Part shown: positions 1-56,186 of the stretch, piece after piece
Numbering within the stretch: position 1 is the first letter of the stretch
Layout: each line of letters starts with the position of its first letter
DNA from: Clostridia bacterium
GTDB lineage: Bacteria; Bacillota; Clostridia; Oscillospirales; Acutalibacteraceae
Length of the DNA stretch: 56,186 bases
Assembly: GCA_017380575.1 (NCBI GenBank)
Contig: JAFODS010000068.1
Span: 1-56,186, forward strand
Reading direction: 5' to 3'
Translations under genes and position numbers: made by a program
Notes under the pieces: generated by a model
Told to the model about the DNA's origin: nothing
Seen by the model: the letters and a program-made list of their open reading frames with translations, nothing else
Databases searched by the model: none

Positions 1-1
1 A

Positions 2-376
2 CCTGCAGACATAGAGCTTACAGCGATAGCAAGATACGGAAGAGAGTGGACAAAGGATGCACCGTATAAATACACGGTAATTCTTGCAACACCCGAATTC
101 GATGACGAAGTGTATTCAATGAGCCTTGCAGCAACAGAAGGAAAGCAAGGTAGGGTAGTAGCAACGGTAGTAACTGGACTTGATGTAAAGGGCGTACGAT
201 TTGTAATGGACAACAACACCACAACAACGTACTACAAATCAACCGAAGCGGACGGCAAGCTGACCTACAACGGCTATGCATGGATGAATCACGAAGGTGA
301 AAATATCATTATCGTAAAAATACGTGTTAACAATGCATGGCTCAATGCCGGCGAGCTTAACTACAACGCTATCTGA
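2..376 (+). CDS. C-terminal part of an unrecognised protein (5' end outside window)
   Basis: An open frame runs from the window edge to a TGA at 374-376, giving the last 124 residues. Methionines inside it (for example at 110) are not convincing starts, because the frame stays open to the edge and no ribosome binding site precedes them. The segment is rich in Thr, Asn, Tyr and alternating hydrophobic residues, as in beta-sandwich or surface-exposed domains, and has no transmembrane helix. I recognise no catalytic motif. A strong terminator follows 14 bases after the stop, so this ends its transcription unit. Family and function are unknown. Confidence 0.7.
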   Translation, partial: PADIELTAIARYGREWTKDAPYKYTVILATPEFDDEVYSMSLAATEGKQGRVVATVVTGLDVKGVRFVMDNNTTTTYYKSTEADGKLTYNGYAWMNHEGENIIIVKIRVNNAWLNAGELNYNAI

Positions 377-390
377 CAATCTAACACAAA

Positions 391-418
391 AACCTCGGAG
401 ATTTCTCCGAGGTTTTTT
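391..418 (+). terminator. Intrinsic terminator of the partial gene
   Basis: A perfect 10-bp stem (AACCTCGGAG, 391-400, with CTCCGAGGTT, 405-414) with a 4-base loop leads into a run of T. Confidence 0.9.
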
Positions 419-467
419 CTTGCTATATACAGTGAAAAATGATAATATTATAAAAAGGAGTGATAGT

Positions 468-815
468 ATGATTTTAATATGGTATCCGAAATGCACAACC
501 TGTCAGAAAGCGAAAAATTGGCTTGATGATAACGGTTTCGAGGTCGAAACAAGACATATAAAAGAAGAAAACCCGTCCTACGACGAGCTGAAAATGTGGT
601 ATGAAAAAAGTGGTTTACCGCTTAAAAAATTCTTTAACACAAGTGGGTTGCTTTATAAATCTATGCAGCTTAAAGATAAGCTTCCGACAATGAGCGAAGA
701 AGAACAGCTGAAACTGCTTGCAAGTGACGGAATGATCGTTAAACGCCCGATAATCGTTGATGGCGACACTGTTCTTACAGGCTTCCGCGAAAAAGAATGG
801 GAAAAACTAAAATGA
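468..815 (+). CDS. ArsC/Spx/YffB-like thioredoxin-fold protein
   Basis: 115 residues. The start is ATG 468, eight bases after an AAAAAGGAG site; the longer open frame from 324 would run through the preceding terminator and is rejected. Residues 9-12 are C-T-T-C, followed by the Q-K-A segment typical of the ArsC/Spx family, and the C-terminal half carries the family's R-P-I-I-V-D-G motif. Members are either glutathione- or thioredoxin-linked arsenate reductases, or Spx/MgsR-type regulators that bind RNA polymerase alpha. The CxxC is compatible with either, and no arsenic genes are nearby, so an exact role cannot be assigned. It overlaps the downstream AlkD-like gene by 4 bases, suggesting a two-gene stress operon. 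Confidence 0.88.
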   Translation: MILIWYPKCTTCQKAKNWLDDNGFEVETRHIKEENPSYDELKMWYEKSGLPLKKFFNTSGLLYKSMQLKDKLPTMSEEEQLKLLASDGMIVKRPIIVDGDTVLTGFREKEWEKLK

Positions 816-1504
816 CGGATACGGAAAAGTATGTGCGCGAAAAGCTTTTTTCGATGCAGGATTTAAAGTATAAAGAGTTTCATTCGAAGCTTATGCCGAC
901 GGTTGACAGCGACCTCGTTATAGGTGTGCGGACACCTGAGCTTCGTAAGTTTGCGAAAGAGTTTTCAAAGGCGGAGATGGCAGGAGAGTTTCTTAAAACT
1001 TTGCCACATAAATATTATGAAGAAAATAATCTTCACGCGTTTATGATTTCCTCAATGAAGGATTTCGATAAAACGGTTGAAAAGCTGAAAGAATTTTTGC
1101 CGTATGTTGATAACTGGGCGACCTGCGATATGATGCGTCCTGTTGCATTTAAAAAGCATCGTAAAGAATTGCTTTGTGAAATCGAAAGATGGATGAAAAG
1201 CGATAAAGCGTATACAGTTCGATTTGCGATTGAAATGCTGATGGTGCATTTTCTTGAAGAAAATTTTGATGTTTCTTATCCGCAGAAAGTATCAGAAGTA
1301 AAGTCCGATGAATATTACGTTAAGATGATGGTTGCGTGGTATTTCGCAACGGCACTCGCATTTCAATACGAAAAAATCCTTCCTTTTATTGAAAACAAAA
1401 CACTTGATCCGTGGACACATAACAAGGTGATTCAAAAGACAGTCGAAAGCTACCGCATAATACCGGAACAGAAAGAGTATCTGAAAAAACTAAAGATAAA
1501 ATAA
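812..1504 (+). CDS. DNA alkylation repair protein (AlkD-like HEAT-repeat family)
   Basis: 230 residues from ATG 812, which overlaps the stop of the preceding gene as ATGA. ATG 797 is in frame but has a poor upstream site. The protein is all-helical with repeated helical pairs and contains the family signature D-N-W-A-T-C-D near residue 107. The Trp and Asp there correspond to the base-handling residues of AlkD, a glycosylase that excises bulky or cationic 3-methyl- and 7-methyl-purines without base flipping. Length matches the usual 220-240 residues. Translational coupling to the ArsC/Spx-like protein suggests shared expression, perhaps under electrophile or thiol stress (inference). Confidence 0.9.
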   Translation: MTDTEKYVREKLFSMQDLKYKEFHSKLMPTVDSDLVIGVRTPELRKFAKEFSKAEMAGEFLKTLPHKYYEENNLHAFMISSMKDFDKTVEKLKEFLPYVDNWATCDMMRPVAFKKHRKELLCEIERWMKSDKAYTVRFAIEMLMVHFLEENFDVSYPQKVSEVKSDEYYVKMMVAWYFATALAFQYEKILPFIENKTLDPWTHNKVIQKTVESYRIIPEQKEYLKKLKIK

Positions 1505-1650
1505 CCAACGAAAAACCAAGAGCTTGTAATGATTTATGGTACACTAATACCTCTTGACACAATCAGGTTCATCTGATGGAAAGTGATTGGCTTCTGCAAA
1601 CGACTGGTTACTGTTGACATGTTTAATTTTGTTTTGAAAATAACAACCAC

Positions 1651-1679
1651 TTGATTTTTTGATATAATTATAGTATAAT
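1651..1679 (+). promoter_or_regulatory. SigA-type promoter of the cysE-cysS T-box transcript
   Basis: TTGATT (1651-1656), 17-base spacer, TATAAT (1674-1679), placing the transcript start near 1686, just before the first T-box helix. I see no feature in the preceding stretch 1505-1650. Confidence 0.8.
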
Positions 1680-1685
1680 ACATTG

Positions 1686-1922
1686 AAACTAAATGCGATT
1701 ATCGGGAGAAGTAACTCTTGTTCGGTTCAGCAGAGAATGAAGCATTATGGTGAAAGCTTCTTGTTCCGTCTTTTGTGAAATGCACCCGCCAGCACGCAAG
1801 GGGAAAGATATTCAAGTATCCTTGTGCGGAAGCCACCGTTAAAGGGCTAAAAAGTAATAAGTCGGAGTGGAACCGCGGAATACCGCCTCCGTCGCTTTCG
1901 GGCGATGGGGCTTTTTTTATTT
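1686..1922 (+). promoter_or_regulatory. T-box leader with cysteine specifier
   Basis: The canonical T-box element GGAGTGGAACCGCGG lies at 1864-1878. It is followed by a terminator hairpin (about 1885-1911, loop TTTC) with a run of T, which competes with the antiterminator. In stem I an AGTA-type element near 1710 is followed by a loop in which GAA precedes UGC and A (specifier UGC at 1781-1783), a Cys codon. Downstream genes are serine acetyltransferase and cysteinyl-tRNA synthetase, which fits. Uncharged tRNA-Cys should therefore stabilise the antiterminator and switch on both genes. The specifier assignment rests on position and context, not on a folded model. Confidence 0.93.
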
Positions 1923-1961
1923 TCCGTTGTCTTCGACCGCTTTTGAAAGAGAGTTGATTAT

Positions 1962-2603
1962 ATGTTTGAAAGAATGAGGGAAGACATCCGTTGTGTTCTC
2001 GAACGTGACCCTGCGGCACATTCGGCAATTGAAGTTATGCTTCTATATCCCGGATTCAAGGCAGTGCGAAGCCACAGAAAGGCCCATTGGTTTTACAAAA
2101 AGAAGATGTTTTTCATCGCAAGAATGATTTCTCAACGCAACGTAAAAAGAACAGGTATCGAAATTCATCCCGGTGCCGAAATTGGCAGAAGGTTTTTCAT
2201 CGACCACGGAACGGGAATTGTCATCGGTGAAACGACGGTGATTGGCGACGACGTTACAATTTATCAGGGAGTAACCCTTGGCGGTACGGGTAAGGATACC
2301 GGCAAACGTCACCCGACAATCGGCAACAATGTGCTCATCGGTGCAGGCTCAAAGGTGCTCGGTCCCATAACCGTAGGCGACAATACAAACATTGCTGCAG
2401 GTGCTGTTGTGCTTGATAAAATTCCCGAAAATTCAACGGCAGTCGGTGTGCCTGCAAGAGTTGTCCGACGTAACGGAAAACGTGTGCAGGACCTTGATCA
2501 GGTGCATATTCCAGACCCGATTTCACAGGAACTTTGCAAATTACGTGCTGAAATAGACAAACTAAAAAAGAAAGTGGAGGCAGATAACAATGAAAGTATT
2601 TAA
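1962..2603 (+). CDS. cysE: Serine O-acetyltransferase
   Basis: 213 residues. It transfers acetyl from acetyl-CoA to L-serine, giving O-acetylserine, the first step of cysteine synthesis, in the cytoplasm. It is the short form lacking the long N-terminal helical domain of enterobacterial CysE, as in Bacillus. A left-handed beta-helix of hexapeptide repeats spans roughly residues 70-165, with the active-site D-H-G-T-G-I segment (His82) and the G-G-T-G-K turn. The start lies 40 bases past the T-box terminator. Its end overlaps cysS by 14 bases, so the two are translated together. The expected partner O-acetylserine sulfhydrylase is not in this window. Confidence 0.96.
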   Translation: MFERMREDIRCVLERDPAAHSAIEVMLLYPGFKAVRSHRKAHWFYKKKMFFIARMISQRNVKRTGIEIHPGAEIGRRFFIDHGTGIVIGETTVIGDDVTIYQGVTLGGTGKDTGKRHPTIGNNVLIGAGSKVLGPITVGDNTNIAAGAVVLDKIPENSTAVGVPARVVRRNGKRVQDLDQVHIPDPISQELCKLRAEIDKLKKKVEADNNESI

Positions 2604-3981
2604 TACACTCACAAGACAGAAGGAAGAACTTAAAACAATCGAAGAAGGCAAAGTAAAAATCTATGCCTGCGGTCCTACGGTTTATAACTTTATTCATATC
2701 GGTAACGCAAGACCGCTCTGCGTTTTTGACGTGCTTCGCCGTTTCCTTGAGTACACAGGTTACGACGTTCGCTTTGTTCAGAACTTCACGGATATCGACG
2801 ACAAAATCATTAAGCGTGCAAATGAAGAAAATCTTACTTATAAAGAGGTAAGCGAAAAGTATATTGAAGAATTCTGGAAAGATGTTAAGGGTATGAACAT
2901 CCGTGAGGCAACTGTTCACCCGAAGGCAACAGAAAATATTGACGAGATTATTAATATCGTTTCAAGCCTTATCGACAAGGGTTATGCTTACGCTGTTGAC
3001 GGTGATGTTTACTTCAGCCCCAAAAAGTTTGACGAATACGGCAAGCTTTCACATCAGCCTCTTGAAGACCTTGAAGCAGGCGCAAGAATTATGGTTGGTG
3101 AGGTTAAGAAGGAACCGATGGACTTTGCTCTCTGGAAGAGTGCAAAACCGGGTGAGCCGTATTGGGAATCTCCGTGGGGTCACGGCAGACCGGGCTGGCA
3201 TATTGAGTGTTCAGCGATGGTAAGACGTTACCTCGGCAACACAATCGATATCCACTGCGGCGGTCAGGATCTTATCTTCCCGCACCACGAAAACGAAATT
3301 GCACAGAGCGAATGCTGCAACGGTGCATCGTTTGCTAACTACTGGATGCACAACGGTTACATCAACGTTGATAACGTGAAGATGTCAAAATCACTCGGTA
3401 ACTTCTTTACTGTACGTGATGTTGCTGAAAAATACGGCTATGAGCCGATCAGATATCTTATGATTTCTTCTCATTACAGAAGCCCTATCAACTACAGCAC
3501 AGATGTTATCGAGCAGTGCAAGGCTTCACTTACAAGACTTTACACTTGCCGTGACAACCTTGATTTCGCTCTTTCAAATGCTGCTGACGGTGAGGTAAGC
3601 GAAGATATTTCTGCAATGCTCAACAAGCGCCGTGAACAGTTTATTGCAGCTCTTAATGATGACCTCAATACAGCTGATGCTATTTCAGCAGTGTTCGAGC
3701 TTGTACGTGACATTAACTCAAATGTTATTACAGATGCACCTGTAAAGGGTAACTGCGAAGCTGCCGCAAAACTTTTTGACGAGCTTTGTGATGTGCTCGG
3801 TCTTGTTTACGACAGAAAGAAAGAAGACCTTGACAGTGAAGTTGAAGCTCTTATTGCACAGCGTACAGAAGCAAGAAAAAATAAAAATTGGGCTGAGGCT
3901 GACAGAATCCGTGACGAGCTTAAGGCTATGGGTATCGTGCTTGAAGATACGGCTCAGGGCGTTAAATGGCACAGAGAATAA
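2590..3981 (+). CDS. cysS: Cysteinyl-tRNA synthetase
   Basis: 463 residues, the usual length. This class I synthetase charges tRNA-Cys. Visible hallmarks are Cys27 of the zinc site in A-C-G-P-T-V-Y, the HIGH-type motif H-I-G-N-A-R (His36), the W-H-I-E-C-S segment with another zinc ligand, the H-H-E-N-E zinc ligands, and K-M-S-K-S at 264-268. GTGGAGG precedes the ATG. Placement behind a Cys T-box with cysE gives one response to cysteine starvation: more cysteine and more charging enzyme. A bidirectional terminator lies 23 bases after the stop. Confidence 0.98.
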   Translation: MKVFNTLTRQKEELKTIEEGKVKIYACGPTVYNFIHIGNARPLCVFDVLRRFLEYTGYDVRFVQNFTDIDDKIIKRANEENLTYKEVSEKYIEEFWKDVKGMNIREATVHPKATENIDEIINIVSSLIDKGYAYAVDGDVYFSPKKFDEYGKLSHQPLEDLEAGARIMVGEVKKEPMDFALWKSAKPGEPYWESPWGHGRPGWHIECSAMVRRYLGNTIDIHCGGQDLIFPHHENEIAQSECCNGASFANYWMHNGYINVDNVKMSKSLGNFFTVRDVAEKYGYEPIRYLMISSHYRSPINYSTDVIEQCKASLTRLYTCRDNLDFALSNAADGEVSEDISAMLNKRREQFIAALNDDLNTADAISAVFELVRDINSNVITDAPVKGNCEAAAKLFDELCDVLGLVYDRKKEDLDSEVEALIAQRTEARKNKNWAEADRIRDELKAMGIVLEDTAQGVKWHRE

Positions 3982-4003
3982 TATAACTTTTATAAAAAGA
4001 AAA

Positions 4004-4032
4004 AGAGAGTTGTTGCGACAACTCTCTTTTTT
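4004..4032. terminator. Bidirectional terminator between cysS and the GH3 gene
   Basis: A perfect 10-bp stem (AGAGAGTTGT, 4004-4013, with ACAACTCTCT, 4018-4027) and 4-base loop is flanked by A-rich sequence on the left and T on the right, so it can end both convergent transcripts. Confidence 0.9.
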
Positions 4033-4040
4033 GTTCTGCC

Positions 4041-6143
4041 TTATTTAAGGTTAATTTCGATACACTCGTAACCGAGGAGCTTGTTGCTGATTGTGTCGGG
4101 CTGATGTCCGCCGACATAAAGCTTGAGTTCTCCGTCAGGAGTGATTCGTTCACCGTTTTCGTTAACAGCCTTGAGCCAGTAAGTGTCGATATCAAATGTT
4201 ACTGTTGCTGTTTCGTTCTTATCAAGCTCTGCTTTTGCAATACCGCAAAGCTGGAAGTGCGGTGTGTATGTTCTGCTGTCGGTAAACTTCGCGTAAACCT
4301 GAGCTTTTTCAATACCCTTACGGTCACCTGTGTTTGTTATGTCAACGCTTACCTTAACGCTGTCTTCTGTGTTTTCAAGAACCTTTGCATTGCTGTAAGC
4401 AAAGCTTGTGTATGAAAGACCGAAGCCGAAGGGATAAAGTGCATCGCCCTTGATGTAACGGTATGTCTTACCCTGCATACCGTAATCGAGGAAGCTGGGA
4501 AGGTCATGCTTTTCGTCATAGATTGTGACCGGTAATTTACCGCAGGGTGAAAATTCACCTGCAAGGAGATTTGCAATTGCAAGTCCGCCTGTTGAACCGG
4601 GATACCAGGCGTGAAGGATTGCCTTTGCCTTGCTTCTTACCTTTTCACCAACGTCAACTGAGCTGCCGCACATAATAACGACAATAACGTTTTCGCATTC
4701 GTCACAAACTGCTTCTGCAAGCTTCTGCTGGGTTGCGGGAAGAGTAACAAACTTCTTGTCACCGCAAGCTGTGTAATCGTTGTCGTAGCCTGTGTCCTCA
4801 CCCTCGATTGAACAGTCAAGACCGAGTGCAAGAACGGTGATATCAGCCTGTGCTACAGCTGCAACACCGTCGCTGATGAGGTTACCGAAGCCGCTCCAGT
4901 CATTTTCTCTTTCAATACAGTAGTTTGTGCCTTTTTCAACTGTGATGTGTGAATCCTTGAACACACGTCGAATACCGTCCGCAACTGTTATGTACTCTGA
5001 AGCGTAAGCGTTGTAGTTGCCTTCAAGTGCTGTAACAGACATTGAGTTCGGACCTACGACAGCAATCTTCTTCTGTATGTTCTTGTCAAGAGGAAGGAAG
5101 TTGTCCTTATTGTGAAGAAGAACGATACTTTCCTGAGCAGCCTTGAGGTTGAGCTCTCTGTGTTCTTTACAGTCGAGCTTATCGTAGCTGATGTCAGAAT
5201 ACGGTCTTGTTTCTTCAAATTCACCAAGAAGGAAACGGATTGTATAAAGTCTTTCTGCTGCTGCTGTGATATCTTCTTCCGTAACAAGGTCTTCTTCGTA
5301 AGCGTCAATAAGGTGCTGATAAATCTCACCGCAGTTAAGGTCGCAGGAATTCTTAAGCGAAACTGCTGCAGCTTCCGCCTTTGTGTTTACGTACTTATGA
5401 TGCTCATAAATGTCGTTGAGTGCGCCACAGTCAGAAACAAAGTATCCGTCAAAGTTCCAGTTTTTACGGAGAACCTCCTGCATAAGATAGGGGTGTGCAC
5501 AGCAGGGATGTCCGTTTGTGCGGTTGTACGCACCCATAACGCCTGCAACACCGGCTTTGACTGTTTTTTCAAAAGCAGGAAGATATGTTTCGTACATATC
5601 GTGCATTGAAGCGATTGCATCAAAACCGTGACGGTCTTTTTCGGGGCCTGAATGAACAGCATAGTGCTTTGAACAAGCGGTTGCTTTGTAAAATTCGCCT
5701 TCGCCCTGGATACCCTTTACAAAAGAAACACCAAGCTCAGCTGTAAGATACGGGTCCTCACCGAATGTTTCCTGACCTCTGCCCCAACGCGGATCGCGGA
5801 AGATGTTGATATTCGGTGCCCAATATGTGATACCCTTGAAAATATCAAAGTCGTTATACTTAACGTGCTGGTTGTATTTTACACGGCCTTCTGTCGAGAT
5901 AACGTCTGCGATTGTATTAACAAGCTTGGGGTCGAATGTTGCAGCCATAGCGATTGCGTGCGGGAAAACAGTTGCTGTTCCTGAACGTGCAACACCGTGT
6001 GAACCTTCGTTCCACCAGTTGTAAGCTTTGATTCCGAGTCTTTCAATCGGTGCGGATGTATAAAGAAGCTGAGAAATTTTTTCTTCAACTGTCATTTTTG
6101 AAACAAGTTCTTTTGCTTTGATTTTAGCTTCGTTTTTTGTCAT
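4041..6143 (-). CDS. Glycoside hydrolase family 3 (beta-glucosidase or beta-xylosidase)
   Basis: 700 residues, no signal peptide, so cytoplasmic hydrolysis of imported oligosaccharides is likely. The N-terminal (beta/alpha)8 domain has W-W-N-E-G-S-H-G, P-R-W-G-R-G-Q-E-T-F-G-E-D, the K-H-Y substrate-binding motif and the nucleophile in V-S-D-C-G (Asp238). An alpha/beta sandwich follows, then a C-terminal fibronectin-III-like domain from about residue 590. The W-W-N-E and H-S-G-P-E motifs resemble GH3 xylosidases more than classical beta-glucosidases, but specificity cannot be fixed by reading. The start has an AAAGGAG site. A TATAAT-like -10 is seen on the minus strand at 6181-6186 with a poor -35. 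It is a single-gene unit. Confidence 0.93.
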   Translation of the reverse strand: MTKNEAKIKAKELVSKMTVEEKISQLLYTSAPIERLGIKAYNWWNEGSHGVARSGTATVFPHAIAMAATFDPKLVNTIADVISTEGRVKYNQHVKYNDFDIFKGITYWAPNINIFRDPRWGRGQETFGEDPYLTAELGVSFVKGIQGEGEFYKATACSKHYAVHSGPEKDRHGFDAIASMHDMYETYLPAFEKTVKAGVAGVMGAYNRTNGHPCCAHPYLMQEVLRKNWNFDGYFVSDCGALNDIYEHHKYVNTKAEAAAVSLKNSCDLNCGEIYQHLIDAYEEDLVTEEDITAAAERLYTIRFLLGEFEETRPYSDISYDKLDCKEHRELNLKAAQESIVLLHNKDNFLPLDKNIQKKIAVVGPNSMSVTALEGNYNAYASEYITVADGIRRVFKDSHITVEKGTNYCIERENDWSGFGNLISDGVAAVAQADITVLALGLDCSIEGEDTGYDNDYTACGDKKFVTLPATQQKLAEAVCDECENVIVVIMCGSSVDVGEKVRSKAKAILHAWYPGSTGGLAIANLLAGEFSPCGKLPVTIYDEKHDLPSFLDYGMQGKTYRYIKGDALYPFGFGLSYTSFAYSNAKVLENTEDSVKVSVDITNTGDRKGIEKAQVYAKFTDSRTYTPHFQLCGIAKAELDKNETATVTFDIDTYWLKAVNENGERITPDGELKLYVGGHQPDTISNKLLGYECIEINLK

Positions 6144-6222
6144 TTCGTTTCTCCTTTAAAAGCATTTGTATGATTCTAACATTATAAAAAATGTTTTTCA
6201 ACAGATTTTGAGAATAATAAAA

Positions 6223-7086
6223 TTATTTTATAACCTGTTTGCAGTAATTGATGAATTTGTGTGCGGTGGGTGAGAGGGTGTTTTTTGATTTAATAAGAAT
6301 GCCAAGTTCACGGAAAGAATACGGTTCAATCGGCTTTGCAATAAATGAACCGGACATTCCTTTAAGCACCAGCTCGGGCATAATCGAATAACCGAGGCCG
6401 TGGCTTACCATTGAAACAATCGTTGCGTCATCGAGTGCCGTACGGTTGATTAACGGATTGACGTTATTCTGCCTGAGAGTGTTCATAATATCGTAGTCAA
6501 AACCGTAGGTTGGCATAAAAAACGGTTTATTGTTAAAAATAGACACAGGTACAGTTTCTCCGTCAACATTACAGTCGGGCGGCAATACTGCATAAAGTCG
6601 GTCGTTCTGAAGATGAATCCAATCTCCGTGAAGAATATCCTGCTTGCTTGTAAAGCCGAGGTCAATTTCACTGTTTGAAACAAGACGGCAGATTTCGTCA
6701 AGGTTTCCTACATGAAGCTCAAAACGGACTTTCGGAAAATCCTTCTGAAATTTACTTATAACAACAGGAAGCCAATGGTTGGTAACGCTCGCGTATGAGG
6801 CGATTCGGATAACAGCATCGTTGCTTTCCTTAACACTTTTTATTGCTTTTTCGAGTTCGAGTCCCTGTTCTGTAAAATTCTGAATAAGCGGAAGAAGCTC
6901 TTCTCCGTCAGCGGTGAGAGAAACACCTGTCTTTGTTCTTTGAAGAAGAGTGATGCCGATTTCTTTTTCAAGTCGGTTCATCATATGTGTAAGCCCTGCC
7001 TGAGTGTAGCCGAGTTCGTCAGCAGCTTTTGTAAGACTGCCGTATTCGACAGCTTTGAGCAAGGCAAAAAATTTTGAAGATTCCAT
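6223..7086 (-). CDS. LysR-family transcriptional regulator
   Basis: 287 residues, with an N-terminal winged helix-turn-helix (about 1-60, including the A-A-D-E-L-G-Y-T-Q-A-G-L-T recognition region) and a periplasmic-binding-protein-like effector domain (about 90-285). It is divergent from the amino-acid permease with 129 bases between them. That gap holds its own promoter (minus 7123-7151) and an inverted repeat with the LysR T-N11-A signature at 7102-7116. The likely roles are to activate the permease in response to a small ligand and to repress itself. The ligand is unknown. Confidence 0.93.
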   Translation of the reverse strand: MESSKFFALLKAVEYGSLTKAADELGYTQAGLTHMMNRLEKEIGITLLQRTKTGVSLTADGEELLPLIQNFTEQGLELEKAIKSVKESNDAVIRIASYASVTNHWLPVVISKFQKDFPKVRFELHVGNLDEICRLVSNSEIDLGFTSKQDILHGDWIHLQNDRLYAVLPPDCNVDGETVPVSIFNNKPFFMPTYGFDYDIMNTLRQNNVNPLINRTALDDATIVSMVSHGLGYSIMPELVLKGMSGSFIAKPIEPYSFRELGILIKSKNTLSPTAHKFINYCKQVIK

Positions 7087-7101
7087 AGCAGTTCTCCTGA
7101 T

Positions 7102-7116
7102 ATTACAAAATGTAAT
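7102..7116. promoter_or_regulatory. Probable LysR operator (ATTACA-N3-TGTAAT)
   Basis: A perfect inverted repeat, ATTACA (7102-7107), AAA, TGTAAT (7111-7116), contains T-N11-A (T7103, A7115). It overlaps the predicted lysR start region and is centred about 64 bases upstream of the predicted permease start, the classical position of the LysR recognition site. Confidence 0.7.
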
Positions 7117-7122
7117 GTATAT

Positions 7123-7151
7123 ATTATAATATGCAAATTTACAATTTTCAA
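7123..7151 (-). promoter_or_regulatory. Promoter of the lysR gene
   Basis: On the minus strand TTGAAA (7151-7146), 17-base spacer, TATAAT (7128-7123). The operator lies just downstream at the likely start point. Confidence 0.7.
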
Positions 7152-7166
7152 GATATATTTTATAAT
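7138..7166 (+). promoter_or_regulatory. Promoter of the permease gene
   Basis: TTTACA (7138-7143), 17-base spacer, TATAAT (7161-7166); predicted start near 7173. It overlaps the divergent lysR promoter region. Confidence 0.65.
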
Positions 7167-7215
7167 TTAAACTGTTCGATTATAGATTTTTATTAAAAGA
7201 AAGGGGTTTTAAAAA

Positions 7216-8634
7216 ATGGGTACAGAACTTAAGAAAAAGTACGGTCTGATTACTGCTATCTGTATGGTTGTCGGTATTGTTATCGGTAGCGGTGTTTTCT
7301 TCAAGGCACAGGACGTACTTAACTACACTCAGGGTAATATGCCTCTCGGTGTTCTTGCTTGGGTTATCGGCGGTATCGTTATCGTCGTATGTTCCTATAA
7401 CTTCGCAACACTCGCAAACAAGTATGAAAAGGTTAACGGTCTTGTTGACTATGCTGAAGCAACACTCGGTCCGAAATATGCTTATATGCTCGGATGGTTC
7501 ACAACAACAATCTACTATCCCGGTATGACAAGCGTTCTTGCATGGGTTTCAGCACGTTATACACTTGTTTTGTTTGGCTCAAATGATATTACAGGCGGTC
7601 TTTGCCTTGCACTTTCCTGTTTCTATCTTTGTCTGAGCTATGCAATCAATGCACTTTCACCGGTTATTGCAGGTAAGTTCCAGGTTGGTTCAACAGCAGT
7701 CAAGCTTATCCCTCTTGTAATTATGGCTATTGTCGGCACAATTGTTGGTATCGGTAACGGTAACACAGCAGCTGCTTTCCAGACATGGAGTGTAGTTGAG
7801 CAGACAGGTGTCGGTGCTCCTCTTTTTGCAGCGGTTGTTGCAACAGCGTTTGCATACGAAGGCTGGATTATCGCAACTTCAATCAACGCTGAGCTTAAGA
7901 ATTCAAAGAAGAATCTTCCGATTGCTCTTGTTGTAGGTGCATTTATAATTGTTGCGGTTTATATTCTTTATTATATCGGTCTTGCAGGCGGTGCGGAAAT
8001 TTCTGTTCTTCAGGAAAGCGGTGCACCAACAGCTTTCAGAAATATTTTCGGCAACATAGGCGGTAATGCTCTCAACGCTATGATTGTTGTTTCATGTCTT
8101 GGCACTCTCAACGGTCTTATGGTTGCAAGCACACGTAGCCTTTACGCTCTTTCAGCAAGAAATCAGGGACCGAACGTAAAGATGTTCAAGGAAGTAAGCT
8201 CTACGACAAATATGCCGACAAATGCAGCTGTTATGGGTCTTCTTATCTGTGCAGCTTGGCTCTTCTATTTCTACGGTGCGAACCTTTGGGGCAACCCTGA
8301 AACAGGAAAGCCGCTTTTCGGTATTTTCAGCTTTGACTCTTCAGAGCTTCCGATTGTTACAATCTACGCTCTTTATATTCCTATTTTCTTTATGTTTATG
8401 GTTAAACACGGTAAGGAAAATATTTTCAAAAATGTTATTATGCCGCTTGTCGGTATTATTGCATCAGGCTTTATGGTGTTTGCTGCAGTTTATGCACACG
8501 GTATCACAAAGTATCAGGCAGCAAAAGAAGTCGGAGAATTCTCATTCCCTGTTCTTTTCTACCTTATCGTATTCGCAGTTATTATGATTATCGGTTTGTT
8601 CTTCTACAAGAAGGGTAACAACGAAAAAGAATAA
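7216..8634 (+). CDS. Amino acid permease (APC superfamily)
   Basis: 472 residues, about 12 hydrophobic membrane helices. The first helix carries the APC signature V-G-I-V-I-G-S-G-V-F-F near residues 18-28, the unwound substrate-binding segment. A conserved F-A-Y-E-G-W motif lies in helix 6. It resembles SteT/LAT-like exchangers or general amino-acid transporters of Clostridia; the substrate is not readable. AGAAAGGGG lies 10 bases before ATG. It is probably controlled by the divergent LysR regulator and is followed by a strong bidirectional terminator. Confidence 0.92.
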   Translation: MGTELKKKYGLITAICMVVGIVIGSGVFFKAQDVLNYTQGNMPLGVLAWVIGGIVIVVCSYNFATLANKYEKVNGLVDYAEATLGPKYAYMLGWFTTTIYYPGMTSVLAWVSARYTLVLFGSNDITGGLCLALSCFYLCLSYAINALSPVIAGKFQVGSTAVKLIPLVIMAIVGTIVGIGNGNTAAAFQTWSVVEQTGVGAPLFAAVVATAFAYEGWIIATSINAELKNSKKNLPIALVVGAFIIVAVYILYYIGLAGGAEISVLQESGAPTAFRNIFGNIGGNALNAMIVVSCLGTLNGLMVASTRSLYALSARNQGPNVKMFKEVSSTTNMPTNAAVMGLLICAAWLFYFYGANLWGNPETGKPLFGIFSFDSSELPIVTIYALYIPIFFMFMVKHGKENIFKNVIMPLVGIIASGFMVFAAVYAHGITKYQAAKEVGEFSFPVLFYLIVFAVIMIIGLFFYKKGNNEKE

Positions 8635-8642
8635 TTGTATCC

Positions 8643-8681
8643 AAAAAATCAGAGCTGAGTTCGTTTGAACTCAGCTCTTTT
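8643..8681. terminator. Bidirectional terminator, permease / uronate isomerase
   Basis: A perfect 11-bp stem (GAGCTGAGTTC 8652-8662, GAACTCAGCTC 8667-8677) is flanked by A6 on the left and T5 on the right, between convergent genes. Confidence 0.9.
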
Positions 8682-8685
8682 TACG

Positions 8686-10083
8686 TTATATACCGAAGTA
8701 ATTTTTAGCGTTATTGTATGAAATATCTTTGATAATATCCTCAAGCTCATCTGTGTACGGATAAAGTCCGTTTTCAACCATATCACCGATAAGTCCGCAG
8801 AGGATACGGCGGAAATATTCGTGACGCGGGTATGAAAGGAAGCTTCTTGAATCCGTAACCATTCCGACAAATTTACCGAGCACACCAAGGTTGCCGAGAG
8901 TTCTCATCTGTTCGCGCATACCGTCAATGTTATCGTTGAACCACCATCCTGAACCGAACTGGATTTTTGACGGTGCTTCGCTTGACTGGAAGTTGCCGAG
9001 CATTGTACCGAGCACGTAATTGTCCTTCGGGTTAAGGCAGAAGAGGATTGTCTTCGGAAGATTACCTTCAACCTCGAGTGAATCAAGCATTCTTGAAAGG
9101 TCCTCCGCAATGTTACGGTCACAGATTGAATCGAAGCCTGTATCGGGGCCGATTTTGTTGAACATCGCTGTGTTGTTGTTTCTCATCGGTCCGATGTGAA
9201 TTTCACAACCCCAGCCTTTCTGCGCATATTCTTTTGCGAAGAAGCGGAAAAGCTCTGTCTTGTATTTATCCTGTTCGTCAACCGCGAGAGCTTCACCGTT
9301 CAATGCTTTCTTGAAAATTGCTTCAAGCTCATCGTCAGTTGCACGGTTATAGGGAACGTAAAGGAAGCCGTGATCGCTTGCCTTACAGCCCATTTCTTCA
9401 AAGAAGTCAATTCTTGTTTTGAGCACAGCAACAAGCTTTTTGTAGCTGTCAATTTTTTCTCCGCTGATATTTTCAAGAGCTGAAAGCCACGGAAGGTAAG
9501 TCGGAAGCTCAATGCCAAGTGCTTTATCGGGACGGAAAGCGGGGAGTACCTTGCACTTGAAAGAAGCATCTTCTGCAATCAGTTTGTGATATTCAAGGCT
9601 GTCTGCCGCATCGTCCGTTGTGCAGACACAGGTAACGTTTGATTTTTCGATAAGCTGACGCGGAGTGAATCCGCCTTCAGCTATTTTTTTGTTAGCCTTT
9701 TCCCAGATTGCATCTGCAGTTTTCTCGCTCAACGGCTCGTAGATATCAAAATATCTCTGCAATTCAAGGTGAGTCCAATGATAAAGAGGATTGCCGATGC
9801 AGTAAGGCATAGCTTTTGCCCAAGCCTTGAACTTTTCGTAGGAAGAAGCATCACCTGTGATGTATTTTTCATCAATTCCGCAGCTTCTCATTGCACGCCA
9901 TTTGTAATGGTCACCGCTGAGCCAGAGCTCTGCAATATCGGCAGGCTGCTTGTTTTCATAAATCTCCTTGGGAGAAAGGTGGCAATGCCAGTCGAAAATG
10001 GGCATTGTTGCCGCGTGTTCATGATAGAGCTTTTTGGCAGTATCGTTAAAAAGCAGGAAATCTTTATCCATAAAAGTTTTCAT
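8686..10083 (-). CDS. uxaC: Glucuronate/galacturonate isomerase
   Basis: 465 residues, usual length. It interconverts D-glucuronate and D-fructuronate (or D-galacturonate and D-tagaturonate) in the cytoplasm. The amidohydrolase-fold metal motif H-x-H appears in F-D-W-H-C-H-L-S-P near residue 30, and the family C-terminal T-D-S-R-S-F-L-S-Y-P-R-H-E-Y segment is intact. It lies 14 bases downstream of the GH2 gene on the same strand, so they are one operon. No fructuronate reductase, mannonate dehydratase or KDG kinase is nearby, so the rest of the uronate pathway must be elsewhere. Confidence 0.96.
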   Translation of the reverse strand: MKTFMDKDFLLFNDTAKKLYHEHAATMPIFDWHCHLSPKEIYENKQPADIAELWLSGDHYKWRAMRSCGIDEKYITGDASSYEKFKAWAKAMPYCIGNPLYHWTHLELQRYFDIYEPLSEKTADAIWEKANKKIAEGGFTPRQLIEKSNVTCVCTTDDAADSLEYHKLIAEDASFKCKVLPAFRPDKALGIELPTYLPWLSALENISGEKIDSYKKLVAVLKTRIDFFEEMGCKASDHGFLYVPYNRATDDELEAIFKKALNGEALAVDEQDKYKTELFRFFAKEYAQKGWGCEIHIGPMRNNNTAMFNKIGPDTGFDSICDRNIAEDLSRMLDSLEVEGNLPKTILFCLNPKDNYVLGTMLGNFQSSEAPSKIQFGSGWWFNDNIDGMREQMRTLGNLGVLGKFVGMVTDSRSFLSYPRHEYFRRILCGLIGDMVENGLYPYTDELEDIIKDISYNNAKNYFGI

Positions 10084-10097
10084 TGAAATTCACCTCA

Positions 10098-13070
10098 TTA
10101 TTCGGGAATGATGTCGTAAGAAAATGCAAATTCTTTTTCTTCGAATTTTCTCCAGGGTTCAAGGTTTGCATATTCAAGATTATCGCAATGCATCTTGTAG
10201 TCAAGCGAAACTATTGTTTCGTTGAGTGCTGTCAGTTCATCGTCGTGACGGGTTTCGTGAATCTGCTCGTCGTCGTAATGAATCGCCTTGAAGCAGAAGC
10301 CTTCTGCACTTGTGTCAGCAAAAGCAAGTCCGTTGCCGTCAGCATCCTTAACGCTTGCAGTCTTTGTCTTATAGTGTGATGAGCATTCCTGCGGTCTGAT
10401 GTAATGTTCATATGCATCAGTTGCAGTTGTGCTGTATTCGGAAATCATCTGACTGATGAAGCGGTCAGCATAAGTTTCAACAGGACCGTAGCCGAGGTAT
10501 GTAACGTTTTCAAAGCCCTCAGGCATAACAAGCTTGATTCCGAATTTCGGAAGTGCAGGTGCGTTGTAAGTAACAACCGACTTTACGCTGATGTTGAGCT
10601 TGCCGTCCGCAGTGAATGTGTAAACAATATCTGCACGGATTGCAGGAGGCATAGCTGCTGCTGCGAAAGAAGTCTTTGTTGTGATAACAATTTTTTCGTC
10701 AGAAGCTTCTGTAATCTCGCTTGAGTAAGTCTTCTGCTTTACCTGCTCATATCTTGCACGTTTCCACTGGTCTTTGCAGTCGTTGCTGATGTGGTAGCTT
10801 CTGTTAACATTGAAGCTGATCGGCTCACTGAGAAGTTCTTTGCCGTTGTTGATTGAAACAACCTTGCCGAGAATCTTGTCGAATGTATATGTTGTGTCGC
10901 CACAGTTGATTGTGACTGCTGTTCTGTTTTCGTCAAAGCTTACGGCATCGTTTTTGTTTGTTTCAATGCTGATTGCTGAGTCGGAAAGAATAAACTGTAC
11001 GTAACCGACTTCAAAGCCTTTTTCAGCCCAAAGAGTGTTGCCATTCTGGAAGAAACGGATGTTGAGCGTTGTGAACTCATCTGCCTGAATATCATCAAAG
11101 AGCTTGTATTCAGCCTTTGCACGGGCAGCGATTTCAGTCTTATCAACAACACCTTCGTTAATAACCTTACCGTTTTTCTCAATTGTCCACTTGAATCCGA
11201 GGTCGTCAAGTGACTCGAAGTAACGCTTGTTCATAACGGTGATTGTACCGTTATCATAAGTAACGGTGAACGGCTGATATGTGATCTTCATATCGTGGAA
11301 GCCCGGACGAAGACGTCTGTCGGGATAAACAAGACCGTCAATACAGCAGATATGGTCGTTCGGAAGGTCGCCGAAGTCGCCGCCGTAACGGTATTTCGGA
11401 TTTTCCTTTGTACCGATATTAACCGCGTGGTCGCAGTATTCCCAGATGCAACCGCCCATATAGTTGTCATATTCTTCGAATTTGCCCCAATGAAGAGGAA
11501 TATCGCCTGTGGTCCATGCTGCAACATATTCGCAGTAATAGAACGGTTTGTGATTTTCAAGGTTCTTGAGATATGATTCAAGATAATCAAGCGGAGCGTA
11601 CATACGGCTTTCAACGTCTGAAATGTCGCTGAAGTCCTTGCAGAGTCTTGCCTGATATTCGAGGTGAGCGTTTTCGTAATGAATAATCGCACCGGGTTTA
11701 CGTGAACGGATATAATTAGCCATCTGTCTGTGATTTTCACCGCAGCCCGATTCGTTGCCGAGTGACCACATAATTACGCAACCGTGGTTTTTGTCACGCT
11801 CAAAAAGACGTGCAGCTCTGTCAAGGTAAGCTTCTCTCCATTCGGGAGTGTCTGAAAGGAATGCCCAGTAATCCCAGTACCAGTCACCGTAGTTGTAACC
11901 CATACCGTGAGTTTCAATGTCAGCCTCGTCGATAACCATAAAGCCGAGCTTGTCACAAAGCTCAAGGAAACGCGGGTCGTTGGGATAATGAGATGTACGG
12001 ATTGCGTTGACGTTACCCTGCTTGAGGATGTAAAGGTCGCGTGTCATATGCTCCATATCAACTGCATATCCCGTTTCGGGATTGCTGTCGTGGCGGTTGA
12101 TACCGCGGATTTTAACAAGCTTGCCGTTGAAAAGGAAGCAACGGTCTTTGATTTCAGCTTTTCTTACAGCAAGAGGGAAGTTTATCCACTCGTTGCCGAT
12201 GTTAAGTGTAAGATTGTAAAGCTTCGGATTTTCTGTATTCCAGAGAACAGGTGAATCAACACCGATTGCAAAGGAGCCGTCAGCCTTGCCTTCGGCAACC
12301 TTGCAGCCGCAGGGAGAGGTGAGTGTCCATTCAATTGAAGCATCAGCTGAAAGAGTAACATCAGCGTTGATATCAACGTGTGAAAAATCATCTGCGAAGC
12401 TGTATTCGATAAAGATATCCTTAAGATATGCTTCGTCACGCTCAAGGATGTATACATCGCGGAAGATACCTGAAAGACGGAAGAAGTCCTGATCCTCAAG
12501 GTATGAGCCGTCGCACCATTTAACAACAAGAACTTCAATTGTGTTTTCACCGTTTACGAGCTTGTCTGTGATTTCAAGCTCACTTGTGTTGTGGCTTACC
12601 TGGCTGTAGCCGACGAAAACACCGTTAACCCAAAGGTAGAAGCAGGGTGCAACACCTTCAAAGTTGATGAAATATTTTTTGCCTTCTGTTTTTGTGAAGT
12701 CAACCTTACGGCGGTAGAATCCGCAGGGGATAACGTCGGGAAGGTGAGGCGGGTCAACAGGGTAGGGATAGTCCTGATTGATGTAGTTGGGTACATCGTA
12801 ACCGCTGTCAAGCTTCATCTGCCAGCAGAAGGGTACTGTCATCTTGTCAGGGCAGACAACGGATGAAGAAAATCCCTCAGCTTCAATATCAAGCTCCTCA
12901 ACGTTTTTGAAAAAAGCGAAATTCCATTCGCCGTTAAGAAGGGTTAAAAATGCTGAATTTTCACGTGCAAGTGCGGATTTTTCTGCGGACTCGAACGGCA
13001 CAAAATATGCCCTCGGAGCTTCACAGCCAACGTGAAGATGTTCAAGCATTCGATGAAATCTTTTAATCAT
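10098..13070 (-). CDS. Glycoside hydrolase family 2, LacZ-type beta-galactosidase
   Basis: 990 residues, no signal peptide. Domain order is LacZ-like: jelly-roll sugar-binding domain, immunoglobulin-like domain, TIM barrel (about 330-620), a second Ig-like domain, and a C-terminal beta-sandwich resembling the LacZ small-chain domain. The acid/base is Glu440 in S-L-G-N-E-S-G-C-G and the nucleophile Glu514 in Y-C-E-Y; their spacing matches LacZ. The sequence after the nucleophile (V-A-A-W-T-T-G-D) departs from the usual A-H-A-M-G-N, so the aglycone side may differ. Co-transcription with a uronate isomerase raises the possibility of a uronic-acid-containing galactoside or a galacturonide as substrate (inference). 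AAAAGGAG precedes the ATG. Confidence 0.92.
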   Translation of the reverse strand: MIKRFHRMLEHLHVGCEAPRAYFVPFESAEKSALARENSAFLTLLNGEWNFAFFKNVEELDIEAEGFSSSVVCPDKMTVPFCWQMKLDSGYDVPNYINQDYPYPVDPPHLPDVIPCGFYRRKVDFTKTEGKKYFINFEGVAPCFYLWVNGVFVGYSQVSHNTSELEITDKLVNGENTIEVLVVKWCDGSYLEDQDFFRLSGIFRDVYILERDEAYLKDIFIEYSFADDFSHVDINADVTLSADASIEWTLTSPCGCKVAEGKADGSFAIGVDSPVLWNTENPKLYNLTLNIGNEWINFPLAVRKAEIKDRCFLFNGKLVKIRGINRHDSNPETGYAVDMEHMTRDLYILKQGNVNAIRTSHYPNDPRFLELCDKLGFMVIDEADIETHGMGYNYGDWYWDYWAFLSDTPEWREAYLDRAARLFERDKNHGCVIMWSLGNESGCGENHRQMANYIRSRKPGAIIHYENAHLEYQARLCKDFSDISDVESRMYAPLDYLESYLKNLENHKPFYYCEYVAAWTTGDIPLHWGKFEEYDNYMGGCIWEYCDHAVNIGTKENPKYRYGGDFGDLPNDHICCIDGLVYPDRRLRPGFHDMKITYQPFTVTYDNGTITVMNKRYFESLDDLGFKWTIEKNGKVINEGVVDKTEIAARAKAEYKLFDDIQADEFTTLNIRFFQNGNTLWAEKGFEVGYVQFILSDSAISIETNKNDAVSFDENRTAVTINCGDTTYTFDKILGKVVSINNGKELLSEPISFNVNRSYHISNDCKDQWKRARYEQVKQKTYSSEITEASDEKIVITTKTSFAAAAMPPAIRADIVYTFTADGKLNISVKSVVTYNAPALPKFGIKLVMPEGFENVTYLGYGPVETYADRFISQMISEYSTTATDAYEHYIRPQECSSHYKTKTASVKDADGNGLAFADTSAEGFCFKAIHYDDEQIHETRHDDELTALNETIVSLDYKMHCDNLEYANLEPWRKFEEKEFAFSYDIIPE

Positions 13071-13104
13071 AAATAACGCTCCTTTTCCAAGGTGGATTTA
13101 GTAA

Positions 13105-13133
13105 ATTTTAACACATATACAATGTAATGTCGA
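13105..13133 (-). promoter_or_regulatory. Promoter of GH2-uxaC with a palindrome in the spacer
   Basis: On the minus strand TCGACA (13133-13128), 17-base spacer, TAAAAT (13110-13105). The spacer contains the palindrome TACA-A-TGTA (13118-13126), a possible repressor site. It shares half-sites with the LysR operator at 7102-7116, but with a 1-base rather than 3-base gap. Confidence 0.55.
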
Positions 13134-13202
13134 GATTAAACGCGAAAGTTTTATTGATGTAAAAATAGAATAATTTGATAAATGTTTGTGCATTTTTGCA
13201 AT

Positions 13203-13230
13203 AAAAAATCCCCGTTCAGACGAACGGGGA
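13203..13230 (-). terminator. Minus-strand terminator without an obvious gene
   Basis: A 9-bp stem (TCCCCGTTC 13209-13217, GAACGGGGA 13222-13230) is followed on the minus strand by T6. No minus-strand gene lies immediately upstream, so it may catch antisense or read-through transcripts before the GH2 promoter. The rest of 13134-13334 shows nothing else I can support. Confidence 0.65.
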
Positions 13231-13334
13231 GATCGGAACCGGTAGGTACTAAATTGTTGCTTTTTATTATACGCTACTGTATAATCGTAATATAGTGATG
13301 TATTTTAGCAGTCAGAAAGGATTGTTGATTTTAA

Positions 13335-13646
13335 ATGGATGTTGTATTTGAAATGATATTCGAGTTTTTTGCAGAATTGTTTTGCGAAGTCCTGTCATCT
13401 GCATTTACTGATGAATTCGTTCCGTATGAAAAACTACCGAAGAAAAAAAGAGAAAGATACAAGTTTATAGTGTCTATAGTGTCCGGTGTTCTGTTTGTTT
13501 CACTGATTGTTGGCGGGGGAATGCTGTTAGGAACTAACGGTAAAAGTGAGTTAGGAAAGATTTTAATAGGATTCCCGATAATGTATTTTTTGACCGCAGT
13601 TGTGTTACTGATAAGAAAATTTGTGAAACAAAGGAAAAAGAAATAG
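13335..13646 (+). CDS. Small membrane protein of unknown function
   Basis: 103 residues. The N-terminal part is an amphipathic, acidic and aromatic helix, followed by a basic patch (K-K-K-R-E-R-Y-K) and two transmembrane helices (about 47-68 and 76-95), with a Lys/Arg-rich C-terminus (K-Q-R-K-K-K) likely in the cytoplasm. An AAAGGA site lies rather far (13 bases) before the ATG, so translation may be weak. It is a single-gene unit, ended by the hairpin at 13709-13735. I recognise no family. Confidence 0.6.
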   Translation: MDVVFEMIFEFFAELFCEVLSSAFTDEFVPYEKLPKKKRERYKFIVSIVSGVLFVSLIVGGGMLLGTNGKSELGKILIGFPIMYFLTAVVLLIRKFVKQRKKK

Positions 13647-13702
13647 CATTATTTGAATAATAACAAATGGCAGAAAAATGAAGATATGTTCTGCGGACAT
13701 AA

Positions 13703-13735
13703 ATGCAAAAAAGCAAGTCTTTCGACTTGCTTTTT
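13703..13735. terminator. Bidirectional terminator, small membrane protein gene / tRNA-Thr
   Basis: A 7-bp core stem (GCAAGTC 13713-13719, GACTTGC 13724-13730) extends by A-T pairs, with A6 on the left and T6 on the right. On the minus strand it directly follows the CCA of the tRNA. Confidence 0.88.
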
Positions 13736-13811
13736 TGGAGCTGGTAGTCGGACTCGAACCGACGACCTGCGCATTACGAATGCGCTGCTCTACCAACTGA
13801 GCCATACCAGC
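13736..13811 (-). tRNA. tRNA-Thr (anticodon CGU)
   Basis: A 76-base cloverleaf read on the minus strand: acceptor GCTGGTA/TACCAGC, D-arm with GGTAGAGC, anticodon stem GCGCA/TGCGC around loop TTCGTAA, T-arm with GTTCGAGTCC. The 3' CCA is encoded (13738-13736). The anticodon CGT occupies 13778-13776. It reads ACG threonine codons. Confidence 0.97.
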
Positions 13812-13978
13812 GATTTGCGAAAATTATTATAATATATCTGCTCTGAAAATTCAAGACTTTTTGTGAATATTGTTTTCAAAACAGATTGTTAATTTAAGAA
13901 TAAATTTTTGATTTTTCTATTGTTTATCTGACGTTAATTTGATAAACTGAAACTGACCTTATCAAAGGAGTGTTTGTT

Positions 13979-15229
13979 ATGGAAAAAATTAAAATCGGTA
14001 TATTAGGTGCTGGCCGCGGAATGAACATCGCGGGCAACCTTGATCTTATTGAAGATTGTGAAATTGTCGCTCTTTGTGAAATCAGCGAAGAAAGAGCTGC
14101 ACAGGGAATAAAAGATTTCGGAAAAGAAATTCCTGTTTATAAGGATTTTGACGAATTTCTTGAGCTTGACCTTGATGCAGTTGTTCTTGCTAATTATTTC
14201 CACGAGCACACACCGTATGCAATCAAGTGTTTTGAAAAGGGAATTCACGTTCTTTCTGAATGTATCAGTAATGGTACAATGGCTGAGGGTGTTGAGCTTA
14301 TCCGTGCTCACGAAAAGAGCAATTCGATTTATATGCTTGCCGAAAATTATCCGCAGATGAAATTTAACCGAGAGATGAAGAAGATCTGCGACGGCGGAAC
14401 ACTCGGTAAAATTCTTTACGCTGAGGGTGAATACAATCATCCGGTTAATCCTTATGATGACGAATTCAAGAAAGGCTATATTTATTTCACAAAGCATTGG
14501 CGAAATTTCCTTCCGCGTTCATATTATGTAACCCATTCGCTCGCTCCGATTATGTGGGCAACGGGTGCAACTCCGAAGCGAATCAGTGCACAACCTGTTT
14601 TTTCTCCCATTCCCGAAAAGGCAACGAGCCGATTTGTCGGTGATTCTTCAGCGGTCATAACTTCTCTTAACGATGACGGTTCTGTTTTCAGAGTGACGGG
14701 TTGTGCGTCTTACGGTGCACATCATAATGCATACAGAATCTGCGGAGTTAACGGACAGGTTGAAAATCTTCGCGGTATGGGCGAAAAGGTTATGCTTCGT
14801 TACAGCGAATGGGCAATCCCCGAAGGTAAAGAAGAAATCAATTTTTACGAGCCCGAATGGAACGACAAGGACGAAGAATTTATCGAAAAGGCAGGCCACG
14901 GCGGCGGAGATTATATCGTCGGCAGAATGTTCATTGACTGCATAAAAGCAAACAAACAGCCTGAACATCCTTACGATATTCACTCAGCTGTTGCAATGAG
15001 CTCGGTTGCAATTCTTGCACACCGTTCAATTCTTAACGGTGGCGTACCGTATGATATCCCCGATTTCCATATGGAGGAATGCCGTAAACAGTACGAAAAC
15101 GACAGGGAAACACCGTTCTACGGCACCGACGGCAGCGAGCCGACAATTCCGTGCTGTTCAAAAACTGACTACAGACCGACGGACGAACAGCTTCGTAAGT
15201 ATCTTGAAATACCGGGAATAACTGAATAA
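13979..15229 (+). CDS. Gfo/Idh/MocA-family oxidoreductase
   Basis: 416 residues. The N-terminal Rossmann fold has G-I-L-G-A-G-R-G near residues 7-14 for NAD(P); the C-terminal alpha/beta domain is typical of the family. ATG 13979 is chosen, eight bases after AAAGGAG; GTG 13970 would overlap that site. The usual E-K-P motif with its catalytic lysine is replaced by E-C-I (residues 94-96), seen in the subgroup with S-E at this point, so hydride-transfer chemistry may differ or be lost. Family members oxidise or epimerise sugars and inositols; the substrate is unknown. It is a single-gene unit with a terminator at 15235-15268. Confidence 0.88.
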   Translation: MEKIKIGILGAGRGMNIAGNLDLIEDCEIVALCEISEERAAQGIKDFGKEIPVYKDFDEFLELDLDAVVLANYFHEHTPYAIKCFEKGIHVLSECISNGTMAEGVELIRAHEKSNSIYMLAENYPQMKFNREMKKICDGGTLGKILYAEGEYNHPVNPYDDEFKKGYIYFTKHWRNFLPRSYYVTHSLAPIMWATGATPKRISAQPVFSPIPEKATSRFVGDSSAVITSLNDDGSVFRVTGCASYGAHHNAYRICGVNGQVENLRGMGEKVMLRYSEWAIPEGKEEINFYEPEWNDKDEEFIEKAGHGGGDYIVGRMFIDCIKANKQPEHPYDIHSAVAMSSVAILAHRSILNGGVPYDIPDFHMEECRKQYENDRETPFYGTDGSEPTIPCCSKTDYRPTDEQLRKYLEIPGITE

Positions 15230-15234
15230 TGGCG

Positions 15235-15268
15235 ACGGGATGTGTAAAAGCATCCCGTTAATTATTTT
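15235..15268 (+). terminator. Terminator of the Gfo/Idh/MocA gene
   Basis: An 8-bp stem (ACGGGATG 15235-15242, CATCCCGT 15251-15258) is followed by a T-rich tract. The tract overlaps the stop of the convergent small gene. Confidence 0.7.
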
Positions 15269-15591
15269 TGGGATTCGGCAATCATTTTTTCAATTTCCTC
15301 CAACAGCATATATGTCGTGTTAATCGGAGGAGGGAGGAAGTTGATAATTTTTCTGAATGCTTCGGGATTGTTTTCACGCTTTAATGTAAGCCCGTCGTGA
15401 GTTGTAACGGAAATCTGCTGAGCCTCTCTTTCGGCAACAATCTTGCCTGCACGTACACCTGTTTCAAGGTAATCTGTGTTGATTTTGCTGATGGCAATTC
15501 CTGAAGTGACAAGCGTAATGCTGAAAATAAGAATAACCGAGGTTATGAATCCGTCAAGAATTCGTTTTGTCTGCGTTTTTTCGTTTTTCAT
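15262..15591 (-). CDS. Single-pass membrane protein of unknown function
   Basis: 109 residues from ATG 15591, eight bases after GGAGGTG; an in-frame GTG at 15600 touches the ribosome site and is rejected. It has a basic N-terminus (about 1-14), one transmembrane helix (about 15-36), and an extracytoplasmic domain with mixed charge that includes a P-P-P turn near residue 88 and a helical C-terminus. It could be a signal-anchored protein. No family is recognised and no operon partner exists; it faces pckG divergently. Confidence 0.65.
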   Translation of the reverse strand: MKNEKTQTKRILDGFITSVILIFSITLVTSGIAISKINTDYLETGVRAGKIVAEREAQQISVTTHDGLTLKRENNPEAFRKIINFLPPPINTTYMLLEEIEKMIAESQK

Positions 15592-15713
15592 ATAAAACAC
15601 CTCCGATGATATTATGGACGTTAACTAAGAACTTCAATCGTTTATTTTTTCACGAATTCGTCAGAAGTTACAAAATATCAAAGATATGGCGACAACAATA
15701 AGCAAATTGTATA

Positions 15714-15742
15714 TTGCAAATTCCTTTTTTATTGGATATAAT
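15714..15742 (+). promoter_or_regulatory. Promoter of pckG
   Basis: TTGCAA (15714-15719), 17-base spacer, TATAAT (15737-15742), 44 bases before the start codon. I see no riboswitch-like leader. Confidence 0.7.
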
Positions 15743-15786
15743 ATATGTGTAAAAATTTGTATTTTCAACGAAAGGATTGAAATATT

Positions 15787-17577
15787 ATGGCAGCATTGAC
15801 AACCAACAAGTCAATTCTTGATTGGATTGACGAAAAAGCAGCACTCGTTAAGCCTGACCAGATCGTGTGGATCGACGGTTCACAGGAGCAGCTTGAAGCT
15901 CTCAGAGCAGAGGCTGTTGCAACAGGCGAAATGATCAAGCTCAACCAGGAAAAGCTTCCGGGTTGCTACCTTCACAGAACAAATCCGAACGACGTTGCAC
16001 GTGTTGAGGACAGAACATTCATCTGTTCAAAGACAAAGGAAAACGCTGGCCCGACAAACAACTGGTGTGATCCCGAAGAGATGTACGCAAAGCTTTACGA
16101 CATCGCTCGTGATTCATACAAGGGCAGAACAATGTACGTTATCCCGTTCTCAATGGGTCCGATCGGTTCACCTCTTGCAAAGGTTGGTGTTGAGATCACA
16201 GACTCAATTTACGTTGTTCTTAACATGGATATCATGACTCGCGTAGGTAAGGAAGTTATGGACGTTCTCGGCGACAGCAATGACTGGGTACGTTGCTTCC
16301 ACGCAAAATGCGATATCGACCCCGAAAAGAGATATATCTGCCAGTTCCCCGAAGATAACGCTATCATCTCTGTTAACTCAGGTTACGGCGGAAACGTTCT
16401 TCTTGGTAAGAAGTGCTTTGCTCTTCGTATCGCATCATACCAGGGCTGGAAAGAAGGCTGGATGGCTGAGCATATGCTTATCCTCGGTCTTGAGAATCCT
16501 CAGGGCGAAGTTAAGTACATCGCTGCAGCATTCCCCTCAGCTTGCGGTAAGACAAACCTTGCTATGCTTATTCCTCCTGCATACCTCAAGGAGAAGGGCT
16601 ACAAGGTTTGGACAATCGGTGATGACATCGCTTGGATGAGAATCGGTAAGGATGGCAGACTCTATGCTATCAACCCCGAAAACGGCTTCTTCGGCGTTGC
16701 ACCCGGTACAAACGCTAAGTCAAACTTCAACGCTCTTGAGTCAACAAAGAAGAACACAATCTTCACAAACGTACTTCACAACCTTGAAGATAACACAGTT
16801 TGGTGGGAAGGCCTTAACAAGGATCTCCCGACAAACGCTAACGACTGGATCGGCAGACCTTGGGATCCGTCAAAGTTCGATAAGGCTGACAAGTCAACTT
16901 ACGGTGCAAACCCGAACTCAAGATTTACAGCTCCGGCAGTTAACTGCCCCTGCATTTCTCCTGAGTTTGATAAGGGTGAAGGAGTGCCGATTTCTGCAAT
17001 CGTATTCGGCGGCCGTCGTGCAAAGTGTGCTCCGCTTGTTTACCAGTCAAAGAGCTGGGAAAACGGTGTATTCATCGGTTCAGCTATGGCTTCTGAAACA
17101 ACAGCTGCAGCTGCAGGTGCAGTAGGCGTTGTTCGTCGTGACCCGATGGCTATGCTTCCGTTCTGCGGATATCATATGGCTGACTACTTCCAGCATTGGC
17201 TCGATATGGGTGAAAAGCTCGGCGACAAGGCTCCGAAGATCTTCAACGTTAACTGGTTCCGTACAGACGATGAAGGCAACTTCATCTGGCCGGGATTCGG
17301 CGACAATATGCGTGTTCTTAACTGGATCATCGACCGTTGCGAAGGCAAGGCAGATGCAACAGAAACAGCTATCGGTTACGTTCCGAAGCCGGAAGACATC
17401 GACCTTACAGACCTCGATATGGACATCGAAACTCTTAAGGATATCCTTACAGTTGATAAGGAAACTTGGGAGAAGGAAGCAGCAGAAATCGAAGAGCACT
17501 ACAAGAAGTTTGGCGACAAGCTTCCTGAAGAACTCAGAACTCAGCTTGCTAACCTCAAGGCAAACCTTGCAAAATAA
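15787..17577 (+). CDS. pckG: Phosphoenolpyruvate carboxykinase (GTP)
   Basis: 596 residues, in the GTP-dependent size class. It interconverts oxaloacetate + GTP and PEP + CO2 + GDP. Motifs include the kinase-1 P-loop F-P-S-A-C-G-K-T-N (about 247-255), the kinase-2 region with G-D-D-I-A-W, and the N-F-N-A-L / N-S-R-F nucleotide-site segments. In fermenting gut anaerobes this enzyme often runs in the carboxylating direction to feed oxaloacetate for succinate or amino acids (family knowledge). AAAGGA precedes the ATG. It is monocistronic, with its own promoter and a strong terminator. Codon use is very regular, consistent with high expression. Confidence 0.97.
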   Translation: MAALTTNKSILDWIDEKAALVKPDQIVWIDGSQEQLEALRAEAVATGEMIKLNQEKLPGCYLHRTNPNDVARVEDRTFICSKTKENAGPTNNWCDPEEMYAKLYDIARDSYKGRTMYVIPFSMGPIGSPLAKVGVEITDSIYVVLNMDIMTRVGKEVMDVLGDSNDWVRCFHAKCDIDPEKRYICQFPEDNAIISVNSGYGGNVLLGKKCFALRIASYQGWKEGWMAEHMLILGLENPQGEVKYIAAAFPSACGKTNLAMLIPPAYLKEKGYKVWTIGDDIAWMRIGKDGRLYAINPENGFFGVAPGTNAKSNFNALESTKKNTIFTNVLHNLEDNTVWWEGLNKDLPTNANDWIGRPWDPSKFDKADKSTYGANPNSRFTAPAVNCPCISPEFDKGEGVPISAIVFGGRRAKCAPLVYQSKSWENGVFIGSAMASETTAAAAGAVGVVRRDPMAMLPFCGYHMADYFQHWLDMGEKLGDKAPKIFNVNWFRTDDEGNFIWPGFGDNMRVLNWIIDRCEGKADATETAIGYVPKPEDIDLTDLDMDIETLKDILTVDKETWEKEAAEIEEHYKKFGDKLPEELRTQLANLKANLAK

Positions 17578-17591
17578 GATAAAACAAATTG

Positions 17592-17622
17592 CGGCTCACA
17601 CAGGAAAGTGTGAGCCGTTTTT
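17592..17622 (+). terminator. Terminator of pckG
   Basis: A perfect 10-bp stem (CGGCTCACAC 17592-17601, GTGTGAGCCG 17608-17617) with T5. Confidence 0.93.
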
Positions 17623-17651
17623 GCATATATATGTAAGACGTTAATATTCAG

Positions 17652-17680
17652 TTGACTTTAAATTGTCTTGTTGATATAAT
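17652..17680 (+). promoter_or_regulatory. Promoter of the GT8-VTT-ligase operon
   Basis: TTGACT (17652-17657), 17-base spacer, TATAAT (17675-17680), 38 bases before the GT8 start. Confidence 0.8.
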
Positions 17681-17718
17681 ACACTTGTATACTTATGATT
17701 GATCAAGAAGGAAATTTT

Positions 17719-18531
17719 ATGAACATTCTTGTAGCGCTTGACTCTAATTATATACATCCGCTTTGTGTTATGTTTAATTCTCTTGCGAAGACTAACGCAG
17801 GCAACAGCTTTGATATTTACGTTACCTATTCTTCACTGACAGAGGATGATTTCGCACAGATGCAAAAGGCTCTCGGAAGCCTTGATGCAAGAATCCACAG
17901 GGTGCTTGTTGATGATGAAATCTTCTCGGGTGCTCCTGTACTCAGCAGACTGAGCAAAGCGACTTATTACCGTCTTCTTATCGGTGACATTCTGCCCGAA
18001 AGTGTTGACAGATTGCTTTATCTTGATCCCGATATTGTTATCAATAAGGATCTGACAGAGTTTTATAACCTTGACCTTAAGGGTAATGTTATTGCCGGAG
18101 GTACCCACCTTTACGGTATTATCGAAATGGGTAATCTGAGCCGTTTGCTTGTAAGTCCCACTCCGAAGCATCACTATATAAATGCAGGAGTGCTTCTTAT
18201 TGATCTTGCAGAGTGGAGAAAAACTGTCACTCTCGGTCAGATTATGAGCTTCATCCAGAAAAATATAAAATTTCTGCTTCTTGCAGATCAGGATGTAATA
18301 AATGTCCTGTTTGCTGATAAAATTCTGGTAATTGATGAGCGTATTTATAACCTTGACGAAAAAACCCTGAAGCATTTCAAAAACAAGCTTGCGGGAAGCA
18401 AGAAAATTGACCTTGACTGGGTTCGCAAAAACACGGTTGTAATCCATTTTAACGGAAAGCATAAGCCATGGAACGAGCCTGACTATAAAGGGGAACTCGG
18501 AGAATTTTATGAAAAAAATAAAACCTTCTGA
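17719..18531 (+). CDS. Glycosyltransferase family 8
   Basis: 270 residues from ATG 17719, which follows GAAGGAA; the open frame extends upstream but lacks a site. This is a retaining GT-A fold enzyme using a nucleotide-sugar. The metal-binding D-x-D is D103-P-D105 in Y-L-D-P-D-I-V-I, and the C-terminal H-F-N-G-K-H-K-P-W is the conserved GT8 motif. Family members transfer glucose or galactose to LPS-like or surface glycans. Its end overlaps the next gene by 23 bases. Context with a membrane protein and an O-antigen-ligase-like protein suggests surface polysaccharide assembly. Acceptor unknown. Confidence 0.93.
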   Translation: MNILVALDSNYIHPLCVMFNSLAKTNAGNSFDIYVTYSSLTEDDFAQMQKALGSLDARIHRVLVDDEIFSGAPVLSRLSKATYYRLLIGDILPESVDRLLYLDPDIVINKDLTEFYNLDLKGNVIAGGTHLYGIIEMGNLSRLLVSPTPKHHYINAGVLLIDLAEWRKTVTLGQIMSFIQKNIKFLLLADQDVINVLFADKILVIDERIYNLDEKTLKHFKNKLAGSKKIDLDWVRKNTVVIHFNGKHKPWNEPDYKGELGEFYEKNKTF

Positions 18532-19282
18532 AAACGATGTTGATTACGAGCGTAAAGTAAAGCTTTTTCAACGTGTGGGTGCTGTTTGTGCAAGCCTGAT
18601 TATCGGTGGCGTTTTCCTGTATTTCTATTTACGTTACGGAAAACAGCTTTACGCAATTTTCGGTGATGCGGAAAGTCTTAAGCATTTCCTCGCGCAGTTC
18701 CGCGGATTTGACAAGTGGGTCTTTGTTGCGATAAGAGCATTCCAGACGGTAATCAAAATTATTCCGGCTGAACCGCTTGAAATCGGCTCGGGTGCACTTT
18801 ACGGCACCTGGGAGGGAATGTTTCTTTGTATCCTCGGCACAATGATAGGCTCGGTTGTTATCATTGCGTTGACACGTGCTTTCGGAAGAAGACTCGTTAA
18901 TGCATTTATTCCGATTGAGAAAATCGAATCGCTTCGTTTTCTTCAGAATAAAAAGAAAGTGTATCTTTCACTTTTCTTTATTTATCTCATACCCGGCACA
19001 CCGAAAGATGTGCTTACTTATGCCGCAGGTCTTACGGGTCTTAATATGAAAAAGTTTTTGCTGATTACGGGTATTGCACGAATTCCGTCAATCATCACTT
19101 CTACCTGGTGCGGTCAGGAAATTATTAATAAAAACTATACGCTCGCAATTCTCATCTTTGCGGCGACAGGAATACTGAGCATTGTCTGCTCCGTGATTTA
19201 TAACAAGATTTCATCCGAAAAAGAAAAGAAAGAAAAAAGTACGGTTGCCGAAGGCGACAACAATACCGAGGGCGGTGAATAA
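18509..19282 (+). CDS. VTT (TVP38/TMEM64/DedA-like) membrane protein
   Basis: 257 residues with five or six membrane segments. The VTT core shows A-E-P-L-E-I-G-S-G-A-L-Y-G at about 88-100, with G-T-M-I-G-S following, then the characteristic L-I-P-G-T-P-K-D-V-L-T-Y-A-A-G-L re-entrant loop. DedA/VTT relatives act as lipid scramblases or undecaprenyl-phosphate flippases; TVP38-type bacterial members are less clear. Its position between a glycosyltransferase and a polymerase/ligase fits a role in returning lipid carrier during glycan export (inference). A charged, low-complexity tail (K-E-K-K-E-K, then N-T-E-G-G-E) ends the protein. It is separated from the next gene by 3 bases. Confidence 0.87.
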   Translation: MKKIKPSENDVDYERKVKLFQRVGAVCASLIIGGVFLYFYLRYGKQLYAIFGDAESLKHFLAQFRGFDKWVFVAIRAFQTVIKIIPAEPLEIGSGALYGTWEGMFLCILGTMIGSVVIIALTRAFGRRLVNAFIPIEKIESLRFLQNKKKVYLSLFFIYLIPGTPKDVLTYAAGLTGLNMKKFLLITGIARIPSIITSTWCGQEIINKNYTLAILIFAATGILSIVCSVIYNKISSEKEKKEKSTVAEGDNNTEGGE

Positions 19283-19285
19283 ACC

Positions 19286-20587
19286 ATGACCGTGGCACTT
19301 GAAAACAAAAAAACGGATAAGCTTGGCTACATAGCACCTGTGACGTTTCTTCTGGTAGGTCTTATGCCTGAATATGTTGCGCCGTTTTTTACGGGAATCG
19401 GTTTTATACTTGTTCTTAAAAACAGAGTCAAGACAAAAGCGAAGCCGAATTTCGGTGACCTCGGAATAAGTATCCTCGTTTATATGGCTTGGATGGTTGT
19501 GGCATCCTTGTGGACGTCATCTGTTATTTCATCGTTAGCGAGTATCGGCTTGTGGTCACTGATGTTTGCGGGTTACTATTTTATTACCGAAACCGTCAGA
19601 ACGCAGGAAGACCTTGACAGAATGTTTTACTTTGGTGCACTTTGTGCAGGAATTGCGGGAGCAATCGGTGTCGGACAGATGGTGCTTTATCACATATCTG
19701 TTGATGTCAGCCGTTATTTTAATCCTTTCTGGAGATTCATTGATTACGGTGTTGAAAAGCTCGTTGTGCTTTTGCCGGAATTTATCAAATCGAAAATGGC
19801 ATCAACAACCTTCCATTCATTCGCAACACGTGCCTGCGGTACATATTCAAATCCGCTGTTTTTCTCAACGGCAGAGGTTATGCTTTTCCCGTTTGCGGCA
19901 CACACCTTCCTTTGCTCTGATAATATAAAGAAAAAGCTCATCGGCCTCGCTTGCTTTATGCTGAGTCTCGGCGGAATAGCCTGTTCTTATTCAAGAGGAC
20001 CGTACCTTTATGCTTGTGTCGTTTTTGCAATCCTTCTTCTTTATGGCGGTAAAAAGCTTCTGACTCTTCTTACAATCGGAGGAGTTACGGCAGGCGGGAT
20101 TCTTGTTGTTTTCAACGGCACCGTCAAGCGTATTCTTTCGCTTCTTAATGATAAAGATATTTCTGTTAATACAAGAAAAGGTCTTTATACCGCGATTCTT
20201 GATATGATTCAGGATAAGCCGATTTTCGGTTACGGAACGGGATTTGACAACGTTCGTCAGATGCTTCACAATACATACAATATCAAGCAACCGCACGCAC
20301 ACAACATCTTTCTTGAAGCTTGGGTTGAACACGGAATAGTCGGACCGATTCTGCTTCTTGCAATTTTTGTTGTTTTTGCAATCAATGCAATCAAGCTGAT
20401 ACGTATGGGTAAAAAAGAACGCGAAATCGGAGTAACTCTTTTTGCATCGGCAACGGGATTCTTGCTTTGCGGAATAACAGACTGCCTTTTCTACGGGCTT
20501 AAACCGTTGCAGTATTTTATGATGGTGCTCGGAATTTCGCAGGCTGCATTCGCAATTTACCTGAAAAAGAAAAAGATAAACAAATGA
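19286..20587 (+). CDS. O-antigen ligase / Wzy-like polymerase membrane protein
   Basis: 433 residues with about 11-12 membrane helices and a larger external loop near 300-345 containing P-I-F-G-Y-G-T-G-F-D-N and H-A-H-N-I-F-L-E-A-W-V-E-H-G, the Wzy_C signature with its conserved histidines. Such proteins join lipid-linked glycan to an acceptor or polymerise repeat units on the outer face of the membrane. In a Gram-positive cell the acceptor would be a wall polymer, glycolipid or protein. GAGGGCGG precedes the ATG. It is the last gene of the operon. Confidence 0.88.
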   Translation: MTVALENKKTDKLGYIAPVTFLLVGLMPEYVAPFFTGIGFILVLKNRVKTKAKPNFGDLGISILVYMAWMVVASLWTSSVISSLASIGLWSLMFAGYYFITETVRTQEDLDRMFYFGALCAGIAGAIGVGQMVLYHISVDVSRYFNPFWRFIDYGVEKLVVLLPEFIKSKMASTTFHSFATRACGTYSNPLFFSTAEVMLFPFAAHTFLCSDNIKKKLIGLACFMLSLGGIACSYSRGPYLYACVVFAILLLYGGKKLLTLLTIGGVTAGGILVVFNGTVKRILSLLNDKDISVNTRKGLYTAILDMIQDKPIFGYGTGFDNVRQMLHNTYNIKQPHAHNIFLEAWVEHGIVGPILLLAIFVVFAINAIKLIRMGKKEREIGVTLFASATGFLLCGITDCLFYGLKPLQYFMMVLGISQAAFAIYLKKKKINK

Positions 20588-20590
20588 TAA

Positions 20591-20626
20591 AACACCGCAG
20601 ATAAATTTCTGCGGTGTTACCTTTTT
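20591..20626 (+). terminator. Terminator of the surface-glycan operon
   Basis: A perfect 10-bp stem (AACACCGCAG 20591-20600, CTGCGGTGTT 20609-20618), then ACC and T5. Confidence 0.88.
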
Positions 20627-20636
20627 ATAATGAAGT

Positions 20637-21545
20637 TTATTTTAAAGAATCAACGTAATCGCAAGCTGCGAGTGCTGCAACTGCACCGTCAGCGGCTGCT
20701 GTTGCAACCTGACGGATTTTCTTTGTTCGGCAGTCTCCTGCAACAAAGATACCGTTTGCACCTGTTACACAGGATTCGTCTGCACTTGCGTAACCTCTTT
20801 CGTCAAGAGCGATAACATTTGCAAAAGCTTCGTTCTGAGGAATAAGACCAATCGCGATGAAAAGACCGTCCACGCTGAGGTGGGAAACGCTCGAATCAGC
20901 GGTCTTTGTAAGCTCAACTCCGTCAAGCTCAGTGTCACCTGTGAAAGCAGTCACACGAGTGCCTGTAATAACCTCAACGTTTGCTTTTTCGTAAACCTGT
21001 TCAGCAAGCTTCTTTTCACCTGTGAGGAAATCAAGGTCCTGAATAACATATACCTTTTCGGCAAGGTCAGAAAGAAGAATTGCTTCCTGAAGTGCTGAGT
21101 TACCGCCACCGACAACGCCGACTGTCTTGCCCTTGAAGAAAGCACCGTCACATACAGCACAGAAGGAAATACCTTCACCGACGTATTTGTGTTCGTTCGG
21201 AAGACCGAGCATTCTGTGCTTTGCACCTGTTGAAATGATAACGGCTTTGCCTTCGAATTCACCTGAATCGGTAACAACTGTTTTTACGTCGCCGTCCTTG
21301 ATTTCAAGTGCTTCGCAAAGCTCAACGTCTGCACCTTGTTCAAGCACCTGTCCAACGAGTTTGTCTGCAAATTCATTGCCTGTAAGCTGAATGAAGCCGG
21401 GGATGTTTTCAACCTTCGGAGAGAATGTAATTTGTCCGCCGAATGTTGCTTTTTCAATTACGAGAACGCTCTTGTTTGCCCTGCGAGTATACAGGGCGGC
21501 GGTAAGCCCCGCAGGGCCACCGCCGATAATTATAATATCATACAT
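20637..21545 (-). CDS. trxB: Thioredoxin reductase
   Basis: 302 residues. This FAD- and NADPH-binding dithiol reductase has the N-terminal G-G-G-P-A-G-L, the redox pair C-A-V-C (129 and 132), and the second dinucleotide motif G-G-G-N-S-A. It lies 23 bases downstream of nrdD, whose C-terminal domain is a CxxC redoxin, so the likely job in this operon is NADPH-driven reduction of that domain, and perhaps of free thioredoxins. The segment before the C-A-V-C and the C-terminal G-D-C-R/K motif match standard TrxB rather than ferredoxin-type reductases. Confidence 0.95.
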   Translation of the reverse strand: MYDIIIIGGGPAGLTAALYTRRANKSVLVIEKATFGGQITFSPKVENIPGFIQLTGNEFADKLVGQVLEQGADVELCEALEIKDGDVKTVVTDSGEFEGKAVIISTGAKHRMLGLPNEHKYVGEGISFCAVCDGAFFKGKTVGVVGGGNSALQEAILLSDLAEKVYVIQDLDFLTGEKKLAEQVYEKANVEVITGTRVTAFTGDTELDGVELTKTADSSVSHLSVDGLFIAIGLIPQNEAFANVIALDERGYASADESCVTGANGIFVAGDCRTKKIRQVATAAADGAVAALAACDYVDSLK

Positions 21546-21568
21546 AACAATATTATCCCTTTTTATTT

Positions 21569-23941
21569 TTACGCGTTGAGGAATTTCTTGATATCAGAAA
21601 CGCCTGCATACTTTTCAACAACGCCGTCCTTGATAACTACAAGTGTCGGAGCCTGCTTAACGCCGAGCTGTGTTGCGAGCTCTGCATTGTCTTCAGCAAG
21701 GAGCTTCTCGTATGGGAAGCCTGCCTTGTCAAGGAATGTGCAAGCAATCTTACAGTTCGGGCAGGTTGCTGTTGCGAAAAGGAGATTACGGTTTTCAGCT
21801 GCAGGAGTATCTGCACCGACGATTACATCTGACTCAACGGAAGCTGACGCTGTCTTTTTGAGAACTGATCTGCCGATATCATAAACCTTACGGTCCTTGT
21901 ATTCCTGTGTTTTACCGTCGTTCCAGTTCTTAACGGGACGGTAGTAACCTGTGATACGGCTGTAAACTTCAGCTTCTTCACCGCATTCAGGACATGTGAA
22001 GGATTCACCTGCGATGTAGCCGTGATTCTTACATACTGAGTATGTCGGAGAAATTGAATAGTACGGAAGTCTGTAATTTTCTGCAATTTTCTTTACAAGG
22101 TTTGCACATGACTGCCAGTCAGGAAGCTTTTCGCCAAGGAAAGCGTGGAAAACAGTACCTGATGTGTAAAGTGTGTGAAGCTCGTCCTGCATATCAAGAG
22201 CAGTGAAAATATCCTCTGTGTAGCCAACAGGAAGGTGTGAGCTGTTTGTGTAGTAAGGTGTCTGATCCTTCTCACAGCCTGCTGTGATGATGTCGGGATA
22301 GTACTTGAGGTCGTGCTTTGCAAGACGGAATGCTGTTGACTCAGCAGGTGTTGCTTCAAGGTTGTAAAGGTCACCGTACTGAACCTGATAGTCAGAAAGT
22401 CTTTCTCTCATATGGTTGAGAACGTCCTTAGCAAACTGCTGTGTCTTTTCTGTTGTCATATCAGCTCTGAGCCACTTTGCGTTAAGACCAACTTCGTTCA
22501 TACCGACAAGACCGATTGTTGAGAAGTGGTTGTCGAATGTGCCGAGGTATCTCTTTGTGTACGGATAAAGACCTGAATCAAGAAGCTTTGTGATAACAGT
22601 ACGCTTAACCTTGAGTGAACGTGCTGAAATATCCATCATTCTGTCAAGACGAGCGTAGAAATCAGCCTCATCCTTTGCAAGGTAAGCAATTCTCGGAAGG
22701 TTGATTGTAACAACACCGACTGAACCTGTTGATTCACCGCTACCGAAGAAACCGCCTGACTTCTTGCGAAGCTCACGAAGGTCAAGACGAAGACGGCAGC
22801 ACATTGAACGAACATCGCTCGGCTCCATATCGGAGTTGATGTAGTTTGAGAAGTACGGAGTACCGTATTTTGCTGTCATTTCGAAGAGAAGCTTGTTGTT
22901 CTCTGTCTCTGACCAGTCGAAATCACGAGTAATTGAATATGTGGGAATCGGATACTGGAAACCGCGTCCGTTAGCGTCGCCTTCAACCATAACTTCGATG
23001 AAAGCCTTGTTAACCATATCCATTTCTTTCTTACAGTCTTTGTACTTGAAGTCCATTTCCTTGCCGCCAACAATTGCATTGAGCTCTGCAAGGTCATTGG
23101 GAACTGTCCAGTCAAGAGTGATGTTTGTGAACGGTGACTGTGTACCCCAACGTGACGGAGTGTTAACACCGTAGATGAATGACTGGATGCACTGCTTAAC
23201 CTCTTTGTATGAAAGGTTATCAATCTTAACAAAGGGAGCAAGATATGTGTCAAATGATGAGAAAGCCTGAGCGCCTGCCCATTCGTTCTGCATAATACCG
23301 AGGAAGTTTACCATCTGGTTGCAGAGAGTTGAAAGGTGAGCCGCAGGAGCAGATGTAATCTTTCCTGGAACACCGCCGAGACCTTCCTGAATAAGCTGCT
23401 TGAGTGACCAACCTGCACAGTAACCTGTAAGCATTGAAAGGTCGTGGATGTGAATATCAGCGTTTCTGTGAGCGTTGCCGATTTCGTCATCATAGATTTC
23501 AGAAAGCCAATAGTTAGCTGTAACAGCACCTGAGTTTGAAAGAATCAAACCGCCGACTGAGTAAGTAACTGTTGAGTTTTCCTTAACACGCCAGTCGTTG
23601 ATTTTAAGGTAATTGTCGATAATTGCCTTGTAGTCAACCATTGTTGCGTTGATGTTACGGATCTTTTCTCTCTGGCGACGGTAGATGATGTATGCCTTTG
23701 CAACGTCATCGTAGCCTGCCTTGATAAGAACAGACTCAACGCTGTCCTGAATGTTTTCAACAGTGATCTGGCCGTCTTTGATTTTTGGTTCAAACTCTGC
23801 TGTAACCTTCAAAGCGATCAAGTCGATAATATCGGGATGCGAATACTTTTCGCATGCTTCAAATGCCTGGGAGATCGCTGTGCTGATTTTTGAGATGTCA
23901 AATGCTACGGTTTTTCCGTCTCTTTTAAGAACAGTATACAT
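21569..23941 (-). CDS. nrdD: Anaerobic ribonucleoside-triphosphate reductase with fused C-terminal redoxin domain
   Basis: 790 residues. Class III ribonucleotide reductase, a glycyl-radical enzyme making dNTPs without oxygen. Order: N-terminal ATP-cone (about 1-95), the ten-stranded barrel with active-site Cys in T-G-Y-C-A-G-W, the C-terminal zinc-binding C-x-x-H and C-P-E-C segment (about 636-652), and the radical site R-I-T-G-Y-Y-R-P-V (Gly665). A linker near 695-715 leads to an extra thioredoxin/glutaredoxin-like domain (about 717-790) with C727-P-N-C730 and cis-Pro in A-P-T-L-V-V. That extension and adjacent trxB suggest electrons from NADPH rather than formate. AGGAGAAA precedes ATG, and the promoter carries NrdR-like boxes. 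Confidence 0.96.
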   Translation of the reverse strand: MYTVLKRDGKTVAFDISKISTAISQAFEACEKYSHPDIIDLIALKVTAEFEPKIKDGQITVENIQDSVESVLIKAGYDDVAKAYIIYRRQREKIRNINATMVDYKAIIDNYLKINDWRVKENSTVTYSVGGLILSNSGAVTANYWLSEIYDDEIGNAHRNADIHIHDLSMLTGYCAGWSLKQLIQEGLGGVPGKITSAPAAHLSTLCNQMVNFLGIMQNEWAGAQAFSSFDTYLAPFVKIDNLSYKEVKQCIQSFIYGVNTPSRWGTQSPFTNITLDWTVPNDLAELNAIVGGKEMDFKYKDCKKEMDMVNKAFIEVMVEGDANGRGFQYPIPTYSITRDFDWSETENNKLLFEMTAKYGTPYFSNYINSDMEPSDVRSMCCRLRLDLRELRKKSGGFFGSGESTGSVGVVTINLPRIAYLAKDEADFYARLDRMMDISARSLKVKRTVITKLLDSGLYPYTKRYLGTFDNHFSTIGLVGMNEVGLNAKWLRADMTTEKTQQFAKDVLNHMRERLSDYQVQYGDLYNLEATPAESTAFRLAKHDLKYYPDIITAGCEKDQTPYYTNSSHLPVGYTEDIFTALDMQDELHTLYTSGTVFHAFLGEKLPDWQSCANLVKKIAENYRLPYYSISPTYSVCKNHGYIAGESFTCPECGEEAEVYSRITGYYRPVKNWNDGKTQEYKDRKVYDIGRSVLKKTASASVESDVIVGADTPAAENRNLLFATATCPNCKIACTFLDKAGFPYEKLLAEDNAELATQLGVKQAPTLVVIKDGVVEKYAGVSDIKKFLNA

Positions 23942-23991
23942 AGTTTTCTCCTTTTTATATTTTTTTCTTGATTTTTTGCGATTGCTGGACG

Positions 23992-24020
23992 ATTATAGCA
24001 TAGATATGGTGCAGTGTCAA
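23992..24020 (-). promoter_or_regulatory. Consensus promoter of nrdD-trxB
   Basis: On the minus strand a perfect TTGACA (24020-24015), 17-base spacer, perfect TATAAT (23997-23992), 51 bases before the start codon. nrdD is thus transcribed separately from, or in addition to, nrdG. Confidence 0.9.
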
Positions 24021-24043
24021 CAGACAAACACAATATATTGTTA
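23997..24043 (-). promoter_or_regulatory. Pair of NrdR-box-like sites over the nrdD promoter
   Basis: The distal box 24028-24043 contains the palindrome ACAATATATTGT (24030-24041), matching the known NrdR-box core. A weaker box, 23997-24012 (about 10 of 16 positions, left half well kept), lies in the -35/-10 spacer. Their centres are 31 bases apart, three helical turns, the usual spacing of NrdR pairs. NrdR with dATP should repress here. nrdR itself is not in the window. Confidence 0.75.
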
Positions 24044-24051
24044 AATTTGTG

Positions 24052-24747
24052 CTATTTTACGCCCCTGAGTACCGTATTCGGTACAATTTCTTGTGCTTTT
24101 GTGCAAAAATCTACCATTTCTTGTGGTCTGAAAGCACTCATACCACTACCTATAAGGTTACCTGAGTCAACAAAACCCTGCAAAAAGTACCTTTTTGCAC
24201 CCTTGATCCATTTCGTGATATCCACTATATCTTGTGTTGTGTGATATTCCCTGACAACGGTTGTTCGGAATTCATAATCAACCGCATCGCTGAGAAGAAA
24301 GCTGACGCTTTCTTCAACCTTGCTGAGGTCAAAGCCGGGAACATCGATTGTTTCGGAATATTTTTCCTTGGAGTTTTTGATATCCATTGCAACGTAATCA
24401 ACAAGACCGTTGCTGACAAGCTCCTTAAGCTTTTCAGGGTAGCTTCCGTTGGTGTCAAGCTTGACGGGCATTCCCGTTTCCTTTACTTTTCGGAGGAAAT
24501 CCGCAATATCCTTCTGAAGAAGCGGTTCACCGCCTGTAATGCACACTCCGTCAATAATACCTTTTCTTTTATAAAGGTATTCAATAATCTCTTCCTCGTC
24601 AAATGTGTTGTCGTTGTCGATATCCGTAACGAGCAATGCGTTATGGCAGAAAGGACATCGGAAGTTGCATCCGCCCGTAAAAACGGTGCAGGCAACCTTA
24701 CCGGGGAAGTCAAGCATTGTCATTTTCTGAAAACCGCAGATTTTCAT
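24052..24747 (-). CDS. nrdG: Anaerobic ribonucleoside-triphosphate reductase activating protein
   Basis: 231 residues. A radical-SAM enzyme that generates the glycyl radical on NrdD using S-adenosylmethionine and a 4Fe-4S cluster. The cluster motif is C-N-F-R-C-P-F-C (about residues 27-34), followed by the G-G-E-P-L-L motif. It is transcribed toward nrdD with 110 bases between. The order nrdG-nrdD is less usual than nrdD-nrdG. An AAAAGGAG site precedes ATG, and an extended -10 (TGCTATAAT, minus, TATAAT at 24784-24779) lies upstream with no clear -35. Confidence 0.95.
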   Translation of the reverse strand: MKICGFQKMTMLDFPGKVACTVFTGGCNFRCPFCHNALLVTDIDNDNTFDEEEIIEYLYKRKGIIDGVCITGGEPLLQKDIADFLRKVKETGMPVKLDTNGSYPEKLKELVSNGLVDYVAMDIKNSKEKYSETIDVPGFDLSKVEESVSFLLSDAVDYEFRTTVVREYHTTQDIVDITKWIKGAKRYFLQGFVDSGNLIGSGMSAFRPQEMVDFCTKAQEIVPNTVLRGVK

Positions 24748-24916
24748 ATCACAAACTCCTTTTAATCACGTACTATTCATTATAGCAGAAGAAGGTGCTG
24801 TTGCATATTGGTATCTTGTTTGAAAAAAAGACACTTTTTTATGAAAAATTTTATACGTCAAAAATATTGAACAAAAAATACGTTTTTATTTTGGCAGGGT
24901 TAGTCATTTGTTAAAG

Positions 24917-24945
24917 TTGACAGCAAATTTCCGATATGTTAACAT
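24917..24945 (+). promoter_or_regulatory. Promoter of the secreted hydrolase / sulfatase operon
   Basis: TTGACA (24917-24922), 17-base spacer, TAACAT (24940-24945), 54 bases before the start codon. Confidence 0.7.
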
Positions 24946-24999
24946 TAAATGGAATATAAGTGTTTTTTTAACACGAAAATCGTAAAGGAGCGGTTTAAT

Positions 25000-26553
25000 A
25001 TGAAAAAATTACTTTCATTGGTTCTTGCAGTTATTATGACTGCAATGGTTGCAGTGCCCGGCTTCGCGGCTGCGGACAAATGCACTTGCGGTGAAACACC
25101 GTCAGTTTATGTTGCGGCTCTCGGCAGCGGCAGCGTTATCCTTGATGAAGGTACTGAAAACGAAAGAACTCTTTTCAGACCCGAAACAGGCGACATTCTT
25201 GAAATTCTTCTTCCCGTTGTTCCTGCAACAGCGGAGCTTATTGCAACAAAGAATTATGATAAATTCGGCGATGTGCTCATCGGTTGCGTAAACGAAGCTT
25301 TCGGTATGCTTGCACTTGACGGCAACGGCAACTCTCATCCGAGAGTAACAAGCGAGGAATTCCATCCGGAAACAGCTGACCACGGCGGAGATCACTCTTA
25401 TTATTTCGGATACGACTTCCGTATGGACCCTGTTGAAAACGCACAGAAGCTTCATACATATCTTGAAGAAGTTGAAGAAATCACAGGCCACAAAGACGTG
25501 AAGATCCGTGCCTCAAGTATGGGCGGAGTTGTTATGTTGGCATATATCCGTCTTTACGGCACAAAGAACATTGAAACAATCATTTTCCAGAACTGTCCTC
25601 TCCTCGGTACAGCAGTTGCAGGCGAGCTTTTTAACGGCAAGTTTGAAATCAACAAGGACGCTCTTGTAAGATATGCTGAGTGTGCACTTCCTGCAATTGA
25701 AATCGATTTTGTAAGCGGTCTTCTTTATGCTCTTTGTGAAGCTTTTGATGCAGCAGGCATTTTTGAAGCACTTCTCGGTCTTGTTGATCCGATTGTCGTA
25801 AACCTCAAGGACAGAGTTTTTGACGAATGCCTTATCCCGATTTTCGGCACACTTCCCGGTATCTGGAGCTTTGTACCCGATGAGTATTACGAAAGCGGTA
25901 AAGAGTTTATGAAGCTTGACCCTGCAACACAGTCAGGACTTATCGCAAAGCTTGATTTCTACCACTATGAGGTACAGGGCAAAGCTGAACAGCTTCTTCG
26001 CTCAGCACAGGCTGACGGTACAAATATCTACATCGTTGCAGGCTACAATATGCAGAGAACACCGCTTGTTTCAGCATATATGGAAACATCTGACGGTACT
26101 GTTGATACAAAGTACGCTTCATGCGGTGCAACATGTGCACCTATCGGCTCACAGCTTCCCGAAGATTATACACAGGCTCGTTTCAACGATATTAACTACA
26201 TCTCACCCGACAGAATGATTGACGCTTCAACCTGTATGCTTCCTGAATGCACATGGTTTGTAAAGGATATGCTTCACTCAACAACACACGACGGTCACGG
26301 TGTGTTCTATGACAAGCTCTTCGCAAGTGAAGAACAGCTTACTGTTTTTGATATGGAAGAATATCCGCAGTTTATGCAGAACGATACAATCAATCAGACA
26401 TTCGTTCCTGTAGCCGAGCTTACAAATCCGATTGAGGACGCTTTCAATATGATGCAGACAATTCCGAGCTTCCTTAATTTTGTAAAGCTTGTAACAGTTG
26501 TTCTTGAAACAGTTGTTGATTTCGTATTCAAAAACCTTATTCCTGCAGTATAA
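25000..26553 (+). CDS. Secreted alpha/beta-hydrolase-like protein (paralogue of 35801-37636)
   Basis: 517 residues from ATG 25000, preceded by AAAGGAG; the in-frame upstream ATG 24949 lies only a few bases past the promoter and has no site. There is a clear signal peptide (M-K-K-L-L, hydrophobic core, cut after G-F-A-A near residue 24). The mature start carries C-T-C-G. A lipase-like nucleophile elbow is A-S-S-M-G-G (Ser173) in a beta-turn-helix context, with Ala where Gly is usual. A D-G-H-G motif near residue 430 may supply the histidine. It resembles secreted lipase/esterase folds but I cannot name a family. It is first in an operon with a sulfatase and its maturase, so a role in releasing esters from complex glycans or lipids is possible. 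Confidence 0.72.
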   Translation: MKKLLSLVLAVIMTAMVAVPGFAAADKCTCGETPSVYVAALGSGSVILDEGTENERTLFRPETGDILEILLPVVPATAELIATKNYDKFGDVLIGCVNEAFGMLALDGNGNSHPRVTSEEFHPETADHGGDHSYYFGYDFRMDPVENAQKLHTYLEEVEEITGHKDVKIRASSMGGVVMLAYIRLYGTKNIETIIFQNCPLLGTAVAGELFNGKFEINKDALVRYAECALPAIEIDFVSGLLYALCEAFDAAGIFEALLGLVDPIVVNLKDRVFDECLIPIFGTLPGIWSFVPDEYYESGKEFMKLDPATQSGLIAKLDFYHYEVQGKAEQLLRSAQADGTNIYIVAGYNMQRTPLVSAYMETSDGTVDTKYASCGATCAPIGSQLPEDYTQARFNDINYISPDRMIDASTCMLPECTWFVKDMLHSTTHDGHGVFYDKLFASEEQLTVFDMEEYPQFMQNDTINQTFVPVAELTNPIEDAFNMMQTIPSFLNFVKLVTVVLETVVDFVFKNLIPAV

Positions 26554-26580
26554 TTCCTACAAAACAGAGGAGCTATATAA

Positions 26581-28599
26581 ATGAAAGACAAAAAACAGGT
26601 GTTCAGCTTCCTGCCGAACATCATATCGATGATACTTATTATATTACTGCTTTATAAAAGAGCGAATATGTTCGCGGTTGTGAATGTCGGATTTATGTGC
26701 ATCTGCACAGTGCTTCTGATTCTCAGCCTTATAATCGGTAAAAAACTTTCTAAAAACGTTCTTGCAGCTTATGCAACATCGGGCTTTGCCGTGACAATGT
26801 ACTATACAGTATACGGTGCAGATGCAGGCTTCGGTGCATTTTCAAACTGCCTTGCAGGCTGGAAATCTGCAGAAAATGCACTTTTTGCAGGTGCAGGTAA
26901 TCTTGGTCTGCGTTTTCTCGGTAATGTTCTTCTTATTCTGCCGAGTGCAATTCTGTGCGGAGTTTTGTTTTTGCTTGCTGCGAAGAAGCTTAAGAATGCT
27001 AAAGTACAGAAAGTGCTTTCGGGTGTTCTCAGCGTTGTGTTTGTGCTGACAACCGTGCTTTATCTTCTTACGATGAACCTTCGTTCACAGCCGAACGTTG
27101 AGAGACTCTGGGAGGGTCACGACGACTACCTCGGCAAGGTTGACAAAGCAGCAACAGACAATCCGAATGTTCTGTTTATCCTTATGGATGACCTTGGTTA
27201 CGGTGATGTTTCACTCAACGGAGCTATTTATGAAACTCCGAACATCGACAGAATCGGTGAAGAGGGTGTAAACCTCGAAAACTTCTATTCTTGCTATTCT
27301 GTTTGTTCACCTGCACGTTTCGGACTTCTTACGGGACGTTACCCGTTCAGAGGTCACGCTGATAATGTTATTTATCCGACAATCAGCTCAACAACAGAAT
27401 TTGCAACAACACGTCTTTTCAACTCTTTTGAAATGGGTGCAAACTGCGACGGTATGCTCGGTGATGAAATAACAATCGCTGAAGTTTTCCAAAATGCAGG
27501 CTATAACACAGGCGCATTCGGTAAATGGCATCTTGGTGATTACGGTGAGTATTTGCCTACCAATCAGGGCTTTGATTATTTCTACGGAAGTCACCACGTT
27601 AACGATATGACTCCCTTCTACCACGTTAAGGAAGAAGCAGGCGAGTATGAAATCGTTCACGGATATGACGAGCTTGAAGACCAGAGTATGGCTACAAAGT
27701 GGATTCACGATGAAATCACTCAGTGGGTTACAGACACAGTTACAAATTCTGACGAGCCGTTCTTTGCTTACTATGCTTCTCCGTGGCCGCACGGTCCTGT
27801 TTATGCAGGTGACGACTTTGATGGCACAACCGGTATGGGTACATACGTTGACTGTGTAACCGAATTTGACCATTACCTCGGTGAACTCTTTGCAACACTT
27901 GAAGACCTCGGTGTAATGGATGATACAATTATCGTGTTTACTTCGGATAACGGTCCTGCACTTGAAGGCTCGGTAAACGAGCTCCGCGGAGGAAAGTATC
28001 TTGCATATGAAGGCGGTCAGAAGGTTCCGTTTATGGTTCGTTGGGGTAACAACGACGGTCTTTGGGATGCAGGTACAACTCTTGAACAGAGTGCTGTTCT
28101 CGTTGACCTTTTCCCGACGCTCATTGACCTTTGCGGTGTGACGGGTAACGGAGGTCAGAAGAATTATCTTCCGACAGACCGAACAATCGACGGTATCTCA
28201 ATGCGACCGCTTCTGGAAAATGACAGCGTTATTCATACGAAGGAACATCCGATTCTTCATATGAAGCGTGAAAAACTCAAGGCAATTCAGTATACCGTAC
28301 CGACAGCTGATGTTCTTGCAAATGAAAAATACAAGAATTATGAACACGCTGTTCTTAAGGATAATGAATACGTAACATTCAAGTATTTCAAAAATATCCA
28401 GAACGATAACTCTGCATTCTTTGATAAATACCGTAAAAACTGGCTCCATATCCTTACGGATGATGTAGGCGAAAATTACAACAGAACAACAGTTTATCCT
28501 GAAATTTCAGACGAAATGAATGCGAAGATGGACGAGGTAATGAACTCGTTCAAGTCAAACCGCAGAGGTATCAATTACGATTATTATAATAAAGACTAA
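26581..28599 (+). CDS. Membrane-anchored Cys-type sulfatase
   Basis: 672 residues. An N-terminal module of four or five membrane helices (about 7-180) is followed by an extracytoplasmic arylsulfatase domain starting P-N-V-L-F-I-L-M-D-D-L-G-Y-G-D with the metal-binding Asp pair. The sulfatase signature C242-S-P-A-R246 plus L-T-G-R is intact, so Cys242 is the residue converted to formylglycine. G-K-W-H-L-G and T-S-D-N-G-P, further conserved metal and substrate motifs, are present. The next gene encodes the anaerobic maturase. Unlike lipoteichoic acid synthases, it has the formylglycine motif. The likely substrate is a sulfated host or dietary glycan, unidentified. GAGGAG precedes the ATG. Confidence 0.92.
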   Translation: MKDKKQVFSFLPNIISMILIILLLYKRANMFAVVNVGFMCICTVLLILSLIIGKKLSKNVLAAYATSGFAVTMYYTVYGADAGFGAFSNCLAGWKSAENALFAGAGNLGLRFLGNVLLILPSAILCGVLFLLAAKKLKNAKVQKVLSGVLSVVFVLTTVLYLLTMNLRSQPNVERLWEGHDDYLGKVDKAATDNPNVLFILMDDLGYGDVSLNGAIYETPNIDRIGEEGVNLENFYSCYSVCSPARFGLLTGRYPFRGHADNVIYPTISSTTEFATTRLFNSFEMGANCDGMLGDEITIAEVFQNAGYNTGAFGKWHLGDYGEYLPTNQGFDYFYGSHHVNDMTPFYHVKEEAGEYEIVHGYDELEDQSMATKWIHDEITQWVTDTVTNSDEPFFAYYASPWPHGPVYAGDDFDGTTGMGTYVDCVTEFDHYLGELFATLEDLGVMDDTIIVFTSDNGPALEGSVNELRGGKYLAYEGGQKVPFMVRWGNNDGLWDAGTTLEQSAVLVDLFPTLIDLCGVTGNGGQKNYLPTDRTIDGISMRPLLENDSVIHTKEHPILHMKREKLKAIQYTVPTADVLANEKYKNYEHAVLKDNEYVTFKYFKNIQNDNSAFFDKYRKNWLHILTDDVGENYNRTTVYPEISDEMNAKMDEVMNSFKSNRRGINYDYYNKD

Positions 28600-28616
28600 T
28601 ACATAAGAGGTAAGCC

Positions 28617-29714
28617 ATGCCACCGTTATCAATAATGATCAAACCTGCGTCAAGCCTTTGCAATATGAGGTGCAGATATTGCTTTTATCACGATGTCGTT
28701 GAACAAAGAGATGTTCAGTCCTTCGGCATTATGAATGAAACAACTGCAGAAAACCTTATATCCAAAGCTCTGCGGTTTGCAAACGGTGAAAGCGTGGCTT
28801 TTGCCTTTCAGGGCGGAGAACCTTTGATTGCAGGGCTTGACTATTTCAGAAGTTTTGTAAAACTTGTGGAGAAACACAATGTCCTTTCAAGTCAGATTTA
28901 TTTTTCGTTGCAGACAAACGGAACGCTTGTTACCGAAGAATGGGCAGAGTTTTTCAAAGAAAACGGTTTTTTGATCGGGCTGAGCCTTGACGGCGATTTT
29001 GAAAACAACCGTTTCCGCGTTGACGATAAAGGGCAGAATACCTTTTATAAAATACTGGGTACGGCACAGCTTTTTCAGAACAAAGGTGTTGAATTCAATA
29101 TCCTTACCGTGCTTACGGGAAACTGTGCCGACCATATCGATGAAATTTATAAATTCTTCCGTTCAAAGGGATTTAAATATCTGCAGTTTATTCCGTGCCT
29201 TCGTCCGTTCGGTGACAAGAGCGAAAGCGAACTTTATATGACGAACGAACAGTATGCCGATTTCCTTATAAAGTGCTTCAACTATTTTGTGAAGGACTAT
29301 GTAAGAGGGGAGTACACAAGCATAAGATATTTTGATAACCTTGTGCATATGTACGTCGGCAACCGACCCGAACAGTGCGGAGTCTGCGGACACTGTACGC
29401 ATCAGTTTGTTGTTGAGGGTAACGGAAACGTTTACCCTTGCGACTTTTACTGTACGGATGAATGGATGCTCGGCAACATTAATGTTGTCAGCTTCGAAAG
29501 TCTTGCAAACTGCGAGAAGGCGAAAAAGTTTATTCTCGAAAGCCTTAAAGCGGATGAGAAATGCAGGAATTGCAAATTTTATCCGATTTGCAGAAGTGGC
29601 GGCTGCAAACGAAACAGGGCAGACCGTGACTACTGCGAGGCATATAAGAAGTTCTTTTCTTCCTGCCTTCCGCTTTTCAGAGTGTTTATTAATGAAAGGA
29701 AAGAAAACAAATGA
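28617..29714 (+). CDS. Anaerobic sulfatase-maturating enzyme (radical SAM/SPASM)
   Basis: 365 residues, typical length. It oxidises the active-site Cys or Ser of sulfatases to formylglycine without oxygen. The radical-SAM cluster is C15-N-M-R-C19-R-Y-C22; F-Q-G-G-E-P follows near residue 85. The C-terminal SPASM domain has the C-G-V-C-G-H-C pattern, Y-P-C-D-F-Y-C, and C-R-N-C-K-F-Y-P-I-C-R-S-G-G-C for two auxiliary clusters. It starts 17 bases after the sulfatase stop and surely matures it. The last codons overlap the next gene as ATGA. Confidence 0.95.
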   Translation: MPPLSIMIKPASSLCNMRCRYCFYHDVVEQRDVQSFGIMNETTAENLISKALRFANGESVAFAFQGGEPLIAGLDYFRSFVKLVEKHNVLSSQIYFSLQTNGTLVTEEWAEFFKENGFLIGLSLDGDFENNRFRVDDKGQNTFYKILGTAQLFQNKGVEFNILTVLTGNCADHIDEIYKFFRSKGFKYLQFIPCLRPFGDKSESELYMTNEQYADFLIKCFNYFVKDYVRGEYTSIRYFDNLVHMYVGNRPEQCGVCGHCTHQFVVEGNGNVYPCDFYCTDEWMLGNINVVSFESLANCEKAKKFILESLKADEKCRNCKFYPICRSGGCKRNRADRDYCEAYKKFFSSCLPLFRVFINERKENK

Positions 29715-29986
29715 AAGGGTTAGGCATTTTAGCTATCGGGATTGCAGATGTACTACTTTGGGTACCTATTGTTTTTCCTTTTGTTGAAATCTTAAAGAAA
29801 GAACAAAACTTCAAAAAGATATTTAAACTATTGCTGATTGCTTTTGCAATATATATCCCCGTCTTACTGTTATTCTGGCTTTTTGATATTACCGAATTGG
29901 TAGATGAAACTTTGGGAAGAATGGTAGGGGTAGTATTATTCTTCATTTTAACATTAGTATTAAAAGCAATAAAATCAAGAAAGTGA
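29711..29986 (+). CDS. Small three-helix membrane protein
   Basis: 91 residues with three membrane segments (about 4-25, 37-58 and 66-86) and a basic cytoplasmic C-terminus (K-A-I-K-S-R-K). Its ATG overlaps the stop of the maturase gene (ATGA) and GAAAGGAAAG lies just upstream, so it is translated from the same message. No family is recognised. The DNA just after it repeats the 3' end of the maturase gene in degraded form, suggesting the gene may be an insertion. Confidence 0.72.
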   Translation: MKGLGILAIGIADVLLWVPIVFPFVEILKKEQNFKKIFKLLLIAFAIYIPVLLLFWLFDITELVDETLGRMVGVVLFFILTLVLKAIKSRK

Positions 29987-30023
29987 GTAAATGCTCTCGA
30001 CTGTGCAGAGTGTTTATAAGCGA

Positions 30024-30062
30024 AATTAAGACCGGGGTCCGACTCAGGTCTTAATTTTTTTA
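30024..30062 (+). terminator. Terminator of the sulfatase operon
   Basis: A perfect 10-bp stem (AATTAAGACC 30024-30033, GGTCTTAATT 30047-30056) with a run of T after it. Confidence 0.85.
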
Positions 30063-30172
30063 CAACTTTTTGTGATATATATATTTAATTTTTGATTTTT
30101 TTGTGTTATCATATATTCTGTATAAATTTGGAAAACTTTCAAAATCATCAATGAAAGGAACGAGTGATAAAT

Positions 30173-31006
30173 ATGAATTTTAAAAAGAGTAATGCAACAA
30201 TTTATTTTCCGGGCAAGGAAAGCCTTGAGGGTGTAACAGATATGTGCATCGCTGCACATCAGGACGACATCGAAATTATGGCTTACGGCCCGATTTCAGA
30301 GTGCTATAACAGCGACGCACGCAACTTCTGCGGTGTTGTTATGACTGACGGTGCAGGCAGTCCGCGTGCAGGTGAGTACAGCAACTACACAAATGAGCAG
30401 ATGAAGGAAGTAAGAATTCAGGAGCAGAACGACGCTGCAAAGCTCGGTAATTATACAGCGATTCTTCAGCTCGGCTACGCTTCTTCAGAAATTAAAGACG
30501 GCAACAACAAGGACACTGTTGATGAGCTTTACGACATCCTTTGTCAGGTGAAGCCCGAAAGACTTTATACACATAATCTTGCAGACAAGCACGAAACACA
30601 CGTTGCGGTTGTTCTTCGCGTTATCGAGGCTGTCCGCCGTATGCCCGAGGATATTAGACCGAAAGAGATCGTTGCTCTTGAAGTATGGCGTAACCTTGAC
30701 TGGCTTCCCGACAGCGAGAAGGTTTGTGTTGATACATCGAAGTATCCTCAGCTTGCAGAAGACCTTATCACGGTTTACCGTTCACAGGTTGTCGGCGGTA
30801 AGAGCTATGACAAGGCGGCAATCGGCAGACGCTGTGCAAATGCAACATTCTTTGAGTCACATAACACAGACGAGGCATCAAGCCAGAGCTTCGGCCTTGA
30901 CCTTATGCCTCTTGTAAAAGGCGAAGAAACACCGTCAGACTTTATTATCAGCTATATTGAAAAATTCAAGTCTGAAGTTAAGAATACTATTGCGAGGTTG
31001 TCCTGA
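30173..31006 (+). CDS. PIG-L/LmbE-family deacetylase
   Basis: 277 residues from ATG 30173; GTG 30164 in the same frame lies very close to AAAGGA and is an alternative start. The zinc site motif A-H-Q-D-D occurs near residue 28, the V-V-M-T-D-G-A-G segment follows, and a His in T-H-V-A-V supplies the third ligand. Family members remove acetyl groups from N-acetylglucosamine-type sugars or related conjugates. It heads an operon with a phosphohexomutase, a NanA-like aldolase and an AGE epimerase, so the substrate is probably an N-acetylated amino sugar. It overlaps pgm as TGATG. Confidence 0.88.
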   Translation: MNFKKSNATIYFPGKESLEGVTDMCIAAHQDDIEIMAYGPISECYNSDARNFCGVVMTDGAGSPRAGEYSNYTNEQMKEVRIQEQNDAAKLGNYTAILQLGYASSEIKDGNNKDTVDELYDILCQVKPERLYTHNLADKHETHVAVVLRVIEAVRRMPEDIRPKEIVALEVWRNLDWLPDSEKVCVDTSKYPQLAEDLITVYRSQVVGGKSYDKAAIGRRCANATFFESHNTDEASSQSFGLDLMPLVKGEETPSDFIISYIEKFKSEVKNTIARLS

Positions 31007-32415
31007 TGATTAATTTTGGTACAGGTGGCTGGAGAGCCATCATCGGTAAAGATTTTGTTTATGATAATATTACCCGTGTTGCAATGGGCGTTGTTTCACT
31101 TGCAAGAAAAGAGGGTAAAACAGATAAGCCGATAGTTGTTGGCTACGACAGACGTTTCCTTTCGCAGGGTGCTGCAAAATGGGTTTCGGAGGTTATTGCA
31201 GGCGGAGGAATTGATGTGTGGCTGATGCCGCGTTCAACTCCGACACCGCTTGTTATGCACACGGTAAAGGATAGTGAGCTTTACTACGGCATTGAAATAA
31301 CGGCAAGCCATAACCCTGCAAATTACAACGGCATAAAGCTCATTGTTGAAGAAGGTCGCGATGCTCCTCTTGAAACAACTCAGGAGCTTGAACAGCTTAT
31401 CGCAGATGTTAAAGAAATTGAAAAAGTTGATCTTGATGAAGGAATCGAAAGCGGAAAAATTATGTATCTCCGCAATCCGTTCAACAAGTTCCTTGATGAT
31501 ATTCTCGGTCTTCTTGATGTTGAAGCTTTGCGCGAACGCGGACTTCGTGTTCTCTTTGATACAATGCACGGCTCAGGTGCATATCCCTTACAGGTTATTT
31601 TCCACACAGCACGTTGCACAATCGACACTATGAATCTTAACAAGGACGCGTGGTTCGGCGGTATGATGCCTGCTCCGAGCGAGAATACTTTGCAGCTTTT
31701 GCGTGACGGTGTTATCCGCGGTGGCTATGACCTTGGTATCGCTATGGACGGTGACGGTGACAGACTCGGTATCATCGACCGTTGCGGAAGATACATAGAT
31801 GCCAACGAAATTCTTTGTCTTCTTTATTATTACCTTGTAAAATATAAGGGTTGGAAGGGACCCGTTGTACGTAACCTTGCAACAACACATATGCTTGACA
31901 GAATCGCAGAATCATTCGGCGAAAAATGCTACGAAGTGCCCGTAGGCTTCAAATATATTTCATCAAAAATTGACGAAGTCGACGCTGTTCTTGGCGGTGA
32001 ATCCTCAGGCGGTCTTACCGTAAGAGGTCATATCCACGGTAAGGACTCAGTTTATGCGGCATCGCTTATGGCAGAAATGATAAGCGTTGTCGGCAAGTCA
32101 CCGTCAGATATGATCGATGAATTGTCAGAACAGTTCGGCAAGTTCGTAATGGTTGAGGACAACCTTCGTTTTGAGCCTGAATATAAGGATACCGTCAACG
32201 ATATTCTTATGGTTAAAAAACAGCTTCCCGATTTCGGAAAGACTGTTGTCCGTGTAAATTATGAGGACGGCTGTAAGGTTTACTTTGAGGATGACAGCTT
32301 CGTTATCTGCCGTTTCTCAGGAACGGAACCTTTGCTTCGTATCTTTGCAGAAAGCTCAGATAAACAGACTGCAACATCATATATCACAGCATTCAGAGAA
32401 TTTTTAAATATTTAA
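31006..32415 (+). CDS. Phosphoglucomutase/phosphomannomutase family
   Basis: 469 residues. Alpha-D-phosphohexomutase moving phosphate between C1 and C6 of a hexose phosphate. It has the phosphoserine loop T-A-S101-H-N-P, the magnesium loop D-G-D-G-D-R, the sugar-binding G-E-S-S-G-G, and the phosphate-binding R-F-S-G-T-E-P. The sequence starts N-F-G-T-G-G-W-R-A, a form seen in the Clostridia. Substrate (glucose, mannose or glucosamine phosphate) cannot be decided. It is translationally coupled to the deacetylase (TGATG) and 12 bases upstream of the aldolase. Confidence 0.94.
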   Translation: MINFGTGGWRAIIGKDFVYDNITRVAMGVVSLARKEGKTDKPIVVGYDRRFLSQGAAKWVSEVIAGGGIDVWLMPRSTPTPLVMHTVKDSELYYGIEITASHNPANYNGIKLIVEEGRDAPLETTQELEQLIADVKEIEKVDLDEGIESGKIMYLRNPFNKFLDDILGLLDVEALRERGLRVLFDTMHGSGAYPLQVIFHTARCTIDTMNLNKDAWFGGMMPAPSENTLQLLRDGVIRGGYDLGIAMDGDGDRLGIIDRCGRYIDANEILCLLYYYLVKYKGWKGPVVRNLATTHMLDRIAESFGEKCYEVPVGFKYISSKIDEVDAVLGGESSGGLTVRGHIHGKDSVYAASLMAEMISVVGKSPSDMIDELSEQFGKFVMVEDNLRFEPEYKDTVNDILMVKKQLPDFGKTVVRVNYEDGCKVYFEDDSFVICRFSGTEPLLRIFAESSDKQTATSYITAFREFLNI

Positions 32416-32427
32416 GGAGTGTTTTAA

Positions 32428-33345
32428 ATGAGAGATTTAACAAAGTATCAGGGCGTTATCCCTGCATTTTATGCTTGTTACGAGGATAACGGTGACGTAA
32501 GTGCAGAGCGTACCGCAATTTTTGCAAAGTACCTTCTTGAAAAAGGTGTAAAGGGTCTTTACGTCTGCGGTTCGTCAGGTGAGTGTATCTACCAGAGCAA
32601 GGAAGAAAGAAAGCTTATCCTTGAAAGTGTTATGGAAGCTGTCGGCGGTAAGATGACAATCATCGCTCACGTTGCTTGCAACAACACAAAAGATTCAATG
32701 GAACTTGCTGCTCACGCTGAAAGCCTTGGCGTTGATGCAATCGCTGCAATTCCTCCGATTTATTTCCACCTTCCCGAGGATTCAATCGCAAAGTACTGGA
32801 ACGATATTTCATCAGCAGCACCGAACACAGATTTTGTTATCTACAACATTCCTCAGCTTGCAGGTGTTGCCCTTACAATGCCTCTTTTCAAAAAGATGCT
32901 TGAAAATCCGCGTGTAATAGGTGTCAAAAACTCATCAATGCCTGTTCAGGACATCCAGATGTTCAAAATGGAAGGCGGCGAGGATTGCATTATTTTCAAC
33001 GGTCCGGACGAGCAGTTTATTTCAGGCAGAATTATCGGTGCAGGCGGTGGAATCGGCGGCACTTACGGCGTTATGCCCGAGCTTTTCCTCAAGGCTGACG
33101 AACTTCTTAAGGAAGGCAAAATCAATGAAGCTTGTGAAATTCAGCACGCTATTGATAAAATTATCTACGCTATGTGTTCATGCAAGTGCAATATGTACGC
33201 TGCAGCAAAGCAGATTCTCCGTGAGCAGGGTATTGAATGCGGTTCAGTCCGTGCGCCTCTTGCTGAAATTACAGAAGAGGGTATCGGTCTTGCACACAAT
33301 GTAAAGGTTATGATTGACGAAGCAATCGCAAAATTTGTTGGTTGA
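32428..33345 (+). CDS. N-acetylneuraminate lyase-like class I aldolase (DapA/NanA family)
   Basis: 305 residues, a TIM-barrel Schiff-base aldolase. Catalytic Lys167 in G-V-K-N-S-S and Tyr139 in Y-N-I-P-Q match the spacing of E. coli NanA, and C-G-S-S-G-E is the pyruvate-carboxylate loop. NanA splits sialic acid into N-acetylmannosamine and pyruvate; DapA condenses pyruvate with aspartate semialdehyde. An AGE-type epimerase directly downstream (8 bases) favours the sialic-acid-like role. No kinase, transporter, NagA/NagB or sialidase lies nearby, so a different keto-deoxy sugar acid cannot be excluded. Confidence 0.88.
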   Translation: MRDLTKYQGVIPAFYACYEDNGDVSAERTAIFAKYLLEKGVKGLYVCGSSGECIYQSKEERKLILESVMEAVGGKMTIIAHVACNNTKDSMELAAHAESLGVDAIAAIPPIYFHLPEDSIAKYWNDISSAAPNTDFVIYNIPQLAGVALTMPLFKKMLENPRVIGVKNSSMPVQDIQMFKMEGGEDCIIFNGPDEQFISGRIIGAGGGIGGTYGVMPELFLKADELLKEGKINEACEIQHAIDKIIYAMCSCKCNMYAAAKQILREQGIECGSVRAPLAEITEEGIGLAHNVKVMIDEAIAKFVG

Positions 33346-33353
33346 GGTGCAGT

Positions 33354-34556
33354 ATGAACAGAGAATATTTGCTTGAAACTCAGAAATGGGTAAAAGAAGA
33401 GCTTGAACGCTGTGTTAATTTCTGGCTTAAAAATGGTATGGACGAGGTAAACGGTGGTGTTTACACCTGCCTTGACCGTACAGGTAAGATTTATTCAACA
33501 GATAAAAGCGTATGGATGCAGGGCAGATGCGGTTGGATTTTTGCATATCTCTGCAAGGTTTACGGCGTAAAGGACGAATGGCTCAAGGCTTCAAAATCCT
33601 GCCTTGATTTTATGGAAAACTACTGTATCAATAAGGATGCAGGCAGAAGAATGTATTTTACCGTTACTGCTGACGGTAAACCTCTTCGTCAGAGAAGATA
33701 TTGCTTCTCAGAAGGCTTTTACTGTATTGCAAATGCTGAATATTACGGCATAACAGGCGACAAGGAACACCTTGAAAGAGCAAGAAAAGCGTACGAGCTT
33801 ATCTATCATCTCAATCACGGCGGTGCTGACCCGACAGGTATGGGACCGAAGACTGTTCCCGAAACACGAACAGGCAGAGCTTTGGCAGACCCGATGATTT
33901 TCCTTAACACAACTGCAATTATGCGTCGTGTTGACCCTGAAAATGCAGAGCTTTACAATAAGTACAGCGCAGAATGTGTTCACGATATCTTTGCTTACCA
34001 CCACAAGCCCGAGCTCAAGTGTACACTTGAAAGCGTTGGTGTTAACGGTGAATTCTGCTCTGAATACACAGCAGGCAGAGTTGTTAATCCCGGTCACGAT
34101 ATCGAATGTGCCTGGTTCATTATGGAAGAGGCAAACCGTATAGGTGACAAGGAGCTTTACAAAAAGGCAGAGGAAATCTACCGTTTCGCAATCGAAGGCG
34201 GATGGGATAACGAGTTCGGCGGACTTCTTTATTTCAAAGACTGTCTCGGCAATCCTCCCGAGGCTTACGAGCACGATATGAAGCTCTGGTGGCCGCATAA
34301 CGAAATTCTCATCGCTTCAATGATGGCATACCGTGACACAGGCGACGAGTATTATATGGATTGGTTCAAGAAGACTCTTTCTTACTGTCAGGAAGTTTTC
34401 TCTGACCCCGAATTCGGTGAGTGGTACGGCTATCTCCGCCGTGACGGCAAACCGACAGAGCCCGCTTGTAAGGGCAGCACCTTCAAAGGCCCGTTCCACC
34501 TCCCGAGAATGCTTATTATGCTCGACACAATGATCAGCGAAATTCTTAATGCTTAA
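33354..34556 (+). CDS. N-acylglucosamine 2-epimerase (AGE/RnBP family)
   Basis: 400 residues from ATG 33354, following GAGGTG; TTG 33342 is in frame but overlaps the preceding stop. An (alpha/alpha)6-barrel enzyme that interconverts N-acetylmannosamine and N-acetylglucosamine, or in other branches cellobiose or mannose. Conserved features: the W-M-Q-G-R-C-G-W segment, N-P-G-H-D-I-E-C-A-W-F with the catalytic His, and L-W-W-P-H-N-E near the C-terminus. With the NanA-like aldolase this gives sialic acid to ManNAc to GlcNAc, bypassing the NanK/NanE route. It is the last recognisable gene in the operon. Confidence 0.92.
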   Translation: MNREYLLETQKWVKEELERCVNFWLKNGMDEVNGGVYTCLDRTGKIYSTDKSVWMQGRCGWIFAYLCKVYGVKDEWLKASKSCLDFMENYCINKDAGRRMYFTVTADGKPLRQRRYCFSEGFYCIANAEYYGITGDKEHLERARKAYELIYHLNHGGADPTGMGPKTVPETRTGRALADPMIFLNTTAIMRRVDPENAELYNKYSAECVHDIFAYHHKPELKCTLESVGVNGEFCSEYTAGRVVNPGHDIECAWFIMEEANRIGDKELYKKAEEIYRFAIEGGWDNEFGGLLYFKDCLGNPPEAYEHDMKLWWPHNEILIASMMAYRDTGDEYYMDWFKKTLSYCQEVFSDPEFGEWYGYLRRDGKPTEPACKGSTFKGPFHLPRMLIMLDTMISEILNA

Positions 34557-34595
34557 GATAGTTCGAAGTTGATATAACAGAAAGAATGATGTTGA

Positions 34596-35006
34596 GTGAT
34601 TTATTTCAGACCTATTGAGAATATAGAAGAAGCAAAAAAGACTCTTGAGAAAAACACTGAAAATTTCAAACCATGGTTTTCTGTATATGAAGAAGGTTTT
34701 TACCTGAAATCTTACGAAAATTATTTTTGTCTTATGTATGAAGACGGAAGTATGAAAGATTCAACCAAAGGGACTGTTTTGCCGCTTTTTCACGGAGTGT
34801 GGATAAGAGGCAAAGAAAGACAGTATCTTGTCGGAATATTTACGCTTGATTGGATAGTTATGCTCTTTATGTTGGAGATATCTTTATTCGGTTTGATTAT
34901 TTACGATTTTGAAGAAGCAGGTTTTGGCTTGATAGGTTATATCCTGTTTATGGCGCTGAGCTTCAAAAAATTCAGCTTTATGAAAAGCTTTTTAGATGAA
35001 TTATAA
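34596..35006 (+). CDS. Hypothetical protein with C-terminal membrane helices
   Basis: 136 residues from GTG 34596; nearby ATG codons are out of frame. The first 85 residues are soluble with many aromatic and charged residues; the rest forms two hydrophobic segments (about 86-107 and 110-127), ending K-S-F-L-D-E-L. No family is recognised. The start is uncertain because only a weak AAAGAA lies upstream. It may be the tail of the preceding operon (39-base gap). Confidence 0.6.
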   Translation: MIYFRPIENIEEAKKTLEKNTENFKPWFSVYEEGFYLKSYENYFCLMYEDGSMKDSTKGTVLPLFHGVWIRGKERQYLVGIFTLDWIVMLFMLEISLFGLIIYDFEEAGFGLIGYILFMALSFKKFSFMKSFLDEL

Positions 35007-35011
35007 TAAAA

Positions 35012-35050
35012 AAGAACAAGAGGCAGTTATATTGCTTCTTGTTCTTTTTT
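35012..35050 (+). terminator. Terminator after the amino-sugar operon
   Basis: A stem of about 14 bp with one mismatch (AAGAACAAGAGGCA, 35012-35025, with TGCTTCTTGTTCTT, 35033-35046), followed by T. Confidence 0.88.
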
Positions 35051-35079
35051 GCTTGTGATGACAAGATTATGTATACGAC

Positions 35080-35390
35080 AAATTCGGGTTTGTAGGGTTC
35101 TTTATTTCGCACAATACATCTCTGTGTACGTAGGGACCGGCCTCCCGGACGGTCCGCAGATTCTGCTGTGTTAACGGACGGTCGAGGACGCCCGTCCCTA
35201 CGCAGTTGACTGAAACAGGGTTCGTAGGGGCAGATATCATCTGCCCGCGGAATTTATGCGATTTTTCGGGAACATAATATGTTCCCCTACAGGCACGATT
35301 TCAGAACATTGGTCGTAGGGCACGACGTTTACGACGTGCCGATATCCTTCAAAAATTACGGTGTGTCGCAAGCGTCACACCTGCAAGAAG
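35080..35390. repeat. Array A of GTAG-hairpin / hairpin-CTAC modules (REP/BIME-like)
   Basis: Three modules lie in a row: A1 35129-35202, A2 35223-35290, A3 35314-35384. Each begins (C)GTAGGG and A1 and A2 end CCCTAC(G), and each holds two separate hairpins with a short linker, for example GGGCAGAT/ATCTGCCC and GGGAACAT/ATGTTCCC in A2. Unrelated arm sequences still pair perfectly. The same modules occur inverted at 43.15-43.64 kb; A1 differs from its copy at four of 74 positions. The left border (AATTCGGGTTTGTAG near 35081) is also shared. Open frames across this DNA are artefacts of its GC-rich repeats. Confidence 0.88.
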
Positions 35391-35430
35391 ATTTAAACAT
35401 TCCGATAGATTTGGGTCTGTCTGTTTGTTG

Positions 35431-35561
35431 CCACCTCATCCGCCTCGTTCCTCGGCACCTTCCCCTCAAGGGGAAGGCGGAGAAACTACGCAAGTCCAAG
35501 GCTTCTCCTTGAGGAGAGGCTCCGCCGTAGGCGGTGGTGAGGTATAGGTTGCAACGCAACC
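35431..35561. repeat. Long imperfect palindrome (MITE-like element)
   Basis: The ends CCACCTCATCCGCC (35431) and GGCGGTGGTGAGG (to about 35542) are imperfect inverted repeats. Inside are two hairpins, CTTCCCCT/AGGGGAAG and TCTCCTTGAGGAGA. A further small hairpin, GGTTGC/GCAACC, follows at 35547-35561. There is no transposase, so it would be non-autonomous. The remaining stretch to 35729 shows nothing I can support. Confidence 0.75.
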
Positions 35562-35729
35562 GTTATTATATTCAGCGTCGCAGACCCGCACTTCTTCACT
35601 CTTATATCTTACTTATTACTTTCGGGATTCATCCCGACAAACCCGAACTTATCGTAGTCTTTTGTTGAGATTATGTCTTATTAATAAAAATAAAATTATT
35701 GCTTTTGTCATAAATTTTTCACAATCCTA

Positions 35730-35758
35730 TTGTCTTTTTTAGCAATTTGTTATATGAT
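35730..35758 (+). promoter_or_regulatory. Promoter of the second secreted hydrolase-like gene
   Basis: TTGTCT (35730-35735), 17-base spacer, TATGAT (35753-35758), 42 bases before the start codon. Confidence 0.65.
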
Positions 35759-35800
35759 ATTAATTGTAAAATTTCTCCATAAAAAACAGGAGGTAATATT

Positions 35801-37636
35801 ATGAAAAAGAGAATCAGCACAAAGTTAACTGCGGTCTTTGTTGCACTCACGCTTGTCTTTATGATTGGTGTACCTGCTTTTGCGGCACCCGACGAAGACG
35901 TTATGACAGCGTGTAAGGGCAATTGCGGCCAGTGTCCGTCACTCGTTATTCCGGGTATCTTCCAGTCAGAAGTTTTCCTTTACGACGAAAACGGTGAAAT
36001 TGCCGTAAACGCTGACGGAGAGCAGTATGCAGGTCCGTTCTATCTTGAATCAACAATGGAAATTGTTAAAGTCGCTCTTTCAAAGGCTCTTGTGCCGCTT
36101 ATTATGGCTCTTGTGCTTCAGCGCGACGTAGCTGATATGCTCGCAACAAATGTTGGCGAAGCAATCGGCGAAATCCTTATGACAAATATCAAGTGCGACG
36201 AAAACGGTGATCCTATCAAGGATATCCGTGCAACAAAGTATCCGACAAGCGTTGAATACCTTTCAGAACACGACCGTGAGCACATTCTTGATAACGTTCC
36301 TCTTCAGAAGTATATCGACGTTGCAGGTGCTGACCATCTTTATTTCTTCTCATACTACTCACTCGGCAATATGATTGATACAGTTGAGGAGCTTTACGAT
36401 TACATTCAGTTAATCAAAAAGCAGACAGGTCACGATAAGATAAACATCGTTCCTATCAGCCAGGGCGGTTCACTCGCTAATATGCTTCTTCAGATGTACA
36501 AGGACAAGGGCAGAGATATTTCTGAAGATATCAACAGAATCGTTTATGTTGTTCCTGCAAAGAACGGTTCAACTCTTGTTGGTGAAATCATTGAATACGG
36601 TCTTCTTGACGATGACGAGGCAATTTACGGTTATATGATTCCGAAGCTTCTTGAAGGCGATTGGTACAGTTACCTTATTAACCTTGCACTCCGCATTTTC
36701 CCGAAGGATGTTCTCAACAGCATTCTTGACAGTGCGGTAAAGGGTCTTGTTGACGGTCTTAAGTACAGTACACTCATCTGGGGTCTTTGCCCGAAGGAAA
36801 ATTATCCTGCAGGTGCAGAGATGTATCTTTCAGACGAAAGCACAAAGGAAATCAGACGTCAGACAGATATCTTCTATCAGGCACAGTGCAACGCTGACCA
36901 GAATATCCTTGATGCAATCGATTCAGGCGTTAAGGTGTTTGACATCTGCGGTTATAACTATTCCCTCTATGCAATCGTTGACAGCTGGGATAACGTAAAC
37001 GCTGACGGTATCATTCAGCTTGAATCAACATCAATGGGTGCTGTAAGCTACGGTGTTGACGTTGAGCTTCCCGAAGATTACGTAACAGAAAATCCGCACT
37101 GCACAAATTATGAACATAACCACATCGATCCTCACAATATCGTAGATGCCCGTGCAGGTCTTCTTCCTGACACAACATTCTATTTTTACAATCAGAATCA
37201 CGAGAAGACAGGTAACAACGACGTTGTTATGAGACTTGCAGTTGACCTTCTTACTGACGAAAACTTTGTTGATGTTTATTCGTATCCTGACAGATATCCG
37301 CAGTTCAACACAGCAAGAAACACAAAGGGTATCAACAATGATATCAAAGCTGCAAAGACTATGGACTTCTCAGCTATGGATCCCGCTGTTGCGGCAGAGC
37401 TTGAAGCTGCTATCGTCAAGGTAGAGGCAGAACTTGAGAATACAGTCGTTGATAACGAATCACTCGATGCTGCAAAGGAAGAATTCTATGCAGCAAGAGC
37501 AAAGGCTCGCGGTGAACAGTATCCGGCAGAGAATGATGATCAGACAAACGAGATTCTCGGCAAAATCTTCAAGCTCGCAAGCGATGTTACATATAAGTTC
37601 TTCGGTCCTCGCGGCTGGTTTGATATTATGATCTGA
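35801..37636 (+). CDS. Secreted alpha/beta-hydrolase-like protein (paralogue of 25000-26553)
   Basis: 611 residues with AGGAGG before the ATG. A signal peptide (M-K-K-R-I, hydrophobic core, V-P-A-F-A-A near 27) precedes a Cys-rich start (C-K-G-N-C-G-Q-C). A strand V-I-P-G-I-F-Q-S recalls the lipase oxyanion strand, and P-I-S-Q-G-G holds the presumed nucleophile Ser220. Shared with the other copy are T-G-H before the elbow, the L-P-E-D-Y segment, the 'D-A-R/S, L-P, TTF/CTW' block and Y-P-Q-F near the end. It is about 95 residues longer, including a helical insertion at 60-125 and a coiled, charged C-terminus (about 530-600). The gene stands alone between a repeat array and feo. Substrate unknown. 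Confidence 0.72.
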   Translation: MKKRISTKLTAVFVALTLVFMIGVPAFAAPDEDVMTACKGNCGQCPSLVIPGIFQSEVFLYDENGEIAVNADGEQYAGPFYLESTMEIVKVALSKALVPLIMALVLQRDVADMLATNVGEAIGEILMTNIKCDENGDPIKDIRATKYPTSVEYLSEHDREHILDNVPLQKYIDVAGADHLYFFSYYSLGNMIDTVEELYDYIQLIKKQTGHDKINIVPISQGGSLANMLLQMYKDKGRDISEDINRIVYVVPAKNGSTLVGEIIEYGLLDDDEAIYGYMIPKLLEGDWYSYLINLALRIFPKDVLNSILDSAVKGLVDGLKYSTLIWGLCPKENYPAGAEMYLSDESTKEIRRQTDIFYQAQCNADQNILDAIDSGVKVFDICGYNYSLYAIVDSWDNVNADGIIQLESTSMGAVSYGVDVELPEDYVTENPHCTNYEHNHIDPHNIVDARAGLLPDTTFYFYNQNHEKTGNNDVVMRLAVDLLTDENFVDVYSYPDRYPQFNTARNTKGINNDIKAAKTMDFSAMDPAVAAELEAAIVKVEAELENTVVDNESLDAAKEEFYAARAKARGEQYPAENDDQTNEILGKIFKLASDVTYKFFGPRGWFDIMI

Positions 37637-37652
37637 CAATAAAACATTATGG

Positions 37653-37683
37653 GAGGCAGTTGAAAAAACTGCCTCTTTTTTTT
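37653..37683 (+). terminator. Terminator of the second secreted hydrolase-like gene
   Basis: A perfect 9-bp stem (GAGGCAGTT 37653-37661, AACTGCCTC 37667-37675) with a long T run. Confidence 0.92.
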
Positions 37684-37704
37684 GAAAAATTTTCCTGAAA
37701 ATGC

Positions 37705-37733
37705 TTGACAAAACTGAAGTTTCGCGTTATTAT
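37705..37733 (+). promoter_or_regulatory. Promoter of feoAB
   Basis: TTGACA (37705-37710), 17-base spacer, TATTAT (37728-37733); the start near 37740 falls at the first metalloregulator site. Confidence 0.85.
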
Positions 37734-37740
37734 ATCTTTG

Positions 37741-37756
37741 GTTAGCGAAGGCTAAC
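37741..37756. promoter_or_regulatory. Metalloregulator operator 1 (GTTAGC-N4-GCTAAC)
   Basis: A perfect palindrome GTTAGC-GAAG-GCTAAC at the predicted feoA start point. It resembles DtxR/IdeR-type iron boxes (TTAGGTTAGGCTAACC-like). Iron-loaded repressor binding here would block the promoter. Confidence 0.85.
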
Positions 37757-37775
37757 TGTAATTTTGTATCATCTG

Positions 37776-37791
37776 GTTAGCTTAGGCTAAC
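37776..37791. promoter_or_regulatory. Metalloregulator operator 2 (GTTAGC-N4-GCTAAC)
   Basis: A second perfect copy, GTTAGC-TTAG-GCTAAC, 35 bases centre to centre from operator 1 in the feoA leader. Confidence 0.85.
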
Positions 37792-37828
37792 TCACAAAAC
37801 GAGTACAGGATACTCAGGAGGCACGGGT

Positions 37829-38050
37829 ATGAAAACACTTAAAGATATCAAGGTAGGCAAAAGAGCCACAGTTGTCAAGGTTCACGGCTCGGGTGCCCTG
37901 AAGCGAAGAATTATGGATATGGGAATTACCAAGGGTGTTGAAATTTATATCCGTAAAGTTGCACCGCTGGGTGATCCGATTGAAATGAATCTGCGTGGCT
38001 ATGAGCTTTCATTAAGAAAAGCCGATGCTGAAATGGTAGAGGTTGAATAA
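37829..38050 (+). CDS. feoA: Ferrous iron transport protein A
   Basis: 73 residues, an SH3-like domain with M-D-M-G-I near residue 32 and P-L-G-D-P-I-E near 48, standard for FeoA. A small cytoplasmic protein that interacts with FeoB and is needed for efficient Fe(II) uptake. CAGGAGG lies before the ATG. It is first in feoA-feoB-(Cys-rich partner), under a consensus promoter with two iron-box operators. Confidence 0.96.
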   Translation: MKTLKDIKVGKRATVVKVHGSGALKRRIMDMGITKGVEIYIRKVAPLGDPIEMNLRGYELSLRKADAEMVEVE

Positions 38051-38088
38051 ACTGTAAGGGCTCAGCCCTGTTAATTTTTACTTTGTCG

Positions 38089-38104
38089 GTTAGCGTAAAC
38101 TAAC
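38089..38104. promoter_or_regulatory. Metalloregulator operator 3 between feoA and feoB
   Basis: GTTAGC-GTAA-ACTAAC, one mismatch from the other two operators, directly adjoining the feoB ribosome binding site (AAAGGAG at 38106-38112). Confidence 0.78.
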
Positions 38105-38119
38105 CAAAGGAGAATGATT

Positions 38120-40231
38120 ATGTCAATCAAAATTGCTCTTGCCGGCAATCCGAACTGCGGCAAGACAACACTGTTCAATGCCCTCACCGGCTCTAACCAG
38201 TATGTAGGTAACTGGCCGGGTGTTACCGTTGAACACAAAGAAGGCTCATACAAAAAAGATAAAGATGTTATAGTAACTGACCTTCCGGGTATTTATTCGC
38301 TTTCTCCCTATACCCTTGAGGAGGTTGTTGCAAGAGATTATCTTGTCGGTGAGCGTCCCGATGCGATTCTTAATATCGTTGACGGTACCAATATTGAAAG
38401 AAACCTTTATCTTACAACTCAGCTTATCGAGCTTGGTATCCCCGTTGTTATTGCAATCAACATGATGGATATCGTCCGTAAAAACGGTGATAAAATTGAC
38501 ATCGCACTTCTTTCAAAAAAGCTCAGCTGTCCTGTTATCGAAATTTCTGCTCTTAAAGGAGAGGGAATTCAGGAGGCTGCTGAAGCAGCAATTGCAGCAG
38601 CAAGAGCTGAAAGAAAAGAGCCTGCACATATCGCCCATATTTTCTCGGGTGCTGTTGAGCATGCAATTGCACATATCGAAGAAGCTGCCGTTCATAATAT
38701 GCCTGAAGAACAGCAAAGATGGTATGCTGTCAAGATTTTTGAACGTGACGAAAAGGTGCTTAAAGACCTTAATCTTGATAAGAAAAAGCTTGAGCATATT
38801 GAATTTGACATTCAGGATGTTGAAAAAGAAATGGACGATGATGCAGAAAGTATCATCATAAATGACAGATACACTTACATAGAAAGAATTGTTCAGGCAT
38901 GCTGTAAGAAAAAGCACGCGGGAAGACTTACTGTTTCTGATAAGATCGACAGCATTGTTACAAACCGTGTTCTTGCTCTTCCGATTTTTGTCGCAATAAT
39001 GTTTTTTGTTTATATGATTTCAATCGGAACGGTTGGCGACTGGACAGTCGGATTTATGAATGAAACCCTGTTCGGTGAAATCATAATCCCTGCTGCTACA
39101 AACGGTCTTGAAGCGTTCGGATGCGAAGACTGGCTTGTAAGTCTTGTTGCTGACGGTATTCTCGGTGGCGTTGGATCCGTTCTCGGCTTTGTTCCGCAGA
39201 TGGTAATCCTTTTCCTCCTTCTTTCTCTTTTGGAGGATTGCGGATATATGTCCAGAGTTGCCTTTATCATGGACCGTCTTTTCCGCAAATTCGGCCTTTC
39301 AGGTAAGAGTTTTATTCCGTTGCTTGTTGCTTCGGGATGCGGAGTTCCGGGCGTTATGGCAAGCCGTACAATTGAGCAGGAACGCGACAGAAGAATGACG
39401 ATTATGACAACCTGCTTCATTCCTTGCGGAGCGAAAATGCCGATTGTCGGTCTTATTGCATCGGCATTTTTTGGCGGAAGTGCATTGGTTGCAACTGCAG
39501 CTTATTTTGTTGGTGTTCTTGCTGTTATTGTTTCGGGTCTTATCCTTAAAAAGACAAAACCGTTTTCAGGCAAGCCTGCTCCTTTCGTTATGGAGCTTCC
39601 TGCTTACCATGCACCTGTGCCGTCAAATATTATAAGAACAACAGCTGAAAGAGGCTGGTCGTTTATCAAAAAAGCAGGCACAATTATTCTTGCTGCAAGT
39701 ATTATCGTCTGGGTGCTCAACAGTCTTTCTTTCGAAGGCGGATTCCATTATATAACTGAGGCTAATGCAGGCAAATCCATACTTGAAAATATCGGTAATG
39801 CAATTGCAATAATCTTTAAACCTCTCGGCTTCGGCACATGGCAGGCTGCAGTTGCAACGATTCTCGGCCTTGTTGCGAAGGAAGAGGTAGTCGGTGTGTT
39901 TGGCTCACTTTCATCAATGGCAGATGCAAGCATATTCGAAATTTTCGGTGGAAATTCAATTGCAGGCTTCTCGTTTATGGTATTCAACCTTCTTTGTGCT
40001 CCGTGCTTTGCGGCAATGGGTGCAATCAGACGTGAAATGAACAATGCTAAATGGACTGTCGGAGCGATTTCATATATGTGCGTGTTTGCATATGCTATGT
40101 CCCTGATGATCTATCAGTTCGGATCATGGTTCTTCGGTACGGGCAATATAATCGGAACGGTTGTTGCCGTTTTGGTACTTATCTTTATGCTCTATATGCT
40201 TGTGCGAAAGAACAAGTACGAACAAAAATAA
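38120..40231 (+). CDS. feoB: Ferrous iron transporter FeoB
   Basis: 703 residues. The start is ATG 38120 with a 7-base gap to AAAGGAG; ATG 38114 is too close. The N-terminal G domain has G-N-P-N-C-G-K-T-T (P-loop), D-L-P-G-I-Y-S-L (G3) and N-M-M-D (G4). A helical spacer domain follows, then a membrane domain from about residue 280 with two Gate motifs; conserved cysteines appear in G-C-G-V-P-G and I-P-C-G-A-K-M-P. It imports Fe(II) in a nucleotide-dependent way. It is regulated with feoA, and operator 3 sits just before it. Confidence 0.97.
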   Translation: MSIKIALAGNPNCGKTTLFNALTGSNQYVGNWPGVTVEHKEGSYKKDKDVIVTDLPGIYSLSPYTLEEVVARDYLVGERPDAILNIVDGTNIERNLYLTTQLIELGIPVVIAINMMDIVRKNGDKIDIALLSKKLSCPVIEISALKGEGIQEAAEAAIAAARAERKEPAHIAHIFSGAVEHAIAHIEEAAVHNMPEEQQRWYAVKIFERDEKVLKDLNLDKKKLEHIEFDIQDVEKEMDDDAESIIINDRYTYIERIVQACCKKKHAGRLTVSDKIDSIVTNRVLALPIFVAIMFFVYMISIGTVGDWTVGFMNETLFGEIIIPAATNGLEAFGCEDWLVSLVADGILGGVGSVLGFVPQMVILFLLLSLLEDCGYMSRVAFIMDRLFRKFGLSGKSFIPLLVASGCGVPGVMASRTIEQERDRRMTIMTTCFIPCGAKMPIVGLIASAFFGGSALVATAAYFVGVLAVIVSGLILKKTKPFSGKPAPFVMELPAYHAPVPSNIIRTTAERGWSFIKKAGTIILAASIIVWVLNSLSFEGGFHYITEANAGKSILENIGNAIAIIFKPLGFGTWQAAVATILGLVAKEEVVGVFGSLSSMADASIFEIFGGNSIAGFSFMVFNLLCAPCFAAMGAIRREMNNAKWTVGAISYMCVFAYAMSLMIYQFGSWFFGTGNIIGTVVAVLVLIFMLYMLVRKNKYEQK

Positions 40232-40261
40232 AATCAAATCAAATAAATCGGAGGTGTTCGT

Positions 40262-40417
40262 ATGAACGTACCTACACTTATAGTTTTGGCAATTGTCGTG
40301 GCAGTTTTTGTCGGAATTGTTGCTAAGATGATTGTTGATAAAAAGAAAGGCAAATCCTCTTGCTCCTGCGGTTGTTCGGGATGTGCGATGAAGGATTCCT
40401 GCCATTCGGCTAAATAA
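40262..40417 (+). CDS. FeoB-associated Cys-rich membrane protein
   Basis: 51 residues, 30 bases after feoB, with CGGAGG before the ATG. One membrane helix (about 4-24) is followed by a Lys-rich stretch and a cluster of five cysteines in C-S-C-G-C-S-G-C plus D-S-C-H. This matches the small FeoB-associated Cys-rich family found downstream of feoB in Firmicutes, thought to help FeoB function or metal handling. The cysteines probably lie on the cytoplasmic side, given the positive residues after the helix. Confidence 0.88.
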   Translation: MNVPTLIVLAIVVAVFVGIVAKMIVDKKKGKSSCSCGCSGCAMKDSCHSAK

Positions 40418-40420
40418 ATT

Positions 40421-40461
40421 ATCGGCTTACAGATTTTAACTTTCTGTAAGCCGATTTTTTA
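40421..40461 (+). terminator. Terminator of the feo operon
   Basis: A perfect 13-bp stem (ATCGGCTTACAGA 40421-40433, TCTGTAAGCCGAT 40443-40455) followed by T6. Confidence 0.93.
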
Positions 40462-40468
40462 ATTTTAT

Positions 40469-41913
40469 TTATTTTGCTACTGTGCTGAAATTTTCTCTGA
40501 TCTCAGTAGAGTTGCCTGTGGTCAGGTAATAATCATATTCGAACGGAGCGTAGCTTTGAAGAGTCATTTTACGGATAACTGCGATATATGACGTTGTACC
40601 GTCAATGGATGGGTCGTGGTTTGTAGTTTTTTCTCTTTCAAATACACCTGAAAGGAATTCTGTTTCACCCGTAACATAAACACCGATACCGAAGCTGTCA
40701 TCAAATTCACCGATGAAAGCTGACCAGTTTTCAAGCGAATTGAATTTCGGATAACCTGCATCGGGCCAGAAAATCAGTTCAGGCTCGATTGAAAGGGCAT
40801 CGTTTGTCCACGGCTTGTCACCGCCGTAATAAACGTATCTGTTGAACGGCTCAATGCAGTAGAATGCGGGAATTTCCTGGTCGCGTACGTTTGCAACATA
40901 ACCTGAAAAATCAGTGAATCTGCAGGAAACTTTCACAAGGTCGCCTTCTATTGCATATGTTGCTTCCATATAAGAAGGTGTGATGTGTTCTTTCTCTTTT
41001 GCCCAATCAAGCGGCTGACACTTGATATAAATTGAATTCTCATCGTAACGAATGTCAATAATCTTGCTGTTTTCGTTAAACTGGTTACCGCCCTGAACAG
41101 GGTTGTAATCCCAGATGTTACCCATATATTCGCCTTTTTCGTAGCCTTGTCCGTCGAAAGAGCCGTAGTAAGACTGCTGTACAAGTCGGCCTGTATCAGC
41201 TCTGTTGATGAGGTTTACGTTTGAATTGACAACAGGTGCGTTGTATCTTTTTCCTGCGTCTGAGTCAACAAAAATACGTCCGTCCTTTTCAACGGCTTCA
41301 ACGTTGGAATTGAGGTCTTCCATATAACTCAGGGCACCGCCCCAGAGGAGATTTATGCCGATTTTATAAGTGTCCGTCTGAATGAAAATATCCTCGTCAG
41401 GAATTTCACGGTTAAAAACTGAAAAACCGTTAATCTTGATTTTCGCGGTTTCTTTATCCAAAGGCTCAAAAGAAACGGAGCAGATTGCATTCGCTTTTGT
41501 ACCCTCAAGCATATTGTCGATAAAAGAATAGAATGTTTTGTTTTCACCCGGCTCGAGAAAGAAGTTTTCACTTTTTTCAACAGCACCGCAACGGTATACA
41601 AGTGTACCTTTGATATAAGCATCTGTACTGTATGCGATACCGTAATAATTGTACCAGCCGTGTGTAATATCTTCCAATGCTATTTCCTTTTTACCGTCGA
41701 GTGTCAGAATCCCGTCTTCGATGATAACAGATTCATCAGCAAAAATTTTTTCATCATTACCGTTGAGAAAGATGCTTGTCTGACTGAAATTACCGTTCTC
41801 AATGTCAAAAGAGTCATCGTTGAGTACGGGCAGATAGCTGAACGGGTATGAAAAAAGCCGAAAATGAATGAAAGAACTATACTTAAAGCACGTCTTAATG
41901 TAATAAAAAACAT
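40469..41913 (-). pseudogene. Secreted beta-rich protein interrupted by a frameshift near the signal peptide
   Basis: The open frame 41677-40469 lacks a proper start. Reading upstream in the same frame gives continuous protein-like sequence (S-Y-P-F-S-Y-L-P-V-L-N-D-D) back to about 41855. The other frame supplies ATG 41913 with a hydrophobic signal segment (M-F-F-I-T-L-R-R, then L-S-I-V-L-S-F-I-F-G-F-F), preceded by CGGAG. The two join only by a -1 shift at the A6 run 41851-41856. Together they encode about 480 residues. The body has G-G-A-L-S-Y-M and D-T-G-R-L-V-Q-Q-S-Y-Y-G, reminiscent of galactose-mutarotase-like sandwiches, but no family is sure. It could be true inactivation, a one-base assembly error, or slippage. 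Confidence 0.7.
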
Positions 41914-42041
41914 ATAATCACTCCGTACGAATCTTTTTTATATCGTATCATAAGTACAGGTCTAAAAGCAAATATATTTTGGAATATTATTGTAATAAAC
42001 GAAAAAATCTGATATCATATCTGTCAAAGGAGAGTGTTAAT

Positions 42042-43031
42042 ATGTTTGGATTTATTACATTCATCAAGGGTATGGTAGCTGCCATACTGACGGTTTTACA
42101 GTTGTTTTTCGGAATTTTCTTCGGAGATTTCACAGCTCCTACTAAACCTCTGCAGGAGGATTGCAAGCTCAATTTTGCGGTGATTTCCGATGTTCATATG
42201 ACAGAAGAAAAAGCAAGAGCTGATATGCTTCGTTTCGGTCTTCAGGATATGCAGGAGTTTGAAAGTCCTCTTGATGCTCTTATCCTGTCGGGTGATATCA
42301 CAGACCACGGTGAGCGTGAGGAATGGGAAAATGTTGCAAATGCTTTTGCGGACTACACTCCCGCAAAGAATATAATTCTTGCTCAGGGTAACCACGACAC
42401 ATGGACAGGTGACGACGATTACGCTCTTTCAAGAGAGCACTTTTTTGAGTTTAACGAAAAGATTGCAGGTCGTGAAATTGACAATGTTTACTATTCAACA
42501 AAGGTAAACGGCTATACATTCATCGTGCTCGGCAGTGAAGCTGACCATACAAGCCAGACTGTCAGCGACGAGCAGGTTGCCTGGCTGGCAGAGGAAATGG
42601 AAAAGGCTTCGCAGGACGGTCTTCCGATTTTTGTTATCAACCATTGGCCGATCAATGAAAGCCACGGACTTCCCGAAACCTGGGGCGACGCCGAGCCGAT
42701 GCCTGATGACGGCGGTATCGGTGACAAATCAGCAGAGGTAGAAAAGATTCTTAAGTCATATAACAACGTGTTTTATATCACAGGACACATCCACAGCGGT
42801 TTCACAAAACCGGGTCAGGAAGATGTTTACGGATACCTCAGCGTTGAATCTGACGGTTCATTCCATTCAGTAAATCTTCCGCAGTATATGTATCTTACCT
42901 TAAGAGGCAGAATCGCAAACGGCACAGGCTTCACCTTCGAAGTTTATGAAGATAAGGTTGAAATCCGTGCAAGAAGCTTCTCCGCAGGTGTATGGTATAC
43001 AGACTACGACTGGTCATTTGATCTGGTATAA
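42042..43031 (+). CDS. Calcineurin-like metallophosphoesterase, membrane-anchored
   Basis: 329 residues from ATG 42042 after AAAGGAG; the longer frame lacks a site. An N-terminal hydrophobic segment (about 3-30) anchors or exports it. All metallophosphoesterase motifs are present in order: D-V-H, S-G-D-I-T-D-H-G, G-N-H-D-T, N-H-W-P, and T-G-H-I-H. The two-metal site would hydrolyse phosphomonoesters, phosphodiesters or nucleotides outside the membrane. Substrate unknown. Monocistronic, ended by the hairpin at 43059. Confidence 0.92.
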   Translation: MFGFITFIKGMVAAILTVLQLFFGIFFGDFTAPTKPLQEDCKLNFAVISDVHMTEEKARADMLRFGLQDMQEFESPLDALILSGDITDHGEREEWENVANAFADYTPAKNIILAQGNHDTWTGDDDYALSREHFFEFNEKIAGREIDNVYYSTKVNGYTFIVLGSEADHTSQTVSDEQVAWLAEEMEKASQDGLPIFVINHWPINESHGLPETWGDAEPMPDDGGIGDKSAEVEKILKSYNNVFYITGHIHSGFTKPGQEDVYGYLSVESDGSFHSVNLPQYMYLTLRGRIANGTGFTFEVYEDKVEIRARSFSAGVWYTDYDWSFDLV

Positions 43032-43058
43032 TAAAAAGTGCAACGTAAAAGAATTAGC

Positions 43059-43085
43059 AGACCTGATTTTTCAGGTCTGTTTTTC
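43059..43085 (+). terminator. Terminator of the metallophosphoesterase gene
   Basis: A perfect 9-bp stem (CAGACCTGA 43059-43067, TCAGGTCTG 43072-43080) with T5. Confidence 0.92.
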
Positions 43086-43116
43086 TTTTGGAAATATATT
43101 GATAATGAATTTACCA

Positions 43117-43672
43117 ATTCGGGTTTGTTGAACAAATTTCAAATTATTATTGTAGGGGACGACGTCCCTTTAAAATTTGTTATGATTTAGTGGTCGATTC
43201 GTGAATCGCCCCTACGAACCCTGTTTTAGTTAACTGCGTAGGGACGGGCGTCCTCGACCGTCCGTTAAGTCAGCGTAATCTGCGGACCGTCCGGGAGGCC
43301 GGTCCCTACGAGCACAGAGTCAGATTGTGCAAAATCAAAGAACTCTACAAACCCGAATTTGGCAGGATATTTAAAACCTTCTTGTAGGGTGTGACGCTTG
43401 CGACACACCGTTAAATACAGCAGAATATCGGCACGTCGTAAACGTCGTGCCCTTCTGACTCTACGCAAGACGAGTCTGTAGGGGAGCCGTTTCGGCTCCC
43501 ACGAATTACGCTGTTTTTTCGGGACGGGAAACCCGTCCCCTACGACCAATGTTCTGAAATCGTGCCTGTAGGGGAACATATTATGTTCCCGAAAAATCGC
43601 ATAAATTACGCGGGCAGATGATATCTGCCCCTACGATGTTTATTCTTATTTTGCTCTACAAATCCGAATCTG
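43117..43672. repeat. Array B of GTAG-hairpin / hairpin-CTAC modules (inverted relative to array A)
   Basis: Five modules: B0 43152-43216, B1 43237-43310, B2 43384-43453, B3 43478-43544, B4 43568-43635. B1, B2 and B4 are reverse complements of A1, A3 and A2 from array A. B0 and B3 are new but keep the same plan: GTAGGGG, hairpin, AT-rich linker, hairpin, CCCCTACG. B3 has GGGAGCCG/CGGCTCCC and GGGACGGG/CCCGTCCC. Border sequence AACCCGAATTTG (near 43350) is shared with array A. No protein gene is supported in 43090-43720. Confidence 0.88.
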
Positions 43673-43720
43673 ATAATTGCTTTTGTTCAACTGATGTGGT
43701 TACGTACTTAAAACATAGAT

Positions 43721-43753
43721 AAAAGGTTGTTGCATTTTGTGCAACAACCTTTT
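43721..43753 (-). terminator. Terminator of the FAD oxidoreductase-ABC operon
   Basis: A perfect 14-bp stem (AAAAGGTTGTTGCA 43721-43734, TGCAACAACCTTTT 43740-43753) lies just past the stop of the last minus-strand gene. Confidence 0.85.
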
Positions 43754-43763
43754 TACGATTATT

Positions 43764-45560
43764 TTAATATTCTTCTTTATATTTTTCAGCCTGAAGGTTG
43801 AACATATAGGCATACTTGCCGTTCTTTGCCATAAGCTCTTCGTGAGAACCACTTTCAACAATCTCTCCGTTTTCGAGCATATAGATAACGTCAGCCATAA
43901 CTGTTGTTGAAAGACGGTGAGAAATGAAAATAACCGTCTTGTCCTTTGCCGCACGTGACATTGATTCGTTGAGTGCATATTCCGAAACGGGGTCAAGGTT
44001 TGCACTCGGCTCGTCAAGGATTGCAAACGGACAGTCTTTGTAGAAAGCACGTGCAACTGCAACCTTCTGAGCTTCACCGCCCGAAAGTGAAACACCCTCG
44101 TCGTCAAATTCACGAAGAAGAATGGAATCAACACCGTTGTCAAGCTGCTTTGAAAAGCTGCTTTCCTTAAGAGCGTCAAGAACCTTTTCTTTGTCAGGAT
44201 TTCCGTTCATTGCAACGTTTTCGCCAAGCGTTGCGCCAAAGAGTGAAAAGTCCTGGAAAACAGCGGCAAAGTTATCATGATATGAACGAAGTGTCCAGTC
44301 CTTGATGTTTCTGCCGTCAACCGTGATTGCGCCCTCAGTAACGTCGTAAAGACGGAGAATAAGGTTTGTAAGCGTTGTTTTACCCGCACCGTTGTAACCG
44401 ACAAGTGCAATCTTCTGATAAGGCTTGATTTCAAGGTTGATGTTCTTAAGCGTCGGCTTGTCGCAACCGGGATATGTGAAAGAAACGTTTTCGAGCTTGA
44501 TGGAAACGGGCTCGTCATATTTTTTGACAAAATCGCCGTCCTTGATTTTTTTCTCGGCAGACATAAACTTTTTGTATTTTTCAACATAAAGTCCGTTTTC
44601 TCTTACACCGAGAGCAAACCAGCTTGTCATTGCAAAAACACTTGAGCTTACGGAGCTGACACCGTTGAATGTTGCGGCGAAGCTACCGAGTCCGACTTCC
44701 TTCGTGACAATTGCCTTGTATCCCATATAAATTGTCACACCAAGACAGATAAGCAGGGTCATCGGCAGACTTTCCTGATTAAAGTAGAGAATCCACTGCT
44801 TTTTGAGGAAAGGTGAAATTGTGAAAAGTCGGTCAAGAATGTTTTTCTGATAACGTCTTTCAATCATTTCACCCGCGGGGTTAAGTCGGAGCTCCTTTGC
44901 GTAATCCTGAAGATAGAAAACACGTGAGAAGTAAAGATTTTTGCGGTCAAGGGGAGTCATTGCCTTTTTCTTATCAACGTTGACCTTGGCAATAAGTCTT
45001 CCGACGGGGACCATTATTCCGACACACAGTGCTATAAAAATAAGACAGACGGGGTCGATGGTGACAATAACCGTCGTAATTGAAACAATGGAAACCATAT
45101 GAGTGAAGAAGTCCTGCGTATCGGCAAGGATATCGTCCACACGGGTGCTCATTGTGTTCATAGCAAGAACAAAATCGTTATAGAATCCGGGGTTATCGTA
45201 AGCCTCAAAGTCCATATTTGCGGCTTTTTCGTAAATCATGGAATAGAGCTTGTAATGAAGCTTTTCAGCCATCTGCGGTCGGTAAATTTCGTAAAACAGC
45301 GTGTTGCCGAGATTACCGATTACAACAACAACCGCAAAAGCAATACAAGCCACGGCAATTCTGTAAAGTTCAACGCCCTGTTCAACAACATCAATGATGT
45401 ATTTGAGCAGAACAACGTTAGAAAGAAGCCAAGGAAGGTTTGAAAGTACGTCAAAAAAGAGAAGAGCAAAAAGAAGCAAAGGTGCATTCCTGACAACAAA
45501 GCCGAGCATAAAAAGATAGTTTCTGATACTGTGAGCTTTTTCTTTTGTATTATTCTTCAT
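43764..45560 (-). CDS. ABC exporter half-transporter, second of a pair
   Basis: 598 residues from ATG 45560, preceded by GAGGAGG; the longer frame overlaps the upstream gene. It has six membrane helices in the first 320 residues, then a nucleotide-binding domain with Walker A G-Y-N-G-A-G-K-T-T, signature L-S-G-G-E, Walker B A-I-L-D-E-P and H-loop S-H-R, all intact. It overlaps the preceding ABC gene by 11 bases, so the two probably form a heterodimer. Neither subunit looks degenerate, unlike the pair at 51-55 kb. Substrate unknown; the upstream FAD enzyme suggests a modified lipid or secondary metabolite (inference). Confidence 0.93.
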   Translation of the reverse strand: MKNNTKEKAHSIRNYLFMLGFVVRNAPLLLFALLFFDVLSNLPWLLSNVVLLKYIIDVVEQGVELYRIAVACIAFAVVVVIGNLGNTLFYEIYRPQMAEKLHYKLYSMIYEKAANMDFEAYDNPGFYNDFVLAMNTMSTRVDDILADTQDFFTHMVSIVSITTVIVTIDPVCLIFIALCVGIMVPVGRLIAKVNVDKKKAMTPLDRKNLYFSRVFYLQDYAKELRLNPAGEMIERRYQKNILDRLFTISPFLKKQWILYFNQESLPMTLLICLGVTIYMGYKAIVTKEVGLGSFAATFNGVSSVSSSVFAMTSWFALGVRENGLYVEKYKKFMSAEKKIKDGDFVKKYDEPVSIKLENVSFTYPGCDKPTLKNINLEIKPYQKIALVGYNGAGKTTLTNLILRLYDVTEGAITVDGRNIKDWTLRSYHDNFAAVFQDFSLFGATLGENVAMNGNPDKEKVLDALKESSFSKQLDNGVDSILLREFDDEGVSLSGGEAQKVAVARAFYKDCPFAILDEPSANLDPVSEYALNESMSRAAKDKTVIFISHRLSTTVMADVIYMLENGEIVESGSHEELMAKNGKYAYMFNLQAEKYKEEY

Positions 45561-47370
45561 CGTTGTCTTCCTCCTCTCTGTAACCTGAAGCCTGCAAAGT
45601 AAACATCTTACAGTACTCGCCACCGAGAGTCATAAGCTCTTCGTGTTTTCCGCTTTCAATCAGCTCACCGTGAGCAAAAACAAGAATATTGTCGCTTCTT
45701 GTTGCGCTTGAAAGGCGGTGGGAGATATAGATAACTGTTTTGTCTTTTGTTCCCTCCATGAGGCTGTCGTACATTTTTGTTTCAGCTACGGGGTCAAGTG
45801 CAGAGGATGGCTCGTCAAGAATTGCAACGTCAAAATCTTTTGCAAACATTCTTGCGATTGTAACCTTCTGGCTTTCACCGCCTGAAAGGAGAACACCTTC
45901 GTCATCAAATTCACGGGTAAGAATAGAATTTTCTTTTTCATCAAGTGAAAGGATTTTATTGTAAACTCCGCTTTGATGAAGGGCTTTTCGTGCCCTTGAA
46001 ATGTTGTTTTCGTCAACTTCTTCAATAAGCACATTTTCAGCAACCGTCATTGCAAAGATTCTGTAATCCTGAAAAACGCTTGCAAATTTTTCGCGGTATT
46101 TGAGAAGGTCGTATTCTTTGATGTTTCTTCCGTTGTAAAGGATTTCTCCTTCTTCAACGTCGTAAAGTCGCATAATCAACTTTGAAAGAGTGGTTTTACC
46201 TGCACCGTTATGGCCGACAACGGCAATGCTTTCACCCTTGTTAATTTTGAAAGAAACATTGGTAAGAGTGTTTTTCTTGCTGCCGTTGTAACGGAAAGAA
46301 ACGTTTCGGAATTCAAGGCTTTCGAATTCACCGGGTTCAATTTCTCCACCAACGATTTTTGGCTCATATGCAAGGAATTCGCGAAGGTTCTGTACCCACA
46401 AGCACTGTTTTTGCTGCATTGTGAAATAACGTGCAAGCTGGTTGAGCTTGTTTCGGCAGTTGGTGATTGCGGAAATAAGAACGGAAAATTCAGAAATAGG
46501 CAGATCTTCGCGTACAATAAGTCGGTAACAACCGTAACCGAAGCCGCCTGCAATAGGAATAACTTCACCGAAGAAGTCGGTAAACATTTCAAGAATAGCA
46601 ATTTTTTTACCGTATTTGCGGATGGACTTGATGTTTAATTCAGTTGCTTCTTTGAAGCGACGTTTAACAACTTCAAAAATGCTTGTTGTTTTGATTTCCT
46701 TGGCGAAGTCTTTGAGAAGAACTGTTCTTTTCGTGTAGTCCTTCTGACGTTCAAACGGAGTCATTTCCTTTTCCTTCTGGAATTCAACACCGTTTCGCTT
46801 GATCTGAAAATACATAACAATTACAGGACAAACGAGAACAACAAGAAGAAGCGGATCAATGCTGTAAAGGTAAATCGCCAGCGAGATAATGCTTATGATT
46901 GAACCGACAGTCCAGGCAGAACCTTCGATGATTCGTTTGTATGCACCTTTTTCAACAACCCACGTTGCACGGTTATAGTTGTCAAAAAATTCGGGGTTTT
47001 CGTAACAGGCAAGTTCAACCTGCTGTGCCTTTTCGAAAATCATCTGGTTTATATAACTCTCGAACTTGATTTCGTATTTCTCGCGCACAGGATGGAAAAC
47101 AATATAAGCGAAAAGATCAACTGCGAGTTTACCGAGGATAATCAGCGTGATTTTAATTACAAATTCACGGAAAGTTCCGTTACCTTCGATAATTGAAATG
47201 GCTGTTTCCAAAAACATAACATTAAAAACAACGGAGTAGTAAACATTTTCGCAGATATAAGCAAGGTAAATTAAAATTGTCGCTACGGGAGAAACCTTGA
47301 AACTGCCTTTAAGCATAAAAGCCGTGTTTCGGAAAATATGTGCTTTTGCTTTAAAGTCAACTGCAGCCAA
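45550..47370 (-). CDS. ABC exporter half-transporter, first of a pair
   Basis: 606 residues with a TTG start at 47370, which has an ideal AGGAGG site; no ATG alternative fits. It has a membrane domain of six helices and an ATPase domain with G-H-N-G-A-G-K-T-T, L-S-G-G-E-S, A-I-L-D-E-P and I-S-H-R, all canonical. It ends in a charged tail (E-E-E-D-N-D-E-E). It is 33 bases downstream of the FAD oxidoreductase gene and overlaps its partner by 11 bases. Confidence 0.93.
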   Translation of the reverse strand: MAAVDFKAKAHIFRNTAFMLKGSFKVSPVATILIYLAYICENVYYSVVFNVMFLETAISIIEGNGTFREFVIKITLIILGKLAVDLFAYIVFHPVREKYEIKFESYINQMIFEKAQQVELACYENPEFFDNYNRATWVVEKGAYKRIIEGSAWTVGSIISIISLAIYLYSIDPLLLVVLVCPVIVMYFQIKRNGVEFQKEKEMTPFERQKDYTKRTVLLKDFAKEIKTTSIFEVVKRRFKEATELNIKSIRKYGKKIAILEMFTDFFGEVIPIAGGFGYGCYRLIVREDLPISEFSVLISAITNCRNKLNQLARYFTMQQKQCLWVQNLREFLAYEPKIVGGEIEPGEFESLEFRNVSFRYNGSKKNTLTNVSFKINKGESIAVVGHNGAGKTTLSKLIMRLYDVEEGEILYNGRNIKEYDLLKYREKFASVFQDYRIFAMTVAENVLIEEVDENNISRARKALHQSGVYNKILSLDEKENSILTREFDDEGVLLSGGESQKVTIARMFAKDFDVAILDEPSSALDPVAETKMYDSLMEGTKDKTVIYISHRLSSATRSDNILVFAHGELIESGKHEELMTLGGEYCKMFTLQASGYREEEDNDEE

Positions 47371-47403
47371 GCTGAATCCTCCTTTCTGTTGGTATAGTGT
47401 ACA

Positions 47404-48726
47404 TTAAAAAGCTTTGTCGTAACCCTTTGCCCAGATTTCAACAAGTTTTCTGTCCCATCTTCTCGGGATTGCAAGGCAGGCTGCGGTTACAAGTGAAATA
47501 TTATTTCCTGCGTTGATAAATTTCTTAAGGAAAGTGATGTCACTGCAAGCCTGCTTAGCTTTATTAAGCAGGTCATTAACGTCAAAGAAATCGATAACGT
47601 CATAGAAGCTTCCGAAGTTTGCCGTCATTGTAACATTGTAATCGGTAAGAAGACCGGAAGTAAAACAGTAATCAAGGTCTTCGGGAGTGAATTTGAACAT
47701 AAGATTTTTAACGCACTCAAGCGGAGCAAGACCTGTTCCGAGATGCTTGAAGAAAAGCACCTGATATTTCCAAAGAGCCTCAACGCCGAAGCCCTGTGTA
47801 GGATCATTGATAACTGTTTCTGCAAGTATACGTGCAGCCTTGAGTGAGTTTGCGATACCTGAACCGATGAGAGGCACCGTCATAAATGCACTGTCACCGA
47901 TTGCGGCATAACCGTCAGCAACCATAACTGAAAGAGGATGGCGAACGGGGATTTCAACGAATTGACCGCCACGGACAACTTCTGTACCAAGACGCGGATT
48001 GTCAGGACGAAGCCATTCAGCAAATTCTTCAACATCGTTCATATCGTAGTCTTCAAATCTGCCGATAAGAAGGTCTGTGTGTTCTTCTTCAGAAGCAACC
48101 CAGGCAATGCTTTCTGTACCCTGCGGACGGAGAAGCACCTTAAACTTGTCGGCAACTTCAACGTCGCTTGCCTTGTTGTAAAAAGCTCTGTAAATTGTAA
48201 CCTTCTGCTGACGTGTGATTTCCTTCTGAATCATAAGTGAAGAGGGGAGATTACGGCGAACGGGTGAATTCATACCGCAAGCGTCAATAATAAGGTCAGC
48301 GAAGAAATCGCCCTTTGAAGTGCGGATACCTGCAACACGGTTACCGAGCATAATCGGCTTCTGTACTTCGCATTCGTAAACGATTTTAACTCCTTTTTCA
48401 ACAGCATTTCTGATAAGGAGGTCATAAATATCTTTACGCTCCATCTTGATTTCAAGCTCTTTTTCGGGCACGTGCTGATGAAGCTTTGAAAAACCGTTGG
48501 ATGAAACAAAGGTCATATCCTCTTTGTATTCGTATTTGTCCTCATCAGGCATAGGAATTTTTGCAATTTTAAGTGCTTTAGGGTCGAAAATATCTGTCCA
48601 GTCGTAGCCGAGAGTACCTTCTGCTGACTTTTCATAAACAGTAACATCGTAACCTGCGTCTGCAAGCATCGCAGCCGCTGCGATACCACCGTGACCGAGA
48701 CCTGCAACAATAATTTTTTTAGACAT
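47404..48726 (-). CDS. FAD-dependent oxidoreductase (geranylgeranyl-reductase / monooxygenase-like)
   Basis: 440 residues from ATG 48726 after GGGAGG. The N-terminal Rossmann motif V-A-G-L-G-H-G-G-I-A-A-A (about 7-18) binds FAD, with an acidic V-Y-E-K end to strand two. A second FAD contact, Y-A-A-I-G-D-S-A-F-M-T-V-P, appears near residue 280. The fold matches the aromatic-hydroxylase / geranylgeranyl-reductase / flavin-halogenase group, with no Cys pair. It heads an operon with two ABC exporter subunits, so it may finish or modify the exported compound. The substrate is unknown. Its promoter is at 48767-48795. Confidence 0.85.
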   Translation of the reverse strand: MSKKIIVAGLGHGGIAAAAMLADAGYDVTVYEKSAEGTLGYDWTDIFDPKALKIAKIPMPDEDKYEYKEDMTFVSSNGFSKLHQHVPEKELEIKMERKDIYDLLIRNAVEKGVKIVYECEVQKPIMLGNRVAGIRTSKGDFFADLIIDACGMNSPVRRNLPSSLMIQKEITRQQKVTIYRAFYNKASDVEVADKFKVLLRPQGTESIAWVASEEEHTDLLIGRFEDYDMNDVEEFAEWLRPDNPRLGTEVVRGGQFVEIPVRHPLSVMVADGYAAIGDSAFMTVPLIGSGIANSLKAARILAETVINDPTQGFGVEALWKYQVLFFKHLGTGLAPLECVKNLMFKFTPEDLDYCFTSGLLTDYNVTMTANFGSFYDVIDFFDVNDLLNKAKQACSDITFLKKFINAGNNISLVTAACLAIPRRWDRKLVEIWAKGYDKAF

Positions 48727-48766
48727 AGCGTAAACCTCCCAAAAGTATTCGGAAACATATGGAAAA

Positions 48767-48795
48767 ATTATACCACTAACAAAAAATATATTCAA
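48767..48795 (-). promoter_or_regulatory. Promoter of the FAD oxidoreductase-ABC operon
   Basis: On the minus strand TTGAAT (48795-48790), 17-base spacer, TATAAT (48772-48767), 41 bases before the start codon. Confidence 0.75.
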
Positions 48796-48820
48796 TAGTA
48801 TAAAAGAGAAAAATGATCCG

Positions 48821-48896
48821 CAAAAAAACACCCGTCTTTTCCGACGGGTGTTCGTTGTATGATTAAGAAAAAACAGGCGACTTCAAACCGCCCAAC
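48821..48896 (-). ncRNA. Candidate small RNA with its own promoter and terminator
   Basis: A minus-strand promoter, TTGACA (48932-48927), 18-base spacer, TATTAT (48908-48903), points to a start near 48896. About 45 bases on comes a perfect 9-bp terminator stem (ACACCCGTC 48829-48837, GACGGGTGT 48842-48850) followed by T7. In between, a GGCG/CGCC hairpin (48876-48892) is followed by T6. The predicted transcript is about 75 bases and contains no ORF. Since the next operon has its own promoter, this is either an independent small RNA or an attenuated leader. No known family is recognised. Confidence 0.5.
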
Positions 48897-49007
48897 ACAT
48901 ATATAATAACACAGCAAACCCTTATATGTCAACGTTTTTCAGAGCTTACAAAAACATTTCTGTGTTTTGCATAATTTGAAGGTTTTAAGTTTATTGAACA
49001 TTGCGAA

Positions 49008-49036
49008 TTGAAAAACAGTTGATTCTGTGTTATATT
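49008..49036 (+). promoter_or_regulatory. Promoter of the candidate structured RNA
   Basis: TTGAAA (49008-49013), 17-base spacer, TATATT (49031-49036); predicted start near 49043. Confidence 0.6.
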
Positions 49037-49042
49037 ATAGAC

Positions 49043-49430
49043 ACAGAAAGGAACAGGTGATACCAATGAACAGGTAACTACCTAAAAGCTCCGATCAGAT
49101 AAAACAAGTTAAGAGTCAAGCTTAAAACCCAAGTGTTCATAACAATTATTTAAAGTGGTATAAAGAGTTTCAAGTAAAATTCAGAACAAGTTTTAAAAGA
49201 CAGAGCTGAAGCCTTTAATAAATCAGAATAGAAATTTAAATGCCAATGGTGACTTGAGTAAAGACAATAACCGTAAAAACATTTAAATAAAAGTTCCGTT
49301 TTATTAAAGAATTTCCTAAACTGAGAAAGAGAGGTATATAAAAAGATGTTAGATATCAAGAGTGAACAGAAATAACCCTTGACCGGCTCAAATGTGTAAA
49401 GAAACATTCGGTCAAGGGTTATTTCAATTT
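49043..49430 (+). ncRNA. Candidate structured RNA of unrecognised class
   Basis: About 390 bases, strongly A-rich and T-poor, run between a promoter and a perfect 17-bp hairpin (arms 49369-49385 and 49409-49425, core AACCCTTGACCG). Nested complements: ATACC 49060-49064 with GGTAT 49157-49161; ATGAACA 49066-49072 with TGTTCAT 49134-49140; AAGCT 49086-49090 with AGCTT 49119-49123. Further pairs: CAAGT 49171-49175 with ACTTG 49252-49256, and ATTTAAATG 49234-49242 with CATTTAAAT 49280-49288; these last two interleave. The minus-strand 95-codon frame has no credible start. It is not RNase P, tmRNA, SRP or 6S by the motifs I know. Confidence 0.5.
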
Positions 49431-49571
49431 TATACATCTTTTTATGTTTCCGCCACGCCTGAAAGGGCGTTTTTTATTTTGTCAAAAAAACTGATTAATT
49501 TTTATTTTTATATAGTAAATTTTCAATCTATATGTTATAATATATCGATTATTTTTATTATGAGGTTTTCT

Positions 49572-50168
49572 ATGAAGAGAGTTACAAAGCTTGACAGAGA
49601 AACATTGAAATTTTACGCTCGTATGGCGGCTGAAAGCTTCGTCAACGATCCCGTGCATTGCTATGCAAACAAGAATGTCGAAAGAAGAAAGAAGTTTGTT
49701 TATCACTTCCTTCTTGAAAGATTGACTTCTTCGAACAACTGCGATGTTTTTTATGTTGACGATGAAAACAGAGGACTTTGTGTCTGGAGAGATGCACATA
49801 ACGAATATACGGTAATCGATTTCCTTAAATGTCCGAACTGGGTTTTTCTTTGCTATTACATAGATGCAACGTTCAAAACCCTTATGGCTTACCGTTATCT
49901 TGATTCAAAGGTGTTTGACAAAAAGACAAAGATTATTTCTCCCGTTTTTGTTGACCCGAAGCATCAGGGTAAGGGAATTGCAAAAGAAATGATTTTAAAA
50001 GGCATCGAGGAATTTACCGCTCAGGGCTATAAAATCGGTCTTGAAGCGCAGAATCCCGATAACGTTCCTTTCTACGAAAAACTCGGTTTCAAAATAATCA
50101 AAGAAGAGTTTTATGAACGTGAAAAAATCCACAATTACTATATGGTATATGACCCGGAGGTTAAATAA
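49572..50168 (+). CDS. GNAT-family N-acetyltransferase
   Basis: 198 residues from ATG 49572, with GAGG a short distance upstream. The C-terminal half carries the acetyl-CoA site, P-V-F-V-D-P-K-H-Q-G-K-G-I-A (Q/R-x-x-G-x-G/A type), then N-P-D-N-V-P-F-Y-E-K-L-G-F typical of GNATs. The N-terminal 100 residues are less conserved and hold the acceptor site. The acceptor is unknown. It lies 3 bases upstream of another acyltransferase-like gene, so they are coexpressed. Confidence 0.9.
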   Translation: MKRVTKLDRETLKFYARMAAESFVNDPVHCYANKNVERRKKFVYHFLLERLTSSNNCDVFYVDDENRGLCVWRDAHNEYTVIDFLKCPNWVFLCYYIDATFKTLMAYRYLDSKVFDKKTKIISPVFVDPKHQGKGIAKEMILKGIEEFTAQGYKIGLEAQNPDNVPFYEKLGFKIIKEEFYEREKIHNYYMVYDPEVK

Positions 50169-50171
50169 GCG

Positions 50172-51122
50172 ATGAAAAATTATAATCACACACTTCTTGT
50201 TATGGAAAAACAGGAATATCCTGCAGATGCGAAAGAAGCTATCATAAAGGTTGAAGAAAAGATTCTTGCAGACGAAAAGGCAAACAAGCTCTACGATTCA
50301 ATGTACAGAGCTTATTGGCTTAAAAAGAAGAACTTTGATGCTTTCAGCGATAAGGTTAAGGCTCTTGCTGAAATGATCGGTGAAAACGAGTACACAGTAA
50401 AGCTTGTTCTTCTTCTTAACTGCACAAAACCCTTGCTTGCTGAGTACAAAAAAGCTAACATCAGCGAGGATATTTATTGGAATACAATAATCGACCTCAA
50501 GGTAAAGATGCTTGAATGTAAAGAAAACTACGGTGTTTACGGAACTTTTGTTGAGGGTTGGTTCAAGCAGTTCTATACCCTTGAAAGATTCGGTATCGGC
50601 AGATTCCAGTACGAGCTTGCAGATTTCTGTGAGGATTACTACGATGAGCACGGAATTGTGCTTAAGGATAGCGAGTTCGTTCTCGGTATGCACATCCCGT
50701 CACATCTCGGCAGTCTTGATGAAGAAACACGAATGGATTCTTACAAGAAAGCTTATGAATTTTTCAAGGACAGATTCAACGGCGGACCGATGGTTGTCTG
50801 CTGCGGTTCATGGCTTCTTTATCCCGACAACCTCAACATTCTTCCCGAAAAGTCAAAGGTAAGAGAATTTATTCTTGATTATGAACCGCTTGATATCACA
50901 AGGACTTACGATTTTGGCGATGCATGGCGAGTTTTCGGCGTTGAAAATGCACACAAGAGAGTGCATGAGCTTCCGAGAAACACAAGTATGCAGAGAGCTT
51001 TTGCAGAGTGGTTTGAGCAGGGTAAGAAGTGCGGTCATGCTTATTGTATTCTTATTTTTGACGGTGAAAAGCTTCTTACAAGAAACACAAGAGAAGAATT
51101 CAAGGAAAAATACGGCTATTAA
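50172..51122 (+). CDS. Acyltransferase-domain protein (GNAT_N/GNAT_C-like)
   Basis: 316 residues, cytoplasmic. A helical N-terminal part (about 1-155) is followed by a mixed domain with L-G-M-H-I-P-S-H-L-G and P-M-V-V-C-C-G-S-W-L-L-Y-P, features I associate with the two-domain GNAT_N/GNAT_C acyltransferases common in gut Clostridia; this identification is from memory and moderate. It directly follows a classical GNAT gene, and the ABC exporter genes begin 37 bases later. A joint role in acylating an exported compound is possible but unproven. Confidence 0.65.
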   Translation: MKNYNHTLLVMEKQEYPADAKEAIIKVEEKILADEKANKLYDSMYRAYWLKKKNFDAFSDKVKALAEMIGENEYTVKLVLLLNCTKPLLAEYKKANISEDIYWNTIIDLKVKMLECKENYGVYGTFVEGWFKQFYTLERFGIGRFQYELADFCEDYYDEHGIVLKDSEFVLGMHIPSHLGSLDEETRMDSYKKAYEFFKDRFNGGPMVVCCGSWLLYPDNLNILPEKSKVREFILDYEPLDITRTYDFGDAWRVFGVENAHKRVHELPRNTSMQRAFAEWFEQGKKCGHAYCILIFDGEKLLTRNTREEFKEKYGY

Positions 51123-51159
51123 TTTTACTTTATAATTTTTTGAAAGGAGTGAAAGGAAT

Positions 51160-53310
51160 ATGTTTTTGAAAAAGTATCTCGGTGCACATAAATTGGCAAT
51201 ATTCCTTTGCTCCGTTCTTTTCGTTTTTCAGGCTGTTTTCAGCCTCAGCGTGCCCTATTTTATGGGCGAAATGATAAACATCGGAACTCAGCAGAAGGGT
51301 ATTGAAAGTCCTGTGCCTGAAATTATGAAGGCGAGAGCTGTTGATTTGTTTTCAAAGATTATACCTGACGAGGAGGAAAAGATATTCTTTTCTTTCTACG
51401 AAAAGTCTGCGGACGGTGACGTTTATAATCTTCGCGAGGATTATGACGAATCCGAAGCTTTGAGAATTTACGAAAATGCAATGACGGCAGGCTTTTATAT
51501 CATCACGGAAATTACTCAGGGCAAAACTCCCGATGTTGAAGCTGAACAGATCAACTATATGGTTGAAAAGGTAAGCCTTCGTACGCTGTATATGTATTCA
51601 GACGAGCTTTCGGCTTTTTCTGACGAAGAGATTCTCGGTTTCTATGAAAAGGCACAGAGTGCTCCCGAAGCGCTCAAAAATCAGCTTGCATCGTTTACGG
51701 TTTCGTATTTCTATGACGATGCGGGTATCGACTGTGATGAAATTCAGCAGAAATATATTTTTAAAACAGGTGCAATAATGGTTATCTGCGTGCTTTTGCA
51801 GGTGATTTGCATCTTCCTTACGGGTAAAATCACGGCAAAGCTTTCAGCTTCGGTTACGGGCAGACTGAGAGAGGAATATCTCCTTCATACAGCAGAGTTT
51901 TCTTCAAAGCAGAAGCGAATCTGTGACAACGACCTTTATTCCGTTTTCTCTGACGATATAACGAATATCGGTACGGTTATCAATTACGTTATGTCAGCTG
52001 TGCTTTACGCTCCGATTGTAAGCGTGGGCGGTATACTGCTTTCATTTACGATAAGTCCGTTTTTGAGTATGGTTGTTCTTGCAACCGTTGTTATTGTTGT
52101 TGCTGTGCTGTTTATTCTTTATAAGGTCGCAGTGCCGAAGTATGATAATCTTCAGGAAAACTATTCTCTTCTTGTACGTTTTGTAAAGAACGGAATAAAC
52201 AGAATTTACACAATCCGTACAATGAGAACACAGAAGCTTGAAAGAGCACGCTTTTCTGACGTTACAGAGAAAGTCCGCAAGGATGAAAGCTATGTTCTTA
52301 AGGCTGTATTTACGGCTTTGAGTATTGTTTCGCTCATTTCAAACCTTGTTGTTGCCGCAACGGTAATCCTTTCGGGTAACAGCTTACTTTCTTCAAGAAT
52401 CGGTATCGGTGATATCATCGCGTTCCTGCAGTATTCCGTAATCAGCGTGTCTGCATTCACTGCGATTGCCGCTGTTATAATGTTTGCTCCGAGAGCAAAA
52501 GTTTCGTTTAAGAAGTTCAGCGAGGTTATGAGCACTCCGATTCCTGAAAGACCGAATTCACAGGGACTTAAGCTCAGCGAAAACTGCGGTCATACGGTTG
52601 AATTCAGAAATGTCGGTCTGAGCTTTGAAAACGGTGGAATTTCCGACGTATCATTCACTGCAGAAAAGGGACAGATTACTGCGATTGCAGCACCGACGGG
52701 ATGCGGAAAAACAACACTTTTTGGTCTTCTTACGGGAAGCGGTGAAAGCTTTGACGGTGAAATTTTCATCGATTCGCAGAAGCTTGAAGAAATCAGCATA
52801 GACAGCCTTCGCAAGCGTGTTTCTTATGCTTTCAGCGAGCCTGTGCTTTTCTCAAAAAGCGTTAAGGAAAATCTCCTCCTTTACGGAGCAGAGGACAACA
52901 GAAATGCGGTTAAGAAAGCTCTTAATGCGGCATCGGTTGATTTTGTTGACAACGAAAATATGCTTCTTGAAAACGGCGGTAACCGCTTAAGCGGCGGCCA
53001 GCGAGGAAGAATTTCTCTTGCAGGTGCTCTTTCAAAAGAAGCAGGTATATATATAATTGACGATTGTATGAAGTCTGTTGATGTACAGACGGAGAAAAAC
53101 ATTCTTGAAAGCCTCAGGAAGCTTTCAAAAACGTCAGCGGTAATTCTTGTAACTCAGCGTATAAACAGCCTTATCGAGGCGGACAAGGTTATCGTTTTCA
53201 ATAAAAACGGTATCGAAGCACAGGGCACACACGAGCAGTTGCTCCGAACTTCAGATTTTTACAGGGAGCTTGCATCTCTGCAGGGATTGGAGGTGACCGC
53301 ACGTGAGTGA
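51160..53310 (+). CDS. ABC exporter subunit with degenerate ATPase site and large external insertion
   Basis: 716 residues, AAAGGAG upstream. TM1 (about 13-35) is followed by a hydrophilic, mostly acidic insertion of about 160 residues before TM2 (about 203-226), then four more helices. ATPase domain: Walker A P-T-G-C-G-K517-T-T, signature L610-S-G-G-Q, Walker B I-I-D634-D635, with Asp replacing the catalytic Glu. The H-loop residue is Gln666 (V-T-Q-R) instead of His. This subunit's own catalytic site is therefore degenerate while its signature is canonical, complementary to its partner. It overlaps the next gene by 8 bases. Confidence 0.93.
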   Translation: MFLKKYLGAHKLAIFLCSVLFVFQAVFSLSVPYFMGEMINIGTQQKGIESPVPEIMKARAVDLFSKIIPDEEEKIFFSFYEKSADGDVYNLREDYDESEALRIYENAMTAGFYIITEITQGKTPDVEAEQINYMVEKVSLRTLYMYSDELSAFSDEEILGFYEKAQSAPEALKNQLASFTVSYFYDDAGIDCDEIQQKYIFKTGAIMVICVLLQVICIFLTGKITAKLSASVTGRLREEYLLHTAEFSSKQKRICDNDLYSVFSDDITNIGTVINYVMSAVLYAPIVSVGGILLSFTISPFLSMVVLATVVIVVAVLFILYKVAVPKYDNLQENYSLLVRFVKNGINRIYTIRTMRTQKLERARFSDVTEKVRKDESYVLKAVFTALSIVSLISNLVVAATVILSGNSLLSSRIGIGDIIAFLQYSVISVSAFTAIAAVIMFAPRAKVSFKKFSEVMSTPIPERPNSQGLKLSENCGHTVEFRNVGLSFENGGISDVSFTAEKGQITAIAAPTGCGKTTLFGLLTGSGESFDGEIFIDSQKLEEISIDSLRKRVSYAFSEPVLFSKSVKENLLLYGAEDNRNAVKKALNAASVDFVDNENMLLENGGNRLSGGQRGRISLAGALSKEAGIYIIDDCMKSVDVQTEKNILESLRKLSKTSAVILVTQRINSLIEADKVIVFNKNGIEAQGTHEQLLRTSDFYRELASLQGLEVTARE

Positions 53311-55066
53311 CGAAAAAAGCGGAGTATTTAAATTCCGATTTGACTCAGGCTCAAAAACAGTTGAAGACCGTGCAAATAAAAAAGAAATTCAGAAGCGTTT
53401 GCTTAAAAGTCTTTCTGCTTACAAAGTAAAGCTTATTCTTTTTGCGGTCGTAACTCTTCTTTACAGCGTAACCTTCGTTATCTTCCCGCAGAAGATAGGT
53501 GATATCATTGATGCATTCGCATCTTCGATTATCCAATATCTTCTCGGTCTTGGCGACGGAAGTGTGTTCAGCGAGATAATTCCGTATGCAATTCCTGCGG
53601 TCGCATTCTTTGTTGCAAATGCAGTTTTCGCACTTTTGCAGGGTTATATTGTAAGCGATATCATAACCTCCTACTCAGCAAACCTGAGAAAGGCTGTTAT
53701 GGAAAAGTACGATACACTTGCAGTTTCGTTTATCGACAGTACAGATCACGGAAAGATTATTTCGGCTATGACACAGGATGTTGATGCGCTCAATCAGAGT
53801 CTTAATCTTCTTTTGATGAGATTTGTTGCTCCCGTGATTACATTTGCTGTAATAATCATAACTCAGCTGATAACCAACGTTACTGTCGGTATAATAAGCA
53901 TTGTTTTCTGCATTCTCGGCTTCAGTTTTACATTGCTTTCCGAAAGAAGAGAGAAAAAAGCAGCAACAAAACAGCAGTCAGATAAGGGCGGACTTTATTC
54001 TGAAGCGGCAGAGTTTTATAACGGTCTTGCTGTTTTACAGAACTCAGGTAAGGTTGAGGAAAGAAAACAGTCCTTGCTTGAAAAAATAAAGGACACATCC
54101 AAGGCAAGCGAAAAGTCACAGAAGTTCTCTGTTTTGCAGAATTGTATTTCCGAGCTTTCTGTTTCTCTTTGCATCGTGTTTGCAATGGTTGCTTCTGCAC
54201 TTATGATGGCAGACGGCGGTTTTTCAGTCGGCGGTCTTCAGTGTCAGTTCGTTTATATAAGGAAGCTTTTCAGCTCTTCAACTGATTTTTCAATGATACC
54301 CGGAATTCTGCGAACTGCAATTCTTTCAGCAGGCAGAATTTACGATTTCCTTGACATCGATTCATCGGAAACTGACGGTGATTTAGTTCCTGAAAAGGCA
54401 GATTCTCCGAATAATATCGAATTCAGGGATGTAACGTTCAGGTATAACAAAGAAAGCAGATATATTCTTAAAAATGTTTCTTTTGGCGTTAAGCGAAAGG
54501 GCATAACTGTTATTTCAGGAATGACGGGTGCAGGAAAAACAACGATTATCAAGCTTCTCCTCGGCTTCTATCAGCCACAGCAGGGTAAGGTGCTTTTCGA
54601 GGGAAAAGATGTTTCTTCTTTAAAAAAGGACGATTATTTCTCAAAGTTCAATATAATTGTTCAGGGTTCAACCCTTTTTGACGATACGATTGAAAACAAT
54701 ATCTCTTACGGCTGTGAAAACGTAAGCTTTGAAGAAATTCAGCGTGCCGCAAAGCTCAGCGGTGCGGACGAGTTTATCACAAGACGTCAGGACGGATACA
54801 AAACCGTATTCAATTCAAAAAGTCCTAATCTTTCCGACGGTGAAATTCAGCTTGTGCTTCTTGCAAGAGCTTTCTTAAGAAAACGTGAGATTCTTGTCTT
54901 CGACGAAGCAACATCGGGACTTGACGTTATTGCCGAAAAGAAAATTATTGAAGCTTTGCAGGAAATTGCAAAGGAAAGCTGTGTAATTGTTATTTCGCAC
55001 AGAACATCTTCACTTTCAAATTCTTGCGACACAATCAATGTCAGCGATTCAAAAGTAAAAATGTGA
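53303..55066 (+). CDS. ABC exporter subunit, catalytic partner
   Basis: 587 residues from GTG 53303, with GGAGGTG upstream. Six membrane helices are followed by an ATPase domain with Walker A T-G-A-G-K412-T-T, Walker B F-D534-E535-A and switch His566 (S-H-R), all catalytic. The signature is L510-S-D-G-E rather than LSGGQ/E. Pairing with the upstream subunit gives one fully canonical composite site and one degenerate site. This pattern is known from BmrCD, TM287/288 and LmrCD heterodimers, many of which export drugs, lipids or peptides. Substrate here unknown. Confidence 0.94.
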   Translation: MSDEKSGVFKFRFDSGSKTVEDRANKKEIQKRLLKSLSAYKVKLILFAVVTLLYSVTFVIFPQKIGDIIDAFASSIIQYLLGLGDGSVFSEIIPYAIPAVAFFVANAVFALLQGYIVSDIITSYSANLRKAVMEKYDTLAVSFIDSTDHGKIISAMTQDVDALNQSLNLLLMRFVAPVITFAVIIITQLITNVTVGIISIVFCILGFSFTLLSERREKKAATKQQSDKGGLYSEAAEFYNGLAVLQNSGKVEERKQSLLEKIKDTSKASEKSQKFSVLQNCISELSVSLCIVFAMVASALMMADGGFSVGGLQCQFVYIRKLFSSSTDFSMIPGILRTAILSAGRIYDFLDIDSSETDGDLVPEKADSPNNIEFRDVTFRYNKESRYILKNVSFGVKRKGITVISGMTGAGKTTIIKLLLGFYQPQQGKVLFEGKDVSSLKKDDYFSKFNIIVQGSTLFDDTIENNISYGCENVSFEEIQRAAKLSGADEFITRRQDGYKTVFNSKSPNLSDGEIQLVLLARAFLRKREILVFDEATSGLDVIAEKKIIEALQEIAKESCVIVISHRTSSLSNSCDTINVSDSKVKM

Positions 55067-55072
55067 TATAAA

Positions 55073-55101
55073 TTGACAATCGTAGCGGATGATGATAAAC
55101 T
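55073..55101 (+). promoter_or_regulatory. Promoter of the membrane-anchored unknown
   Basis: TTGACA (55073-55078), 17-base spacer, TAAACT (55096-55101), 29 bases before the start codon. Confidence 0.65.
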
Positions 55102-55130
55102 GAAGCTATAATTGTTTAGGAGAATGGATT

Positions 55131-56039
55131 ATGACTCAGAATAATACGGGCACAGCTCCGAAAAAATTCGATATCAAGAAGTTGCTTGTTCCTGTTGCCG
55201 TTGTGCTTGTTGTTGCGATTGTGCTCGGAATAGCTGTTTCGGCAAAATCAAAGCCGATGGTAGCTTTTGATGCTCTTAAAAAGACAGCTTTTGAAACAGG
55301 TGCAGTTGATGCAAAGCTTACTCAGGAGGAACAGTTGATTTATTCGGCTGATGTAAGATTCGGCGAAGGCGTTGCAGACAGTCAGTTTGAAATCAAAATG
55401 GGAGAAAGAATTTTCTCTCTTTCAAAAGGTATGATTAAAATTGACGGTATTAACTACGGTAAGGTTGATGATGTTCTTTATCAGTCAGAAGCAAGAGCTG
55501 AGCTTGAAGCTTACGGAATTAACCTTAATTTCCTTGAGGTGCTTGATGCTATCATCAACGAAAAAATTGATGAAGATGAAGTTGCAAATTTTTATGACAG
55601 CCAGGTTGTTCCTAACACAGAAAAGGAATTCAAGGCTTACTACGAAATGGATATTGAGCTTCCCGATTACGATGACACAATGAAAATTGTTGAGAGATTC
55701 CTCAAAAAAGGAATTACGGATGAAGCTCTTACAGCTAAAAAAGCCGATTCCAAAGAGGACGGCAAGACTTACAGCTTCACGCTCAATGTTGAGCAGATGG
55801 CTGTGTGTGTCGGTGAATTTTTGAAGAGCGATAAGCAGACAAGAAAAATTCTTGAAAAAGCTGTTGCAACATCTGCCGACAAGGAACTTACAGTTGAAAG
55901 CTTTGTTGATTCTTTGGTTAAGGAATACGAAGGCTACGACGAGCCGATTACGGGGCAGATTACAATTGCATCCGGCCGTATAACAAGGGTTTATCTTGAC
56001 CGAGATAAAATCGAAGTACGTATTATTTCAATTAAATAA
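55131..56039 (+). CDS. Membrane-anchored extracytoplasmic protein of unknown function
   Basis: 302 residues, AGGAG before the ATG. A short basic N-terminus (K-K-F-D-I-K-K) is followed by one transmembrane helix (about 19-41), then an acidic soluble domain outside the cell (about 45-302). That domain alternates beta strands and amphipathic helices; there is a D-E-D-E-V segment near 150 and a C-terminal strand pair around I-T-G-Q-I-T-I. There is no lipobox and only one Cys in the soluble domain. I recognise no family. It follows the ABC exporter genes but has its own promoter. Confidence 0.75.
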   Translation: MTQNNTGTAPKKFDIKKLLVPVAVVLVVAIVLGIAVSAKSKPMVAFDALKKTAFETGAVDAKLTQEEQLIYSADVRFGEGVADSQFEIKMGERIFSLSKGMIKIDGINYGKVDDVLYQSEARAELEAYGINLNFLEVLDAIINEKIDEDEVANFYDSQVVPNTEKEFKAYYEMDIELPDYDDTMKIVERFLKKGITDEALTAKKADSKEDGKTYSFTLNVEQMAVCVGEFLKSDKQTRKILEKAVATSADKELTVESFVDSLVKEYEGYDEPITGQITIASGRITRVYLDRDKIEVRIISIK

Positions 56040-56066
56040 TAATAAAAATGAGCTATCTCCTTGATA

Positions 56067-56101
56067 TGCACCCCAAAAGTTAGACACTTTTGGAGGTGCA
56101 T
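56067..56101. mobile_element. Left terminal inverted repeat of an IS3-family element
   Basis: TGCACCCCAAAAGTTAGAC, starting at 56067, matches the terminal repeat style of IS3-family (IS150-like) elements. Its first 14 bases are followed after TAGAC by an inverted copy with one extra base (ACTTTTGGAGGTGCA, 56087-56101), forming a hairpin just before the transposase start. The right end lies outside the window. Confidence 0.85.
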
Positions 56102-56108
56102 ATTTTTT

Positions 56109-56186
56109 ATGGGTAAAACAGGAAGGAAAAATAAAGTATATAGTGCAGAATTTAAAATAGGTGTTATAATGGATATGCGAGAACAC
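56109..56186 (+). CDS. IS3-family transposase OrfA, N-terminal fragment (runs off window)
   Basis: ATG 56109 follows GGAGG and a T-rich spacer. The 26 visible residues (M-G-K-T-G-R-K-N-K-V-Y-S-A-E-F-K) match the start of the helix-turn-helix OrfA of IS3-family elements, where the basic start and S-A-E-F-K are typical. The frame is open at the window edge. Confidence 0.85.
   Translation, partial: MGKTGRKNKVYSAEFKIGVIMDMREH

Follow-up and report, generated by a model that had tools for sequence, protein, structure and literature searches.

The hairpins of IS200/IS605 elements are subterminal, lying at the element ends and outside the ORF. A RAYT gene is described as flanked by two inverted REPs (Nunvar 2010). 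In E. coli, TnpAREP cuts at CT and the REPs have an obligatory bulge (PMC8266576). REPs have also been reported inside many genes (Di Nocera et al. 2013, PMC3733652), and in tnpAREP genes of subclass 2.4 they are found in frame, generally between the HUH and the Y, where they probably have little impact on activity (Quentin et al. 2018, PMC6006769). The hosts given for subclass 2.4 in the text of that paper are Cyanobacteria, Bacteroidetes, and various phyla, and the main text of PMC3733652 holds no mention of Firmicutes or of names beginning with Clostridi. The REPs described here come from Clostridia.

The DNA analyzed, referred to as the window, is a stretch of 56,186 nucleotides from a Clostridia bacterium (GCA_017380575.1, contig JAFODS010000068.1). 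The initial annotation described paired GTAG-hairpin modules at 35129-35384. These are real, as three inverted GTAG-hairpin doublets were found at 35130-35381, far above the number in shuffled sequence. Each doublet follows the same plan: GTAG at the start and CTAC at the end enclose two hairpins with a short linker between them, the first hairpin opening with GG or GGG. The annotation had given the shared start as (C)GTAGGG; GTAG followed by a stem opening with GG was retained, but the third stem base already varies. The stems differ from each other and yet stay complementary, as had been claimed, so pairing is kept across stems.

The left edge of this first array carries a frame motif, ACAAATTCGGGTTTGT (35078-35093, plus strand). 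Doublet 1 consists of GTAG+GGACCGGCCTCCCGGACGGTCC at 35130-35155 on the plus strand and GTAG+GGACGGGCGTCCTCGACCGTCC at 35176-35201 on the minus strand; the latter is an exact match to an in-gene hairpin of a RAYT from another genome (L197, genome G233). Doublet 2 joins GTAG+GGGCAGATATCATCTGCCC (35224-35246, plus) to GTAG+GGGAACATATTATGTTCCC (35268-35290, minus). In doublet 3, GTAG+GGCACGACGTTTACGACGTGCC (35315-35340, plus) is followed by the partner hairpin GGTGTGTCGCAAGCGTCACACC (35360-35381, minus), whose foot has decayed to CTGC instead of CTAC, leaving five of the six hairpins with a GTAG foot. The GGCACG/GGTGTG partner pairing of this last doublet was seen four times among the doublets of the same genome. 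Adjoining the array, at 35431-35545, is a different, long imperfect palindrome (CACCTCATCCGCC ... CACCTTCCCCTCAAGGGGAAGG ... GGCGGTGGTGAGGT); its core was present in 3 of 299 loci, all three being overlapping copies of this one place.

A second, longer array was found at 43152-43634, in which several stem types of the first array recur in other combinations. Its left edge is marked by the frame motif AATTCGGGTTTGT (43116-43128, plus), which is followed by a shortened REP hairpin, GTAGGGGACGACGTCCC (43152-43168, plus), by GTAG+GGGCGATTCACGAATCGACC (43192-43215, minus), by GTAG+GGACGGGCGTCCTCGACCGTCC (43238-43263, plus), and by GTAG+GGACCGGCCTCCCGGACGGTCC (43284-43309, minus). An inverted frame motif then occurs at 43347-43359 (minus). 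Beyond it lie GTAG+GGTGTGACGCTTGCGACACACC (43384-43409, plus) and, by eye, the partner hairpin GGCACGTCGTAAACGTCGTGCC without a CTAC foot (43430-43451, minus), a partner type also present among doublets elsewhere in the genome. The array ends with GTAG+GGGAGCCGTTTCGGCTCCC (43478-43500, plus), GTAG+GGGACGGGTTTCCCGTCCC (43521-43543, minus), GTAG+GGGAACATATTATGTTCCC (43568-43590, plus), and GTAG+GGGCAGATATCATCTGCCC (43612-43634, minus). Both arrays are intergenic.

A scan for GTAG hairpins across 35061-35400 returned 5, compared to a mean of 0.0065 and a maximum of 1 in 2000 dinucleotide shuffles of the same stretch. Over the entire window the scan found 15, of which 13 were within the two arrays and 2 elsewhere, while shuffles gave a mean of 0.52 and a maximum of 3 (n = 100), and seven control feet gave 0-4 hairpins each. 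Folded as single-strand DNA, doublets 1, 2, and 3 had z-scores of -2.57, -4.79, and -3.02, respectively.

Next, the repeats were counted across the source genome, a draft that is 88.8% complete. The pattern GTAGGGN8-30CCC had 67 + 77 matches compared to 30 + 33 for the reversed pattern, so that a genome with few copies is excluded. Thirty stretches were taken around sites among the first of these 144 matches, some of which are due to chance. In these stretches and the two window arrays, neighbors less than 60 nt apart alternated in orientation in 66 of 67 cases (+- 40, -+ 26, and ++ 1). The spacer within +- doublets was 20, 21, 22, or 23 nt in 22, 9, 5, and 4 cases, respectively. These 40 doublets represent nine stem combinations, the commonest of which occurred 11 times; some stems had more than one partner, and none of the 40 joined two equal stems.

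Like the REPs, REPINs, and BIMEs of Proteobacteria as described in PMC3116915 and PMC2817692, the repeats have a GTAG foot and a hairpin, occur as inverted doublets in intergenic mosaics, and are present in many copies. They are unlike them, in the terms of those two papers, in that doublets join different stems across spacers of 20-23 nt, many stem types coexist in one genome, and the host belongs to Bacillota. The GTAG foot, the dimers, the intragenic units, and the link to a RAYT are also shared with the GTAG-tagged REP families as presented by Di Nocera et al. (2013). Structure, copy number, and arrangement leave next to no doubt that the modules of the window represent REP doublets (REPINs), gathered in BIME-like mosaics in the genome of a gut Clostridia bacterium. 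The proposal of a Clostridia counterpart of REP/BIME sequences was therefore borne out by the GTAG foot, the many copies, and the inverted doublets. Transcription terminators or other immobile RNA hairpins would suit the intergenic position of both arrays. Such a role is extremely improbable given the GTAG foot, the alternating orientation, the fixed spacers, the genome-wide multiplicity, and the counterparts within genes that are described below; at the gathering threshold, Rfam identified only a tRNA in the window and no family that matches the hairpins.

Many arrays are bordered at a constant distance by the inverted frame motif ACAAATTCGGGTTTGT. Twelve framed units were collected from the genome stretches and the window, and 8 of these were 246-248 bp, with a mosaic hairpin content. 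Sequence conservation falls beyond the frame motif. The bordering motif, the mosaic contents, and this drop in conservation indicate that movement or copying of the mosaics also takes place in larger units. This raises the alternative that the window arrays are pieces of a larger composite element with ACAAATTCGGGTTTGT as inverted ends, moved by something unrelated to RAYTs, and that the GTAG hairpins are mere filling. The common length and the conservation boundary are what such an element would produce, but the hairpin content differs between framed units, 5 of the 30 stretches had no frame motif at all, no shared or consistent target duplication was detected by eye at the framed units, and RAYT genes themselves contain hairpins of this kind, in some cases identical ones. 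We consider this explanation quite improbable. Remnants of a larger DDE-type element had been named as a possible origin of the modules. A framed composite unit does exist, but its contents are mosaic and its 246-248 bp are too short to hold a transposase gene; a DDE transposon remnant or MITE would fit the inverted frame motif but is improbable on these grounds, and no consistent target duplication was seen by eye.

The annotation also predicted that a Y1 HUH transposase resides elsewhere in the genome. A search with Y1_Tnp (PF01797) gave five matches. Two of them, L001 and L002, scored 127-130 bits. Neither gene contains a GTAG hairpin, one has internal stops, and both resemble ordinary IS200-type genes. 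The prediction was confirmed by four RAYT-type ORFs, all open: L003, L004, L005, whose Y1_Tnp match was below the family cut-off, and L175 (G000:C14:34501), which was found with an alignment of the other three. The three resident proteins scanned with NF047646 scored 70.1-74.4 bits, below its curated cut-off of 80, and the model matched 60 of 60 aligned representatives. A profile of 60 relatives matched the solved structure of E. coli TnpArep (4er8) with an E value of 1.9e-12, and the HUH and the Tyr of YIxxNP were invariant in the 60-member alignment.

The same hairpins were expected to flank the transposase gene. For the most part they do not, and are found inside the ORF instead. L003, L005, and L175 each contain two GTAG hairpins within the ORF; L004 has one inside, and its inverted partner begins 43 nt past the stop codon. 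The stems of the four resident RAYTs are GGGACGGG, GGGCGATT, GGCGGGGG, and GGGCGTCC.

A larger set was assembled from a scan of named genomes (the best 80 of 545 confirmed), from relatives, and from 295 genomes of the order. A RAYT match was present in 85 of the 295 genomes, from which at least 30 loci were taken, plus 60 further loci by hand. Removal of 19 of the 184 ORF hits (11 duplicates, 6 that were too short, and 2 without HUH) left 165 RAYT ORFs. Both hairpins were present in 128, only the first (site A) in 8, only the second (site B) in 16, and neither in 13, which gives at least one in-frame hairpin in 152 of 165. Since the search model was built from hairpin-bearing genes, RAYTs in general may have the pair less often than these 128 of 165. 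Site A lies on the coding strand before the HUH and site B on the opposite strand after it, so that the two are mutually inverted, and a hairpin in the wrong orientation was seen in 0 of 165 ORFs at site A and 1 of 165 at site B. At site A, the GTA is read as a codon of the ORF in 131 of 136 cases. Among 3300 synonymous-codon shuffles, a hairpin at A arose in 50, at B in 57, and at both in none.

Within a gene, the two hairpins match. They were of equal length in 127 of 128 genes, the identity of their 8-nt arms was 0.970, and the arms were exactly the same in 99 of 128. Between genes the stem is highly variable, with 50 distinct A arms among the 128 genes. In an earlier set of 118 genes, A/B arm identity was 0.968 compared to 0.59, and at most 0.63, after permutation. 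The in-gene and free copies share one signature: a pyrimidine precedes GTAG in 126 of 136 A sites, 137 of 144 B sites, and 99 of 101 free copies of the source genome, and a G follows the hairpin in 122 of 136, 127 of 144, and 91 of 101, respectively.

Outside Clostridia, a RAYT on a Leptolinea plasmid had GTAG hairpins on both sides of the gene and none inside, and a Spirosoma RAYT had no GTAG hairpin inside the gene. With one resident protein as the query, RAYTs matched 2 of 72,556 plasmid records and 1 of 50,697 phage records, and viral contigs contributed 2 loci, which provides no obvious vector. The RAYTs of a gut record labeled as phage (L297) and of a viral contig (L298) carry both A and B inside. 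Four genomes (G203, G177, G148, and G188) had 7-9 RAYT matches each, some of which were fragments, unlike the single gene per REP type that PMC6006769 describes in other bacteria.

Compared by the motifs tabulated in PMC6006769, the clostridial RAYTs resemble subclass 2.4 (NHxH, WQ, YIxNNP) in having NHxH or DHxH, WQ, and YIxxNP, and also in their long GTAG REPs with a GC-rich foot and in the in-frame REPs within the gene. They are unlike subclass 2.4, as that paper presents it, in having two fixed sites around the HUH that are inverted, switch together, and replace external REPs. The REPs in subclass 2.4 genes have been in print since 2018. The literature that was searched contained no description of a matched pair at two sites in inverted arrangement, or of such a pair taking the place of flanking REPs.

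The in-gene stems were then compared with those of the window. None of the four resident RAYT stems occurs at 35130-35381; the enzyme for the stems of this array is absent from the resident RAYT set that was found. Two of the five types in the array, GGGCAGAT and GGGAACAT, had no in-gene counterpart among the 165 RAYT ORFs. In the same comparison, GGACGGGC was exact in L197, the arm of GGACCGGC was common to L168 and L172, and GGCACGAC shared only an 8-nt arm with one in-gene hairpin of another length (L199). In the second array, the stem of L003 is exact at 43521-43543, being identical to its in-gene hairpin B, and the arm of L004 is present at 43192-43215. The stem of L005 has no free exact copy genome-wide. 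On the basis of family membership, RAYTs of the sort found here are the likely makers of the window modules, and may have moved them in trans as the annotation proposed.

Whether the two stems of a gene change together was examined on a FastTree tree built without the hairpin-coded residues. The stem changes at least 69 times at A and at least 73 times at B. Among 63 independent pairs on separate branches, 20 shared the stem at both A and B, 35 differed at both sites, and 8 differed at just one (Fisher 3e-9, Spearman 0.89). An example is provided by four genes with 68-77% DNA identity where aligned: three stems occur, one common to L118 and L083, one in L142, and one in L159, and each gene has its own stem at both sites. 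L118, L083, and L142 also align over approximately 300 nt upstream, and L159 over approximately 80. The match is unlikely to result from a constraint on the protein, since the two sites lie on opposite strands and, in most genes, in different frames. Between A and B, 3.7% of stem positions and 16.7% of loop positions are mismatched; copying of whole hairpins alone would not spare the stems, which suggests selection on both pairing and identity. Stem pairs that differ did so on both sides in 29 cases, 26 of them compensated, and on one side only in 24. Among the distinct in-gene hairpins, all four Watson-Crick types are represented at several inner pairs, although the detector requires pairing and this adds little alone. 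A G.A or A.G mismatch at pair 7 was observed in 26 of 72 distinct 22-nt in-gene hairpins; by analogy, it may correspond to the recognition bulge described for E. coli REPs in PMC8266576.

The protein segment between the hairpins was also compared for pairs with the same stem and pairs with different stems. At equal C-terminal identity, its identity was 0.449 versus 0.392, 0.475 versus 0.416, 0.539 versus 0.44, and 0.588 versus 0.466, while the N-terminal segment was about equal between the two kinds of pairs. Given the other two segments, however, stem type was followed by the C-terminal segment as well (residual 0.10, compared to 0.06 in the middle segment and 0.004 in the N-terminal one), and the pairs are non-independent. 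This is only a hint that the segment between the hairpins might follow the stem type. Two RAYTs with different stems and little DNA similarity (L144 and L233) occupy the same neighborhood, with both flanks aligning; this could reflect a site preference or, alternatively, rapid divergence of genes that stayed where they were.

The hairpins outside the gene were examined in the 150 genes that have 500 nt on each side (15 had less). Among genes with the full internal pair, 88 of 115 had no external GTAG hairpin, whereas 26 of the 35 genes with an incomplete pair or none had one (Fisher 1e-7). Only 2 of the 150 genes had no hairpin either inside or outside, and 10 of the 150 had external hairpins on both sides within 500 nt. 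The internal and external distributions are thus complementary, and the internal pair takes the place of the REPs that flank other RAYTs; in contrast to the RAYTs covered in Nunvar (2010), flanking by external REPs is mostly replaced. The external hairpins near genes with both A and B have the exact arm of their own gene in 19 of 64 cases, compared to a mean of 1.1 and a maximum of 6 with random genes. In L110 and L127, at the 3' ends, and in L119, by eye, the TAG stop codon of the RAYT forms part of the GTAG foot of a further external hairpin.

These distributions bear on the possibility of autoregulation, in which the in-gene hairpins, in mRNA or single-stranded DNA, are a binding site that limits the expression of the RAYT itself. 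Hairpins in the coding sequence with orientation and frame kept could serve this purpose, and A and B could pair with each other at long range. However, autoregulation leaves unexplained why external hairpins share the stem and why they can take the place of internal ones. To our knowledge, RNA binding by RAYTs is not established. We regard this explanation as very doubtful.

Exact in-gene hairpin patterns, P1-P3, were searched in 80 of the 85 RAYT-bearing genomes, and the reversed-pattern controls were all zero. P1 was present in 13 of 80 genomes, with 82, 18, 18, and 12 copies in the four where P1 was seen in a RAYT and 1-16 copies in 9 of the 76 others (14 in the source genome). P2 was present in 17 of 80; the four known carriers had 7, 4, 4, and 2 copies, no higher than other genomes, of which 13 of 76 had up to 15. 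P3 was present in 15 of 80, with 63, 10, 2, and 2 copies in the four known carriers and up to 14 in 11 of the 76 others. In three genomes, the source genome (G000) and G252 for P3 and G097 for P2, the in-gene pair represents the only exact copies genome-wide. Many free populations, including the modules at 35130-35381, have no known resident source, and RAYTs outside the sample may account for some of these copies.

Another possible explanation of the pair is passive insertion: resident REPs would jump into two permissive loops of the RAYT, which acts near its own locus, and the hairpins would have no role there. In a comparison with E. coli TnpAREP (4er8), site A is additional sequence that separates a weakly aligned first stretch from a second aligned one, and site B spans a 7-residue gap, as permissive loops would. 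In-gene REPs are also known in many genes and are read as tolerated in loops in the relevant parts of PMC3733652 and PMC6006769. However, the hairpins occupy the same two positions in one orientation in 128 of 165 ORFs. The three genomes with only in-gene exact copies have no resident source population of the exact type, which speaks against the pair being inserted resident REPs. The complementarity with external hairpins and the compensated stem changes are also not expected from passive insertion. We therefore consider it unlikely. The in-gene pair is probably the enzyme's own recognition site, kept in cis.

The locus of L003 provides one case of an insertion. L003 sits at a junction of yraN-like and thrC genes (names read from the sequence) that is uninterrupted in L266, L267, and L268 from the same genus. 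The source genome has the RAYT flanked by AAAACAAAT and CACATTC, and AAAT is present at each edge. The insert is approximately 508 bp and extends from 11 nt before the start codon to a point no more than 2 nt from the stop codon; it is also missing, with less exact edges, from four further relatives. No GTAG hairpin is present outside the ORF at this locus, and hairpins A and B lie approximately 130 and 190 nt from the insert ends. The enzyme shares the Y1 HUH fold with IS200/IS605, and one reading of the AAAT at both edges is that insertion took place 3' of a tetranucleotide, as in those elements; unlike theirs, the hairpins of clostridial RAYTs are inverted and within the ORF. The edges do not have the CT at which TnpAREP of E. 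coli cuts, and the hairpins are far from the ends, so neither accounts for how the DNA was inserted. Arrival of a clostridial RAYT as an ORF-sized unit is suggested by this one case. The RAYT loci compared held no second empty site, and other insert edges (nine gene pairs, in unrelated contexts) had no sharp boundary.

These data are consistent with the following model. The movers of window-type repeats would be RAYTs, Y1 HUH enzymes that, judging by their family, recognize single-stranded GTAG hairpins. In the sampled genes, the clostridial RAYT usually carries its own REP pair in frame and inverted around the HUH-coding part, and the two members keep one stem, which changes freely between genes. 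Gene and target would then reach a new genome as one compact unit, the arrived enzyme would seed free hairpin copies, and old populations, including most of those in the window, would persist after their RAYT was lost or its stem switched. We tentatively propose, as a possibility that falls somewhat short of an even chance, that the clostridial RAYT gene is a complete ORF-sized mobile element with its recognition hairpins in the coding sequence, that gene and target specificity switch together, that the segment between the hairpins possibly reads the stem, and that each new gene founds its own dispersed hairpin population. The stems at 35130-35381 that are unmatched in the resident RAYTs and the free copies with no known in-gene source count against reading the pair as the enzyme's own target, as do the edges of the L003 insert and the distance of its hairpins from the ends. 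The upper stem and loop of E. coli REPs are not read specifically according to PMC8266576, so a strict stem match is not expected.

With two copies of its own target in each gene, and with stems that have switched dozens of times on the tree, the clostridial RAYTs would provide a natural series of matched enzyme-target pairs. The specificity of RAYTs could thus be mapped through the comparison of sister genes. If this reading is true, it would place REP/RAYT systems firmly in gut Clostridia.
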